A stretch of DNA of 64,000 nt from Methylibium sp. Root1272 (GTDB lineage Bacteria > Pseudomonadota > Gammaproteobacteria > Burkholderiales > Burkholderiaceae_C): the NCBI RefSeq assembly GCF_001425905.1, contig NZ_LMDY01000003.1, positions 52,331 through 116,330 of the forward strand, read 5' to 3'. Below, one piece after another: positions 1 to 64,000 of this stretch. Every line of letters begins with the position of its first letter. Position 1 is the stretch's first letter. The notes beneath the pieces were generated by a model that searched no databases, was not told where the DNA came from, and saw only the letters and a program-made list of their open reading frames with translations. The position numbers were made by a program, and so were the translations under genes.

Positions 1-2
1 AC

Positions 3-842
3 GACGTGCTGTCACTGCTGCGTGCGCACACGTGCCGGTCGCTCGTCTTCATGCAGATCCAGCCGAAGCCCCGGCTGCTGCGCGCCCTGCGCCATCCGAA
101 CGTCACCTGGGTGCCGATGCGCGACGACCTGCGCCATGACGCCAGCCGGGTGCGTCAGTTGCAAGGCAGCGGCCTCAAGTTCATCAACTTCTGCCGAGAA
201 TCGCACGCAGTCTTCAGCGCGCGCGGCCACCCCTCGCTGTCCTTGAGCTACTGGACGGCGCCGCAGTTGGCACCCCGCCGCAGCGAGCGTGTGCACCCGC
301 GGCTCTTTCTGTGGGACCGCGGCCAGGTGCAGTGGCCCGACCTCAAGCGCCTGATCGGCGATCAGCCGGTCGACAGTGTCGTGCTCCGGCTCGCGCCGGA
401 CCCTGGCCTTGCCTGCGTGCGGCCCGATGCGCAAGACATCCAGCGTTACCGCATCGAGTTGATCGAGGGCTGGCTCGATCACGCCGACTACCTCGCGCTG
501 CTGCGGGACTGTGACGTGTTCGTCGCACCCCGCCGACTCGAGGGCATCGGCATGGCGACGCTCGAAGCCATGGGCTCGGGGCAACCCGTTCTGGCGCCCG
601 ACCGCGCGACGATGAACGAGTACGTGGTGCATGGCCGCAACGGCTGGCTCTACGACCCCGACCGCCCCGCGCCGGTGGACCTGTCTGACTGGCGCCTGCG
701 CGGACAGGCTGCCTGGGAGGACAGCGTCGCGGGCGCCGCCGCCTGGAACCGGCAGCAGGCCGAGGTGCGCCCGTTCGTGCTGGCGCCGTCGCCGCGCCGA
801 GAGCGGCTGTGGTGGCGACTCGCCACGGGGTTGGGGCTGTGA
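3..842 (+). CDS. Glycosyltransferase family 4, C-terminal part (5' truncated)
   Basis: About 279 residues are visible; the frame is open to the window edge, so the true start lies upstream (a GTG at 6 is possible but unlikely to be the start). The C-terminal half carries the GT4/GT-B nucleotide-sugar signature: a DVFVAPRRLEGIGMATLEAM stretch around residues 172-191, with the conserved acidic residue followed by GSGQPVLA. This fold transfers a sugar from an activated donor to a glycan acceptor in the cytoplasm. The gene overlaps the next glycosyltransferase by four bases, so the two are probably translated together in a surface-polysaccharide locus. Donor and acceptor cannot be told from the sequence. 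Confidence 0.8.
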   Translation, partial: DVLSLLRAHTCRSLVFMQIQPKPRLLRALRHPNVTWVPMRDDLRHDASRVRQLQGSGLKFINFCRESHAVFSARGHPSLSLSYWTAPQLAPRRSERVHPRLFLWDRGQVQWPDLKRLIGDQPVDSVVLRLAPDPGLACVRPDAQDIQRYRIELIEGWLDHADYLALLRDCDVFVAPRRLEGIGMATLEAMGSGQPVLAPDRATMNEYVVHGRNGWLYDPDRPAPVDLSDWRLRGQAAWEDSVAGAAAWNRQQAEVRPFVLAPSPRRERLWWRLATGLGL

Positions 843-1834
843 GCAGGGCGCGCATCCCTCTGCCTGAACGCCTGACGCCGGCGCGTCTACCTCCGCAGTG
901 GCCGACCGCGAGCGTCCGGCCGACCTCCGCCGCAGCATCGGCCGATCTGCCACGCATCACCATCGTCACGCCGTCCTACAACCAGGCCGCCTTTCTCGAA
1001 TCGACGATTCGCTCGGTACTGGAACAGGGCTACCCGGCGCTCGACTACCACGTGATCGACGGTGGCAGCAACGACGGCTCGGTCGAGATCCTGCGGCACT
1101 ACGCACCGTGGCTGACCAGTTGGGTGTCGGAGCGCGACGGTGGCCAGGTCGATGCCCTCCTCAAGGGCCTGGCACGCGCCGGCGGCGAATGGTTCAACTG
1201 GATCAATTCCGATGACCTGCTGGCCCCCGGCGCACTGTGGGAGGTGGCTCGCGTGCGCGAGGCCGACCTGTTCGGCGGCTGCACGCAGAACTTCAGCGAG
1301 CACCGGCTCGACCGCCTGCGCACCAGCCGCGCGTTGACAGCGCGCGACCTGGTGCGCCTGCCGATCGAGTCGCGCACGCGCTGGCACCAACCGGGCATCT
1401 GGTACCGCACCGCAGCGCTGCGCGAGACCGGCATCGACGCGACGCTGCACTACCGCTTCGACCTCGACCTGCTGATCCGCTACACGCAGCGTTTCCCGCG
1501 CGTGCAGTACAGCGATCGCACGCTGGCGTGGTTCCGGCTGCACGGCGCCTCCAAGTCGCTCGCCGACGCCGAACGCTTCAGTGCCGAGCACCAGACGCTG
1601 CTGATGCGTCTGCTCGACGACCCCGACCTGCAGGCCCTGCATGCGGATGCTCGCGCCGCACTGGCGGCGCTGCAGTGGCGGCAGACCCTGCGGGCGCTGC
1701 AGGACGACCACTCGCGCCCTCGGCCGGCCCGCCTGTTGGCGCTGTGGCGGGCCGCGCAGCAGGTGCCCGGAGCCTGGCGCATCAACGCGACCTACGACAC
1801 ACTGGGCCGCCTGCTGCGGCCACGCCGCCGCTAG
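839..1834 (+). CDS. Glycosyltransferase family 2
   Basis: A 331-residue GT-A enzyme when started at the GTG that overlaps the upstream TGA (GTGA); a GTG at 809 in the same frame is the alternative. The core begins near residue 37 with ITIVTPSYNQAAFLESTIRS, continues with the donor-site segment VIDGGSNDGSVEIL, and has the metal-binding NSDD motif (WFNWINSDDLLAPG). This layout is typical of family 2 transferases that extend O-antigen, capsule or exopolysaccharide chains. Its TAG stop at 1832-1834 lies in the palindrome CTAG, which also supplies the stop of the opposing gene. The specific sugar is unknown. Confidence 0.85.
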   Translation: MSRARIPLPERLTPARLPPQWPTASVRPTSAAASADLPRITIVTPSYNQAAFLESTIRSVLEQGYPALDYHVIDGGSNDGSVEILRHYAPWLTSWVSERDGGQVDALLKGLARAGGEWFNWINSDDLLAPGALWEVARVREADLFGGCTQNFSEHRLDRLRTSRALTARDLVRLPIESRTRWHQPGIWYRTAALRETGIDATLHYRFDLDLLIRYTQRFPRVQYSDRTLAWFRLHGASKSLADAERFSAEHQTLLMRLLDDPDLQALHADARAALAALQWRQTLRALQDDHSRPRPARLLALWRAAQQVPGAWRINATYDTLGRLLRPRRR

Positions 1835-2763
1835 CGCGGCGCCCGGGCCGCGGCCTGCTGCAGCCGTCGCCGGATCAGCGGCACCAGCGGTTCGACCGGC
1901 CAGCGTCGGCTGGCCTGCAGCAGCACGAAGCGCGCGGCCGGATCGTCGAACGCCGCCTCGACCAGCGCGGCCGCCTGGTCACGTTGTTGCTGCGTGATGA
2001 CGAAGCGCGTCGCGGTGTTCGCCGGGCTCTCGAAGTGGTGGCGGCCTCGCTCGATGAACTGCGCATAGGCGCCGTAGAGCGTGAACTCCGACAGTTCGCC
2101 CGGTCGCTGACCCAACAGGCTGCGCCACCATGGGCGCCCACCATGCACCTGTGCCAGGTGAGCGTGCAGGCCGCGCGCGGTGTCGCGATGGAACACGAAC
2201 GGCCAGGCGACGAAGTTCACCGGGCGCACCGTCTCGGACGCCAGCGCCAGCATGCGCGCGGCGGCATCGGCCCAATGCGCGAAGGTGGGCCGGTGCTCGA
2301 TCATCAAGGCCGCCCGGCCGTCGTGCAGGTAGTGCTCGGCGCGCAGCGGCATGGTGGGCAGCACGTCGGAGTCGAGCGCCACGCAGGCCTCGTGCGGCCC
2401 GATCGCGGGCACCGCGAGCTTGACGATCTGCTGCACGTGCCAGCCGTCGCTGGCCGCGTCCGGAAACCAGCCGAAGCGCTTGGCCAGGCTGCGGCGCAAC
2501 TTGCGGTAGCCGTCCGGCCAGCCCGACAGGCGCCGCCGCGTGGCCTCGACCTCGGCGGGAAGCACCTCGGCCGAGGCGATCCACTCGACCCGGGTCGTGC
2601 CCAACGCGTTGCGGAACAGCGGCAGGTCCTCGGTCTGCACCACCGCGAGGTGCGGCCAGTCGCAGCCGAAGGCGTCGAGCGCCTCGCGCAGCAGGCCGAA
2701 GCGCTGCAGGTCGGCGCGGTAGGTCGGCGTCAGCAGCGCGACGCGCGGCGGCGCCTCCGTCAT
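1831..2763 (-). CDS. Conserved protein of a polysaccharide locus (possibly DUF6492-type)
   Basis: A 310-residue protein opening with VALLTPTYRADLQRF, like the first beta strand of a GT-A fold. A later CVALDSDVLPTMPL segment resembles the DxD metal site of glycosyltransferases. There is no signal peptide and no membrane segment. Its ATG overlaps the stop of the upstream family 2 glycosyltransferase (ATGA at 2760-2763), so the two are coupled. I believe it belongs to the group annotated DUF6492, found in capsule and O-antigen clusters, but I cannot confirm that here. A sugar-transfer role is inferred from the DSD motif and the neighbours. Confidence 0.65.
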   Translation of the reverse strand: MTEAPPRVALLTPTYRADLQRFGLLREALDAFGCDWPHLAVVQTEDLPLFRNALGTTRVEWIASAEVLPAEVEATRRRLSGWPDGYRKLRRSLAKRFGWFPDAASDGWHVQQIVKLAVPAIGPHEACVALDSDVLPTMPLRAEHYLHDGRAALMIEHRPTFAHWADAAARMLALASETVRPVNFVAWPFVFHRDTARGLHAHLAQVHGGRPWWRSLLGQRPGELSEFTLYGAYAQFIERGRHHFESPANTATRFVITQQQRDQAAALVEAAFDDPAARFVLLQASRRWPVEPLVPLIRRRLQQAAARAPR

Positions 2764-3569
2764 GGCACCGACGACGGCCTGCGTGGCGACGTCGCGGCAT
2801 CCGCCTCCAGCGCCCACAGCGCCGCGTACTTGTGGAACGCGTACTGCCCCAGGATCACGGCCATCAGGAAGCCGCGGCTGCCGTCGAGGAAGCCGCCGCG
2901 CAGCAGGTACTGCTGGAGAAAGTCGGTCACGAAGCGCAGCGCCGCATACGCGAGGTTGCCGCGGTGGCCCTTGGCGAACTTCTGCTCTGCCAGCAGGCAG
3001 CCGTACTTCAGGTGCTTCTCCTGCACATGCTGGTAGCTGCGCCACGAGTAGTGCTCGAGCGGCGCCTTCAGCACGCGGTCCTTCCGGCGCGGCATCAGCA
3101 GCGACTCGTGCACCTGGTGTTCGCGGTAGCGCACCCCCTCGCGCAGGAACAGCTTGGCCTGCGGCGAGGTGTAGCGGCCGTACTTCAACGGGCGGCCGAA
3201 GAAATAGGTCTTCCACGGCATCTTGAGCACGGTGAAGTCGCGCCCCGGTTCGTCGAGCACGCGGTCGATCTCGTCGCGCAGTTCGGGCGTCACCACCTCG
3301 TCGGCATCGATCGACAGCACCCACTCGCCGCTGCAGTGGTCGAGCGCACGGTTGCGCTGCGGGCCGTATCCCGGCCAATCGGTGACCCAGAGCTTGTCGG
3401 TGTAGCGGCGCACGATGTCGGTCGTGCCGTCGGTGCTGCCGCTGTCGAGCACGACGATCTCGCTCGCCCAGCCGGCCACCGACTGCAGGCAGGCCTCGAT
3501 CCGGTCGGCCTCGTCGCGGACGATCATCATGACCGAGACGGTCGTGCGGCGGCTGGAACGGGGCAGCAT
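2760..3569 (-). CDS. Family 2 glycosyltransferase, LPS-core (WaaE/KdtX-like) type
   Basis: A 269-residue GT-A protein with VSVMMIVRDEADRIEACLQS at the N-terminus, VLDSGSTDGTTDIV as donor site and SIDADEVV as metal-binding motif. The segment KYGRYTSPQAKLFLREG followed by HESL is typical of the subgroup that adds heptose or glucose to the inner lipopolysaccharide core. The C-terminal third is hydrophobic and aromatic, as in enzymes that rest on the inner membrane. ATG at 3569 was chosen because homology starts a few residues later. The gene precedes and overlaps the 310-residue protein gene. Confidence 0.8.
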   Translation of the reverse strand: MLPRSSRRTTVSVMMIVRDEADRIEACLQSVAGWASEIVVLDSGSTDGTTDIVRRYTDKLWVTDWPGYGPQRNRALDHCSGEWVLSIDADEVVTPELRDEIDRVLDEPGRDFTVLKMPWKTYFFGRPLKYGRYTSPQAKLFLREGVRYREHQVHESLLMPRRKDRVLKAPLEHYSWRSYQHVQEKHLKYGCLLAEQKFAKGHRGNLAYAALRFVTDFLQQYLLRGGFLDGSRGFLMAVILGQYAFHKYAALWALEADAATSPRRPSSVP

Positions 3570-3668
3570 GGCAGGGGCGGAGTCGCGTCGGCCCGGATGA
3601 TAGGCGCTCGTGCCGCCGCCGCCGGCCGGATGCAGCGGCCCCGCACGACACGCGCTACCCTCCGCGCC

Positions 3669-4604
3669 ATGACATTGCCCTCCTCCCTCGCTCCCGGCCT
3701 GCGCCCGTCCCGCGTCCTGCAATTGCCGGTGCGCGGCCTGCACTACCAGGTGCATGCCTGGGGCGATGCTTCGCTTGTCGCCCCCGACCGACCACCGCTG
3801 ATGCTGCTGCACGGCTGGATGGACGTGGGTGCGTCCTTCCAGTTCCTGGTCGACGCGCTCGCCACGCCGCGCTTCGTGCTGGCGCCCGACTGGCGCGGCT
3901 TCGGCGGCAGCCTGGTGCCGCCTGCCACCGACAGCTACTGGTTCGCCGACTACCTGGCCGACCTGGACGCGCTGCTGGACCACTTCGCGCCCGACCAACC
4001 GGTCGACCTGCTGGGCCACAGCATGGGCGGCAACGTCGTGATGCTGTACGCCGGCGTGCGGCCGGCGCGCATCCGCCGCCTGATCAACCTCGAGGGCTTC
4101 GGCATGCCGCGCTGCGCGCCGGCCCAGGCGCCCAGCCGCTACGCAAAATGGCTCGATGAACTGAAGGCGCCGCAGCGCCTGCGCGACTACGCCAGCCTCG
4201 ACGAGGTCGCACACCGACTGCGCCAGAACAACCCGCGGCTCACCTTGGAACGCGCCGCGTGGCTGGCGCCGCACTGGGCGCGCCAAACGGCAATGGGGCG
4301 CTGGGAGATCCAGGGCGACCCGGCGCACAAGCGCAGCAACCCGCTGCTCTACCGCGTCGACGAGGTGCTGGCCTGCTGGGGGCGCATCACGGCGCCGCTG
4401 CTGTGGGTGGAGGGGCGGCAGACCGACGTATCCAAGTGGTGGGGCAACAGCTACCCGCGCAGCGATTTCGAGGAGCGCCTGGCCTCGATCGCCTCCACCG
4501 TGTCGATCGAACGGGTGATGCTGGAAGACGCCGGACACATGCTGCACCACGATCAGCCGGAGCAGTTGTCGGCGCACATCGAGCGTTTCCTGTCGGGGCC
4601 GTGA
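3669..4604 (+). CDS. Alpha/beta-fold hydrolase
   Basis: A 311-residue cytoplasmic hydrolase. It has the oxyanion-hole motif LLHGWMDVG near residue 52, the nucleophile elbow GHSMGGN (Ser near residue 119), and a C-terminal His in EDAGHMLHHDQPEQL. These are consistent with a Ser-Asp-His triad. The fold covers esterases, epoxide hydrolases, haloalkane dehalogenases and lactonases; nothing narrows the substrate. It diverges from the LPS glycosyltransferase gene over about 100 bases and is followed by the palindromic region at 4605-4922. Confidence 0.85.
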   Translation: MTLPSSLAPGLRPSRVLQLPVRGLHYQVHAWGDASLVAPDRPPLMLLHGWMDVGASFQFLVDALATPRFVLAPDWRGFGGSLVPPATDSYWFADYLADLDALLDHFAPDQPVDLLGHSMGGNVVMLYAGVRPARIRRLINLEGFGMPRCAPAQAPSRYAKWLDELKAPQRLRDYASLDEVAHRLRQNNPRLTLERAAWLAPHWARQTAMGRWEIQGDPAHKRSNPLLYRVDEVLACWGRITAPLLWVEGRQTDVSKWWGNSYPRSDFEERLASIASTVSIERVMLEDAGHMLHHDQPEQLSAHIERFLSGP

Positions 4605-4922
4605 CCTGCAATGCGGGGTGGCGGGGTGTTGGAGCGAGCATGGCGGGGTGCGAGTGGGCGCCATCGCTTAGCGGGGGTACCCGATGCGCGCTGTCGCCCA
4701 CTCGCACCCCGCCATGCAAGCACCGACTGTGCTTCGGGACCTGGCCGTGCGGCGATGGTGGAAGCGAGGATGAGGGCGGGCCCGGCGAAGCGCATCGGGT
4801 ACCCCCGCTAAGCGCAGCCGGGCCCGCCCTCATCCTCGCCCGCTCCGAGCTCAAGAGGCAGCATGAGAAAATCCATCGATCAGCGGCCCTCAGCCGCCGC
4901 TCCCGAACACGAAGGAACCCCC
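4605..4922. repeat. Intergenic region with two long palindromes sharing inverted loops
   Basis: This 318-base gap has no gene. Hairpin 1 has perfect 23-bp arms at 4638-4660 and 4695-4717. Hairpin 2 has perfect 23-bp arms at 4764-4786 and 4817-4839. A 24-base loop segment of hairpin 1 (4666-4689) is the exact reverse complement of the loop segment of hairpin 2 (4790-4813). The arms of the two hairpins are only loosely alike, so the loop is conserved while each stem keeps its own self-complementarity. It looks like a REP/BIME-type repeat pair and could also end transcription of the hydrolase gene; there is no T-tract. The last part before 4923 holds the prfB leader. Confidence 0.85.
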
Positions 4923-6027
4923 ATGGACATCGAACACATCAACGCCCTCGGCAACCAACTTGCTGACCTGCGCGAGCGCACGGCCCAGCTCCGGGGGTAT
5001 CTTTGACTACGATGAAAAGTCACGCCGCCTGAGCGAGGTCAACGCCGCGCTCGAGGATCCGACGGTCTGGAACGACCCGAAGAACGCCCAGGCCCTGGGC
5101 CGGGAGAAGAAGTCGCTCGAGACGGTGGTCGACACCATCGCGTCGCTGGAGCGCGACCTCGTCGACAACGCCGAGCTCTACGAGATGAGCAAGGAAGAAG
5201 GCGACGAGGACGGCCTGCGTGCCATCGAGGCCGAGACGCTGGGTCTGGCCGCGCAGGTGGAGCAGCTCGAGTTCCGCCGCATGTTCAGCAACCCCGCCGA
5301 CCCGAGCAACTGCTTCATCGACATCCAGGCCGGCGCCGGTGGCACCGAGGCCTGCGACTGGGCCAGCATGCTGCTGCGCCAGTACCTCAAGTACTGCGAA
5401 CGCAAGGGCTTCAAGGCCACCATCGAGGACGAGACCGAGGGCGACACCGCCGGCATCAAGAACGCAACGATCAAGGTCGAGGGCGACTACGCCTTCGGCC
5501 ACCTGCGCACCGAGACCGGCGTGCACCGCCTGGTGCGCAAGAGCCCGTTCGATTCCTCGGGCGGACGCCACACCAGCTTCGCGTCGCTGTTCGTCTACCC
5601 CGAGGTCGACGACTCGATCGAGATCGAGATCAACCCGGCCGACGTGCGCACCGACACCTTCCGCGCCAGCGGAGCGGGCGGCCAGCACATCAACAAGACC
5701 GACTCGGCGGTGCGGCTGACGCACATCCCGACCGGCATCGTCGTGCAGTGCCAGGACGGCCGCAGCCAGCACAGCAACCGCGACGTGGCGTGGAAGCGGC
5801 TGCGCTCGCGCCTGTACGACCATGAGATGCGCAAGCGCCAGGAAGAGCAGCAGAAGCTGGAAGACACCAAGACCGACGTCGGCTGGGGCCACCAGATCCG
5901 CTCCTACGTGCTGGACAACAGCCGCATCAAGGACCTGCGCACCAATGTCGAGATCTCCAACACGCAGAAGGTGCTCGACGGCGACCTGGACGCCTTCATC
6001 GAGGCCAGCCTGAAGCAGGGCGTCTGA
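4923..6027 (+). CDS. prfB: Peptide chain release factor 2, programmed +1 frameshift
   Basis: Release factor 2 ends translation at UGA and UAA. The first 27 codons run from ATG 4923 to CTT 5001-5003, then meet an in-frame TGA (5004-5006). Reading resumes one base on at GAC 5005, giving 367 residues, the normal length. The slip site CTTTGAC is preceded by a Shine-Dalgarno-like GGGGG, as in the classic RF2 autoregulatory frameshift: low RF2 favours the slip. The SPF recognition tripeptide is in [11 protein letters not shown] and the catalytic GGQ in [19 protein letters not shown]. The real CDS is join(4923..5003,5005..6027). Confidence 0.97.
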
Positions 6028-6076
6028 GGCCCCCATTCCGCTCGACCCCCACGAAGTTCCCCTGGAGACACCGCAC

Positions 6077-8773
6077 ATGCGCGAAGGCACCGCTCCCCTC
6101 GTCCGCCGCGAGGACTACAGCGCCCCGGCCTACTGGATCCGCAGCGTCGACCTCACGTTCGACCTGGACCCGCAGAAGACGCTGGTCATCAACCGCATGG
6201 AGGTCGAGCGCAACCCCGACCTGCCGGCGCAGCCGCTGCGCCTGGACGGCGAGGACATCAACCTCACACGGGTGCTGGTCGATGGCGAGAGCATCTCCTT
6301 CCGCGTCGAAGGCGCGCAACTGGTGCTCGACGGTCTGCCGGACGGCCGCTTCACGCTCGAGCTGCGCAACACCTGCGCACCGGCGAAGAACACCCAGCTG
6401 TCGGGCCTGTACACCTCCGGTGGCGGCTTCTTCACGCAGTGCGAGGCGCAGGGCTTCCGCCGCATCACCTACTTCCTCGACCGGCCCGACGTGATGGCGG
6501 TCTTCACCGTCACGCTGAAGGCCGACGCGAAGACCTACCCGGTGCTGCTGTCGAACGGGAACCTGGTGGAGCAGGCCGAGCTCGACGGCGGCAAGCACAG
6601 CGCGAAGTGGCACGACCCCTTCCCGAAGCCGAGCTACCTGTTCGCGCTGGTCGCGGCCGACCTGGTGATGCGCGAGCAGAAGGTCCGCAGCCGCTCGGGC
6701 AAAGACCATTTGCTGCAGGTCTACGTGCGCGCCGGCGACCTGGACAAGACCGAGCACGCGATGAACTCGCTGATCGCCTCGGTGGCCTGGGACGAGGCGC
6801 GCTTCGGCCTGTCGCTCGACCTGGAGCGCTTCATGATCGTCGCGGTGAGCGACTTCAACATGGGCGCGATGGAGAACAAGGGCCTGAACATCTTCAACAC
6901 GAAGTTCGTGCTGGCCAGCGCCGCGACCGCCACCGACTTCGACTTCGCGCACGTCGAGAGCGTGGTCGGCCACGAGTACTTCCACAACTGGACCGGCAAC
7001 CGCGTGACCTGCCGCGACTGGTTCCAGCTGTCGCTGAAGGAAGGCCTCACGGTCTTCCGCGACCAGGAGTTCAGCATGGACATGGCGGGCGCTGCCAGCG
7101 CCCGCGCCGTGCAGCGCATCCAGGACGTGCGCCTGCTGCGCCAGGTGCAGTTCTCCGAGGACGCCGGCCCGATGGCTCACCCGGTGCGTCCCGACCAGTA
7201 CCAGGCGATCGACAATTTCTACACCGCCACCGTCTACGAGAAGGGCGCCGAGGTGGTGCGGATGATGCACACGCTGGTCGGCCGCGACGGCTTCGCCGCC
7301 GGCATGAAGCGCTACTTCGAGCGCCACGACGGCCAGGCCGTGACCTGCGACGATTTCGCGCAGGCCATCGCCGATGCCAACCCCGGCAGTGCCCTGGCCG
7401 GACGGCTGGACGCCTTCAAGCGCTGGTACGCGCAGGCCGGCACGCCGCAGCTCGCCGCGCGCGGCCGCTACGACGCCGAGGCCCGCCGCTACACGCTCGA
7501 ACTCACGCAGCGAGGCTTGCCCACGCCCGGCCAGCCCGACAAGCAGCCGTGGGTGATCCCGGTCGCGATCGGCCTGGTGGCGGCCGACGACGGCCGGGCG
7601 CTGCCACTGCAGCTCGACGGTGAACCGGCCGCGGACGGCAGCGACCGCGTGCTGGTGCTCGACCAGCCGAGCGCCACCTTCACCTTCGTCGGTGTCGAGT
7701 CCGAACCCGTGCCCTCGCTGCTGCGCGGCTTCTCGTCCCCGGTGGTCCTGGACGCCGCGCTGACGGATGCCCAGTTGCTGGTGCTGCTGGCCCACGACCG
7801 CGACGCCTTCAACCGCTGGGAGGCTGGCCAGCAGCTCGCGTTGCGCCGCCTGCTCGCGGCCGCGCAGCGGCAGGACGACGGCACACCGGTGCTCGACCAG
7901 CCCTTCGTCGCGGCGATGCGCAGCCTGCTGCGCGACCCCGCGCTCGACGCCGCCTTCAAGGAGCTCGCGCTCACGCTGCCGACCGAGACGTACGTGGGCG
8001 AGCGGCTCGGCGTGCAGATCGACCCGCAGCGCGTGCATGCGGTGCGCGAGGCCGCCCGCCTGCAGCTCGCGCAGGCGCTGCGCGACGACTGGGTCTGGGC
8101 TTACGACAAGCACCAGCCCGCCGGCGGCTACTCGCCCGACGCGCACAGCGCCGGCCAGCGCGCGCTGGCCAACCTGGCGCTGGCGATGCTGGTGCTCGAT
8201 GCCACCGCCAGCGGTGACACCGTCTGGCCCGGCCGGGCCTACCAGCGCTTCAAGGACGCCGGCAACATGACCGACCGCTTCGGTGCGCTGTCGGCCCTGG
8301 TGAACGCGCACGCCGAGCTGGCGGTGCCGGCGCTGGAGCGCTTCCACGCGCTGTTCAAGGGCGAGGCGCTGGTGATCGACAAGTGGTTCGCGCTGCAGGC
8401 CGGCGCGAGCGAGCCGGTCGGCGAGCGCGCCGGCCGCGTGTTCGCGCGGGCCAAGGCCCTGTTGCAGCATGCCGACTTCTCGCTGCGCAACCCGAACCGG
8501 GCGCGCAGCGTGCTGGCGGCGCTGTTCCTCAACAACCCGGCCGCCTTCCACCGCAGCGACGCCGCCGGCTACGTGTTCTGGGCCGAGCGGGTGTGCGAGG
8601 TCGACGCCATCAACCCGCAGCTCGCCTCGCGGCTGGCGCGCGCACTCGACCGCTGGCGTGCGCTGGCCGAGCCCTACCGCAGCGCCGCGCGCGAGGCGAT
8701 CGCCCGCGTGGCGGCCAAGCCGGAGCTGTCCGAGGACACGCGCGAGATCGTCACGCGCGCACTGCAGGACTGA
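6077..8773 (+). CDS. pepN: Aminopeptidase N (M1 family)
   Basis: An 898-residue zinc aminopeptidase that removes N-terminal residues from cytoplasmic peptides. The exopeptidase motif GAMENKGLN lies near residue 259. The zinc site [13 protein letters not shown] is near residue 298, with the second glutamate in [13 protein letters not shown]. Length and the long helical C-terminal domain match bacterial PepN. It starts 49 bases after prfB and 43 bases precede fbp; all run the same way, so co-transcription is possible. Confidence 0.96.
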
Positions 8774-8816
8774 CCTCCCCTCTTCCCCTCTCTCTCACGT
8801 CCGAAGGAACCCCGAG

Positions 8817-9827
8817 ATGACCCGACGCATCAGCCTCACGCAATACCTGGTGGAGGAGCAGCGCGAGCGCGGCCGCATCCCGGCGCAGCTGCGCCTGCTG
8901 CTGGAGGTGGTGGCGCGCGCCTGCAAGAGCATCGCCATCAGCGTCAACAAGGGCGCGCTGGGTGGCGTGCTCGGCAGCGCCGGCAGCGAGAACGTGCAGG
9001 GCGAGGTGCAGAAGAAGCTGGACATCATCGCCAACGAGGTGCTGATCGAGGCCAACGAATGGGGCGGCGCGCTCGCGGCCATGGCCAGCGAGGAGATGGA
9101 CAGCATCTACGTCGTGCCCAACCGCTACCCCCAGGGCGAGTACCTGCTGCTGTTCGACCCGCTCGACGGCTCGAGCAATATCGACGTCAACGTCAGCATC
9201 GGCACCATCTTCTCCGTGCTGAAGAAGCAGAGCGACACCCCGGGCGTCAGCACCCAGGACTTCCTGCAGCCCGGCAGTGCCCAGGTGGCCGCCGGCTATT
9301 GCGTCTACGGCCCGCAGACCACGCTGGTGCTGACCGTCGGCGACGGCGTCGCGATGTTCACGCTCGACCGCGAGCAGGGCTCGTGGGTGCTCACCGCCGA
9401 CGAGGTGCGCATCCCCGAGGACACCAAGGAGTTCGCGGTCAACATGAGCAACCAGCGCCACTGGGCGCCGCCGATGCAGCGCTACATCGACGAATGCCTG
9501 CAGGGCAAGGACGGCCCGCGCGGCAAGGACTTCAACATGCGCTGGGTCGCCAGCATGGTGGCCGACGTGCACCGCATCCTGTGCCGCGGAGGCGTCTTCA
9601 TGTACCCCTGGGACAAGCGCGAGCCGGCCAAGGCCGGCAAGCTGCGGCTGATGTACGAGGCCAATCCGATGGGTTTCATCGTCGAGCAGGCCGGCGGCGC
9701 GGCCACCAACGGCAAGCAGCGCGTACTCGACCTGCAGCCGGGCCAGCTGCACGAGCGCGTCAGCGTGATCCTGGGCTCGAAGAACGAGGTCGAGCGCGCG
9801 AGCGCCTACCATCGCGAAGCGGGCTGA
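8817..9827 (+). CDS. fbp: Fructose-1,6-bisphosphatase class 1
   Basis: A 336-residue class I FBPase that hydrolyses fructose-1,6-bisphosphate to fructose-6-phosphate in gluconeogenesis and the Calvin cycle. The metal-binding motif [20 protein letters not shown] begins near residue 112. [13 protein letters not shown] and GFIVEQAGG are the usual C-terminal substrate-site segments. An AAGGAAC sequence precedes the ATG. It sits directly before a PPi-type phosphofructokinase, so this pair controls the fructose-6-phosphate step. In an organism that also carries cbbLS about 50 kb away, it may serve CO2 fixation too. Confidence 0.96.
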
Positions 9828-9867
9828 CGGCGGCGGCCGCGACCGCACCACCACGGAGGACGAGTCG

Positions 9868-11130
9868 ATGGCAAGTAAGAAGAGGAACGCGTTCTATGCC
9901 CAGTCGGGCGGCGTGACGGCGGTCATCAACGCGTCGGCCTGCGGCGTGATCGAGACGGCGCGCCGCCACAAGGACCGCATCGGCAAGGTCTACGCCGGCC
10001 GCGACGGCATCATCGGCGCGCTCACCGAGGACCTGATCGACGCCGGCAAGGAGTCGGCCACGGCGATCGCCGCGCTGCGCTCCACGCCGTCGGGCGCCTT
10101 CGGCTCCTGCCGCTACAAGCTCAAGTCGCTCGAGGCGAACCGGCGCGAGTACGAACGCCTGATCGAGGTGTTCCGCGCACACGACATCGGCTACTTCTTC
10201 TACAACGGCGGCGGCGATTCGGCCGACACCTGCTTCAAGGTCAGCCAGCTGTCGGAGGCGATGGGCTACCCGCTGCAGGCGATCCACGTGCCCAAGACCA
10301 TCGACAACGACCTCGCCTTCACCGACTGCTGCCCCGGCTTCGGCTCGGTGGCCAAATACGTGGCGGTGTCGACGCTCGAGGCCTCGTTCGACGTGCGCTC
10401 GATGGCCAAGACCTCGACCAAGGTGTTCGTCGTCGAGGTCATGGGCCGCCACGCCGGCTGGATCGCCGCGGCCGGCGGCCTGGTCGAGGACCAGGGCATC
10501 CCGGTGGTGATCCTGTTCCCCGAGATCGTGTTCGACGAGCAGAAGTTTCTCGCGCGCGTCGACAAGCTCGTCAAGCAGCACGGCTACTGCACCGTGGTGG
10601 TGTCCGAGGGCTGCCACCACGCGGACGGCAGCTTCCTCGCCGAGCAGGGCGCCCGCGACGCCTTCGGCCATGCGCAGCTCGGCGGCGCGGCGCCGGTGGT
10701 GGCGAACCTCATCAAGCAGGCGCTCGGCCACAAGTTCCACTGGGCGGTGGCCGACTACCTGCAGCGCTCGGCACGCCACATCGCGTCGAAGACCGACGTG
10801 ACCCAGGCCTACGCGCTGGGGCGCAAGGCCGTCGAGCTGGCGCTGCGGGGCCACAACGCGGTGATGCCGACGATCGAGCGCCTGTCCGATGCGCCGTACA
10901 AGTACCGCATCGGCGTGGCGCCGCTGGCGAAGGTGGCCAACGTCGAGAAGTTCATGCCGCGAGACTTCATCACCAAGGACGGCTTCGGCATCACCGAGAA
11001 ATGCCGTCGCTACCTGCTGCCGCTGATCCAGGGCGAGGACTATCCGCGCTTCGCGAACGGCCTGCCGTGCTACGTGAGCCTGAAGAACGTGGCGGTACCT
11101 AAGAAGCTGCCCGTCTTCGACCTGAAATAG
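9868..11130 (+). CDS. pfp: Pyrophosphate-type 6-phosphofructokinase
   Basis: A 420-residue phosphofructokinase. Two residues that decide phosphate-donor use are of the PPi type: Asp in NGGGDS (near residue 117), where ATP enzymes have GGDGS, and Lys in PKTIDND (near residue 143), where ATP enzymes have PGTIDND. The substrate motif MGRHAGW follows. Such enzymes work reversibly with pyrophosphate, so the fbp-pfp pair can run glycolysis or gluconeogenesis with little ATP cost. RBS GGAGGA precedes the ATG at 9868. ATP use is unlikely but would need an assay. Confidence 0.92.
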   Translation: MASKKRNAFYAQSGGVTAVINASACGVIETARRHKDRIGKVYAGRDGIIGALTEDLIDAGKESATAIAALRSTPSGAFGSCRYKLKSLEANRREYERLIEVFRAHDIGYFFYNGGGDSADTCFKVSQLSEAMGYPLQAIHVPKTIDNDLAFTDCCPGFGSVAKYVAVSTLEASFDVRSMAKTSTKVFVVEVMGRHAGWIAAAGGLVEDQGIPVVILFPEIVFDEQKFLARVDKLVKQHGYCTVVVSEGCHHADGSFLAEQGARDAFGHAQLGGAAPVVANLIKQALGHKFHWAVADYLQRSARHIASKTDVTQAYALGRKAVELALRGHNAVMPTIERLSDAPYKYRIGVAPLAKVANVEKFMPRDFITKDGFGITEKCRRYLLPLIQGEDYPRFANGLPCYVSLKNVAVPKKLPVFDLK

Positions 11131-11145
11131 CGCAACGCCATCGGC

Positions 11146-11151
11146 TAGAAT
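11146..11151 (+). promoter_or_regulatory. Possible -10 box of the tRNA-Thr promoter
   Basis: TAGAAT matches TATAAT at five of six positions and lies about 50 bases before the tRNA, in the short gap after pfp. No convincing -35 is seen, so this is tentative. Confidence 0.35.
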
Positions 11152-11201
11152 CTGCGTCTTCCCGGTGCGGCATCGACGCTCCGGGGGTCTGAAAAGACCT
11201 T

Positions 11202-11277
11202 GCCGGTGTAGCTCAGTTGGTAGAGCAGCGCATTCGTAATGCGAAGGTCGGGAGTTCGACTCTTCTCACCGGCACCA
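11202..11277 (+). tRNA. tRNA-Thr (anticodon CGT)
   Basis: A 76-base tRNA. The acceptor arms GCCGGTG and CACCGGC pair perfectly, followed by discriminator A and an encoded CCA. The D-arm is GCTCAGTTGGTAGAGC, the anticodon loop reads TTCGTAA (anticodon CGT), and the T-arm contains GTTCGACTC. The last 14 bases of the T-arm/acceptor region recur at 12098-12111. A GNAT gene on the other strand ends inside its 3' part. Confidence 0.97.
11257..11270 (+). repeat. 14-bp direct repeat, copy 1 (attL-like, in tRNA-Thr 3' part)
   Basis: CGACTCTTCTCACC occurs here within the tRNA T-arm/acceptor and again at 12098-12111. tRNA 3' ends are the usual target of tyrosine integrases. The interval between the copies holds a single GNAT gene and no integrase, so if this is an islet it is a remnant. 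Confidence 0.65.
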
Positions 11278-11991
11278 TGATTCGAGAGCTCGGCGCTGCC
11301 CGGTCTCTTCCCTGGACGTCTTGCCAAGCGGCGCAGCGCCGCTGCGCAGGCGCTTGACCAGGTAGACGGAACGATCCCTGATCGTTTGCGAGCGCCCTTG
11401 ACGATCGACGACGGCGTATTCGTTCAGGAACTCCACCGCGTCGGCGTCATAGCCGCGGCGCTCGTACAGCATGCGTGCACGAGGGTTGCCATGGCTGACG
11501 CCCAGCCCGATCGCTTCGCAAGCGCGCGCCGCTGCCAGCGACTCCATCTCATCCATCAGGCGCGAGCCAACCCCCAAGGAACGATAGCGAAGGGGGACGA
11601 ACAGGCGATAGATCTCCGGGATGTCGCGCCAGCGCTGCGCGATCTGCGGCGCATGCAGGCGACGCCATCCGATGAAGCCGATACCGATCGGCACGCCGCG
11701 ATACCACGCCACCAGAATATCCAGGTCGCCATCGGCCTGCTCCTGCAAGCTCGACGAGTAAGGCGACACGAGCGGCGCCGGAACCGCCCGCTGCACCGCG
11801 TCGATCTCGGAGGCGATGAGCCTCCGGATGGCGATGTCGTCGATCGCTCGACGCGGTACCCCGCGCTGCCAGCACCATTCGATCAGCGTCTTGAATCGCC
11901 TCACCAGCCATCGCATGTGTTCGATATGCCGCAGACCATCGCGAGGACGCTCTGCCGGACGAATTGTTGCTCTCGGGGTGGTGGACTCCAT
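11266..11991 (-). CDS. GNAT-family N-acetyltransferase
   Basis: A 241-residue protein with a GNAT domain over roughly residues 85-200. GVPIGIGFIGW is the beta4 region, and RYRSLGVGSRLMDEM supplies the acetyl-CoA pyrophosphate motif (RxxGxG). NPRARMLYERRGYDAD is the typical C-terminal helix and strand. The substrate is unknown. Its last codons and stop overlap the tRNA-Thr 3' end by 12 bases. Its base composition looks less G+C-rich than its neighbours, and it lies between two copies of a tRNA-derived repeat, so acquisition by transfer is inferred. A shorter start at the internal MRWLVRRF is possible. Confidence 0.8.
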   Translation of the reverse strand: MESTTPRATIRPAERPRDGLRHIEHMRWLVRRFKTLIEWCWQRGVPRRAIDDIAIRRLIASEIDAVQRAVPAPLVSPYSSSLQEQADGDLDILVAWYRGVPIGIGFIGWRRLHAPQIAQRWRDIPEIYRLFVPLRYRSLGVGSRLMDEMESLAAARACEAIGLGVSHGNPRARMLYERRGYDADAVEFLNEYAVVDRQGRSQTIRDRSVYLVKRLRSGAAPLGKTSREETGQRRALESWCR

Positions 11992-12097
11992 TGCATCAAG
12001 ATTGTTCCGTCTCGACGCCCGCGCGGCACGGTTCGGGACGGCGACAGTCCGATGTTCCGGTCATATTCCCGGCCACGGCGGCGCTTTCACATCGTCC

Positions 12098-12111
12098 CGA
12101 CTCTTCTCACC
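12098..12111 (+). repeat. 14-bp direct repeat, copy 2 (attR-like)
   Basis: This is a perfect second copy of CGACTCTTCTCACC from the tRNA-Thr gene. It is followed by TTGGCCACC, a decayed resemblance to the tRNA end GGCACCA. The stop codon of the 88-residue membrane protein gene falls inside this repeat, so the insertion point defines the end of the photosynthesis cluster. Confidence 0.65.
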
Positions 12112-12373
12112 TTGGCCACCGAAGCGCTAGATCGATCGCATGCGCGAGGCCGGCAGCCGCCAACCACGCCACGATCCAGAGCCAGGAGGAGGCTGCCAGA
12201 GCCCCCCGCAGCGCCAGCATCAAGCACAGCCCCGACACCAGGTTGACCGCGAAGTCGCCGATGCGCACGCCTTTGCCGGTGTGGCGGTGATAGAGCGCCA
12301 GCGCGAGGCCTTCGATCACGGTCAGACCGATGACCAGATCGACGACGACGACGCTCGAGAGCGCTTCGATCAC
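12107..12373 (-). CDS. Small hydrophobic membrane protein downstream of tspO
   Basis: An 88-residue protein starting at GTG, seven bases after the tspO stop. It has two or three membrane helices: VVVVDLVIGLTVIEGLALAL, then DFAVNLVSGLCLMLALRGALA and WLWIVAWLAAAGLAHAIDLA. A short polar stretch (YHRHTGKGVR) sits between the first two. I do not recognise the family. Its tight spacing suggests it is the last gene of the bchG-pucC-bchP-tspO operon. The stop codon lies in the tRNA-derived repeat, so the C-terminus may have been altered by an insertion. Confidence 0.6.
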   Translation of the reverse strand: MIEALSSVVVVDLVIGLTVIEGLALALYHRHTGKGVRIGDFAVNLVSGLCLMLALRGALAASSWLWIVAWLAAAGLAHAIDLALRWPR

Positions 12374-12380
12374 GGCGCCC

Positions 12381-12872
12381 TCAGGTCCCGAACGGGCCGT
12401 TGAGCCGGACGGTCGTGAGGTTCAGGAAGCCGGCGAACGCCACCCACGCGAGATACGGCAAGAGCAGCAGGCTCGCAGGGCGCGCATAGCGGGCCAGCAC
12501 CCCCATCAGCAGCAGCACCGACAGCCAAAGCAACGCCACCTCGATCAGCGCCCAGTCGGGCCGGTGCAGGCGGAAGAACAGCAGGCTCCACAGCACGTTC
12601 AGAAAGCCGTTGAGCGCGAAGAGCGCCAGCATCCACTCGCGATCGACCTGCCGCGGCGCACGCCGCCACGCAACGACGCCGGCCATGGCCGCCAGCGCGA
12701 AGATCGCTGTCCACGCGGGACCGAACAGCCAGTCGGGCGGCTTCCAGGGCGGCTGCACGAGCTGCTGGTACCAGGGGCCCAGATCGGTCATCAGGCCGCC
12801 GAGGCCGGCCACCGCGAGCGCGGCGGCTGCCGCGATCAGGACAGGCTTGAGCAGGCCACCGCGTGAGGTCAT
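12381..12872 (-). CDS. tspO: TspO/MBR tryptophan-rich sensory protein
   Basis: A 163-residue TspO homologue with five membrane helices. The family signature WYQQLVQPPWKPPDWLFGP, followed by AWTAIFALAAMAG, is present. In Rhodobacter sphaeroides the outer-membrane TspO affects tetrapyrrole efflux and tunes photosynthesis genes in response to oxygen, acting with the PpsR/AppA branch. Its start codon overlaps the bchP stop (ATGA at 12869-12872), so it is translated with the bacteriochlorophyll genes, which supports a role in tetrapyrrole handling. Ligand binding is inferred from the family. Confidence 0.9.
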   Translation of the reverse strand: MTSRGGLLKPVLIAAAAALAVAGLGGLMTDLGPWYQQLVQPPWKPPDWLFGPAWTAIFALAAMAGVVAWRRAPRQVDREWMLALFALNGFLNVLWSLLFFRLHRPDWALIEVALLWLSVLLLMGVLARYARPASLLLLPYLAWVAFAGFLNLTTVRLNGPFGT

Positions 12873-14083
12873 GCGCGCACCAGCCCCAGCAGGTGCCCCA
12901 TGTCCTTGAAGAAGATGCGCACGTGGGCCATCGGCTTCTTGCGCACCAGTTCCTTGTTCATGTACGACTCGAAGGTGAGTTGCTGCACGTCGCGGTCCTC
13001 GCAGATCGTGACGAAGCGCTCGCGGCGGCGGTCGCTGGAGTACCAGAACCACTGCATCACGCCGAGCACGCGGAACACGGTGCCGTGGGCCTTCATGAAG
13101 CGCCGCCGCGCCTGCTGCAGGCAACGGCCGTCGCCGGTCTGCAGCACCGACTCGACGGCCTCGGCCGCGAGCCGCCCGGAGGCCATCGCGTAGTAGATGC
13201 CCTCGCCCGAGGCCGGCGCCACCACGCCCGCCGCGTCACCGGCCAGCAGCACATCGCGGCCGTTGTCCCAGCGCCGCAGCGGCTTCATCGGGATCGGTGC
13301 ACCTTCGCGGCGCAGCGTCTGTGCGCCCTGCAGGCCCGAATCGGAGCGCAGGCGGCCGACGGCGGCGCGCAGCGAGAAGCCCTTGTCGGCGCTGCCGGTG
13401 CCGATGCTCAGCGTGTCGCCATGAGGAAAGACCCAGCCGTAGAAGTCGGGTGACAGGCTGCCACGGTAGTAGACGTCGCAGCGCGAGCCGTCGTAGCCCG
13501 CCGGCCGGGCCTCGGGCGTGCGGACGATCTCGTGGTACGCGAACACGCAGGGGTTGCGCTCGGCGCCCACGATGGCCTGGCGGGCCACCGCCGAGCGCGC
13601 CCCGTCGGCGCCGATGACACAGCGGGCGCGCACGCTGCGCGCCACGCCGGCGGCGTCGCCGGCCCGCTCGCGGGCCTGGTAGTGCACGACGCTCACGCCG
13701 TCGTCGTCGCGCGTGAGCCGGTCGAAGCTGCCGATCTGCCGCTGCGCGCCGCCGCCGGCCGCGCGCTCGCGCAGCCATTCGTCGAAGTGATCGCGGTCGA
13801 CCATGCCGACGAAGCCGTTCTCGATCGGGATGTCGACCCGCTTGTCGGTCGGCGACACCATGCGCGCCGACGTGGCTCGCGCCACGAGCAGTTCGTCGGG
13901 GATGGCGAAATCGCGGATCAGCCGCGGCGGGATTGCCCCGCCGCAGGGCTTGGTGCGCCCGGCCCGGTCGAGCAGCAGCACGCTGCGGCCGAGGCGGGCC
14001 AGGTCGTGCGCCGCAGTGGCGCCGGCGGGCCCTCCGCCGATCACCACGACATCAAAAGTAACCGACGACGACGTTGCTTCCAT
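12869..14083 (-). CDS. bchP: Geranylgeranyl diphosphate/geranylgeranyl-bacteriochlorophyll reductase
   Basis: A 404-residue FAD-dependent reductase that hydrogenates the geranylgeranyl tail of bacteriochlorophyll to phytyl. The FAD-binding motif VVVIGGGPAGATAAHDLARL is at residues 13-32, and the second flavin motif DVLLAGDAAGVVAPASGEGI is near the C-terminal third. KPCGGAIPPRL is typical of BchP/ChlP. It follows the PucC-like gene by four bases and overlaps tspO. Expression should follow the PpsR-type operator before bchG. Confidence 0.95.
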   Translation of the reverse strand: MEATSSSVTFDVVVIGGGPAGATAAHDLARLGRSVLLLDRAGRTKPCGGAIPPRLIRDFAIPDELLVARATSARMVSPTDKRVDIPIENGFVGMVDRDHFDEWLRERAAGGGAQRQIGSFDRLTRDDDGVSVVHYQARERAGDAAGVARSVRARCVIGADGARSAVARQAIVGAERNPCVFAYHEIVRTPEARPAGYDGSRCDVYYRGSLSPDFYGWVFPHGDTLSIGTGSADKGFSLRAAVGRLRSDSGLQGAQTLRREGAPIPMKPLRRWDNGRDVLLAGDAAGVVAPASGEGIYYAMASGRLAAEAVESVLQTGDGRCLQQARRRFMKAHGTVFRVLGVMQWFWYSSDRRRERFVTICEDRDVQQLTFESYMNKELVRKKPMAHVRIFFKDMGHLLGLVRA

Positions 14084-14087
14084 GACC

Positions 14088-15443
14088 TCACCTCGCTTCC
14101 ATGCCGACGCCAGAAGCGGCGTCGAGCGATCGATTCCGGACCTCGCGCGCGGGCGCGTGCTCCGTCTCGACCCTCGCCGCGAGCAGCGCGGCACCGACGA
14201 ACAGCAAGGCCTCGAGCGCGAACACGGCGGCATAGGCCTGGGCCGGCGTTCCGACCAGCCACCGAGCCAGATCGCTCGCCGCCGTGCCGACCAGTCCGCC
14301 GAGCCCGAAGGCCACCGCCTGCGCGCCACCCCACAGACCCATGCGAGTTCCTTCGCGGGCCTGCCGGCCCTCGCCGGCCAGCCGCATCATCGAGGCGATG
14401 GCCGCGATCGAGAACGCACCGTTCGCGGCCCCGAGCAGAAAGACGGTGAGCCCCAGCCATGTGCCCTCGCCGCTCAGCCCGATCCTGACCAGGCCCATCA
14501 GCGCGACCCCCGAGGCCAGGCAGCCGCCCACCGTCCAGGCACGCAGCGAACCCCAGCGCTGTCCCGCCAGACCGCTGCCGGCCGCGGCGACGAGCAGCAT
14601 GCCGACCAGCACGCCGCCATGCTGCACCCCCGACAACTGCGTCGATGCGCCGGGCGTGTAGCCGAACACGGTGCCGGCGAAGGGCTCGAGGATCAGGTCC
14701 TGGGCGCTGAACGCCAGCATCGAGACGAAGATGAAGAGCGTGAACCGGCGCGCCGCAGGTTCGGCCCAGACCTGGGCCAGCGCGTCGCGGAACGACGTTC
14801 GTGGGGCCGCGTCCGCCGCCGCGCCGACGGGCACCGCATCGTCGCCTTCGAGCCGATACAAGGCCAGCAGCGTCATGGCGAAGGCGATCGCGGACACGCC
14901 GAACGAGACCTGCACCAGACGCCACGGCGTGTAGGGATCGAGCAGCCTGCCGGCGAGCCCGGCCGTCACCGCAAAGCCCGCGATCATCATCAGCCACACC
15001 ACGGTGGCTGCCGCGGCACGGCGCGACGGAGCCACGCGCTTGGCCAGCAGCACGAGCAGCGAGGTCCCGCTGGCGCTGACGCCCAGACCGATCATCAGGA
15101 AGGCCACGACGGCCAGCGCGATGCCGGCCGCCGGGTGGCTGCCCATCCAGGCGGTGGCCACCGCTGCGGCCACGCCGCCCGACGCCAGCACGGCCATGCC
15201 GCCGACGATCCACGGCGTGCGGCGCTGGCCGAGATCGGAGCCGTAGCCCATGCGCGGCCGTGCCACCTGCACCAGGTAGTGGATCGCCACCAGCAGGCCC
15301 GGCAGCAGCGCGGGCAGCGCCAGCTCGACGACCATCACGCGATTGAGCGTCGACGTGGTCATCACGACTACCGCCCCGAGCGCGGCCTGCACGAGGCCGA
15401 GCCGCAGGATGCGACCCCAGCCGAAGTTCTGCTGCGGCGTCAT
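14088..15443 (-). CDS. PucC/LhaA-family major-facilitator protein (Bch2-like)
   Basis: A 451-residue, about 12-helix protein of the BCD subfamily of MFS transporters (PucC, LhaA, Orf428/Bch2). LNRVMVVELALPALLPGLLV near the N-terminus and MGYGSDLGQRRTPWIVGGM in the second loop are family marks. These proteins assist light-harvesting complex assembly, possibly by presenting bacteriochlorophyll at the membrane. The place between bchG and bchP is that of orf428/bch2 in Rhodobacter. A second paralogue, lhaA, lies at 28193. Start and stop overlap the neighbouring genes closely. Confidence 0.88.
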   Translation of the reverse strand: MTPQQNFGWGRILRLGLVQAALGAVVVMTTSTLNRVMVVELALPALLPGLLVAIHYLVQVARPRMGYGSDLGQRRTPWIVGGMAVLASGGVAAAVATAWMGSHPAAGIALAVVAFLMIGLGVSASGTSLLVLLAKRVAPSRRAAAATVVWLMMIAGFAVTAGLAGRLLDPYTPWRLVQVSFGVSAIAFAMTLLALYRLEGDDAVPVGAAADAAPRTSFRDALAQVWAEPAARRFTLFIFVSMLAFSAQDLILEPFAGTVFGYTPGASTQLSGVQHGGVLVGMLLVAAAGSGLAGQRWGSLRAWTVGGCLASGVALMGLVRIGLSGEGTWLGLTVFLLGAANGAFSIAAIASMMRLAGEGRQAREGTRMGLWGGAQAVAFGLGGLVGTAASDLARWLVGTPAQAYAAVFALEALLFVGAALLAARVETEHAPAREVRNRSLDAASGVGMEAR

Positions 15444-16327
15444 GCGCGCCCCGCTTCCAGCGATCGCAGCGCGAAGGCGCTGACCATCATGCCGGCCACG
15501 AACAGCGGCACGCCGAAGCCGCTGTACCAGGTGGCCCGCTCGCTCGGGCTGTCGAGGAAGCGGTCCATCATCAGCAATTGCAGCAGCAACAGCAGCCCGA
15601 CCACGAGCGCCGGCACCGGCCGGCCCCAGTGCACCAGGGCCAGCACCACGAGCAGTTGTGCCAGGCTCATGATCCAGCAAGCCACACGCGCGGCCGGCTG
15701 CACGCCCAGGCGCACCGGCAGCGAGCCGACGCCCATGCGCCGATCGCCCTCGACCGACTTGAAGTCGTTCAACGTCATGATGCCGTGCGCACCGCCGCTG
15801 TAGAGCGCCGCCAGCAGCAGCGAGCGGCCGCTGGGCATGCTGCCGCCGGCCATCACGGCCGCGCCCGTGGCCCAGGCCAGGCCTTCGTAGCAGATGCCGC
15901 AGGCGGCATTGCCCCACCAGCCGTTCTCCTTGAGCCGCAGCGGCGGCGCGCTGTAGGCCCAGGCGAGCAGCAGCCCGACGACGGCCGCCCCGAAACCCCA
16001 GGGGCCGAGCAGGCTCGCCACCGCAAGGGACACGCCGGTCCAGCCGATGGCCAGACCCAGACCCCAGCGACCGGGCATGCGACCGGAGGGGATCGGCCGC
16101 TGCGGCTCGTTGATCGCGTCAACGTGCCGGTCGAACCAGTCGTTGACCGCCTGGCTGGTGGCGCAGACCAGCGGCCCCGCCAGCAGCACACCGACGATGA
16201 CCACCGGCCAACGGTCTGCAACCGGCGCGCCCGAAGCGATCACGCCACAGCCGAACGCCCACATCGGAGGGAACCAGGTGATCGGCTTGAAGAGCTCGAT
16301 CACTGCGGACAATGCCGGACGTGCCAT
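15440..16327 (-). CDS. bchG: Bacteriochlorophyll synthase (geranylgeranyl transferase)
   Basis: A 295-residue UbiA-family prenyltransferase that esterifies bacteriochlorophyllide with geranylgeranyl diphosphate in the membrane. Signature: ELFKPITWFPPMWAFGCGV at the N-terminus, the Mg-diphosphate motif NDWFDRHVDAINEP (NDxxDxxxD) and LNDFKSVEGDR as the second Asp-rich site. ATG 16327 was chosen over ATG 16345 or TTG 16363 because the upstream codons fall in a palindromic operator. It is the first gene of the bchG-pucC-bchP-tspO operon. Confidence 0.95.
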   Translation of the reverse strand: MARPALSAVIELFKPITWFPPMWAFGCGVIASGAPVADRWPVVIVGVLLAGPLVCATSQAVNDWFDRHVDAINEPQRPIPSGRMPGRWGLGLAIGWTGVSLAVASLLGPWGFGAAVVGLLLAWAYSAPPLRLKENGWWGNAACGICYEGLAWATGAAVMAGGSMPSGRSLLLAALYSGGAHGIMTLNDFKSVEGDRRMGVGSLPVRLGVQPAARVACWIMSLAQLLVVLALVHWGRPVPALVVGLLLLLQLLMMDRFLDSPSERATWYSGFGVPLFVAGMMVSAFALRSLEAGRA

Positions 16328-16344
16328 GCCAAAGATTCTTGGCA

Positions 16345-16375
16345 TGACATTAAACACTGTCAATTAGAACTTACA
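16345..16375 (-). promoter_or_regulatory. PpsR/CrtJ operator region upstream of bchG
   Basis: TGTCAATTAGAACTTACA at 16358-16375 is a perfect TGT-N12-ACA site. Overlapping it is a second inverted repeat, TGACA-N8-TGTCA, at 16345-16362. Both lie between bchG (ATG 16327) and the ppsR stop (16429), where the operon promoter must be. PpsR/CrtJ binding is inferred from the known consensus. Confidence 0.75.
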
Positions 16376-16428
16376 CATCGACGGCAGGGCGCGGTATGTC
16401 GCTCACCCACCGCCACGAGCGCGAGGAG

Positions 16429-17859
16429 CTAGCTTTCGCTCTCGACCGTGGCGTCGCCGAGGCCGTAGCGGCGCAGCTTCACGTACAGGCTCTGACGTGA
16501 CAGGCCGAGCATCTCGGCCGCCGAGGCGCGGTTGTCGCGTGTGAGTTGCAGTGCGGCCTCGATGCAGAGCTGCTCGATCAGGTCGGTCGTGTCGCGCACG
16601 ATCTCGCGCAGGGGCACGCGCCCCACCAGTTCGGTCATCTGCCCCACCGAACGCGGCACCTCGCGGCTGGCGCGGGCATCGCTCGGCAGGCGGCGGCCGA
16701 CGTCGCGGATGGTGAAGCCCAGGCAAGGCTGCTCGCCCTCGGTCACCGCAACGGCCGAGATCTCGACCTCAGAGGTCGAGCCGTACTCGCCGCGCATGCT
16801 GGTGGCGAACAGCCGTACCGCGCCGCGCTGACGCAGGTTGCTGATCAGCACGCTCAGATCGACCCCGGTGCGACCCAGCCATTTCTCGAGCGAGACGCCG
16901 CGCGCCTGCTCCTCGGTGGCGAGCTGCGCCAGATCGAGGAAGGCCTGGTTGGCAGTGAGGATCAACCCGTCGAGATCGGTCACGACGAAGCCGTCCGGTG
17001 CGCTCTCGACCAGGCGCAGCAGCATGTCCTTCGGGCTCGGCTTGGGCAGCTCGGCGGCATGGCGCAAAGCCGACAGCCGCACCAGGAAGTGCGACGACTT
17101 CTCCTGCCTGAACAGCGACGCCGACACCGTCCATTCGCTGCCGTCCTTGCCCAGACGCGCCTTCACGGTGTCGGATCGTCCGGTGGCGCGCACCGCAGCG
17201 AACAGTTCGTCGACCGCCGCCTGGCCCGCGGCATCGAAGGCGCGCGCCAGCGACCAGCCGGCGCGCTGCGTGGCGTCGCCCAGCAGCTTGCTGGCCGCGG
17301 GGTTGGCGTCCTCGAGCTTGAGCGTGGCGGCGTCCAGGATCAGCACCGGCTCCGACGACACCTGGAACAGCACGCGGTAGCGCGTCTCCATGTGGCGCAT
17401 GCGCCAGTAGTCGCGCTCCATCGACTGCTGGGCGCTGACCAGGCGCTGCTGCAGGGCCGCGTTGGCCCGCAGGTCGCGGCCGAAGGCCACCGAGCGCCCG
17501 ACCGCCAGGGCATGGCCCTTGCTCCCGACCGGCACCGCGGCGTAGAGCAGCGGCAGATCGGCGCCATCGGCCGAAGGATGGTTGATGTGGCGCCACTTCG
17601 GGGCGCCCTTCCCCCCCAGTTCGCGCAACAGCGCCTCGACCTTGGGGCGGCTCTCGACCGTCACGGTCTGGGCCCAGGACTTGCCGAGCCAGTCCTGGTA
17701 GCCGGCCTTGGAAAGTTCGTCATTGCCGAAGGCGAGGTCGCGGATGATGCCCTCGCCGTCGACGATGAGCGCCACGTCGGACGACGCCGCGATCAGCCGC
17801 CCCGCCGCCTCGGCATCCAGATCGCCGAGCGACAGCGACGGTTCATCGAACGACTTCAT
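16429..17859 (-). CDS. ppsR: PpsR/CrtJ redox-responsive photosynthesis repressor
   Basis: A 476-residue repressor with N-terminal PAS-like and Q-linker regions, two PAS domains (about 150-265 and 275-395) and a C-terminal Fis-type helix-turn-helix (AAEMLGLSRQSLYVKLRRYG). A cysteine at about residue 432 (EQLCIEAAL) occupies the place of the HTH cysteine (Cys420/424) whose oxidation increases DNA binding in CrtJ/PpsR. No cysteine is seen near the other redox position (about 250). A Cys also occurs in QPCLGFTI. It sits downstream of ppaA, its usual partner, and the operators listed here fit its consensus. Confidence 0.95.
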   Translation of the reverse strand: MKSFDEPSLSLGDLDAEAAGRLIAASSDVALIVDGEGIIRDLAFGNDELSKAGYQDWLGKSWAQTVTVESRPKVEALLRELGGKGAPKWRHINHPSADGADLPLLYAAVPVGSKGHALAVGRSVAFGRDLRANAALQQRLVSAQQSMERDYWRMRHMETRYRVLFQVSSEPVLILDAATLKLEDANPAASKLLGDATQRAGWSLARAFDAAGQAAVDELFAAVRATGRSDTVKARLGKDGSEWTVSASLFRQEKSSHFLVRLSALRHAAELPKPSPKDMLLRLVESAPDGFVVTDLDGLILTANQAFLDLAQLATEEQARGVSLEKWLGRTGVDLSVLISNLRQRGAVRLFATSMRGEYGSTSEVEISAVAVTEGEQPCLGFTIRDVGRRLPSDARASREVPRSVGQMTELVGRVPLREIVRDTTDLIEQLCIEAALQLTRDNRASAAEMLGLSRQSLYVKLRRYGLGDATVESES

Positions 17860-17898
17860 GTCCGACTTTCCGTTCGCGCTGCCACTCCTGACGCATGA

Positions 17899-17936
17899 CT
17901 GCCTCTTTTCTGTTCGGTGCCTACCGAAAAGGGCAG
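17899..17936 (-). other. Imperfect hairpin between ppaA and ppsR
   Basis: In the 81-base gap, CTGCC/GGCAG, CTTTT/AAAAG and CGGT/ACCG pair around an AGGC loop with a bulge. It could slow or split the ppaA-ppsR transcript. No T-tract follows, so a full terminator is unlikely. Confidence 0.4.
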
Positions 17937-17940
17937 CGCA

Positions 17941-18858
17941 CTAGCAGCGTTGGGTTCGCTGCGCGATCAATTGTTCCGCAAGAATCGGCGCATGGCGCCC
18001 ATCGGTGGCCAAAGCGTCGGCGCCGACGCTCGCCACGAACTCCGGATGCTCTATGAACATCGGACCTCCGACCATTATGCCGACCTCGCGGTTGCGGGCC
18101 CGCTGCCGTACCGAGCGGATGCACTCGCGCAAGGCGTCAAGGTGCGTCTCGCTGCCCAGCGAGAAGCCCACGACATCGAACCACTCGCTGCCGACCATCT
18201 CGTTGGCGTCGAGTTCGCACTCCCAGGCGCCGCCGGCCACGTCCCACCCCGCGCGGCGGAAGAACTCGGCCACCATCACCAGCCCGAAGGTGTGCTGCTC
18301 ACCCGGGCTCGGCAACAGCAGCACGCGCCGCCCGTGCGCCGGGTGCTCGACCGACTGGCCGAACGCCGGACTCAGCTCCCGCAGCACCTGCTGCAACCGG
18401 CCCAGGCCCACGGTGACCTCGGTGAAATCGCACAGATCCTCGTTCCACAGGTGGCCGAGATAGCGCGCCGTCGGGGCGAGCAGGTCCAGGTAGATGCGCT
18501 CGATGCTCACACCGCGGGAACGGATCGCCTCCACACAGGCGAGCGGCAGATCCTCGTCGCGCGACAACACCAGCTTGGCGAAATCCTCGACGTCGCGCTG
18601 GCTGATCAGTTCGCCGTCGATCGAGGGCGTCTGCGGGCACTCGTGCACCAGGCGGTGCGCGAGCATCAGGCGCGGGATGATCTCCTGCTCGATCGCGCGC
18701 GCCAGCCGGGCCATTCGCGCGTCGGGGTTGTCGTCAACCTGCTTCGCGTCGGGCATGGCGCCGGACTCTGCCGCTTCGCCCGGCCCGGGGCAGTAGTTCA
18801 CCCCTTGTTCGCCGCGCAGCAGTAGTTCGGGCACCCAGCCTTGAACCGCTCGATCCAT
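17941..18858 (-). CDS. ppaA: PpaA/AerR-type cobalamin- or heme-binding antirepressor
   Basis: A 305-residue regulator of the PpaA/AerR/AppA-SCHIC group. A helical module (ARLARAIEQEIIPRLMLAHR onward) with LGHLWNEDLCDFTEVTVGLG is followed by a B12-binding-like Rossmann domain (RRVLLLPSPGEQHTFGLVMV; later FDVVGFSLGSETHLDALREC). Related proteins bind hydroxocobalamin or heme and modulate PpsR/CrtJ in response to light or oxygen. The classical B12 motif DxHxxG is replaced by PGEQHTFG, which fits this subgroup. RBS GGAGA precedes ATG 18858. It lies upstream of ppsR in the same direction. Confidence 0.9.
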   Translation of the reverse strand: MDRAVQGWVPELLLRGEQGVNYCPGPGEAAESGAMPDAKQVDDNPDARMARLARAIEQEIIPRLMLAHRLVHECPQTPSIDGELISQRDVEDFAKLVLSRDEDLPLACVEAIRSRGVSIERIYLDLLAPTARYLGHLWNEDLCDFTEVTVGLGRLQQVLRELSPAFGQSVEHPAHGRRVLLLPSPGEQHTFGLVMVAEFFRRAGWDVAGGAWECELDANEMVGSEWFDVVGFSLGSETHLDALRECIRSVRQRARNREVGIMVGGPMFIEHPEFVASVGADALATDGRHAPILAEQLIAQRTQRC

Positions 18859-21153
<2,295 letters not shown>

Positions 21154-21163
21154 GAGCCCGACC

Positions 21164-22736
21164 GTGCAGTTGACGCTCTGGACCTACGAAGGCCCGCCCC
21201 ACGTCGGCGCGATGCGAATCGCCACGGCGATGAAGGACGTTCACTACGTACTGCACGCCCCACAAGGCGACACCTACGCCGACCTGCTGTTCACGATGAT
21301 CGAGCGGCTGCCCCGGCGCCCGCCGGTCACCTACACCACCTTCCAGGCGCGCGACCTCGGCGGCGACACCGCGGAGCTCTTCAAGAACGCGGCGCGCGAG
21401 GCCTACGAGCGCTTCGCACCCGCGGCGATGATGGTGGGCGCGTCGTGCACCGCCGAGCTGATCCAGGACGACCCCGGCGGCCTGTGCCGCGCCCTCGATC
21501 TGCCGATCCCGGTCGTCGCGCTCGAGCTGCCGTCCTACCAGCGCAAGGAGAACTGGGGCGCGTCGGAAACCTTCTACCAGATGGTCCGCACGCTGGCCGG
21601 ACCCGCTGCTGCGGCTGCGGCGTCCCGCACCCGGCCCGAGCGGGCACCGCACCAGCGTCCGCGCTGCAACATCCTCGGCCCGGCTGCGCTCGGCTTCCGC
21701 CACCGCGACGACCTGCAGGAGATCCGCGGGCTCATCGCCGCGCTCGGCATCGACGTGCACGTCGTCGCACCGCTCGGCGCCACGCCGGCCGACCTGGCGC
21801 GACTCGGCGAGGCCGATTTCAACGTGGTGCTGTACCCGGAGATCGCGGCGCTCACGGCCCAGTGGCTGACCCGTACGTTCGGGCAACCTTGCACCAAGAC
21901 CATCCCGATCGGCGCCGCCGCCACGCGCGACTTCATCGCCGAGGTCGCGCAGCTCGCCGGTATCGACGCGGAGGCGGCGCTCGCCGAGGCGGCATCTCGC
22001 TCGACCTGGTACGCGCGCTCGGTCGATTCCACCTACCTGACCGGCAAGCGCGTGTTCGTGTTCGGCGACGCAACGCATGCCGTGGCCGCCGCACGCGTGG
22101 CGACGCAGGAGTTCGGTTTCACCGTGGTCGGCCTCGGCACCTACAGCCGCGAGTTCGCGCGCGAGGTGCGGGAAGCCGCCAAGCTCTACGGCGTCGAGCC
22201 GCTGATCACCGACGATTACCTCGAGATCGAGGCGAAGGTCGCCGAACTGCAGCCCGAGCTCGTGCTCGGCACGCAGATGGAACGGCACATCGCCAAGCGC
22301 CTGGGCCTGCCCTGCGCGGTGATCTCCGCACCGGTGCACGTGCAGGACTTCCCGGCGCGCCATTCGCCGCAGATGGGCTTCGAGGGCGCGAACGTCCTGT
22401 TCGACACCTGGGTGCATCCGCTGATGATGGGGCTGGAAGAGCATCTGATCGGCATGTTCCGCGGCGACTTCGAGTTCCACGAGAACGCGGCGCCTTCTCA
22501 CCTGGGCGGTTCTCATGCGGCTGCCGCGAGCGCGGCCGTCGAGCCACCCGCTCCCTCGACGATCGATGCTGCTCCCGCCGCCGATGCCGGTACGGTGATC
22601 GTCGTGGCGGCCTGGGCCGCCGAAGCCGAGCAGGAACTCCGCAAGATCCCGTTCTTCGTGCGTGGCAAGGCTCGGCGCAACACCGAGCGCTACGCGCTGG
22701 ACCGCGGCATGCCCTTGATCACCCTCGAGACCCTCT

Positions 22737-22765
<29 letters not shown>
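21164..22765 (+). CDS. bchB: Dark-operative protochlorophyllide reductase subunit B
   Basis: A 533-residue NifK-like partner of BchN starting at GTG. Asp36 (HAPQGD) is the unusual aspartate ligand of the NB cluster in this family. The C-terminal tail ending near [19 protein letters not shown] is the BchB-specific domain that covers the substrate. An Ala/Pro-rich linker at about residues 445-480 precedes the tail. The last 29 bases overlap the start of bchH. Confidence 0.97.
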
Positions 22766-27487
<4,722 letters not shown>

Positions 27488-27497
27488 GGGACGCGCG

Positions 27498-28196
27498 ATG
27501 ACACAGGCGACCTACCAGGAACGCAGGGGCCAGATCGAGACCTACTTCGACCGCACCGCGGTCGAGGCCTGGGCGCGGCTCACGTCGACCGCACCGGTCA
27601 GCGGCGTGCGCGCGACGGTGCGGGCCGGACGCGACCGCATGCGCGCCACCCTGCTCGGCTGGCTGCCGGCCGACCTGCACGGCACCCGCCTGCTCGACGC
27701 CGGCTGCGGCACCGGCGCGCTGGCGGTCGAGGCCGCGCGGCGCGGCGCGCAGGTCGTGGCCATCGACCTGTCGCCCACGCTGGTCGAACTGGCCCGCGAG
27801 CGTCAGCCGCGCGACCTGCCGGGGCAGATCGACTTCCGCTCGGGCGACATGCTCGATCCGGCGCTCGGGCACTTCGACCACGTGGTCGGCATGGACTCGA
27901 TCATCCATTACGAGGCCGCCGACGCCGTGCGCGTGCTGGCCGGTCTGGCGCAGCGCACCCGCCGCAGCATGCTGTTCACCTACGTCCCCAGCAACCCGGC
28001 GCTCGTGGCCTTTCGTGCGGTGGGCCGGTTGTTCCCGCGCGGCGACCGCGCTCCGAGCATCGTGCCGGTCGCAGAGAAGACGCTGCACCGTCTGATCGCC
28101 GCCGACGCGCACCTGGGCGCGTGGCGCCCGGCGCGCACGCAGCGCGTCGCAAGCGGCTTCTACACCTCGCAGGCGTTGGAGCTGATCGCCCCATGA
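27498..28196 (+). CDS. bchM: Mg-protoporphyrin IX O-methyltransferase
   Basis: A 232-residue SAM-dependent methyltransferase that methylates the C13 propionate of Mg-protoporphyrin IX, the step before ring closure by AcsF. The SAM-binding motif LLDAGCGTGALAVEAARRGA is near residues 70-90, and the conserved YFDRTAVEAWARL near the N-terminus is BchM-specific. Its stop overlaps lhaA by four bases (ATGA). Confidence 0.96.
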   Translation: MTQATYQERRGQIETYFDRTAVEAWARLTSTAPVSGVRATVRAGRDRMRATLLGWLPADLHGTRLLDAGCGTGALAVEAARRGAQVVAIDLSPTLVELARERQPRDLPGQIDFRSGDMLDPALGHFDHVVGMDSIIHYEAADAVRVLAGLAQRTRRSMLFTYVPSNPALVAFRAVGRLFPRGDRAPSIVPVAEKTLHRLIAADAHLGAWRPARTQRVASGFYTSQALELIAP

Positions 28197-29638
28197 ACGC
28201 CGCCCGGCAGCTCAACGACCGCGTGGCCAGGGCCTGGGTCCGCGTGGGCCCACGCTTCCTGCCGTTCGCCGATGCGGCGACCGCCGACCTGCCGCTCGGC
28301 CGGCTGCTGCGGCTGTCTCTGTTCCAGGTGTCGGTGGGCATGGCCATGGCGCTGCTCAACGGCACGCTGAACCGCGTGATGATCGTCGAGCTCACGGTGC
28401 CGGCCTGGCTGGTCTCGCTGATGGTCGCGCTGCCGCTGGCGCTCGCACCGTTCCGCACGCTGGTGGGCTTCCGCTCGGACACCCACCGCTCCGCGCTCGG
28501 CTGGAAGCGCGTGCCCTACATCTGGATGGGCACGTTGCTGCAGTTCGGCGGCCTCGCCATCATGCCGTTCGCGCTGCTGATCCTGTCGGGCGACACCCAC
28601 GGGCCGGCCGTCTACGGCCACATCGGCGCGGCGCTGGCCTTCCTGTTGGTGGGCGCCGGCCTGCACACCGCGCAGACCGCGGGCCTCGCACTCGCCACCG
28701 ACCTGGCGCCGCCCGAGTCGCGCCCGCGCGTGGTGGCGCTGCTCTACGTGATGCTGCTGCTCGGCATGGTGGCGAGCTCGCTGGCCTTCGGCGCGCTGCT
28801 GGCCGACTTCAGCCAGATCCGGCTGATCCAGGTCATCCAGGGCGCCGCGCTGCTGACGATGGCGCTCAACGTGGTGGCGCTGTGGAAGCAGGAGGCGCGC
28901 GACCCGGCACGCACCGCGCACCGCGGCACGCCGCGTCCGGCCTTCCGCACGGCCTGGCGCAGCTTCATCCGCGGCGGTCGCGCGAGCCGCCTGCTGGTGG
29001 GCGTCGGGCTGGGCACCGCCGCCTTCAGCATGCAGGACATCCTGCTCGAACCCTATGGCGGCCAGATCATGCACCTGGGCGTGGGCGCCACCACCGCGCT
29101 GACCGCGCTGACGGCCAGCGGCGCGCTGGCCGCCTTCACGCTCGCATCGCGCTGGCTGCACCACGGCGGAGACCCTTACCGGCTGGCGGCCTTCGGCGCG
29201 CTGAGCGGCGTGATGGCCTTCGCCGCCGTGATCTTCGCCGACCCGTTGAACTCCCCGCTGCTGTTCCGCATCGGCGCGGCACTGATCGGCTTCGGCGGCG
29301 GGCTGTTCTCGGTCGGAACGCTGACCGCCGCGATGAGCCTGGATACCAACGGGCAGAGCGGCCTGGCACTGGGTGCCTGGGGCGCGGTGCAGGCCTGTGC
29401 CGCGGGCCTCGCCATCGCCGTCGGCGGTGCGCTGCGCGACCTGGTGTCCGGGTTGGCCACGCAGGGCCTGCTCGGCCCCGCGCTCGCCGGTCCGTCGGTC
29501 GGCTACAGCTTCGTCTACCACCTCGAGATCGCGCTGCTGTTCGCAACGCTGATCGCGATCGGCCCGCTGGTCCGCAGTGCGGACGCCCCCCACCCCCGCG
29601 CCACCGCCAAGTTCGGATTGGCCGAGTTCCCCGGCTAG
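28193..29638 (+). CDS. lhaA: Light-harvesting 1 assembly protein LhaA (PucC family)
   Basis: A 481-residue, 12-helix BCD-family MFS protein. TLNRVMIVELTVPAWLVSLM and PFRTLVGFRSDTHRSALGWK are conserved N-terminal features; LGTAAFSMQDILLEPYGGQI is at mid-length. In Rhodobacter LhaA helps build LH1, and this place between bchM and puhA is its usual one. It is distinct from the shorter paralogue at 14088. An AAAGGAGA sequence follows its stop and serves puhA. Confidence 0.92.
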   Translation: MNAARQLNDRVARAWVRVGPRFLPFADAATADLPLGRLLRLSLFQVSVGMAMALLNGTLNRVMIVELTVPAWLVSLMVALPLALAPFRTLVGFRSDTHRSALGWKRVPYIWMGTLLQFGGLAIMPFALLILSGDTHGPAVYGHIGAALAFLLVGAGLHTAQTAGLALATDLAPPESRPRVVALLYVMLLLGMVASSLAFGALLADFSQIRLIQVIQGAALLTMALNVVALWKQEARDPARTAHRGTPRPAFRTAWRSFIRGGRASRLLVGVGLGTAAFSMQDILLEPYGGQIMHLGVGATTALTALTASGALAAFTLASRWLHHGGDPYRLAAFGALSGVMAFAAVIFADPLNSPLLFRIGAALIGFGGGLFSVGTLTAAMSLDTNGQSGLALGAWGAVQACAAGLAIAVGGALRDLVSGLATQGLLGPALAGPSVGYSFVYHLEIALLFATLIAIGPLVRSADAPHPRATAKFGLAEFPG

Positions 29639-29659
29639 CTTGCACAAAGGAGACCTCTC

Positions 29660-30436
29660 ATGGAAACAGGAGCCATCACCGGCTACATCGACGTGGCGCA
29701 GATCGCGCTGTACGTGTTCTGGGTGTTCTTCGCAGGCTTGATCTACTACCTGCACAAGGAGAACAAGCGCGAGGGCTACCCGCTGGAGTCCGAGCGCTCC
29801 GCGCATGTGCGGGTGCAGGGCTGGCCGCCGATCCCGAGCCCCAAGACCTTCAGGCTGCAGCACGGCGGCAGCAGCACCGCGCCGAACGAGCAGCGGTCGC
29901 CACCGCAGCACCTCGCGGCCGAGCCGACCGGCCCGTGGTTGGGCGCCCCGCTGCGCCCGACCGGCCGCAACCCGATGCTCGACGGCGTGGGCCCCGGCGC
30001 CTACGCCCAGCGCGCCGACGTGGCCGACAAGACCTTCGAAGGCCGCACGAAGATCGTGCCGCTGCGCGCGGCACCGGACTTCGACGTCTCGGCGAAGGAC
30101 CCTGACCCGCGCGGCATGCGGGTGGTCGGTGCCGACGGCGTGGTCGGTGGCACGGTGCACGACCTGTGGGTCGACCGCTCCGAGGTGCTGTTCCGCTACC
30201 TCGAGGTCGCGGTGCCGAACGCCGCCCGCGGCCCGCACGTGCTCCTGCCGATGAACTTCACGCGCATCAAGAACGGCCGCGTGGTGGTGAAGTCCATCCT
30301 CGGCAGCCAGTTCGCCGACGTGCCGCGCCACCGCAACCCGGATCAGGTCACGCTGCTCGAGGAAGAGAAGATCATGGCCTACTACGGCGCCGGCACGCTG
30401 TACGCAACGGCCGACCGCCAGGAGCCACTGGTGTGA
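29660..30436 (+). CDS. puhA: Photosynthetic reaction center H subunit
   Basis: A 258-residue H subunit. One N-terminal membrane helix (VAQIALYVFWVFFAGLIYYL) is followed by a cytoplasmic beta-barrel domain that caps the L/M core and shapes proton uptake to QB. HKENKREGYPLESE after the helix and the PMNFTRIKNGRVVV segment are diagnostic. An excellent RBS (AAAGGAGA) precedes the ATG. The stop overlaps the puhB GTG. Confidence 0.96.
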   Translation: METGAITGYIDVAQIALYVFWVFFAGLIYYLHKENKREGYPLESERSAHVRVQGWPPIPSPKTFRLQHGGSSTAPNEQRSPPQHLAAEPTGPWLGAPLRPTGRNPMLDGVGPGAYAQRADVADKTFEGRTKIVPLRAAPDFDVSAKDPDPRGMRVVGADGVVGGTVHDLWVDRSEVLFRYLEVAVPNAARGPHVLLPMNFTRIKNGRVVVKSILGSQFADVPRHRNPDQVTLLEEEKIMAYYGAGTLYATADRQEPLV

Positions 30437-31098
30437 GCGACGACCACGACTTCGAGCCCGCCTACGGGCTGCCCGAGCTGCTGCCGGCCGGCGAGCGCCT
30501 GCTCTGGCAAGGCGCGCCGCAGTGGCGGGTGCTGGCGCGCGAGGCGCTCCACGTCCGCAAGCTCGCGGCCTACTTCGGCCTGCTGCTCGCCTGGCGCGCG
30601 GTGGTGGTGCTGGGGGACGGCGGGGGCCTCGCTGCCGTCGCGCTGTCGTGGCTGTGGATGCTGCCGCTGGCCGCGCTGGCGCTGGGCCTGCTCACCACGC
30701 TGGCGTGGCTGATCGGCCGCACCAGCGTCTACAGCGTGACCGACCGTCGCGTCGTGATGCGCATCGGCATCGTGCTGACGATCACCTTCAACCTGCCCTA
30801 CCGCACGATCGAGTCGGCCGGGCTGCGCACCAACCCCGACGGCAGCGGCGACATCACACTCACGCTCGCGCCGGCCGAGCGCATCGCCTATCTGCACCTG
30901 TGGCCGCATGTGCGGCCCTGGAAGGTGGCGCGCACCGAGCCGATGCTGCGCGCGCTGCCCGACGCGCGGCATGTCGCGCAGCTGCTGTCGAGCGCCCTCG
31001 CAGCCTCGGCCGGCGTGGCGCCCGCCACGATGCCCACCCCCGACGCGGCCGAGCGGCCGCGTGCGTCCGACACGCCGGGCCACGCGCTGGCGGCCTGA
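30433..31098 (+). CDS. puhB: RC assembly protein PuhB
   Basis: A 221-residue membrane protein starting at a GTG that overlaps the puhA stop. EPAYGLPELLPAGERLLWQG at the start and SVTDRRVVMRIGIVLTITFN after the two helices place it in the PuhB family with a PH-like domain. PuhB assists reaction-center assembly in Rhodobacter. The Ala/Pro-rich last 40 residues look disordered. Confidence 0.9.
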   Translation: MSDDHDFEPAYGLPELLPAGERLLWQGAPQWRVLAREALHVRKLAAYFGLLLAWRAVVVLGDGGGLAAVALSWLWMLPLAALALGLLTTLAWLIGRTSVYSVTDRRVVMRIGIVLTITFNLPYRTIESAGLRTNPDGSGDITLTLAPAERIAYLHLWPHVRPWKVARTEPMLRALPDARHVAQLLSSALAASAGVAPATMPTPDAAERPRASDTPGHALAA

Positions 31099-31121
31099 AG
31101 CGAAGCACGGAGATCACCACC

Positions 31122-31589
31122 ATGTCGTCGTCCACCTCCCCAGCGCACGGCGACGCCCTGCCGCGCGGCCCGTTGATTGCGATCGGCGCGATGGTTGCTG
31201 CCGTGCTGGTGTCGGTGAGCTTCGTGCGGCTCACCGGCATCGGCGTGATCCGCGTGCAGGACGCGCCGACCGTGTCGGTGCGCGAGTTCCGCTTCGAGGA
31301 CCGCGCCGACGGCAGCATCGCGGTGCTCGATCCGGCCAGCGGCCGCGTCGTCGAGAGCGTGGCCCCCGGCAGCAACGGCTTCCTGCGCGGCACGATGCGC
31401 GGCCTGGCGCGCGAGCGCAAGCGCCAGGGCGTGAGCCCGGAGCTGCCGTTCCGCATGCTCGGTCGGGCCGACGGGCGGCTGACGCTGGAAGACCCCGGCA
31501 CCGGCCGGCGCGTCGATCTCGGATCGTTCGGCCCGAGCAACGCCGCGGCATTCGCGCAGCTGATGGCGGCCCCGACCGCGGAACGCTGA
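31122..31589 (+). CDS. puhC: RC-LH1 assembly protein PuhC
   Basis: A 155-residue single-pass membrane protein. Its N-terminal helix is GPLIAIGAMVAAVLVSVSFV, followed by a soluble domain with REFRFEDRADGSIAVLD and GFLRGTMRGLARERKRQGV, typical of PuhC. PuhC supports RC-LH1 organisation. It sits in the usual puhA-B-C order and is followed, after 45 bases, by acsF. Confidence 0.88.
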   Translation: MSSSTSPAHGDALPRGPLIAIGAMVAAVLVSVSFVRLTGIGVIRVQDAPTVSVREFRFEDRADGSIAVLDPASGRVVESVAPGSNGFLRGTMRGLARERKRQGVSPELPFRMLGRADGRLTLEDPGTGRRVDLGSFGPSNAAAFAQLMAAPTAER

Positions 31590-31634
31590 GCCCTCGGCTG
31601 CACCGCACCCATCTCGAGAAGAAGGAGTCGCCCC

Positions 31635-32708
31635 ATGTCCACGCCGGCCACCGCCCTGCCCCAGATCGCACCCAACGAGGCCACCAGCACCGCGCTGCAG
31701 GACACCCTGCTGACGCCGCGCTTCTACACCACCGATTTCGCGGCGATGGACCGCATCGACGTCGAGCCGATCCGGGCGCAATGGGATGCGCTGATGAGCG
31801 AGTTCCGCGCCGACGCCAACACCGACCACTTCCAGCGTCCGCCCGAGATGGTGGGCAACTACGCCGAGCTGCCGCCGGCGCTCTACCAGGAGTTCAAGGA
31901 CTTCCTGATCAGTTCGGTGACCTCGGAGTTCTCCGGCTGCGTGCTCTATGCCGAGATCAAGAAGCACGTGGCCAACGCCGACATGAAGGAGTTGTTCGGC
32001 TACATGGCGCGCGACGAGTCGCGCCACGCGGGCTTCATCAACCAGTGGCTGAAGGACTTCGGGATCGGCGTCGACCTGGGCTTCCTGGCACGTGCGAAGA
32101 AGTACACCTACTTCCGGCCGAAGTTCATCTTCTACGCGACCTACCTGTCCGAGAAGATCGGCTACGCGCGCTACATCGCGATCTATCGGCAGATCGAGCG
32201 CCGCCCCGATCTGTGCTTCCACCCGATCTTCAAGTGGTTCGAGAAGTGGTGCAACGACGAGTTCCGCCACGGCGAAGCCTTCGCACTGCTGCTGCGCGCC
32301 AACCCCAAGCTGCTGACCGGCGTGAACAAGCTGTGGATCCGCTTCTTCGTACTGGCGGTGTTCGCGACCATGTACGTGCGCGACCACACGCGCCCGGAGA
32401 TGCATGCCGCGCTCGGCATGGACCCGACCGCCTACGACTTCGAGGTGTTCCGCATCACGTCGCAGATCACCAAGCAGGTGTTCCCGCTGACGCTCAACCT
32501 CGACGACCCACGCTTCCATGCGGGGCTCGAGCGGCTGCGCCGGCTGTCGCTGGCGGCCGAGGCCGCGCGCGCACGCGGCGGCTTGATCGGTGGCATCCGA
32601 CGTCTGGGCATCGGCCTCGCGGCGGGCGCCACCTTCGTGCGGCTCTACTGCCTGCCGGCCCAGCCGAACACGCTGCCGCAGAACGTCCGCGTCGCGCCCG
32701 CCTGGTGA
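31635..32708 (+). CDS. acsF: Aerobic Mg-protoporphyrin IX monomethyl ester cyclase
   Basis: A 357-residue di-iron oxygenase that forms ring E of bacteriochlorophyll with O2. Iron ligands are visible as the carboxylate/ExxH pairs [14 protein letters not shown], then DESRH near residue 126 and DEFRH near 208. The gene was first defined in Rubrivivax gelatinosus in this same position between puhC and puhE. RBS AAGGAG lies before the ATG. The anaerobic alternative, BchE, is not in the window, so synthesis may depend on oxygen. Confidence 0.97.
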
Positions 32709-32755
32709 GCGGCCGTCGGCGCAGTACGCAGCACTGAACACCGGGAACTTCAGCG

Positions 32756-33544
32756 ATGGCCTCGTATGCGCTGCCCGTGCTGTTCACGGTCTTCGTCTGG
32801 TGGTTCAGCACCGGACTGATCCTCTACCTCGACGGGCTGCCGCGCCACACCTTCAAGTGGACGATGCTGGTGGCCACCGTGCTGCTGGCGCTGGCACTGG
32901 CCGGTCTGGTCATGACCGGCGACGACACGCGCGTCACCGGCGCCTACCTCGCCTTCTTCTGCGGCCTGGTGGTGTGGGCCTGGCAGGAGGTGGCCTTCCT
33001 GCTCGGCTACGTGACCGGCCCGCTGCGCGAACCCTGCCCCGAGGGGCTGGCAGGCTGGCCGCGCATGCGCCGCGCGCTGCAGGCCCTGCAGCACCACGAG
33101 CTGGCGCTGGTCGTGCTGGCGCTGGCGGTGGTCGCGGCAACCTGGGACCGGCCCAACCAGACCGGCCTGTGGACCTTCATGATCCTGTGGACCATGCGGC
33201 AGAGCGCCAAGCTCAATGTCTTTCTCGGCGTGCGCAACCTGAACGAGAACTTCCTGCCGCCGCACCTGAAGTACCTGCAGACCTATTTCCGGCGCCGGCC
33301 GATGAACGGGCTGTTTCCGGTGTCGGTGCTGCTCGCCAGCGCCGGCGCGTGGCTGATCTGGGAGGCCGCCTTCACGGCCGGTATCGGCCGCTTCGAGCTG
33401 ACCGCGCTCACCTTCGCCGGCACGCTGCTGTCGCTGGCGGTGCTGGAGCACTGGTTCCTGGTGCTGCCGCTGCCGTCCGAGAACCTGTGGAACTGGGCGC
33501 TGCGTTCGCGCGCTGCGGTCGAGGTCGGCGGCAAGCCCGTCTGA
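32756..33544 (+). CDS. puhE: Photosynthetic complex protein PuhE (DUF3623)
   Basis: A 262-residue protein with about seven membrane helices. LPVLFTVFVWWFSTGLILYL opens it, and TMRQSAKLNVFLGVRNLNEN with FLPPHLKYLQTYF is the family signature. PuhE is a conserved last member of the puh operon, and Rhodobacter mutants show altered bacteriochlorophyll levels. It follows acsF by 47 bases, and a hairpin comes soon after its stop. Confidence 0.9.
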   Translation: MASYALPVLFTVFVWWFSTGLILYLDGLPRHTFKWTMLVATVLLALALAGLVMTGDDTRVTGAYLAFFCGLVVWAWQEVAFLLGYVTGPLREPCPEGLAGWPRMRRALQALQHHELALVVLALAVVAATWDRPNQTGLWTFMILWTMRQSAKLNVFLGVRNLNENFLPPHLKYLQTYFRRRPMNGLFPVSVLLASAGAWLIWEAAFTAGIGRFELTALTFAGTLLSLAVLEHWFLVLPLPSENLWNWALRSRAAVEVGGKPV

Positions 33545-33568
33545 GACCGGACCTCCGTTTCCCCGCTG

Positions 33569-33589
33569 GCGCACCCCTGTCAGGTGCGC
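33569..33589 (+). terminator. Hairpin after puhE
   Basis: GCGCACC and GGTGCGC form a perfect 7-bp stem with a 7-base loop, 25 bases after the puhE stop and before the regulator pair. No T-tract follows, so it may be a weak terminator or an RNA end stabiliser dividing puh genes from ppsR2-bphP. Confidence 0.35.
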
Positions 33590-33718
33590 TACCGTCGCCC
33601 TGCAGCATCCAGCAGGATGGTGCGATCAGAGCCTCGGCGAGAGGCCGTTGCGCGCGAAGTTCCGAGCGCCGGAACGAATGGGACGACCGATGAGATCCAG
33701 GCCTGGAGGAGTGGCAGC

Positions 33719-35170
33719 TTGAGTTCCGCCAAGGGCGACCTGCCCGATCTCGGGCCCCTGTCTCCGTGGGCACCGGAGCTGGCCGAAACCTTCGTGTCGC
33801 TGGCCAGCGACATCGCTCTCGTGATCGACGAGCAGGGCGTGATCCGCAAGGTCGCGCATGGCGGGGCCGTGCCGCTGGAACTCACGGCGCACGACTGGGT
33901 CGGCCGGGCCTGGATCGACACCGTCACCGGCGACACCCGCACGAAGATCGACAAGCTGCTCAGCGAGGTGACCACCACCGGGCTGGCGCGGCGCCGCGAG
34001 GTCAACCACCCGTCGGCCGGCGGCGAGAACATCCCGGTGGCCTACACCGCAGTGCGGCTGGGCGAACACGGCCCGGTGCTGGCGGTGGGGCGCGACCTGC
34101 GCGCCATCGCCGCGATCCAGCAGCGCTTCATCGACGCGCAGCGCGACATGGAGCGCGGCTACTGGGCCACGCGGCAGGCGGAGAGCCGCTACCGGCTGCT
34201 GTTCCAGGTGGCGACCGATGCGGTGCTGGTGGTCGATGCCACCAGCCTGAACATCCTGGAGGCCAACCAGGCCGCGGCCACGCTGTTCGACCTGGGCATC
34301 GAGCAGCTCGTCGGCCGTGCGGCGGTGTTCGGCTTCGAACACCGCTCGCGGCCCGCCGTCGACGAACTGCTGACGACCGCGCGCACCAGCGGCCGGCCGG
34401 CCGAGATCCGTGCGCGGCTGGCCGGCAAGGTCATCGCCACCAGCGTCGCCGCCACGCCGTTCCGGGCCGACGAGCAGATGCGGCTGCTGGTGCGCGTGCG
34501 CGCCATCGACGCACCGCCGGCCGCCGCCCATGCGCTCGACACCACGGTGGTTCGCCTGGTCGACCAGCTCTCCGAAGGTGTGGTCGTCACCGATCCCAGC
34601 GGCCGCATCCAGGTAGCCAACCCGGCCTTCCTGAAGCTCGTGGGCGGCCGCGCCGAGGCCGACCTCAAGGGCCGACCGCTGCTGGACTGGCTGGGGCTGT
34701 CGCCCGCCGACCTGGCCGCGCTGATCCAGCGCGCCCGCAGCCACGGACTCACACGCCGCCATCAGAGCGTGCTGGTGTCGGGTGACGCGGCGCCGGCCCA
34801 GGTGGAGATCGCCGCGGCGCTGCTGGCCGAGGGCGATCAGGAATGCATCGGCTTCACGCTGCGCCGCATTGAACCCCAGGCGGCGGCGATCGCGTCGCCA
34901 CCGCCGACGGTCGTCGACGGACTGCAGGCTGCGCTCGAGCAGCTGACCACGTCGCTCGGCGACGTGGCGCTGCCGGAGCTGATGCGCCAGGCCAGCGCGC
35001 TGACCGAGCGCTACCTGATCGCCGCGGCCCTGGAACGTGCCGGTGGCGACGCCACCGCGGCGGCCGAGTTGCTGCAGGTGAGCCGCCAGAGCCTGGCCCG
35101 GCGCCACCGTCGCCACCCCGATGCGGCGGCACGCGCGCCGCACTCCGACCTCCCGCCGGAAGCACGCTAG
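33719..35170 (+). CDS. Second PpsR-type regulator (PpsR2-like), no HTH cysteine
   Basis: A 483-residue paralogue of the PpsR at 16429, similar along its whole length: SDIALVIDEQGVIRKVA, NHPSAGGENIPVAY, the Q-linker IAAIQQRFIDAQRDMERGYW, two PAS domains and a C-terminal HTH. TTG 33719 was chosen because GGAGGAG lies eight bases before it and the length then matches PpsR; ATG 33617 is the alternative. The redox cysteine of the HTH is replaced by Leu (RYLIAAALE against QLCIEAALQ); the only Cys is in QECIGFTL. The recognition helix ends SRQSLARRHRRHP rather than SRQSLYVKLRRYG, so DNA binding may differ. Its stop overlaps the bphP GTG. In Rhodopseudomonas and Bradyrhizobium such a PpsR2 pairs with BphP1. 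Confidence 0.85.
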   Translation: MSSAKGDLPDLGPLSPWAPELAETFVSLASDIALVIDEQGVIRKVAHGGAVPLELTAHDWVGRAWIDTVTGDTRTKIDKLLSEVTTTGLARRREVNHPSAGGENIPVAYTAVRLGEHGPVLAVGRDLRAIAAIQQRFIDAQRDMERGYWATRQAESRYRLLFQVATDAVLVVDATSLNILEANQAAATLFDLGIEQLVGRAAVFGFEHRSRPAVDELLTTARTSGRPAEIRARLAGKVIATSVAATPFRADEQMRLLVRVRAIDAPPAAAHALDTTVVRLVDQLSEGVVVTDPSGRIQVANPAFLKLVGGRAEADLKGRPLLDWLGLSPADLAALIQRARSHGLTRRHQSVLVSGDAAPAQVEIAAALLAEGDQECIGFTLRRIEPQAAAIASPPPTVVDGLQAALEQLTTSLGDVALPELMRQASALTERYLIAAALERAGGDATAAAELLQVSRQSLARRHRRHPDAAARAPHSDLPPEAR

Positions 35171-37350
35171 TGCCCAACAACCCCGCCTTCGGCCAGGCCG
35201 ACCTCACGAACTGCGAGCGTGAGCTGATCCACCTCGCCGGCTCGATCCAGCCGCACGGGCTGCTGCTGGTGCTGAGCGAGCCGCAGCTGCTGATCACCCA
35301 GCTGAGCGGCAATGCCGAGAGCCTGATCGGCACGCCGGCGTGGAGCCTGCTGAGCCAGCCGCTGCGCGAGTTGGGCGGCGACATCGAGCGGCAGGTACGC
35401 GAGCTGGCCGCGGCCTCCGACCTCGCCGAGCCGGCGCCGCTGCGCTGCCGCGTGCAGGTGGGCGGCGACACCGACGAGTTCGAGGGCGCGGTCCACCGTG
35501 TCGCCGGGATCGGCCTGCTGGTGGAGGTGGAGCCGGCGCATCCGCCGCGCGGCGGGACGGAGATGGTCGACATCGACAGCGAGCGCCTGCTCAAGCAGCT
35601 GAGTGGCGCGATCGAGCGCTTCAGCGCCGCCTCGACCATCGGCACGCTGGCCGATGCCGCGGTGCGCAGCTTCCGCGACCTGATCGGCTACGACCGCTGC
35701 ATGGTCTACAAGTTCGACCCCGACGGCCACGGCAAGATCATCGCGGAGGCCCGCGACCCGCGGCTCGAATCGCTGCTGGGCCACCACTACCCGGCCTCCG
35801 ACATCCCCCAGCGTGCCCGCCAGCTCTACCTGCGCAACCGCCTGCGCGTTCTGGTCGACGTGCACTACGAGCCGGCACCGCTGCTGCCGCGCCGGCCGGC
35901 AGGCTCGGACGAAGAGCTCGACATGTCGATGTCCTACCTGCGCAGCATGTCGCCGCTGCACCTGCAGTACCTGAAGAACATGGGCGTGACCGCGACTCTG
36001 GTGGTCTCGCTGGTGCGCGAGGGGCGGCTGTGGGGGCTGATCGCCTGCCACCACTACGCGCCACGCAACCTGCGCTTCGCGGTGCGCGCGGCGGCCGACC
36101 TGATGACCGAGGTGATCTCCACCCGCATCGCCGCGATCGAGAACTACGCGCACGCGCAGGTCGCCATCCAGGTGCGGCGGCTCGAGCAGCGGCTGGTCGA
36201 GGCCACCTCCACCGAAGGCGACTGGCGGCTGGCGCTGTTCCGCAATCCGCGCACGCTGCTGCAGCCGCTGGACGCGACCGCCGCCGCGCTGTTCTACGAG
36301 GGCGAGGTGCTGACCTCCGGCGAGGCGCCGTCGACGCCGGAGCTGCGCGCGCTGATGGAGTGGGTCGACGTCCAGGCCTTCGACGACGGGCTGTTCAGCT
36401 GCTCGTCGGTCGCGCGCGAGAACCCGGCGCTCGACTCGCTCACGCCCACGGCCAGCGGCGTGCTGGCGGTCAAGCTGTCGACCTCGCGGCCCGACTACCT
36501 GATGTGGTTCCGCAAGGAGCAGCTGCTGTCGGTCACCTGGGCCGGCGACCCGTCCAAGCCGGTGGTCGGCAACGACCCGATGGAGCTGTCGCCACGGCGC
36601 TCGTTCGCTGCCTGGTCGGAGATCGTGCGCGGCACCGCGCTGCCGTGGTCGACCGGCGAGCAGGCGCTGGCGCGCGCCTTCGGCCATTCGCTGATCGACA
36701 TCATCGTGCAGATCAACGCGGTGCGGCTGCTGATCGCTGAACACCAGCTCACGCAGATCCGCAGCACGGTCGAGCATTCCAAGGAGCCGATCGTCGTCGC
36801 CGATGCCGAGCGCCGTGCGCTGTTCGCCAACGACGCCTTCTTCGCGCTTGCCGGACGTCCGCGCGAGTCGCGGCCCACGCTCGACGAGATGGCGACGCTG
36901 TTCACCGAGCCGAAGATCGTGCGCTCGGTGCTGAACACGCTCGCGCTGGAGCGCCAGCCGTGGCGCGGCGACCTGGCGCTCGACCTGGGAGAGGGCCGCA
37001 CCCGTGCGGTGGCCGTGCGCGCCGAGGTCGTGCCGGCGCGCGACGGATCGGTGCTGGGTTACTTCCTGATCTTCGCCGACCTCACCGAAAGCCAGCGCGC
37101 CGAGGCGGCGCGGCGCCACCTCGAGCAATCGCTGACGCGTGGCGAGGCGGACGCCGCTGCGCCGTCCCGCACGCCGAACGATTCCGACGAGTTGATCAAC
37201 GCGATCTTCGCCAACGCCAGCCTCGCCGCGATGGACATCGCCGACGGCAATGCCTCGCCGTCGGTCGCGCCCCTGCTCGAGGAACTCGAGGCCTCGACCC
37301 GGCGTGCCGCCTCGCTCTACGGGCTCATCCGCCGCTTCGGCGGATCCTGA
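35170..37350 (+). CDS. bphP: Bacteriophytochrome, PAS-GAF-PHY-PAS with short output region
   Basis: A 726-residue red/far-red photoreceptor. Cys15 (TNCERELIHLAGSIQPHG) is the biliverdin attachment site in the PAS domain. PASDIPQRARQLY (about 208-220) is the GAF chromophore motif. The PHY tongue shows WFRKEQLLSVTWAG and PRRSFAAW. After about residue 520 comes another PAS domain (EPIVVADAERRALFANDAFF), then some 70 residues with DSDELINAIFANASLAAMDI, lacking the H, N and G boxes of a histidine kinase. This is the layout of BphP1 of Rhodopseudomonas palustris, which relieves PpsR2 repression by direct binding. GTG 35170 overlaps the PpsR2 stop. Confidence 0.93.
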   Translation: MPNNPAFGQADLTNCERELIHLAGSIQPHGLLLVLSEPQLLITQLSGNAESLIGTPAWSLLSQPLRELGGDIERQVRELAAASDLAEPAPLRCRVQVGGDTDEFEGAVHRVAGIGLLVEVEPAHPPRGGTEMVDIDSERLLKQLSGAIERFSAASTIGTLADAAVRSFRDLIGYDRCMVYKFDPDGHGKIIAEARDPRLESLLGHHYPASDIPQRARQLYLRNRLRVLVDVHYEPAPLLPRRPAGSDEELDMSMSYLRSMSPLHLQYLKNMGVTATLVVSLVREGRLWGLIACHHYAPRNLRFAVRAAADLMTEVISTRIAAIENYAHAQVAIQVRRLEQRLVEATSTEGDWRLALFRNPRTLLQPLDATAAALFYEGEVLTSGEAPSTPELRALMEWVDVQAFDDGLFSCSSVARENPALDSLTPTASGVLAVKLSTSRPDYLMWFRKEQLLSVTWAGDPSKPVVGNDPMELSPRRSFAAWSEIVRGTALPWSTGEQALARAFGHSLIDIIVQINAVRLLIAEHQLTQIRSTVEHSKEPIVVADAERRALFANDAFFALAGRPRESRPTLDEMATLFTEPKIVRSVLNTLALERQPWRGDLALDLGEGRTRAVAVRAEVVPARDGSVLGYFLIFADLTESQRAEAARRHLEQSLTRGEADAAAPSRTPNDSDELINAIFANASLAAMDIADGNASPSVAPLLEELEASTRRAASLYGLIRRFGGS

Positions 37351-37376
37351 CGGTCTTCAGGCGCGCGATCCTTCGG

Positions 37377-38024
37377 TCACGACGGCCGAGGCGCTTCCGC
37401 ATGGAGCTGATCGAACAACTCCGCGTGCATCGCGAAGGCGCGCCGCGCCTCGTCGACCACGGCGTCCGCATCGGCTTCGGTGGCGGCAGCGGCCTCGAGG
37501 CCGGCGCGGAAGCGCTGCTTGAGCTGGGCAGTCTCTTCGGAACGGCCGAAGTCATAGAAGCGCACGCCCTCGCCGCTGCGCAGGCCGAGCTGCTCCGAGA
37601 CGATGCGCGCCAGCACCTGACCGCCGCTCAGGTCGCCGAGGTAGCGCACGTAGGCGTGCGCCACCAGCCGTTCCGGTTGCCCGGCGACGAGTGCGGTCAG
37701 ATGCCGCGCGTACGCGGCGGCAGACGATTGCATTGCGATGTCGCTCGGCCAGTCGGGTCCGTGCAGCAGGTCCAGGTCCGCGCGCAACGCGGGCTCGCGC
37801 CACAGCGCCGGCGAGCAGACCGGCGCGACGCCGGGATGGGCCGCACAGGCTGCGAGCCCGGCCTCGAGCTCCTGGTAGATCGGGTGCAGGTTGCGCAGCA
37901 GTGCGCAGTAGGTTCGCTGCGGCATGCGGCCCCGCAGCAGTTGCTGCATCAGGGCGCTGCGTTCCAGTTCAACGTGCTGCGCTCGGGTCTCGCTTCGCAG
38001 GCGCTCGGCCAGGGTCACGCTCAA
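37377..38024 (-). CDS. Heme oxygenase (biliverdin supply for BphP)
   Basis: A 215-residue heme oxygenase that opens heme to biliverdin, the chromophore of bacteriophytochromes. The proximal histidine is in ETRAQHVELERS near residue 17, and the distal-helix motif LGDLSGGQVLARIV is present. The TTG at 38024 is used because GGAG sits seven bases ahead; a GTG at 38018 is possible. The gene is convergent with bphP (26-base gap), so it is on its own transcript, yet placed beside the photoreceptor that needs its product. Confidence 0.92.
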   Translation of the reverse strand: MSVTLAERLRSETRAQHVELERSALMQQLLRGRMPQRTYCALLRNLHPIYQELEAGLAACAAHPGVAPVCSPALWREPALRADLDLLHGPDWPSDIAMQSSAAAYARHLTALVAGQPERLVAHAYVRYLGDLSGGQVLARIVSEQLGLRSGEGVRFYDFGRSEETAQLKQRFRAGLEAAAATEADADAVVDEARRAFAMHAELFDQLHAEAPRPS

Positions 38025-38089
38025 GAGGCTGCTCCATCGGATGTCCTGCTCCGATCATAGAGAGGTCCCGGGCGACCCGCGGCGCCACG

Positions 38090-38117
38090 AAAAAACGGGC
38101 GGCACGAGGGCCGCCCG
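38090..38117 (-). terminator. Rho-independent terminator of the puf operon
   Basis: On the minus strand an 8-bp perfect GC stem (CGGGCGGC/GCCGCCCG, six-base loop) is followed by six T. It lies about 43 bases after the pufC stop and should end the crtEF-bchCXYZ-pufBALMC transcript before the heme oxygenase gene. Confidence 0.9.
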
Positions 38118-38159
38118 AGTCCGGTGAAGTGCTTTGCCCTTTCACCTCCGGAAACGTCG

Positions 38160-39527
38160 TCAGCGCAGCGCCACCTCGACGCGCCGTGCTGCCGGATCCT
38201 CGCCAGACAGGTTGGCCTCGGCCGATTGCGGCTTCTCGAGCTGGATGCGATCCTCGGTGATGCCGGCCGCCTTCAGCGCGTCGCGCACCGCAAAGGCGCG
38301 CTGCTTCGCCAGTCCCTGGTTCTGCGACAGGGTGCCGGCCGCAGAGTGGTAGCCCGACAGCACCGCCTTCGAATCGGGGCTCGCCTTCAGCGCCTGGATC
38401 ACCGGCGCCAGCGTCTTCTCCGCGTCGCCGGCCAGCGATGAGGAGCCCACGTCGAAGAACAGCACCGCGCTCTGTGCGGCTGGGGCCCCGGCGGCCGGGG
38501 CGGCGACCGACACCCGGGTGCCACCGGCGAGTTCGGGGTGGTCCTTCAGCATGCTCGCGCCGTAGAGCGGCTTGTAGGCGCCCTGGTGGCAGGTCGAGCA
38601 GTTGACCTTGGCCACGTCGCCGGTCGGCCCGTTGCGCTCGGCCGGGAACACCGACGTCAGCGGCTCCAGGTAGGCCGCGTTCAGGTCGCGCGCCATGCGG
38701 ATGCCGTACCACGCCGTGGTGCGCTGCGGCGTGCTCTGATCCCAGGTCGAGAACGAGCGGCTGTTGTGGCAATAGGTGCAGTTGACGCCCAGCGACTCCG
38801 ACATGTGGACCATCAGCCCGTAAGTGCCCTCGGTCTGCTTGATGGATTTCCGGTTGCCCGACGGCAGCGGCGTGTCGCCCACCACGCGGATGTCCGCCGC
38901 CTGCGACAGGTAGGCTGTGAACGGGTCGTAGGGCAGCGAGGTCAGTCCGACCGACTTCGCCGGGCTGTTCTGTCCCGCGTCGTCGCCGACCATGCCGGCC
39001 GTCTGCCTGTGCGGCGGCGCGCTGAACCAGGTCTGCGCCGGCACCGGCTGGCCGCGGTGGCAGGTGAAGCAGGTGACGCCGGTCTCGGCGACGTGCGACT
39101 TGAAGTCGGTGTTGATGTGGCGCGTCATCTGCAGCATCTTGCGGGCGACGACCTTGGTGTACAGCGCGTCTTCCGACAGGTCCTTGCCGGCGGCGTGGCA
39201 GTAGGTGCAACCCTGCTCGGGCGCTACCCACGCGGTGATGGCGGCCATCGTGCGCGTGAACTCGCCCACGCTGCTGTCGCCGAGCACCTGCACGTTCTTG
39301 AACACGTCCTTGGCACGCGGCCCCTCCGCGCTGACCGCCGGCAACGGCTCCGGCACCTGGTTGACCACCGCCTGAGCCTCCAGGGTGCGCGGGTTGTAGA
39401 TCTGGTCCATGCCGGTGCCGCGGTAGCCGCGCTGCACGCTGTCGACCGGTGGTCGCTCGCAGCCGACGAGCATCAGCAGCAGGGCCGTCAGCGCGAGCCC
39501 CAGCGAGGTGTGGGCGATGCGTCTCAT
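38160..39527 (-). CDS. pufC: Reaction-center tetraheme cytochrome c with C-terminal OmpA-like domain
   Basis: A 455-residue lipoprotein. The signal ends at lipobox LMLVGC (Cys23), so the N-terminus should be lipid-anchored on the periplasmic side. Four CxxCH heme sites start at residues 107, 153, 250 and 310, the PufC pattern; the protein re-reduces the special pair. After an Ala/Pro linker (about 340-352), residues 353-455 form an OmpA-type domain: [48 protein letters not shown]. The Arg of the peptidoglycan site is kept (KQRA), but the usual Asp (GHTD) is Ser. Ordinary PufC proteins end near residue 330-350 of this one. It overlaps pufM by ATGA. Confidence 0.95.
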
Positions 39528-40501
39528 GGCTTCACTCCCTGCAGCAAGGACGGGTCCACGACCGGCGTGAAGACCATCGGGTAGACCGGCGCGACGTGGT
39601 GTTTCACGGCCCACAGGTACCAGTTGTCGACCACGGTGCCGGTCAGCAGGATGCCGATGCCGCCGCACAGCGGACACAGCACCGCGAACCACCAGGCCCA
39701 GCGATGGATCGACTCCATCGTGGCGTTGAAGCCCATGGTCCAGCGCCAGAACAGCGCGGCACGCTCGGAGGCGGTGCCGCGATCGACGATCTGCTCGATC
39801 TCGCGCTCGCCGCCGAAGCGACTGACCGCGAGGATGGTCGCGCCGTGCATCGCGAACAGCAGCGTCGAGCCGTAGAGGAAGGCGATCGACAGCATGTGGA
39901 AGGGGTTGTAGAACAGGTTGCCGTAGCGGATCGAGAAGGCCGCGGTCCAGTCGAGGTGCGGGAAGATGCCGAACGGCACCGCCTCGCCCCAGCTGCCCAT
40001 CAGCAGCGGGCGGATGAAGCCCAGCACCAGGTAGAGCCAGATCGCCGCCGCGAAGGCCCAGGCGACGTGCGTGCCCATGCCGAGCGCGCGGGCACGGCGG
40101 TACATGCGCACCCACCACAGCAGGATCGACGCGGTGAGGAAGAAGCCCGCCATCAGCCACCAGCCGCCCTGGTTGAGCGGCGGCAGCTCCAGCCCGTACT
40201 GTGGCGGTGGCGGCTCGAGCGCGAGCCACGGCAGCTGACGGACGAACTGGATCGGATCCCAGTTCACCGAGGCCAGCATGTTCAGGCCGATGATCTCGAA
40301 GGCGATGAAGAAGCAGAGCAGCGACGCGAGGCCGAGCCAGCCCAGGTAGATCGGTCCGATCTGCGCATCGCCGAAGCGGCCGAGCAGGTGCACGTGCGCC
40401 GGGGGCCCCTCGCGCTCCTTGTTGCCGCGCGCGAGCGGAATGCCGGCATAGGCCGGCGCCACCGCCTGCACGCGGGTGAAGATGTTCTGGTACTCGGCCA
40501 T
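39524..40501 (-). CDS. pufM: Photosynthetic reaction center M subunit
   Basis: A 325-residue five-helix core subunit holding half of the special pair and QA. The histidines that bind bacteriochlorophyll and iron are at 182, 202, 219 and 266, the canonical numbers (for example [26 protein letters not shown]). The C-terminal extension beyond the last helix ([20 protein letters not shown]) is the docking side for PufC. It lies between pufL and pufC and overlaps pufC by four bases. Confidence 0.98.
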
Positions 40502-40555
40502 GTCGGTCTCCTGCTCCTGCTCTGCTCTTGTTCTTCCGTCGGGACGGCGGGCGCT

Positions 40556-41380
40556 TCAGCGCCAGATCGGGAGGTTGAGCCACCAGCTCCACCACTCCGG
40601 CCAGCCGCGCGTCCAGAACGGGCCGCTGATGACGATGCAGACGGCGCTCCAGAAGCCGGCCGACAGCGCGAGGAACAGGCCCAGACGGTGGATGCCCAGC
40701 GTGCCGATCGAGTAGCCGATCGTGTCGCGGAAGAAGGTGTTCTCGTGTTCGGCGGTCTTCACCGGCTCGCCCGGCGCCGGGTTGGTGGACGACAGGATGA
40801 GCGCGCCGTGCAGCGACAGCGCGAAGGTCGTCGCGAAGAAGAAGCTCACCGCGAGCATGTGCGCGGGGTTGTAGTGGAAGTGCAGATACTGGTAGCCGGT
40901 GTTGGACACCCAGTCCAGGTGGCTCATGATTCCGTAGGGAAAGCCGTGCCCCCAGGCGCCCAGCAGCACCGGCCGCACCACGACCAGCGTGACGTAGGCC
41001 AGGATCGCCACCGAGAAGGCGAAGGGTACGTGGTAGCCGATGCCGAGCTTGCGGCAGATCTCCACCTCGCGCAGCGCCCACGACACGAAGGCGCCGATCG
41101 CACACACGGTGATCAGCTGCCACAGCCCGCCCTCCATCAGCGGCGCCATGCCCAGGCCGTACTTCAGGTCGGGTGGCGCGATGCTGATCTGCCAGAGGTT
41201 CCAGGTCGGGCCCTGCGAGGCACCCCATACGATCATCAGCGTGCCGACCAGCGCGAAGAAGGCCGTCGTGACGCCGAAGAAGCCGACGTAGAACGGCCCC
41301 ACCCAGAAGTCGAAGAGGTCTCCGCCGGTCAGCGTGCCGCCGCGTACGCGGTACTTCCGTTCAAAACTGAGCATGGCCAT
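40556..41380 (-). CDS. pufL: Photosynthetic reaction center L subunit
   Basis: A 274-residue five-helix core subunit. ATG 41380 gives [15 protein letters not shown], the standard start; a GTG two codons earlier is less likely. Histidines at 154, 174, 191 and 231 become L153, L173, L190 and L230 once the initiator Met is removed, so special-pair, accessory chlorophyll and iron ligands are all present. GAGGA lies eight bases before the ATG. A GC hairpin separates it from pufA. Confidence 0.98.
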
Positions 41381-41449
41381 GGTCACATCCTCATGCGGAA
41401 GGCCGACTGCACGTGGCCTTCGGGTTGCCGCGATTCACGGCAGACGGGT

Positions 41450-41466
41450 GCGGGCCGCCGGCCCGC
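41450..41466 (-). other. pufA-pufL intercistronic hairpin
   Basis: GCGGGCC-GCC-GGCCCGC is a perfect 7-bp GC stem in the 116-base gap between pufA and pufL, extended by partial pairing outside. Hairpins here protect the pufBA message from 3' decay and set the excess of LH1 over RC proteins in Rhodobacter; the same role is inferred. Confidence 0.65.
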
Positions 41467-41496
41467 CCCTCGTCCACCGCGGCTCGCACTGCGCCG

Positions 41497-41691
41497 CTAC
41501 TTGGCGGGCACGGGTGCCGGCATCGGAGCCATCTGGCCCGCGACCGCCGGTGCCTTGCGAGCGCCTTCGAGCCAGTTGAAGCGATCGGTACTGAGCAGGA
41601 TGAAATGGATCACCAGTGCCAGCACGAACAGGAAAGTGAAGAGAGCGACCAGCGTCCTGCGCGGATCGAAGAGTTGCCATAAGCGCCACAT
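41497..41691 (-). CDS. pufA: Light-harvesting 1 alpha polypeptide
   Basis: A 64-residue single-helix protein of the LH1 ring. [20 protein letters not shown] is the typical N-terminus. His29 in LVIHFILL binds bacteriochlorophyll, and DRFNWLEG follows the helix. The C-terminal Ala/Pro tail (PMPAPVPAK) may be trimmed. RBS GGGAGG stands nine bases before the ATG. It follows pufB by 12 bases. Confidence 0.97.
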
Positions 41692-41703
41692 GTTTTTTCC
41701 TCC

Positions 41704-41934
41704 CTATGCACTGAAAGCGATGGCGATCGTCGCGACGGCCACGTCCTTGGCGTCGTGCAGGACCTGGGCGTAACCGCCCGCGCCCGGCAGCCACGGACGC
41801 CATTGCCACACCAGGAAGTGCGCAACGATCGCGATCAGCGTGAAGACGATGAAGCTCGTCATGAAGATGCTGTGAAACTCCTTGGCTTCCGTTTCCGTGA
41901 GTCCGGAAAGGGAGCCGCTCCTACTGTCAGCCAT
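41704..41934 (-). CDS. pufB: Light-harvesting 1 beta polypeptide
   Basis: A 76-residue single-helix LH1 protein. [14 protein letters not shown] leads into the helix. His39 ([13 protein letters not shown]) is the bacteriochlorophyll ligand, and His21 is the second conserved one. About 25 residues follow the usual end (after RPWLPG); beta precursors with such tails occur in related phototrophs. RBS GGAGG lies seven bases before the ATG, in a strong context fitting high expression. It is the first puf gene after bchZ. Confidence 0.97.
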
Positions 41935-42088
41935 GGTGGTACCTCCAAATGAGCCTGTCGGCCGTTACCGCGAACAACCCCCGCGGAGGGGCTTGCCGCG
42001 GCGCATGCCACGGCAATCCTTGTGTCCGGCGGTGCCGGACCAGTCTTCGAATCGAGAGCGCACGCGCGGCGGCGAGGACGGGCTTCAT
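41927..42088 (-). CDS. Possible 53-residue basic ORF between bchZ and pufB
   Basis: An ATG overlaps the bchZ stop (ATGA at 42085-42088), and the frame stays open to a TGA eight bases inside pufB. The product is Arg/His/Pro-rich ([12 protein letters not shown]), has no membrane helix and does not resemble PufQ, which often occupies this site elsewhere. The coupling and the overlap with pufB suggest translation could matter for pufB, but it may be chance in a leader that also shows hairpins (TTGCCG/CGGCAA, CCCC/GGGG). Confidence 0.35.
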
Positions 42089-43575
42089 GCCGGCTCTCCC
42101 TGACGCAGCGCATCGCGCGAGGTGACCACTCGGGCGGCCGTGACGCGGTCCTCGCCGGCACGCCGGGCATCGCGCTCGACGCGGTCGCGCAGGCGCTTGG
42201 CGGCCGAGATCTGCACCAGCACCGGCTCGGACTGCACGAACTCGCCGAGCAGTTGCTGCGCGTCGTCGTCCCACGGACGGGCATCGCCCTGGCCGAGCCG
42301 CGCCGGCGTCGGGTCCACGCGGTCCATTTCGCTGCCCAGCGGCAGGATGTGGAACAGCGCGTCGAACAGCGCGTTGCAGAACTCCTGCAGCAGGTAGGTC
42401 GCCCCCGCATAGCCCATGAAGGGCGTGCCGGTGTGGCGCCGGATGATCGGCAACGGGAACGAGGCCGGGATGAAGCTCGCGCGCATCGGCGAGCCCCCTC
42501 CTCCGCCCCCGCCGCCCTCGGCAAGGTACATGCGTTCGTTGTAGCTGCCGTACATCACCAGCGGCGGCTTCTCGTGCACGAGCTTGCGGACCGCCTCGTT
42601 GTCGGTCTTCTCGCCCGGCTTGCGCGCCACGGCAAAGTTGCACGGCAGCCCCAGCTCGTCGGCGAGGAAGTGCTTCACGCCGCGGGTGTAGGTCTCGTTC
42701 GCGACGATCGCGAAGCTCGCGGTGCCGAAGAAGTCCTGCGTGACCGAACGCCACAGATCCCAGATGGGCTTGATGGTGGTGTGCTTCTCGCGCTCGATGA
42801 AGGGCTCGGGGTCGAGGTGCAGCAACTCGCCGAGCCGGCGCAGGAACTTGGTGGTGCTGTGCAGGCCGATCGGCGCCTGCAGATAGGGCCGCTCCAGGGC
42901 CTCGCAGAGCATGCGGCCGAACTCGCGGTACAGGCAGATGTTGACGTCGGCCTCCACCAGCCGCGACACGTCGGCCAGGTGGCTGCCGAGCGGGAACACC
43001 ATGTTCACCTCGGCGCCGATGCCCTGCACCAGGCGGCGGATCTCGGCCAGGTCGCTGGGCGAGTTGAAGGTCCCGTAGCTCGGGCCGATGAGGTTGACGC
43101 GCGGCTTCTCTCCGGCGGGTCGATCGGCGAACGGCGTGCGGGCCGGCACCTTCTTCAGGCCGTACTCGCTCCACAGCCAGAACATCGCGCGATTCGCGCA
43201 CTGCCACTGGTCCTCGTCGATGGTGCGCGGCAGGAAGCGCAGGATGCCGGTGCCTTCGGGCGTGACGCCGCCGCCGATCATCTCGGCGATGGAGCCGGTG
43301 ACCACCACCGACGGCAGATCGGGATCGAGCGTCGCATGCGCGCGCTTCATCGAGCCCTCGGTGCCCTCGCGGCCCAGCTGCTCCTCGGCCAGACCGGTCA
43401 CGACGATCGGCAGCTCGTGGGGTGGCAGCGCGTCGGTGTAGTGCAGCACGCTGGTCACCGGCAGGTTCTCGCAGCCGACCGGGCCGTCGATGATGACCTG
43501 CAGGCCCTTGATCGCGGTGAAGACATACACCGCGCCCCAGTAGCCGCCCGCGCGATCGTGGTCGAGAACTAGCAT
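42085..43575 (-). CDS. bchZ: Chlorophyllide a reductase subunit Z
   Basis: A 496-residue NifK-like subunit of the reductase that reduces ring B of chlorophyllide a. Start ATG 43575 gives [19 protein letters not shown], the family start, with GGGGG seven bases ahead; ATG 43593 lacks a ribosome site. [20 protein letters not shown] holds a cluster cysteine. Near residue 357 there is a run of eight glycines between MYLAE and [12 protein letters not shown], which looks like an insertion against the family as I recall it. A repeat-like GC segment separates it from bchY. Confidence 0.95.
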
Positions 43576-43615
43576 GACGATGCCCCCGGCCATGCCAGCG
43601 CGCGACCCGCCGAGC

Positions 43616-43693
43616 ACACGCCGCGGGTCCGGCTCCGCCGGTCCGCCGGCGTGCCCCTCCCGGGGGGGAGCGCCGAGGGCGCAACGGGGGGGG
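43616..43693 (-). repeat. GC-rich REP-like segment between bchY and bchZ
   Basis: Just after bchY come runs of C and G arranged as inverted pieces (CCCCTCCCGGGGGGGAG; GCGCCGAGGGCGC) next to GGCTCCGCCGG. Segments of this type (C-run, GCGCC...GGCGC, G-run) are common dispersed repeats in Burkholderiales. It widens this gap to 118 bases inside an otherwise compact operon. Confidence 0.5.
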
Positions 43694-45256
43694 TCATATC
43701 ATTTCCTCCGCCTTGCGCTTCTTGGCCATCTTCGCCATCTGGCGACGGTGATCGGCCTTGAAGGCAGCGTTGTCCTGGGGCACGCCCTGCGATGGCTCCC
43801 AGACGCCGGCGGTGTGCTGCGCACCGGCGTTGCCGAAGAACTCCTTCATCTCGTCGAAGCGCGCCTTGTTGCCGATGGCCGCATTGACCACCTGGGCCAG
43901 CGAGCCGGCGCCGGCCGGCCCCATCAGCGGGCGGGCGGAGATCAGGTTGGTGAAGTACAGCGCCGGGATCGACTGCTGCTTGGCCGCCTGCACGATCGGC
44001 GTGGTGCCGATCGCGAGGTCGGGTTGGAATTCGGCCATCGCCGCCAGGTCCTGCTCCAGCGAGGCGCGGTACTGCACCTGCACGCCATGCGATTCGAGCC
44101 ACTGGCGGTCCGCGTCGCTCCACGCGGTACGCGGGCAGGCGGTGCCGACATAGCGCAGGTCCGCACCGCTCTCCACCAGCAGGCGACCCACCAGCAGCTC
44201 CGAGCCCTCGTAGCCGCTCAGCGTGATGCGGCCCCGGATCGGCGTCTTGCCGAGCACCGCCTTGATGACGGGCAGGAAGCGGTTCTTGGCGGCATCGATC
44301 TTGTCCTGCGCGATGTTCAGTGCGCTGCCGACAGCCTGCAGCCAGGCTTCGGTGCCGTCGTGGCCCACCGGCGCCGAGCCGACGACGGACCGGCCCGCGG
44401 CCTCGAACTCGCGGATGCTGGCGGTGTAGAACGGATGGATCGCCGCGACCGCTGCGCCGTCGAGCGCCGCATAGAGCTCGCGCCATTCGCGCGTCGGGAC
44501 CACCGGACCGGCGGCCAGGCCCATCGGCTCGAGCAGCGCGCCGATCACCATCGGATCGGCCGGGAACATCTCGCCGAGCAGCGTGACCGTGGGCTTCCCG
44601 GAGCGCCCGGCCCTGGGTGCCTGCACCGGCCCGGCCTGGATCTCTGCGCGCGCGTAGCGCAGCATCGCGCCGGCCAGCACGTCCTTGGCCTCGGCATGGG
44701 TCGGCACGCCGAAGCCCGGCACGTCGATGCCGATGATGCGCACGCCGTTGATCTCCTTCGGCAGGATCTGCAGCGGCACGCCGCTGGCCGTCGGCACGCA
44801 CAGGTTGATGATGACGATGGCGTCGTACTTCGCAGGGTCCGCCTGCTGGTGCACGGCGTCGCGGATGTCCTCGAACAGCTTGCCGGTCACCAGGCTCTCG
44901 CTGTTGAAGGGCACGTAGCCGACGCTGCGGCGCGCGCCGTAGAAGTGCGACGTGAAGGTCAGGCCGTAGACACAGCAGGCCGAGCCCGACAGGATGGTCA
45001 TCGTGCGGCGCATGCGCAATCCGACGCGCAGCGAGCCGAAGGCCGGGCACATGCTCTGCGGCTGGTCGTGCGGGCCAGCCTTGGGGTCGCGCGGGTAGTC
45101 CTTCGCGTACTGGTCGAGCACCGCGCTCTTGCCGGCCGACTTGGCTGCTGCGAGCAGGGTCTCGCCGCCGGCATGGCAACCCATCCCGTCGCCTTCGAGG
45201 GCGGTCTTCACGCCGGGGGTCGGCGCGACGACGATGGGAGGAATGACGGCGCTCAT
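43694..45256 (-). CDS. bchY: Chlorophyllide a reductase subunit Y
   Basis: A 520-residue NifD-like partner of BchZ. Cysteines expected to hold the cluster are in [27 protein letters not shown] and [17 protein letters not shown]. The C-terminal tail is Lys-rich ([14 protein letters not shown]). It follows bchX by 12 bases. Normal length. Confidence 0.96.
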
Positions 45257-45268
45257 GGGGCTGCTCGC

Positions 45269-46291
45269 TCAGACGTCGTCGTAGACCACTTCGAGGGTCT
45301 CTTTCCTGATCTCGGTCTTGCCGCACATGTCGAACTGCGTGGCCGGCTCGAGCACGACGTTGCGGCCCACGCTGTCGGCCGAGAACAGGCCGAGCAGCTG
45401 GTCCTGCGTCATCGGCTTGGGCCGCATCGGCGTGGAGTTGCCGACGTTCTCGGCCAGCTCGGCGAACATCGGGCCCCAGTCGGAGCCGGGCCGGCCGATG
45501 ATTTCGTAGCTGGCACTCTTGCGGCGGATGTCGTCGTTGGCGGGGATGGTCGAGAGCACCGGGATGCCCACGTTCTCGGCGAACTTCGCCGCCTCGCCGG
45601 TGCCGTCGTCGCGGTTGATCACCATGCCGGCCACGCCGACGTTGCCGCCGAGCTTGCGGAAGTATTCGACTGCCGAGCACACGTTGTTGGCCACGTACAG
45701 CGACTGCAGGTCGTTGCTGGCGACGACGATGACCTTCTGGCACATGTCGCGCGCGATCGGCAGGCCGAAGCCACCGCACACCACGTCGCCCAGGAAGTCG
45801 AGCAGCACGTAGTCGAAGCCCCACTCGTGGAAGCCGAGCTTCTCGAGCAGCTCGAAGCCGTGGATGATCCCTCGCCCGCCACAGCCGCGGCCGACCTCGG
45901 GGCCGCCGAGTTCCATCGCGTAGACGCCGTCGCGCTTGAAGCACACGTCGCCGATCGCGACCGCCTCGCCGGCCAGCTTCTTCTTGCTGCTGGTCTCGAT
46001 GATGGTCGGGCAGGCCTTGCCGCCGAACAGCAGGCTGGTGGTGTCGCTCTTCGGGTCGCAGCCGATCAGCAGCACCTTCTTGCCCTGCTGCGCCATCATG
46101 TAGCTGAGGTTGGCGAGCGTGAAGCTCTTGCCGATGCCGCCCTTGCCGTAGATCGCGATGATCTGCGTGGTCTTGGCGATCGGCGAGGTGACGGGCGCTT
46201 CGGGCTCGATCGCGGCCTCGGCGCGCAGGTCCTTCATCATCAGCGTGATCGGCGTGGCCTTGGCGGCGGAGCTCGGTACGGCAGTGCTCAT
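45269..46291 (-). CDS. bchX: Chlorophyllide a reductase iron protein X
   Basis: A 340-residue NifH-like ATPase feeding electrons to BchYZ. Walker A is [15 protein letters not shown], with Phe where BchL has Thr, as usual for BchX. LLIGCDPKSDTTSLLF follows, with cysteines in EVGRGCGGRGII and [14 protein letters not shown]. The stop of bchC overlaps its ATG. Confidence 0.97.
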   Translation of the reverse strand: MSTAVPSSAAKATPITLMMKDLRAEAAIEPEAPVTSPIAKTTQIIAIYGKGGIGKSFTLANLSYMMAQQGKKVLLIGCDPKSDTTSLLFGGKACPTIIETSSKKKLAGEAVAIGDVCFKRDGVYAMELGGPEVGRGCGGRGIIHGFELLEKLGFHEWGFDYVLLDFLGDVVCGGFGLPIARDMCQKVIVVASNDLQSLYVANNVCSAVEYFRKLGGNVGVAGMVINRDDGTGEAAKFAENVGIPVLSTIPANDDIRRKSASYEIIGRPGSDWGPMFAELAENVGNSTPMRPKPMTQDQLLGLFSADSVGRNVVLEPATQFDMCGKTEIRKETLEVVYDDV

Positions 46292-47223
46292 GAGCAGGCT
46301 CTCCAGTCGAGGATCATCTTCAGACAGGCCGGATCGCCGAAGGCGGTGCGGTAGGCGGCGTCGGCGTCGCCCGGTTCGGCGCGGTGGGTGATCAGGCCGT
46401 CCAGCGACAGCTGTCCCGACTCGGCCAGCGCCTTGGCGGCCTGCAGGTCGGCCGGCTGCCACTGCGAGGCGATGCGCAGCCGGGCCTCGCGCATGAAGGC
46501 CGGCGGAAAGCTGAACGTGAGCGTGTCGTAGAAGCCGGCCAGCACCACCTCGCCGCCAGGGGCGAGGCGCGCGATCAGCGTGTCGAGCAGCGCGGCATCG
46601 CCGCTCACGTCGCAGATGCAGCGGTAATCGCGCCGCGTGTCTTCGGCCGGGTCGATGACGGCATAGCCGGCCGCGCCTTCGCGCCGCGCCGCATCGGTGT
46701 CCCACACCACCGGCGCGCCGCCGGCCATCACCGCGAGCCGCGCGATCATCCGGCCCAGCACGCCGTGGCCGACGATGAGCTCGGGCAGTCGGCAGCCCTC
46801 GGCCAGGATCGCATGGTGTGCGGTCGCCGCCAGCGCCAGCAACACGCCCTGCTCGCCGAGCGATTCGGCGATCGGCAGCGCGCGCGCGCCGGGCACGACC
46901 ACGCGCGATGCGGCACCACCGAACAGGCCGCGCACGTCGCCGAAGCAGCGGGCGCCGGGCACGAACACGCGCCCGCCGAGCCGTCCGCCGGAGCGTGCGC
47001 CCGCCGCGCTGATGCGCCCGACCGACTCGTAGCCCGGTACCAGGGGGTAGCCCATGCCCGGGAAGGCCGGCATGCGGCCGAACCAGAGCAGCTTCTCGGT
47101 GCCGGTGCTGATGCCGCTCCACTCGATGTCGACCACCACGTCGTCCTCGGTCGCCGCCTCGAGATCGAGCCGGCTCAGCGCGAGCTGCTCGGGCTGCTCG
47201 AGCACGACGGCGAGCGCGTTCAC
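46288..47223 (-). CDS. bchC: Bacteriochlorophyllide a dehydrogenase
   Basis: A 311-residue medium-chain dehydrogenase-like enzyme that oxidises the 3-hydroxyethyl group to acetyl, the last ring step of bacteriochlorophyllide a. Opening VVLEQPEQLALSRLDL, SGISTGTEKLLWFGRMP, GMGYPLVPGYESVGRI and the nucleotide-binding LIVGHGVLGRMIARL fit BchC. GTG 47223 is preceded by GGGAGG. The 134-base gap to crtF holds a promoter and two PpsR-type operators. Confidence 0.95.
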   Translation of the reverse strand: MNALAVVLEQPEQLALSRLDLEAATEDDVVVDIEWSGISTGTEKLLWFGRMPAFPGMGYPLVPGYESVGRISAAGARSGGRLGGRVFVPGARCFGDVRGLFGGAASRVVVPGARALPIAESLGEQGVLLALAATAHHAILAEGCRLPELIVGHGVLGRMIARLAVMAGGAPVVWDTDAARREGAAGYAVIDPAEDTRRDYRCICDVSGDAALLDTLIARLAPGGEVVLAGFYDTLTFSFPPAFMREARLRIASQWQPADLQAAKALAESGQLSLDGLITHRAEPGDADAAYRTAFGDPACLKMILDWRACS

Positions 47224-47312
47224 GCAGAGCCTCCCGGGGTCGATCGCGGTGCTGCGGTGCGCGCAGGGCTGGAAGGGGGGCGAAGCATGTCGGGCTCGTT
47301 GGCAGGTGTTTG

Positions 47313-47356
47313 TGTCATCTTAAACTTACTCAATCATGTGTCAAGCATGATTTACA
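47313..47356 (-). promoter_or_regulatory. bchC promoter with two PpsR/CrtJ operators 8 bp apart
   Basis: TGTCAAGCATGATTTACA (47339-47356) is a perfect TGT-N12-ACA. A second site, TGT-N12-ACT, is at 47313-47330, leaving exactly eight bases between them, the spacing known for cooperative CrtJ binding at bchC. On the minus strand TTGACA (47344-47339), a 16-base spacer and TAAGAT (47322-47317) form a promoter, so the -35 lies inside one operator and the -10 inside the other. Confidence 0.8.
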
Positions 47357-47357
47357 G

Positions 47358-48542
47358 CTAGTCCGCTTGCGCGACTGACACGCCGGGATGGGCCAGGATC
47401 AGGCTGGTCTGCAAGGGCATGCGAGTCGGCAGGATCCGGATCCGCGCGAAACCCGCTGCCTCGAGCATCTGCGTCAGTCGCGCGGCGGTGCGCGGCCGAC
47501 CCTGGCCCATGGCCAGCAGGTAGAAGCCGAAGTAGGCGTCGCCCATCGGCTCCTGCCCTCGGGTGCCGGCCATCGGCTCGGCCAGCAACAGGCAGCCGTG
47601 GGACGGCAGCGCGGCGCGCACCGCCTTCAGCAGCATCAGCGCCTGGGCATCGTCGTGGTCGTGGACGACGCGGATCAGCGTGGCAATGTCGGCCCCGGTC
47701 GGCAGCGGATCGGCGAGGAAGTCGCCACCGGCCACCACCGAGCGTTCGCCCAGGCCCTGCGCTGCCAGCCGCGCGCGCGCGCGCGCCGCGACCGCCGGCA
47801 GATCGAACAGCATCAGCCGCAGCCGCGGCGCCCGCAGCGCCGCCTGCGCGAGGAAGGCACCCTCGCCGCCTCCGACGTCGAGCAGGCAGCGATGGCGTGC
47901 GAGCGGGTAGGCGTCGAGGATCTGCTCGGCCACCAGCGGCTGCGAGGCTGCCATCAGGGTGGAGTAGTCGGCCACGTCGGCAGCCCGTGCCGCGCCGGGC
48001 GTGGACGCAGCCGCATAGGCCCAGTAGCGCGAGAGGCGCGCGGGCCGGTTGTCGTCGCCACGCAGCAGCGCAACCGGGTCGCTCAGGTCGGCGTACAGCG
48101 CGGCGTGGTGCTCGACCATCGCGGCCAGAGCCCGGTTGCCGACCATCGGCGCGCCCAGCGGCCCCAGCCCGTAGCGCCCGCCGCTCCGCCGCTCGGCGAG
48201 GCCGAGCGACACCGCGGCGTCCAGCAGGCGTTCGGCGGCGTCCTCGGTCAGGTCGAACCGCAGCGCCAGCGCCCGGAGGTCCTGCGGCCCCTCCGCCAGC
48301 ACGTCGAACGCACGCAGCCGCACGCAGGCGAGCAGCACCTGCGAGTAGACGAAGCCGGCCACCAGATCGAACAGCGCGCGGGCCCGCCGCTGTGCGGTGC
48401 GGCGCGTGAACGGGAACGCCGCCGCCCAGCGCCGGAAGCGGGGGCTCGCCAGCAGCGCATCGCGCTGCGCCAGCCAGCGCTCGCGCCACGCCACGCCGTG
48501 GGGCGGTGGGCGGGCCGCTTCGGCGATGTCGAGCGGTTGCAT
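47358..48542 (-). CDS. crtF: Carotenoid O-methyltransferase (hydroxyneurosporene/demethylspheroidene type)
   Basis: A 394-residue SAM methyltransferase that makes the 1-methoxy group of spheroidene/spirilloxanthin. A winged-helix dimerisation region is followed by the SAM motif HRCLLDVGGGEGAFLAQAAL, IRVVHDHDDAQAL and LLAEPMAG. ATG 48542 is favoured by similarity; a GTG at 48590 that overlaps crtE is possible, and neither has a strong ribosome site. It lies between crtE and the bchC promoter. Confidence 0.92.
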   Translation of the reverse strand: MQPLDIAEAARPPPHGVAWRERWLAQRDALLASPRFRRWAAAFPFTRRTAQRRARALFDLVAGFVYSQVLLACVRLRAFDVLAEGPQDLRALALRFDLTEDAAERLLDAAVSLGLAERRSGGRYGLGPLGAPMVGNRALAAMVEHHAALYADLSDPVALLRGDDNRPARLSRYWAYAAASTPGAARAADVADYSTLMAASQPLVAEQILDAYPLARHRCLLDVGGGEGAFLAQAALRAPRLRLMLFDLPAVAARARARLAAQGLGERSVVAGGDFLADPLPTGADIATLIRVVHDHDDAQALMLLKAVRAALPSHGCLLLAEPMAGTRGQEPMGDAYFGFYLLAMGQGRPRTAARLTQMLEAAGFARIRILPTRMPLQTSLILAHPGVSVAQAD

Positions 48543-48564
48543 CGCAGCGGCGCGTCGGCGCGGA

Positions 48565-49446
48565 TCAGGCGGCCACGCGCACCAGCTCACCGCTCAGGGA
48601 CTGGGGCACCAGGCGCTCGGCCTCGGCGCGCACCAGCGCACGCAACTGCGACGCGCCCGGGCAGGGCGGGATCGCCGCGATGGCCCGCTCGACCAGCCCG
48701 TCGAACAGCCGCACCGCACCCTCGAGCCCGAGCTGGCCGGCGGCGCTGGGGCGGCACAGCGCGGCGTCCCGGCCCATGGGCTTGCCCAGCAGTTCGGGAT
48801 CGGCCGCGACATCGCGGATGTCGTCGGCCACCTGGTAGGCCTCTCCGAGACAGCCGCCGAGCGCTCGCCACGGTTCCGGCTCGACGCCGCAGGCCTGCGC
48901 CCCGGCCATCGTGGCGGCCACGAACAGCGCACCGGTCTTGGCGCGCTGGTACTGCGCGAGCGACACGCGCGGCTCACACTCCCAGGCCTGGCCCGCGACG
49001 ATGCCGTTGGGCATGCCGACGCCACGAGCGATGGTGGCCAGCAGCGGCGCGAGCCGTTGCGGCGAGCGGACCGCGCCCTCGGACAGCGACTGGAAGGCCA
49101 GCACGATCAAGGCATCGCCAGCCAGCACCGCCAAGCTTTCGCCGAACGCGAAATGCACCGAGGCGCGCCCGCGCCGTGTCGCCGCATCGTCGAAGCACGG
49201 CAGGTCGTCGTGGACCAGCGACGCGCAATGGAGCAGCTCGATCGCCACCGCTGCGGCCTCGCTGAGGCCGGGGTCGTCATCGCCGCAAGCCTGCGCCACC
49301 GCCAGGCACAGCTGCGGGCGGATGCGCGCGCCGCCGGGAAACACCGCATGCCGGATGGCGCCAGCGAGCTTCTGCGGGCAGTCCTCCTGCTCGCCGGTGG
49401 CGAGCGCTGCCGCCAGAGATTGCTCAATGCGTGTGATCGGCTTCAT
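48565..49446 (-). CDS. crtE: Geranylgeranyl diphosphate synthase
   Basis: A 293-residue class I prenyltransferase supplying GGPP for carotenoids and the bacteriochlorophyll tail. The first Asp-rich motif is LVHDDLPCFDDAATRRG and the second is YQVADDIRDVA. GGAGAA precedes ATG 49446. It starts the crtEF-bchCXYZ-pufBALMC superoperon and diverges from crtD across a set of PpsR-type operators. Confidence 0.95.
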   Translation of the reverse strand: MKPITRIEQSLAAALATGEQEDCPQKLAGAIRHAVFPGGARIRPQLCLAVAQACGDDDPGLSEAAAVAIELLHCASLVHDDLPCFDDAATRRGRASVHFAFGESLAVLAGDALIVLAFQSLSEGAVRSPQRLAPLLATIARGVGMPNGIVAGQAWECEPRVSLAQYQRAKTGALFVAATMAGAQACGVEPEPWRALGGCLGEAYQVADDIRDVAADPELLGKPMGRDAALCRPSAAGQLGLEGAVRLFDGLVERAIAAIPPCPGASQLRALVRAEAERLVPQSLSGELVRVAA

Positions 49447-49484
49447 CGTGGTTCTCCATGGACGGTGCACGGTGTCAGGCAAGA

Positions 49485-49528
49485 TGTACATTAAACATGT
49501 CAACTTAATGTGTCAATCAATGTAGACA
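49485..49528. promoter_or_regulatory. Three stacked PpsR/CrtJ-type operators between crtE and crtD
   Basis: TGT half-sites at 49485, 49498 and 49511 are exactly 13 bases apart. Each has a partner after 12 bases: TCA, TCA and ACA. The third, TGTCAATCAATGTAGACA, is a perfect site. The first and third are eight bases apart, the cooperative spacing; the middle one overlaps both. On the minus strand TTGACA (49516-49511) and TAATGT (49493-49488), 17 apart, could be the crtE promoter. Confidence 0.75.
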
Positions 49529-49570
49529 CATCAGGTCGACGCGTCAACAGACCTTGCTCGGAGGACCACG

Positions 49571-51130
49571 ATGCAAAGCGAGCGGGTGGTGGTGGTCGGC
49601 GCCGGCATCGGCGGCCTGGCCTGCGCGCTGGAGCTGGCGCACCAGGGGCTCGAGGTCGTCGTCGTCGAGCGCGGCCCGGCGCCCGGCGGCAAGATGCGCG
49701 AGGTGGGCGAGCACGGCGCCCGCATGGATGCCGGGCCGACGGTCTTCACGATGCGCTGGGTGTTCGAGGAATTGCTCGACCGCGTGGGCGAGCGCCTGGC
49801 CGATCACCTGACGCTGCGTCCGCTGACAGTGCTGGCCCGCCACGCCTGGAACGCCGACGAGCAGTTCGACCTGTACGCCGATGTCGAGCGCTCGGCCGAG
49901 GCGATCGGCCGCTTCGCCGGCGCCGCCGAGGCCCGGGCCTACCGCGCGTTCTGCACGCGGGCGCGCCGCGTCTATGCCGCGCTGGAAGGGCCGTTTCTGC
50001 GCGGCAGCCGGCCGACGCCCTGGGGCCTGGTGGCACGCGCCGGGCTGCGCGGGCTGCCAGAGCTGGCGCGCATCTCGCCGTTCTCCACCTTGTGGGACGC
50101 GCTCGGCGATCACTTCCGCGACCCACGCCTGCGGCAGCTGTTCGGCCGCTACGCCACCTACTGCGGCGCGTCGCCCTTTCTCGCGCCGGCCACGCTGATG
50201 CTGGTGGCCCATGTCGAGCAGGACGGCGTGTGGAGCGTCGATGGCGGCATGCACCGCGTCGCAGTGGCCCTCGCCGGGCTGGCCCAACGCCGCGGCGCGC
50301 GCTTCCACTACGACGCCTCGGTGTCGGATCTACTGATCCGCGACGGACGGGCCTGCGGCGTGCGGCTCGCCGACGGCCGGCAGATCGACGCCACGGCGGT
50401 GGTGTTCAACGGCGACCCCGGCGCGCTCGCGGCCGGCCACCTGGGCGACGACGCAATGCGCGCGGTGCGGCCGCCGACGGCGTCGGCGCGCTCGCTGTCG
50501 GCGCTGACCTGGAACCTCGTGGCGCGGACGCGGGGCTTTCCGCTGCATCGCCACACCGTGTTCTTTTCCGGTGACTACCGCGCCGAGTTCGACGACCTGT
50601 TCACCCACGCACGCCTGCCGGCTTCACCGACGGTCTACGTGTGCGCGCAGGACCGCGGCGATGCCGATACCGACGTGGCCGGCGAGCGCGGCGCCGAACG
50701 CCTGCTGTGCCTCGTCAACGCCCCACCCACGGCCGACCGGCGGCCCCTCACCGCCCAGGAGATCACGCGATGCGAACAGAAGAGCTTCGAGACGCTGGCG
50801 CGCTGCGGACTTCACGTGGAGCCGAACCCGCTGCAGCCCGTGACGACGACGCCGAGCGACTTCGAGCGCCTGTTCCCGGGGACCGGCGGCGCGCTCTATG
50901 GCCCGGCCTCCCACGGGTGGAGGGCCTCGTTCACGCGACCCGGGTCGCGCAGCCGGATGCCGGGCCTCTATCTCGCGGGAGGCGGCACGCACCCGGGGCC
51001 GGGCGTGCCGATGGCGGCGCTGTCGGGCCGGCTGGCGGCGGCGAGCGTGCTGCAGGACCACGCGGCGGTCCGCGGTTCGACGGCGTGGTCCCGCCCGGCG
51101 GCTATGCCTGGTGGTATGTCGACGCGCTGA
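49571..51130 (+). CDS. crtD: Methoxyneurosporene/hydroxyneurosporene dehydrogenase (3,4-desaturase)
   Basis: A 519-residue FAD-dependent desaturase of the CrtI superfamily. The flavin motif VVVVGAGIGGLACALELAHQ is at residues 6-25, PGGKMREV follows, and the C-terminal FAD segment is GLYLAGGGTHPGPGVPMAAL. It introduces the 3,4 double bond after hydration by CrtC. GGAGGA precedes the ATG. It is longer than many CrtD by a Ser/Arg/Pro tail that overlaps crtC. Confidence 0.93.
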   Translation: MQSERVVVVGAGIGGLACALELAHQGLEVVVVERGPAPGGKMREVGEHGARMDAGPTVFTMRWVFEELLDRVGERLADHLTLRPLTVLARHAWNADEQFDLYADVERSAEAIGRFAGAAEARAYRAFCTRARRVYAALEGPFLRGSRPTPWGLVARAGLRGLPELARISPFSTLWDALGDHFRDPRLRQLFGRYATYCGASPFLAPATLMLVAHVEQDGVWSVDGGMHRVAVALAGLAQRRGARFHYDASVSDLLIRDGRACGVRLADGRQIDATAVVFNGDPGALAAGHLGDDAMRAVRPPTASARSLSALTWNLVARTRGFPLHRHTVFFSGDYRAEFDDLFTHARLPASPTVYVCAQDRGDADTDVAGERGAERLLCLVNAPPTADRRPLTAQEITRCEQKSFETLARCGLHVEPNPLQPVTTTPSDFERLFPGTGGALYGPASHGWRASFTRPGSRSRMPGLYLAGGGTHPGPGVPMAALSGRLAAASVLQDHAAVRGSTAWSRPAAMPGGMSTR

Positions 51131-52014
51131 GCGACGACGGTGAACACGGTCTCACGCTGATCGGCTTCATCGGCAGCGTGTTCTCGCCCTACTACGCCTG
51201 GGCGCGGCGGCGTGCGCCCGGAGGCGCGGCCGATGCACAGCAGCACTGCGCGATGAACGTCGCGCTCTATGGCGCGGCCGGCAAGCGCTGGGCGATGACC
51301 GAGCGCGGCCGCGGCCAGCTCGAGCGCGATCGAGCCTCGCTGCAGATCGGCCCGAGCGCGATGACCTGGCGCGACGACACGCTGACGATCCGTCTCGACG
51401 AGGTCTGCGCGCCCTTCCTGTCGCGCATCCGCGGCCAGGTGCGCGTGCACCCCTCCGCGCTGACGGACGCCGTGCACGTACTCGATGCGGCCGGCCACCA
51501 CCGCTGGGGGCCGATCGCTCCGCGCGCGCGCGTCGAGGTCGAGCTCAGCCACCCCGCGCTGCGCTGGAGCGGCACCGGCTACCTCGACCACAACGCCGGC
51601 GAGCGTCCGCTCGAGCAGGACTTCAACCGCTGGGACTGGTGCCGCGCCACGCTGGCCGATGGGCGCACCACGGTGCTGTACGACGTGGCACGCAGCGACG
51701 GATCACCGCACGCGCTGGCGCTGCAGTTCAGCCCCACGGGCGAAGCGTTGCCCTCCTTCACCTTGCCGCCGCCGGCGCCGCTGCCGGCCACCCGGCTGTG
51801 GCGCATCGCGCGCGGCACGCACAGCGACACGCCGGCCACCGTCCGCGTCGTGAAGACCCTGGAGGACACGCCGTTCTACGCCCGCTCGCTGCTCGACACG
51901 CACCTGCTCGGCCAGGCCGCGGTCGCGGTGCACGAGAGCCTGTCGCTAGCCCGGTTCCGCAGCGGCTGGGTGCAGGCGATGCTGCCGTTCCGCATGCCGC
52001 GCACCCGCCGCTGA
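51083..52014 (+). CDS. crtC: Acyclic carotenoid 1,2-hydratase
   Basis: Adds water to the end group of neurosporene, lycopene or their derivatives, opening the methoxy-carotenoid branch. GGYAWWYVDALSDDGEHGLT and FIGSVFSPYYAWARR are the family's N-terminal signature; DFNRWDWCRA and HLLGQAAVAVHESLSL are C-terminal marks. The start is uncertain: GTG 51083 gives 310 residues but cuts close to the conserved block, and the only other in-frame GTG nearby is 50917. In both cases it overlaps crtD, so the two are coupled. Confidence 0.88.
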
Positions 52015-52029
52015 AGTCGGCCGACTCGC

Positions 52030-52215
52030 TCAGGGCGGTGGCTTGCGCGGGGCGCCGGGGTCGGGCGCCGCATCGTCGTTCGCCGCCTGCTCGGCCTGCC
52101 GGCGCCGGTCACGCGCCAGCGAACGGCGCACCGAGACGAGCTGCCACACGCCGAAGCCGAGCACGCCGCCGAACACGAGCAGCCCCTCGAGCAGGCCGAG
52201 CGTCGCACCATCCAC
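52030..52215 (-). CDS. Small single-helix membrane protein downstream of crtB
   Basis: A 61-residue protein from a GTG one base after the crtB stop. It has an N-terminal hydrophobic helix (LGLLEGLLVFGGVLGFGVWQ), then a basic stretch (VRRSLARDRRRQ) and a Pro/Asp-rich tail, so the C-terminus is expected in the cytoplasm. I do not know the family. The tight link to crtI-crtB suggests a part in carotenoid synthesis at the membrane; this is inference. Confidence 0.6.
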   Translation of the reverse strand: MDGATLGLLEGLLVFGGVLGFGVWQLVSVRRSLARDRRRQAEQAANDDAAPDPGAPRKPPP

Positions 52216-52216
52216 G

Positions 52217-53347
52217 TCAATGCGGTGCTGGGCCGCAGGACGACTGCCCGTACTGCAGTTGCTCGCGGCGCTCCAGGCGCTCGAACAGGTCGATCAGCCA
52301 CACCACACGCGCCTCGACGCCCCCGGTCGGCGAGGTCGCCACCCGCGACGCCGACGCGGCCGCGACGTCGCGCGGGACCACGGCCTCGACGAGAAAGCGA
52401 GTCGCGTCCAGCGGCGGCGGCGGCGATGCGGCACGCGACGGCCACAGCCGCAGCACCGCCTGCAGCAGCAGCCAGGCCTTGCGCGACGGCGCCACCGTGG
52501 CCCGCGCGGCCACCGAGTCCAGCCCGCGACGCGCCACCTCGAGGCCGATGTCACGGTACAGGAAGCGCGCCGCGTTGATGCCGGGGCGGCAGGACATCGG
52601 CAGTTGCGCCACGCCGGCGTCGACACGGCGGTACAGCGCCTCGGCGGCGTCCAGCAGACGGCGCACCACCGCGCCGAGTGCAGGCGTGAAGCGCGGCTCG
52701 GCCAGCCAGGCGTCGGGATCGATGCCGGCCTCGCGCAGCCACTGGCGCGGCAGGTAGAGCCGGCCCATGCGGGCGTCCTCGCCGACGTCGCGGGCGATGT
52801 TGGACAGCTGCATCGCCACGCCCAGGTCGCAGGCGCGCGCCACGCCCTCGGTCGAGCGCACGCCCATCAGCACGGCCATCATCGCGCCCACCGTCCCGGC
52901 CACGCGGGCCGCGTAGTCCTGCAGTTCGTCGAGCGTTTCGTAGCTTCGGCCCCGAGCGTCCCACTCGAAGCCCTCGATCAGGCCTTCCGGCAGCGCGCGC
53001 GGCACGTCGAAGCGGGCCACCACAGCGGCCAGCGCGCGGTCGGCCGGCAGGGCTCGCGGCGTACCGGCGTAGGCGCGCGCGAGGCGGTCGCGCAAGTCAG
53101 CCACCGCGTCGGCCGGGCCGCCCTCGAGATCGACCGCGTCGTCCGCCAGCCGGCAGAAGGCATAGAGCGCCGAGGCCGGATCGCGCAGCGAGCGCGGCAG
53201 CAGCAGCGAGGCCGCGAAGAAGCTGCGCGAGCCGTGACGCAGCAGACCGCGGCAGGCCGCGATGTCGGCTGCCGCCGCAGCATCGGGCGCGGGCGGCGAG
53301 GCCTCAGGCCGGGAGGGCAGAGAGCGTGTCGGAAAGGGCATCTGCAT
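52217..53347 (-). CDS. crtB: Phytoene synthase
   Basis: A 376-residue synthase joining two GGPP to phytoene. The Asp-rich motifs are CRLADDAVDLEGG and NIARDVGEDARMGRLYLP. Its first 44 bases overlap the end of crtI. The last 60 or so residues (after VAPSRKAWLLLQAVLRL) extend beyond the catalytic core, and the N-terminal 25 residues are Ala/Pro-rich. Confidence 0.95.
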   Translation of the reverse strand: MQMPFPTRSLPSRPEASPPAPDAAAAADIAACRGLLRHGSRSFFAASLLLPRSLRDPASALYAFCRLADDAVDLEGGPADAVADLRDRLARAYAGTPRALPADRALAAVVARFDVPRALPEGLIEGFEWDARGRSYETLDELQDYAARVAGTVGAMMAVLMGVRSTEGVARACDLGVAMQLSNIARDVGEDARMGRLYLPRQWLREAGIDPDAWLAEPRFTPALGAVVRRLLDAAEALYRRVDAGVAQLPMSCRPGINAARFLYRDIGLEVARRGLDSVAARATVAPSRKAWLLLQAVLRLWPSRAASPPPPLDATRFLVEAVVPRDVAAASASRVATSPTGGVEARVVWLIDLFERLERREQLQYGQSSCGPAPH

Positions 53348-54869
53348 GGGGCACCACCGTGTCGAGGACGCGGGCCGAGGACAGGACGCCGGGCAGACCG
53401 GCGCCGGGATGGGTACCGGCTCCCACCAGGTAGAGCCGGTCGATCTCTTCGCTGCGGTTGTGCGGGCGGAACCAGGCGCTCTGGCTCAGCACCGGCTCCA
53501 GGCCGAAAGCCGCGCCTCGGAAGGACGACAGGCGGTCCTGGAAGTCCTGCGGCGTCAGCAGTCGCGAGGTGACGACCTGCTGCGACAGGCCCGGCAGCAG
53601 CGTGGCCTCCAGGCGTTGCTCGATCGCCCGCCGGTAGGGCTCGGCCTGGCGGGCCCAGTCGGTGCCGCTCTGCAGGTGGGGCACCGGCGACAGCACGTAG
53701 AAGGCGTCGCAGCCCGGCGGCGCGAGCGAGGGGTCGGTCGCCGTGGGCCGGTGCAGGTAGAGGCTGAAGTCCTCGGCCAGCAGCTTGCGGTCGAAGATGT
53801 CGCCCAGCAGCTCGCGGTAGCGCGGTCCGAGGGCGATGGTGTGGTGCGCGACGTCGGGGTACCGGCGGCGCGTGCCGAAGTACCAGACGAACAGGCTCAT
53901 CGAGTAGCGCGCCTTCTCGATGCGCCGGTCGGTCCAGCGGCGGCGGTGCTCCGGCGCCAGCAGGTGGCGGTAGGTCCAGGCCGAATCGGCGTTCGACACC
54001 ACCACGTCGGCGGCGATCTCCTGGCCGCTCGCAAGGCGCACACCGCAGGCGCGCTTGCGCTGCACCATGATTTCGGTCACCGCCTGGTTGCAGCGCACGC
54101 TGCCGCCCTGCCCTTCGATCAGGCCCACCAGGCCCTGCACCAGGCTGCCGGTGCCGCCCATCGCGAAGTGCACGCCGAAGCGCCGCTCGAGGAAGGCGAT
54201 CAGGCAGTAGATCGAGGTGGTGGCGAAGGGATTGCCGCCCACCAGCAGCGACTGGAAGGTCAGCACCACGCGCAGCCGCTCGTCCTGCACATGCTTGCAG
54301 GCCAGCGCATAGACCGAGCGGTAGCCCTCCAGCTTCAGCAGTTCGGGCAGCACGCGCGCCATGTCGGTCCAGCTGTCGAAGGGCACGTGGCCCAGTTGCT
54401 CGAAGCCGACCTTGTAGATCGCCTCGCTGGCGGCGAGGAAGCGCTCATAGCCGGCCACGTCGCCCGGCGAGAAGCGGGCGATCTCGGCGCGCATCGCCGC
54501 GGCATCGCCGCTGTAGTCGAAGCTCGCGCCATCGTCGAAGCGGATGCGATAGAACGGCGAAACCGGTCGCAGGTCGATGTCGTCGGCGAGGCGTCGGCCG
54601 CACAGGCTCCACAGCTCCTCGAGCAGGAAGGGCGCGGTGATCACCGTCGGCCCGGCATCGAAGGTGAAGCCATCCTGGCGGTGCACATAGGCCCGGCCGC
54701 CGGGCGCATCGAGCTTCTCGAGCACGCTGACCCGGTAGCCCCGCGCGCCCAGCCGCACCGCCGCGGCCAGGCCACCGAATCCGCTGCCGATGACGACGGC
54801 ATGCGGCTGGGCCCGGGGCCCGCGCCGTGCCGACAGCGGCAGGGTGCCGGGCAGCGGAAGTGTCAACAT
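53304..54869 (-). CDS. crtI: Phytoene desaturase
   Basis: A 521-residue FAD-dependent desaturase producing neurosporene and/or lycopene. The flavin motif is AVVIGSGFGGLAAAVRLGAR near residue 24, with DAPGGRAY after it and the C-terminal LYLVGAGTHPGAGLPGVLSS. In Rubrivivax one CrtI does three or four steps, feeding both spheroidene and spirilloxanthin; the number of steps here cannot be read. The predicted transcription start is at the ATG, and GGAGA abuts it. Confidence 0.95.
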   Translation of the reverse strand: MLTLPLPGTLPLSARRGPRAQPHAVVIGSGFGGLAAAVRLGARGYRVSVLEKLDAPGGRAYVHRQDGFTFDAGPTVITAPFLLEELWSLCGRRLADDIDLRPVSPFYRIRFDDGASFDYSGDAAAMRAEIARFSPGDVAGYERFLAASEAIYKVGFEQLGHVPFDSWTDMARVLPELLKLEGYRSVYALACKHVQDERLRVVLTFQSLLVGGNPFATTSIYCLIAFLERRFGVHFAMGGTGSLVQGLVGLIEGQGGSVRCNQAVTEIMVQRKRACGVRLASGQEIAADVVVSNADSAWTYRHLLAPEHRRRWTDRRIEKARYSMSLFVWYFGTRRRYPDVAHHTIALGPRYRELLGDIFDRKLLAEDFSLYLHRPTATDPSLAPPGCDAFYVLSPVPHLQSGTDWARQAEPYRRAIEQRLEATLLPGLSQQVVTSRLLTPQDFQDRLSSFRGAAFGLEPVLSQSAWFRPHNRSEEIDRLYLVGAGTHPGAGLPGVLSSARVLDTVVPHADALSDTLSALPA

Positions 54870-54875
54870 TCTCCA

Positions 54876-54904
54876 ATAGTATGAGTGTCATGTTTATCTG
54901 ACAA
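54876..54904 (-). promoter_or_regulatory. crtI promoter with PpsR/CrtJ operator
   Basis: TGTCATGTTTATCTGACA (54886-54903) is a perfect TGT-N12-ACA. On the minus strand TTGTCA (54904-54899), a 17-base spacer and TACTAT (54881-54876) form a promoter whose spacer is filled by the operator. A weak second site, TGT-N12-ATA, lies at 54861-54878. Confidence 0.75.
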
Positions 54905-54978
54905 CCCCGGCGCTTCCCTGCCGCCGCTCGACCTGATCGACATGCGGCGCCCGCCATCGGCGACGGGCGTCCGCGGCC

Positions 54979-55881
54979 TCAACCGTCCCGGCGAAGGATG
55001 CGCTGCTCGCGCGCGACCCGCAGCACCAGCTCGGCCACCTCCGCGGGCCGCTCCTCGTGCGCCAGATGCCCGAGCCCGGGCAGGTCGATGCGCTGCGCCG
55101 AAGGCAGCAGCGCCTGCACACGCCGCGCGTGATCGGGCGAGATCGTGCGGTCGTTGCCGGCGGCCACCAGCGTCAGCGCGGGCCGCAGCCGGGGCAGATC
55201 CAGCTGCATCGGCTTGAGATCCCAGTGCGCCATCATGCCCAGCGCGGCAGCGGCATGCCCCGGGCTACGCACCAGCCGGCCGTAGAGCGCCAGGCCCTCG
55301 GCATCGAGCGTCGAGCCGGTGCCGTCGATCAGACCCTGGACGACCGCGGCGTCGCCGGCGCGCCAGGCGAAGAGCTGCGGCACCAGCGGCGTCATCGCCA
55401 TCAGCTTGGCCGCTGGCGAGAACAGTTGGCCTGCCAACCCGCCCAGCGGCAGGAAAGCGCCGTTCAGGCTGATCAGCGCGGCCGGTGCCATGTGCCCATC
55501 GAGGCACATGCGGGCCGCGATCGCAGCGCCCGCCGAATGGCCGATCGCGAGCCGCGGCGAGCTGTCGAGCACCGCCAGCAAGGCGCCGACCGCCTGCGCC
55601 ATGCCCGGCAGCGACAGCTGCCACGCCGGCGGCATGTCGGCGAAGCCGTGCCCCGGCAGGTCGCAGCTCAGCACGCTGAAGTCCTCGGCCAGCAGGGGCG
55701 CCAGGCCGCGCCAGGAGTGGGTGGACGAGCCGGTGCCATGGAGCAGCAGCAAGGCGGGCCGCCGCGCCGCGCCGAAGTGCTGCACGTGCCAGCGCAGCCC
55801 GCCGGCCTGGACGAAACGGCTCGCCGCGCGGTGCGGCCAGTCGAGGCCGTCTCGCTCCCAGACCAGGCGGTCCCCGCCCAC
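54979..55881 (-). CDS. bchO: BchO, alpha/beta hydrolase of bacteriochlorophyll synthesis
   Basis: A 300-residue alpha/beta-fold protein that lies downstream of bchI-bchD in purple bacteria; its exact step is unsettled (proposed with Mg-chelatase or with ring modification). Nucleophile elbow LAIGHSAGAAIAARM, oxyanion motif LLLHGTGSSTHSWRG and a C-terminal His in LPGLGHLAHEERP are visible. GTG 55881 begins 11 bases after the bchD stop. Confidence 0.9.
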   Translation of the reverse strand: MGGDRLVWERDGLDWPHRAASRFVQAGGLRWHVQHFGAARRPALLLLHGTGSSTHSWRGLAPLLAEDFSVLSCDLPGHGFADMPPAWQLSLPGMAQAVGALLAVLDSSPRLAIGHSAGAAIAARMCLDGHMAPAALISLNGAFLPLGGLAGQLFSPAAKLMAMTPLVPQLFAWRAGDAAVVQGLIDGTGSTLDAEGLALYGRLVRSPGHAAAALGMMAHWDLKPMQLDLPRLRPALTLVAAGNDRTISPDHARRVQALLPSAQRIDLPGLGHLAHEERPAEVAELVLRVAREQRILRRDG

Positions 55882-55892
55882 CGCGCCGTCCG

Positions 55893-57713
55893 TCAGCGTG
55901 GCGCCGTCGGCGCCGTGGCGAGCCGTACCGCCTGCGACAGCTCGGCCGCGCCCGCATGCGGCAGCGGCAGGTAGGCGGCGCCCATCTGGGCGGCGAGCTG
56001 GCGCGCCGTGGCCTGCGGCTGCGGCGATGTGTCGAGCAGCAGTGCCGTGACGCCGGCGGCCTGCAGTTGCCGCGCCGCGGCCAGCGCGTCCTCGCCGGCG
56101 CGTGTGCGGCCGGGTTCACCGTCGCGCGCGATGTTGGCGCGGCCATCGGTCAGCAGTACGACGACCGGCGTCTCGCCACGCCGGCGCACCGCCTCGGCCA
56201 ATGCCAGCGCCGCATCGATGCCGGCCGCCAGCGGCGTGCCGCCACCGCCCGGCAGGCCAGCCAGACTGCGCTTGGCGCGTACCAGCGAGCGCGTCGGCGG
56301 CAGCAGCAACTCGGCCGTCTTGCCCCGGAAGGCCAGCACCGCCACGTTGTCGCGGCGCACGTAGCAGTCGGCCAGCAGCAGTTCGACCGCGCCCTTGGCC
56401 TCGGCCAGCCGGTGCAGCGCCGCGGAGCCGGAGGCGTCGACGGCGAAGATGGTGGTGGTCTCGCTGCGCTGCGTGAAGCGCGTGACGTGGAAATCCTCGC
56501 GCCGCACCTGGATGCGCGCGCCGCCGCCACCGGGGCTGGCTTGCCGCAGCCGCTGCCACGGCGCCGCCGCGCGCAGCGTTTCGATCACGTTCAGGCGCGC
56601 GCCGGTGCGTGGCTCACCACGCCGCGCGCCGACCGGCCGGCCGCGCAGCCCGCTCTGCTGCAGCGCACCGGCGCGGCCGGCGCCCTTGGCGCGCAGCCGG
56701 GCGGCCTGGCCGAGCGCGAGTGCCGCCAGCAGGCCGGGTGGCAGTGCCGCCCGCGCGGCCTCGAGCACGAGCTCGTCGAGGTCGGCAGGCCGGTCGTCCG
56801 CGTCGCCGTCCTGCTGTTCGGACGATGCCTCGGCATCGCCGTCGGCCGCTTCCGCAGGCTCGGGAGGCGGGGGGGCCTCGGTCGCCGCGGCCTCGTCCTG
56901 CTCTGGCGGCGACGTCGCCGGCAACTGGGTGGCGCGCGGGGCCAGCACGAGCCGCGCAGCGAGCGCCGCATCGCCTTCGCTCACGGTGCGGCGGCCGTCG
57001 AGCGCGGCGGCGGCACGCGCCACCCGCAGCGCCAGCACGGGCGCGCGCAGCGATGCGATGCCGAGCGCCAGCGCGGCCGCGCACAGGGCCTGCACGGTGT
57101 CGTCGTCGGCCTCGACCTGCGGCAGCAGCTCACGAGCCGCGAGCACGTCATCGCGCCGCCAGCGGCCTGCCGCCAGCGCCTCGTTGCGCGCGCTCGCCGC
57201 GTCGAGCGCCACGTGGAAGGCCAGCCGATCCAGCAGTGCCGAGGGCACCCGCTCGTCGGCGTCCATGCTTTCGTCCAGCGCCACGATGCCCAGCCGCGCG
57301 GGGAGACGGCGCGCGAGACCTTCGCGCTCCATCGCGACCACCTGGGTGTCGAGCACCGCCGCCAGCCGCGCGGCGCCGGCCACACCCAGCCGCTCGGCCA
57401 TGGCCAGCAGCACCACGCCGCCGTCGGCCTCGGCGAGCACGCCGCGTTGCGCGACGGGCCGCCCGGCCTGCAGCGTGGCGGCCAGGTCGAGGCCGCCGAG
57501 CAGGCGCTCGTCACCGATGTGCAGCGGCACGCGGCGCAGCGGCGCAGCGGCCGGCAGCAGATCGCGCAGCAGGGCCAGCCAGCGTTCGCGCGCGCCGCCC
57601 GCCAGCGAACGCAGCGACACGCCGGCCGTGCCGACCGGATCGACCGCGAACAGCGCCGCAACGTGGGCCACCTCGGCCCAGCGCTCGAGCGCTGCGGGGT
57701 CCGAATCGTTCAC
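55893..57713 (-). CDS. bchD: Magnesium chelatase subunit D
   Basis: A 606-residue subunit that forms the AAA+ double ring with BchI. The N-terminal AAA-like half is degenerate. The middle is an acidic/Pro linker ([19 protein letters not shown]). The C-terminal integrin-I (VWA) domain has the metal site [20 protein letters not shown] and [15 protein letters not shown] 57713 overlaps the bchI stop. Confidence 0.95.
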
Positions 57714-58750
57714 GGCCCGAACAGCTCCGCGACGGCGCGGTCGACTCGGACCGAGGAGCCGGCGTCGTCGAGCGGATTGCGGCGCAGCCGGTGTCGCAGC
57801 GCCGGCGGCGCGACGCGCTTCAGGTGCGCATCGGCCACCTCGGCATCGCCCTGCAGCGCGGCCAGCGCGCGCGCCGCGCGGATCAGCGTGAGCTCGCCGC
57901 GCAGGCCATCGGTGCCGAGCGCCATGCACAGCTGCGCGGCACGCTCGAGCATCGCATCGGGCACGCGCACGCCGTCGAGCCGCGAGCGCCCGGCCACGAG
58001 CCGCCGGCGCGTGCGCTCGTCCTCCTTCTTCCACCGCTCGGTGAAGGCGTGGGGGTCGCGCTCGAAGGCGTCGCGGCGCCGCACGACCTCGACGCGCTCG
58101 GCCAGCACCTCGGGCGTCCGGACCTCGACCGACAAGCCGAACCGGTCGAGCAACTGCGGCCTCAGTTCGCCCTCTTCCGGGTTGCCGCTGCCGACCAGCA
58201 CGAAGCGCGCCGGGTGGCGCACGCTCAGGCCTTCGCGTTCGACGACGTTCTCGCCGGAGGCCGCCACGTCGATCAGCAGATCGACGAGGTGGTCCTCGAG
58301 CAGATTGACTTCGTCCACGTAGAGGAAACCGCGATTCGCTCGTGCCAGCAGGCCAGGCTCGAAGGCCTTGACGCCCTGCGACAGCGCGCGCTCCAGGTCC
58401 AGCGCGCCGACGACGCGGTCTTCGGTGGCGCCGAGCGGCAGGTCGACCACCGGCACCGGCACCAGGACGGACTTGCGCGCAGCCCCTGCCGCACGGCCCC
58501 GGGCCTCGCACGCCTCGCAGCCCGAGGCTGCCGCGGGATCGCATCCGTACGGACACCCCGCGACGACGCGCATCTTCGGCAGCAGGGCCGCGAGCGCGCG
58601 CACCGCGGTCGACTTGCCGGTGCCGCGATCACCGAACACCAGCACGCCACCGATGCGCCAGTCGACGGCGGCGAGCAGGATCGCCAGCTTCATCTCATCC
58701 TGACCCACGATCGCCGAGAAGGGGAACTGCACTGCCATGTCGTCGAACAT
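57710..58750 (-). CDS. bchI: Magnesium chelatase ATPase subunit I
   Basis: A 346-residue AAA+ ATPase driving Mg insertion by BchH. Opening [20 protein letters not shown], Walker [16 protein letters not shown], Walker [18 protein letters not shown], and sensor/arginine-finger regions ([18 protein letters not shown]) are all present. A Cys pair occurs in GCPYGCDP and CEAC, seen in the family. ATG 58750 is used; ATG 58738 is an alternative, and neither has a clear ribosome site. It is first of bchI-D-O. No PpsR site is seen in the 100 bases upstream. Confidence 0.95.
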
Positions 58751-58850
58751 CCGGGAGAGACGGAGCGTTCGACGGTAGCAGAAGGCGCGCTGCCGCGAAC
58801 CTGCTGAAAGCGCGCAGCCGGGCGCGCTGCGATCCGGCGCTACACCGGCC

Positions 58851-60461
58851 TCAATCGAGGCTCCACACGCCCAGCGCGGCCTGCAACCGCTGCGCCTCGC
58901 GGATCGCATCGGCGCTCGACGCGGCGCTGGCGCGCGCCAGTTCGGCATTCTGGTGCGTGGTCGCGTCCAGCGTCTGCAGCCTCGCGTTGATGTGCTCGAC
59001 GCCGGCACATTGCTCCTGCGCAGCGAGGCTGATCTGCGAGACCATCGCGCTGACCTCCTTCACCTGCTGCGCTACGCCGTTGATGCGCGTGCCGACCTGG
59101 GCCGCCAGCTTCTCGCCGGCACCGGTCTGCTGCTGGGATTCGTCGACCAGTTGCTTGATCTCCTTGGCCGCGGCGCCGCTGCGCTGCGCCAGCGTGCGCA
59201 CCTCGCCGGCGATGATGTTGAACGTGCGCCCCTGCTCGCCGGCACGGCTCGCGGCGGCGGCGGCGTTGAGCGCCAGGATGCCTGTCTGCAGCGCGATCTC
59301 GTCGATGACGTGGCTGATCTCGCCGATGCGCCGGCTGCACACGGTGATGTCGTGCATGGCGGTGTGCATGGCGGCGGCAGCGGCGCAGGTCTGGTCGGCT
59401 TCGTCGGAGGCCCGGTGCGCCGACCGGCTCGCCTGGGTGGCCGCGTCGGTGTTGCGCTGGCTCAGCACGTCGATGTCGGCGGTGCTGCGCGTGACGGCTT
59501 GCACGTCGTCGGCCTGGCTCGCCGAGCGCTCAGCGAGGCGGCTCGCGCCGTCGGCCAGCTCGTCGACCACCGAGGCGACCTCGGCGGCGTGGAGCCGCGC
59601 GTCACCGAGCACAGCGGTCATCTTGGCCACCATCTGCCCGAGCGCGAGATTCAGTTCGAGCAGTTCGCCGGCGGTGCGCGTGTCGTCGAACTGTCGCGTG
59701 ATGTCGCCGCCGGCGATGGCCATCGCGGCATCGAGCGACTGGCGCAGCGGCGCGACCACGCGCTGCAGGAAATACACCGCCACCGCGATCGATGCCATCA
59801 GTCCGATCGATCCGCCGACCAGCGCCCAGATGCGCCAGCCGCCGGTCAGTGCCATCGGCACGGACAGGGCGTCGGGCAGCAGAGCGCTCGCGAGCAGCAC
59901 GCTGAACAGCACCGCGAGGATCGCGGCGGTGCCCTGCATGCGCCATTGCACAGGCAGATCCAGAGGATTCTTCACGGCCTTGACCAGTGCACGCCACCCG
60001 GTCTCGACGATGCGACCGGCGCGCAGCACGTAGTGCGCGCCAGCACCGGCCTGCCAAAGGCCGTAGACCTGCTCGGCCTGGCGGACCTCGGTCTCCTCGG
60101 GCGGGCACTGCACCGAGGTGAACCCGACGGTCTGACGGTCCTTGAACATCGGGATGATGTTGGCCTTGACCCAGAAGGCATCGCCGGAGCTGCTGCGGTT
60201 CTTGACAAGGCCCGTCCAGGGCCGCCCGGCATGGAGGGCCGCCCACATGTCCGCGAACACCTTCGGGGGCATGTCGGGATGCCGCACGATGCTGTGCGGA
60301 GCACCGAGCACCTGCTCCATCGCGAGGCCGCAGGTTCTCAGAAAGGCGGTGTTGGCGAAGCTGATCGTGCCCTGCAGGTCGGTGGTGGTGATCAGCGGCG
60401 CCTGCTGCGACCCCGACACGTTGCGGTCCGCGCCGCCCTGCTGGATGGGTATGTGGTTCAC
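58851..60461 (-). CDS. Aer-like PAS methyl-accepting chemotaxis protein
   Basis: A 536-residue chemoreceptor with no periplasmic ligand domain. The N-terminal PAS domain ([34 protein letters not shown]) resembles the FAD-binding PAS of Aer. Two close membrane segments lie near residues 185-245, then HAMP and a signalling domain with [20 protein letters not shown]. At the tip Gly replaces the usual Asn (QTNILALNAA). GTG 60461 has GGAG five bases before it; upstream GTG 60500 and TTG 60545 are less supported. A redox/energy-taxis role beside photosynthesis genes is inferred. Confidence 0.85.
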
Positions 60462-60641
60462 GCTGTCTCCGTCCGCGCCTTGCGCTGTTGTGAGGTGCAC
60501 TACCCTGCCGCCAAGCGGGGCGGGCTGCGGTGGCAGCTCACGCAAGCTTCGAACCCGTCGGCGTCACGGTCAATGAGCAGAAAGAACGGCAAATCGACTT
60601 GCAGCTTGGCGCAGCGAGTGGTCAGTTGGATGCCAGCCAGC

Positions 60642-61610
60642 TCAGCGCTTGCGCGACTGATGGCCGGCCGGCCGGGTCGTCGACTCGACCGCTCTCTGCA
60701 GCTGGGCGTGAATGAGCCGCTGCCCATGTCCGGTCAGGAACTGCTCGAACGCCACCGCCACCTGCGGCAGTTGCCGCGACGCCAGGTGCATCACGAACCA
60801 CTCGCGCTCGACGGGGTTGTTGTCCAGCGGCAGCAGTTGCAGCAGGCCGGCGTCGAGTTCGAGCCGGCAGGTGTGCAACGACAGGAAGGCTACGCCGAAG
60901 CCCGCGGCGCACATCTGCTTGATGGCCTCGTTGCTCGACAGCTCGGAGCCGATGCGCAACATGATGGCCTCGTCCTTGAACAGCCGCTCCAGCGTCGTGC
61001 GGGTGCCGGAGCCGCGCTCGCGCGCCAGCAGGTTGGCTCCCGACACGTCGGCCAGTGAGACGTCCCGCTGCGCCATCAACGGATGGCGCGGCGACGCAAT
61101 GAAGGCCATCGGGTGCTTGGCAAAAGCGGTCGACACGGTCTTCAGTTCGCACGGCGGCCGGCCCATGATCACCAGGTCGACCTCCTGGGTGGCGAGCATG
61201 CGAGCGATCTCGTCGCGGTTGCCCACGCGCAGCTTGACCTTCACATTGGGATGCTCGTTCGCGAAGCTCACCAGCAGCGGCGGCAACAGGTACTCGGCGG
61301 TCGTCACCGCACCGACACGCAGGGTTCCCGAGAACACGCCGCGCAGCGTGGCCATCTCGTCGCCGACATCGCGCCACAGGTCGAGGATGCGGCCTGCATA
61401 GGACGCCATCAGGTCCCCTGCCTGCGTGAGCCGCACGCCGCGGCCCTCGCGCTGCAGCAGCGGCGTACCGGCCGATTCTTCCAGCAATTTGAGCTGGATC
61501 GAGACCGCGGGCTGGGTCAGATAGAGCTCACTCGCCGCGCGCGACACGCTGCCCAGCCGAGCCACGGCGTGGAAGGCCGAGAGCTGGCGCAGCGTGGCGT
61601 TCTTAAGCAT
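60642..61610 (-). CDS. cbbR: LysR-type regulator of Calvin-cycle genes
   Basis: A 322-residue LysR-family activator. The winged HTH lies in residues 5-65 (LRQLSAFHAVARLGSVSRAA; LTQPAVSIQLKLLEE), followed by a periplasmic-binding-protein-like effector domain (LRVGAVTTAEYLLPPLLVSF). Divergent placement next to cbbL, with a palindrome between, is the classic CbbR arrangement; its effectors (for example RuBP or NADPH) are not deducible. ATG 61610. Confidence 0.93.
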   Translation of the reverse strand: MLKNATLRQLSAFHAVARLGSVSRAASELYLTQPAVSIQLKLLEESAGTPLLQREGRGVRLTQAGDLMASYAGRILDLWRDVGDEMATLRGVFSGTLRVGAVTTAEYLLPPLLVSFANEHPNVKVKLRVGNRDEIARMLATQEVDLVIMGRPPCELKTVSTAFAKHPMAFIASPRHPLMAQRDVSLADVSGANLLARERGSGTRTTLERLFKDEAIMLRIGSELSSNEAIKQMCAAGFGVAFLSLHTCRLELDAGLLQLLPLDNNPVEREWFVMHLASRQLPQVAVAFEQFLTGHGQRLIHAQLQRAVESTTRPAGHQSRKR

Positions 61611-61624
61611 TAGCAAGCACCAAT

Positions 61625-63241
<1,617 letters not shown>

Positions 63242-63273
63242 GCACGAACTTCCCGCACACCACGGAGCACCGC

Positions 63274-63693
63274 ATGCGCATCACACAAGGCACCTTCTCC
63301 TTCCTGCCAGACCTGAGCGACGAGCAGATCAGCCGCCAGGTCAGCTATTGCCTCGACAAGGGCTGGGCCATCGGTCTCGAGTACACCGACGACCCTCATC
63401 CCCGCAACACCTACTGGGAGATGTTCGGCAACCCGATGTTCGACGTGCAGGACGCCGCCGGCGTGATGCTCGAAGTCACGAACTGCCGCAAGACCTTCCC
63501 GAACCATTACATCCGACTCACCGCGTTCGACTCCACGCACGGCACCGAGTCGGTGGTGCTGTCCTTCATCATCAACCGCCCCAACGAGGAGCCGGGCTTC
63601 CGCCTGATCCGTACCGAGGAGCCGGGCCGCACCTTGCGGTACAGCATCGAGAGCTACGCCGTCCAGGCCGCCCCGGAAGGCGCCCGCTACTGA
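63274..63693 (+). CDS. cbbS: RuBisCO small subunit (red-type)
   Basis: A 139-residue small subunit. MRITQGTFSFLPDLSDEQIS is the usual red-type start, and PRNTYWEMFGNPMFD is the conserved core. The C-terminal beta extension (RTEEPGRTLRYSIESYAVQA) is a mark of red-type small subunits and lines the central pore. It follows cbbL by 32 bases, with GGAG before the ATG. Confidence 0.97.
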   Translation: MRITQGTFSFLPDLSDEQISRQVSYCLDKGWAIGLEYTDDPHPRNTYWEMFGNPMFDVQDAAGVMLEVTNCRKTFPNHYIRLTAFDSTHGTESVVLSFIINRPNEEPGFRLIRTEEPGRTLRYSIESYAVQAAPEGARY

Positions 63694-63719
63694 ACGCGCT
63701 GCGCATCGAGCTCGCTGCC

Positions 63720-64000
63720 ATGGACGAGACCTCCTCTTCCGCCCCTTCCCCACGTGCGCTGTTCGAAGCCTCGGGCGTGCGCACGCTGCTCGAGCAGCTC
63801 GACGCCGAGCTGGTCGGCCTGGCGCCGGTCAAGGGGCGCATCCGCGACATCGCCGCGCTGCTGGTGATCGACAAGCTGCGGCAGCAGCAGGGGCTGCAAT
63901 CGCAGCCCCCCTCGCTGCACATGTGCTTCACCGGCAACCCCGGCACCGGCAAGACCACGGTGGCGATGCGCATGGCCGCGGTGCTCAAGCAACTGGGCTA
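63720..64000 (+). CDS. cbbX: Red-type RuBisCO activase (AAA+), 3' truncated
   Basis: The first 93 codons of CbbX, the ATPase that removes inhibitory sugar phosphates from red-type RuBisCO. LDAELVGLAPVKGRIRDIAA and Walker A MCFTGNPGTGKTTVAMRMA are seen; the rest is beyond the window. It starts 26 bases after cbbS, the normal red-type order. Confidence 0.95.
   Translation, partial: MDETSSSAPSPRALFEASGVRTLLEQLDAELVGLAPVKGRIRDIAALLVIDKLRQQQGLQSQPPSLHMCFTGNPGTGKTTVAMRMAAVLKQLG

Follow-up and report, generated by a model that had tools for sequence, protein, structure and literature searches.

A PufC reaction-centre cytochrome fused to an OmpA-like domain with serine at the position of the diaminopimelate-contacting aspartate

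The cytochrome PufC sits on the reaction centre at its periplasmic side. To our knowledge, the placement of inner-membrane photosynthetic and respiratory complexes with respect to the cell wall is a largely open question. OmpA-like domains have been described on PufC and on three PufM proteins in PMC12650329 (Biomolecules, Oct 2025), the accessible part of which calls such fusions rare, allows that gene models may be wrong, and places the domain of PufC N-terminally in the text and C-terminally in a figure legend. The motif of OmpA-like domains that bind diaminopimelate (DAP) is TD(x)7NxxLSxxRA, the Asp, Asn and Arg being the most critical residues according to the available sections of PMC5104382, and D268 mediates the association of Acinetobacter OmpA with peptidoglycan (PMC6572160). 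For Tp0624, which has Ala at the Asp position and keeps the Arg, DAP binding was not demonstrable in soaks or calorimetry; since Tp0624 also has Glu/Gln at the Asn position and comes from a spirochaete host, it provides no clean test (PMC5104382, same sections).

The window analysed here, a stretch of 64,000 nucleotides from Methylibium sp. Root1272, contains at positions 38160-39527 (minus strand, as for all features of this gene and for pufM) a pufC-ompA fusion of 455 residues in a single open frame. PF02276 covers the PufC part over the whole profile (positions 1-310 of 310; E-value 8e-147, 488.9 bits), and NF040706 scores 492.5 against a cut-off of 150. Residues 1-23 (39459..39527) comprise a signal peptide and the sequence LMLVGC, which, reading by eye, we take to be a lipobox, with Cys23 predicted to be lipid-modified. 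The tetrahaem reaction-centre cytochrome domain (residues 24-334; 38526..39458) carries the haem sites CTYCH at residues 107-111 (39195..39209), CFTCH at 153-157 (39057..39071), CTYCH at 250-254 (38766..38780) and CSTCH at 310-314 (38586..38600). A linker with an Ala/Pro-rich stretch (residues 335-352; 38472..38525), predicted to be flexible from pLDDT values below 50 at residues 338-350, leads to the OmpA-like domain (residues 353-455; 38163..38471), which matches PF00691 with an E-value of 1.5e-12 and 48.1 bits against a curated cut-off of 27.2 and has an OmpA-like fold. The four CxxCH sites, the lipobox, the in-frame linker with its OmpA-type domain and an overlap with pufM had all been read from the letters in a preliminary description and are borne out, the overlap amounting to 4 bases (pufM, 39524..40501; PF00124, E-value 5.6e-112).

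Two PF00124 genes (40556-41386 and 39524-40501) lie upstream of pufC, L and M being assigned by gene order, and pufC sits downstream of pufLM, in the operon place expected of PufC. GC content across the fused gene is 0.67-0.72, a base composition that gives no sign of a recent foreign insertion. Downstream of pufC comes a haem oxygenase gene with the same orientation, towards which a phytochrome-type photoreceptor gene (PAS-GAF-PHY-PAS) runs from the opposite side, both within window positions 35170-38024.

The PufC-OmpA fusion is real and no artefact. Both domains are fused in frame in all 120 listed homologues (best 120 of 7329), a set drawn from several sources that is skewed toward the fused architecture and includes near-duplicates. 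A search with the tail region, whose candidates were proteins of roughly 250-800 residues, gave PF02276 together with PF00691 in every one of its best 120 of 159 matches. An in-frame tail is also present at 36 of the 108 distinct PufC loci, and at one of these the contig ends within the tail. A sequencing frameshift or a chimera joining pufC to another gene, the former raised in the preliminary description, is ruled out by the single frame and by the homologues. That assembly or gene modelling fused two genes is mentioned as possible for Puf-OmpA fusions in the accessible part of PMC12650329, but the recurrence of the same in-frame fusion in those homologues and at a third of the distinct loci reduces its probability to almost nothing, and for PufC the present data remove the doubt.

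Compared with the DAP-binding motif, the window tail reads HS(x)7NxxLAxxRA: Asn403 and Arg410 are present, and the DAP-contacting Asp is missing, its position being held in the tail comparison by Ser395 (codon TCT; 38343..38345). The exchange, already remarked upon from the single sequence, is no quirk of one gene. Ser occupies the position in 121 of 121 sequences (the window protein and the best 120 of 7329 homologues) and in every one of the 26 distinct tails that make up the window's clade, so that the early caution that binding may differ is well founded. The Asp is kept in 9/9 tails of a second PufC clade and in 45 of the 46 tails on other hosts (among them 11/12 on the membrane pyrophosphatase HppA and, on oxidase subunits, CoxB 5/5, CcoO 1/1 and CcoP 1/1). 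One HppA tail (L190, genome G258) has Ala at this position, apparently through an independent loss. None of the 80 tails compared departs from Asn403 or Arg410, and the motif Arg is found in all 84 rows of an alignment that includes three ordinary OmpA-type control domains encoded in the window's genome. The Ser clade is further marked by a loop at residues 439-444 (38196..38213), conserved within it and not in other tails, which comprises N439 (26/26), a two-residue insertion, E443 (26/26) and D444 (24/26). One pocket residue is thus changed and fixed, and the remainder of the pocket motif is undecayed.

The tail recurs in other Burkholderiales, where the preliminary description had proposed to look for it, but as a minority trait. 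PufC is present in 47 of the 399 genomes that were sampled in the window's order; PufC matches reach the tail end in nine of these (one split between contigs), and the remaining 38 have no match extending that far. For the history of the tail, 119 loci with a PufC match were reduced to 108 by removing repeat loci, loci whose cytochrome parts were identical, and matches of fewer than 150 positions. Ser-type tails are present at 27 loci, including one (L104) where the contig ends just before the Ser position and which was classed by the remaining tail and is absent from later counts; nine loci have Asp-type tails and 72 are tailless. A quick method, on a cytochrome-domain tree with many weak forks, gives 18 tail-state changes, and at least six are forced by well-supported branches. 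Tail state differs within well-supported pairs, one of two Variovorax and one of two Rhizobacter; since many PufC lack the tail and close relatives differ in having it, reaction-centre function does not depend on it. Behind pufC in the 72 tailless loci, no remnant of a tail scores 15 bits or more; of these loci, 71 stop in frame and one (L160) runs off its contig; the 72 include L129, which has a tblastn match to query residue 411 and shows no tail.

In the tail tree, the Ser tails form one clade (support 100/97) and the Asp tails of PufC another (100/99). A single clade of all PufC tails is not rejected by the AU test (p 0.54, on a tree that left out the Pal control and the stub L209), and for this reason two separate origins are not claimed. 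Across 36 pairs of tailed relatives, which exclude the window gene and in some cases represent the same gene from two collections, dN/dS is 0.04-0.30 for the tail and 0.05-0.53 for the cytochrome part; these ratios show purifying selection acting on the tail in relatives. In the Methylibium genome G001, the tailed pufC falls into two frames near residue 145, perhaps by an assembly error, and a different contig carries another pufC, which is tailless and has no second pufM (L083, L125). Genome G010 has one pufM, one tailed pufC and a second pufC match (C22:129075-130103) that ends before the tail. The idea that the second pufC copies of G001, G010 and G016 mark a further reaction-centre operon was rejected, each genome having one pufM match at an E-value of 1e-40 or better.

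Judged by sequence, the PufC tail belongs to a distinct OmpA-like subfamily shared with other membrane proteins of Burkholderiales. The window's genome has 12 PF00691 matches, 10 of them above the cut-off, and three carriers of the subfamily: PufC, an HppA of 822 residues whose C-terminal tail is 50% identical to that of PufC, and a small protein, apparently with a single membrane helix, that is close kin of the PufC tail. Relatives carry the subfamily fused to the cytochrome oxidase subunits CcoO, CcoP and CoxB, the last together with cytochrome c, as well as to an apparent membrane cytochrome c and to a YidB-like protein. C-terminal subfamily tails are seen, for instance, on CcoO (L081:2649-3752, plus strand), CcoP (L074:3919-5226, minus strand) and CoxB (L077:3903-5537, minus strand). 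An ammonium transporter (Amt; L076:3636-5417, plus strand) carries the domain N-terminally, behind an apparent signal peptide. NCBIfam places the HppA, CcoO, CcoP, CoxB and Amt hosts above its cut-offs, and the CcoO, CcoP and Amt fusions are also confirmed by Pfam.

A profile built from 12 tails (A3) gives 25 matches of at least 92 bits in 17 of the 120 genomes covered in the order (each at least 95% complete, own genome included), the next best match scoring 65.6 bits. The hosts are HppA (10, one scored from a stub of 42 residues where a contig ends), CoxB (4), PufC (3), single-helix proteins recognized by eye (5), and an HlyD adaptor, a BON protein and a DUF937 protein (one each), a tally that describes the contents of the subfamily and is no unbiased census, as the profile was made from such tails. 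The HlyD adaptor, BON, DUF937, YidB-like and Amt hosts are not energy-converting. Across the phylum, with at most 14 candidates scored per genome, the subfamily is found in 11 of 349 genomes (own included), ten belonging to the window's order and the eleventh to a different order within its class. A search with the HppA tail, under length limits that favour large hosts, returned PF03030 with PF00691 in all of the best 120 of 894 proteins, the named ones being mostly from Burkholderiales and one from a MAG labelled Nitrospira. The single-helix OmpA-like proteins show no constant neighbour gene by eye in seven loci.

The domain-bearing ends of HppA, CoxB, CcoO, CcoP and Amt are expected to be periplasmic. 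In the fusion, the cytochrome would put the OmpA-like domain on the same side of the membrane, and the flexible linker could let it reach outward from RC-LH1 and dock in the periplasm. Without the Asp, the pocket would no longer fit the free amine of diaminopimelate, and Arg and Asn would remain able to bind a carboxylate. Because the Asp is absent and the Arg kept, the ligand would more likely be a carboxylate without the DAP amine, probably a different group of the wall or a carboxylate of a protein partner. Such docking would limit the location of RC-LH1 cores or their packing. A docking pocket that is retained, with a changed ligand, is thus the reading we favour over a conventional peptidoglycan anchor, at even chances, since Ser is fixed, Asn and Arg are invariant, and Tp0624, lacking the Asp and also the Asn, could not be shown to bind DAP (PMC5104382). 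The patchy occurrence of the tail on PufC and the subfamily hosts that convert no energy count against this reading. By analogy, Tp0624 supports rather than proves a loss of DAP binding in the PufC tail. The tethering of RC-LH1 proposed in the preliminary description therefore survives in part: attachment in the periplasm is plausible because the subfamily is also carried by several other energy-converting proteins of the inner membrane, and the Tp0624 precedent makes a conventional DAP-type wall anchor less likely.

Such an anchor would bind the wall through Arg410 and Asn403, perhaps with E443 or D444 replacing the Asp, and so tie RC-LH1 to it. The fold and the remaining motif are kept, E443 and D444 could supply the lost charge, and the relatives on HppA, CoxB, CcoO and CcoP, with the single HppA exception, keep both Asp and Arg. 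However, few residues are as closely tied to DAP binding as the Asp (PMC5104382, PMC6572160), the two model blocks that make up residues 431-450 and include E443 and D444 have pLDDT values of 69 and 74, and the failure to demonstrate DAP binding by Tp0624 likewise weighs against the anchor, which we regard as possible but doubtful. If, instead, the tail were a passenger, an easily gained and lost module with no specific photosynthetic function, its patchy spread, with the tail-state changes counted above and the 38 PufC-bearing genomes without a match to its end, would be readily accommodated. Yet dN/dS of the tail is well below 1 in all 36 pairs, Ser395, N439 and E443 are fixed across the clade, and the tailless loci hold no relics at the threshold used, all of which makes a passenger unlikely. 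A further reading, that cleavage of the linker follows export and frees the OmpA-like part to act alone, is consistent with the predicted flexibility of the linker and with subfamily members that have no large host protein; these small members, however, keep an apparent membrane helix (by eye), which suggests that the subfamily is normally membrane-held and renders release quite improbable.

The retained pocket with a changed ligand can be extended, more tentatively, to the subfamily as a whole: possibly, though with well under even chances, it constitutes a periplasmic docking module that Burkholderiales share among reaction centres, oxidases and ion-pumping pyrophosphatases and that places them in the envelope, the pocket of the photosynthetic branch having switched from DAP to a new ligand that organises RC-LH1. 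The recurrent domain on PufC, HppA, CoxB, CcoO and CcoP offers one handle on the placement of photosynthetic and respiratory complexes with respect to the wall, and it comes with natural controls in the tailed and tailless PufC of close relatives and in the Asp and Ser versions of one pocket. In the literature searched, judged mostly by title and the start of the abstract and largely outside subscription papers and preprints, no report was found of the wider host pattern or of the missing Asp in PufC.

Compared with the PufC of RC-LH1 (PF02276, NF040706), the window protein has the same full cytochrome domain, four haem sites, lipobox and place after pufM, and adds a C-terminal OmpA-like domain; among the best 60 of 71 PDB matches, PufC chains match no further than query residue 384, and only OmpA-type chains, which are separate, match the tail. 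Photosystem I PsaB in PDB entry 7f4v (chain aB), presumably from Gloeobacter, matches the tail profile at residues 755-839 of 872 (E-value 4.1e-8). PsaB is likewise a light-reaction core protein with a match near its C terminus, but of a type I photosystem, and the match hints that another photosystem may have acquired such a domain. The fusion itself is already in print (PMC12650329, 2025); the other hosts of the subfamily and the fixed Ser go further, the accessible part of that article mentioning neither the missing Asp nor other energy-converting hosts. The tails on HppA, CoxB, CcoO and CcoP belong to the same subfamily and are 44-50% identical to the window tail (four examples), but mostly retain the pocket Asp where the window tail has Ser. 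Against the Acinetobacter baumannii OmpA-like domain with bound peptide (3td5), Pal and OprF, the window tail has Ser for Asp, differs in its last part and is carried by a reaction-centre cytochrome. Tp0624 has likewise lost the pocket Asp across a clade while keeping the motif Arg, but with Ala instead of Ser, Glu/Gln instead of Asn and an unrelated host protein (PMC5104382, available sections).
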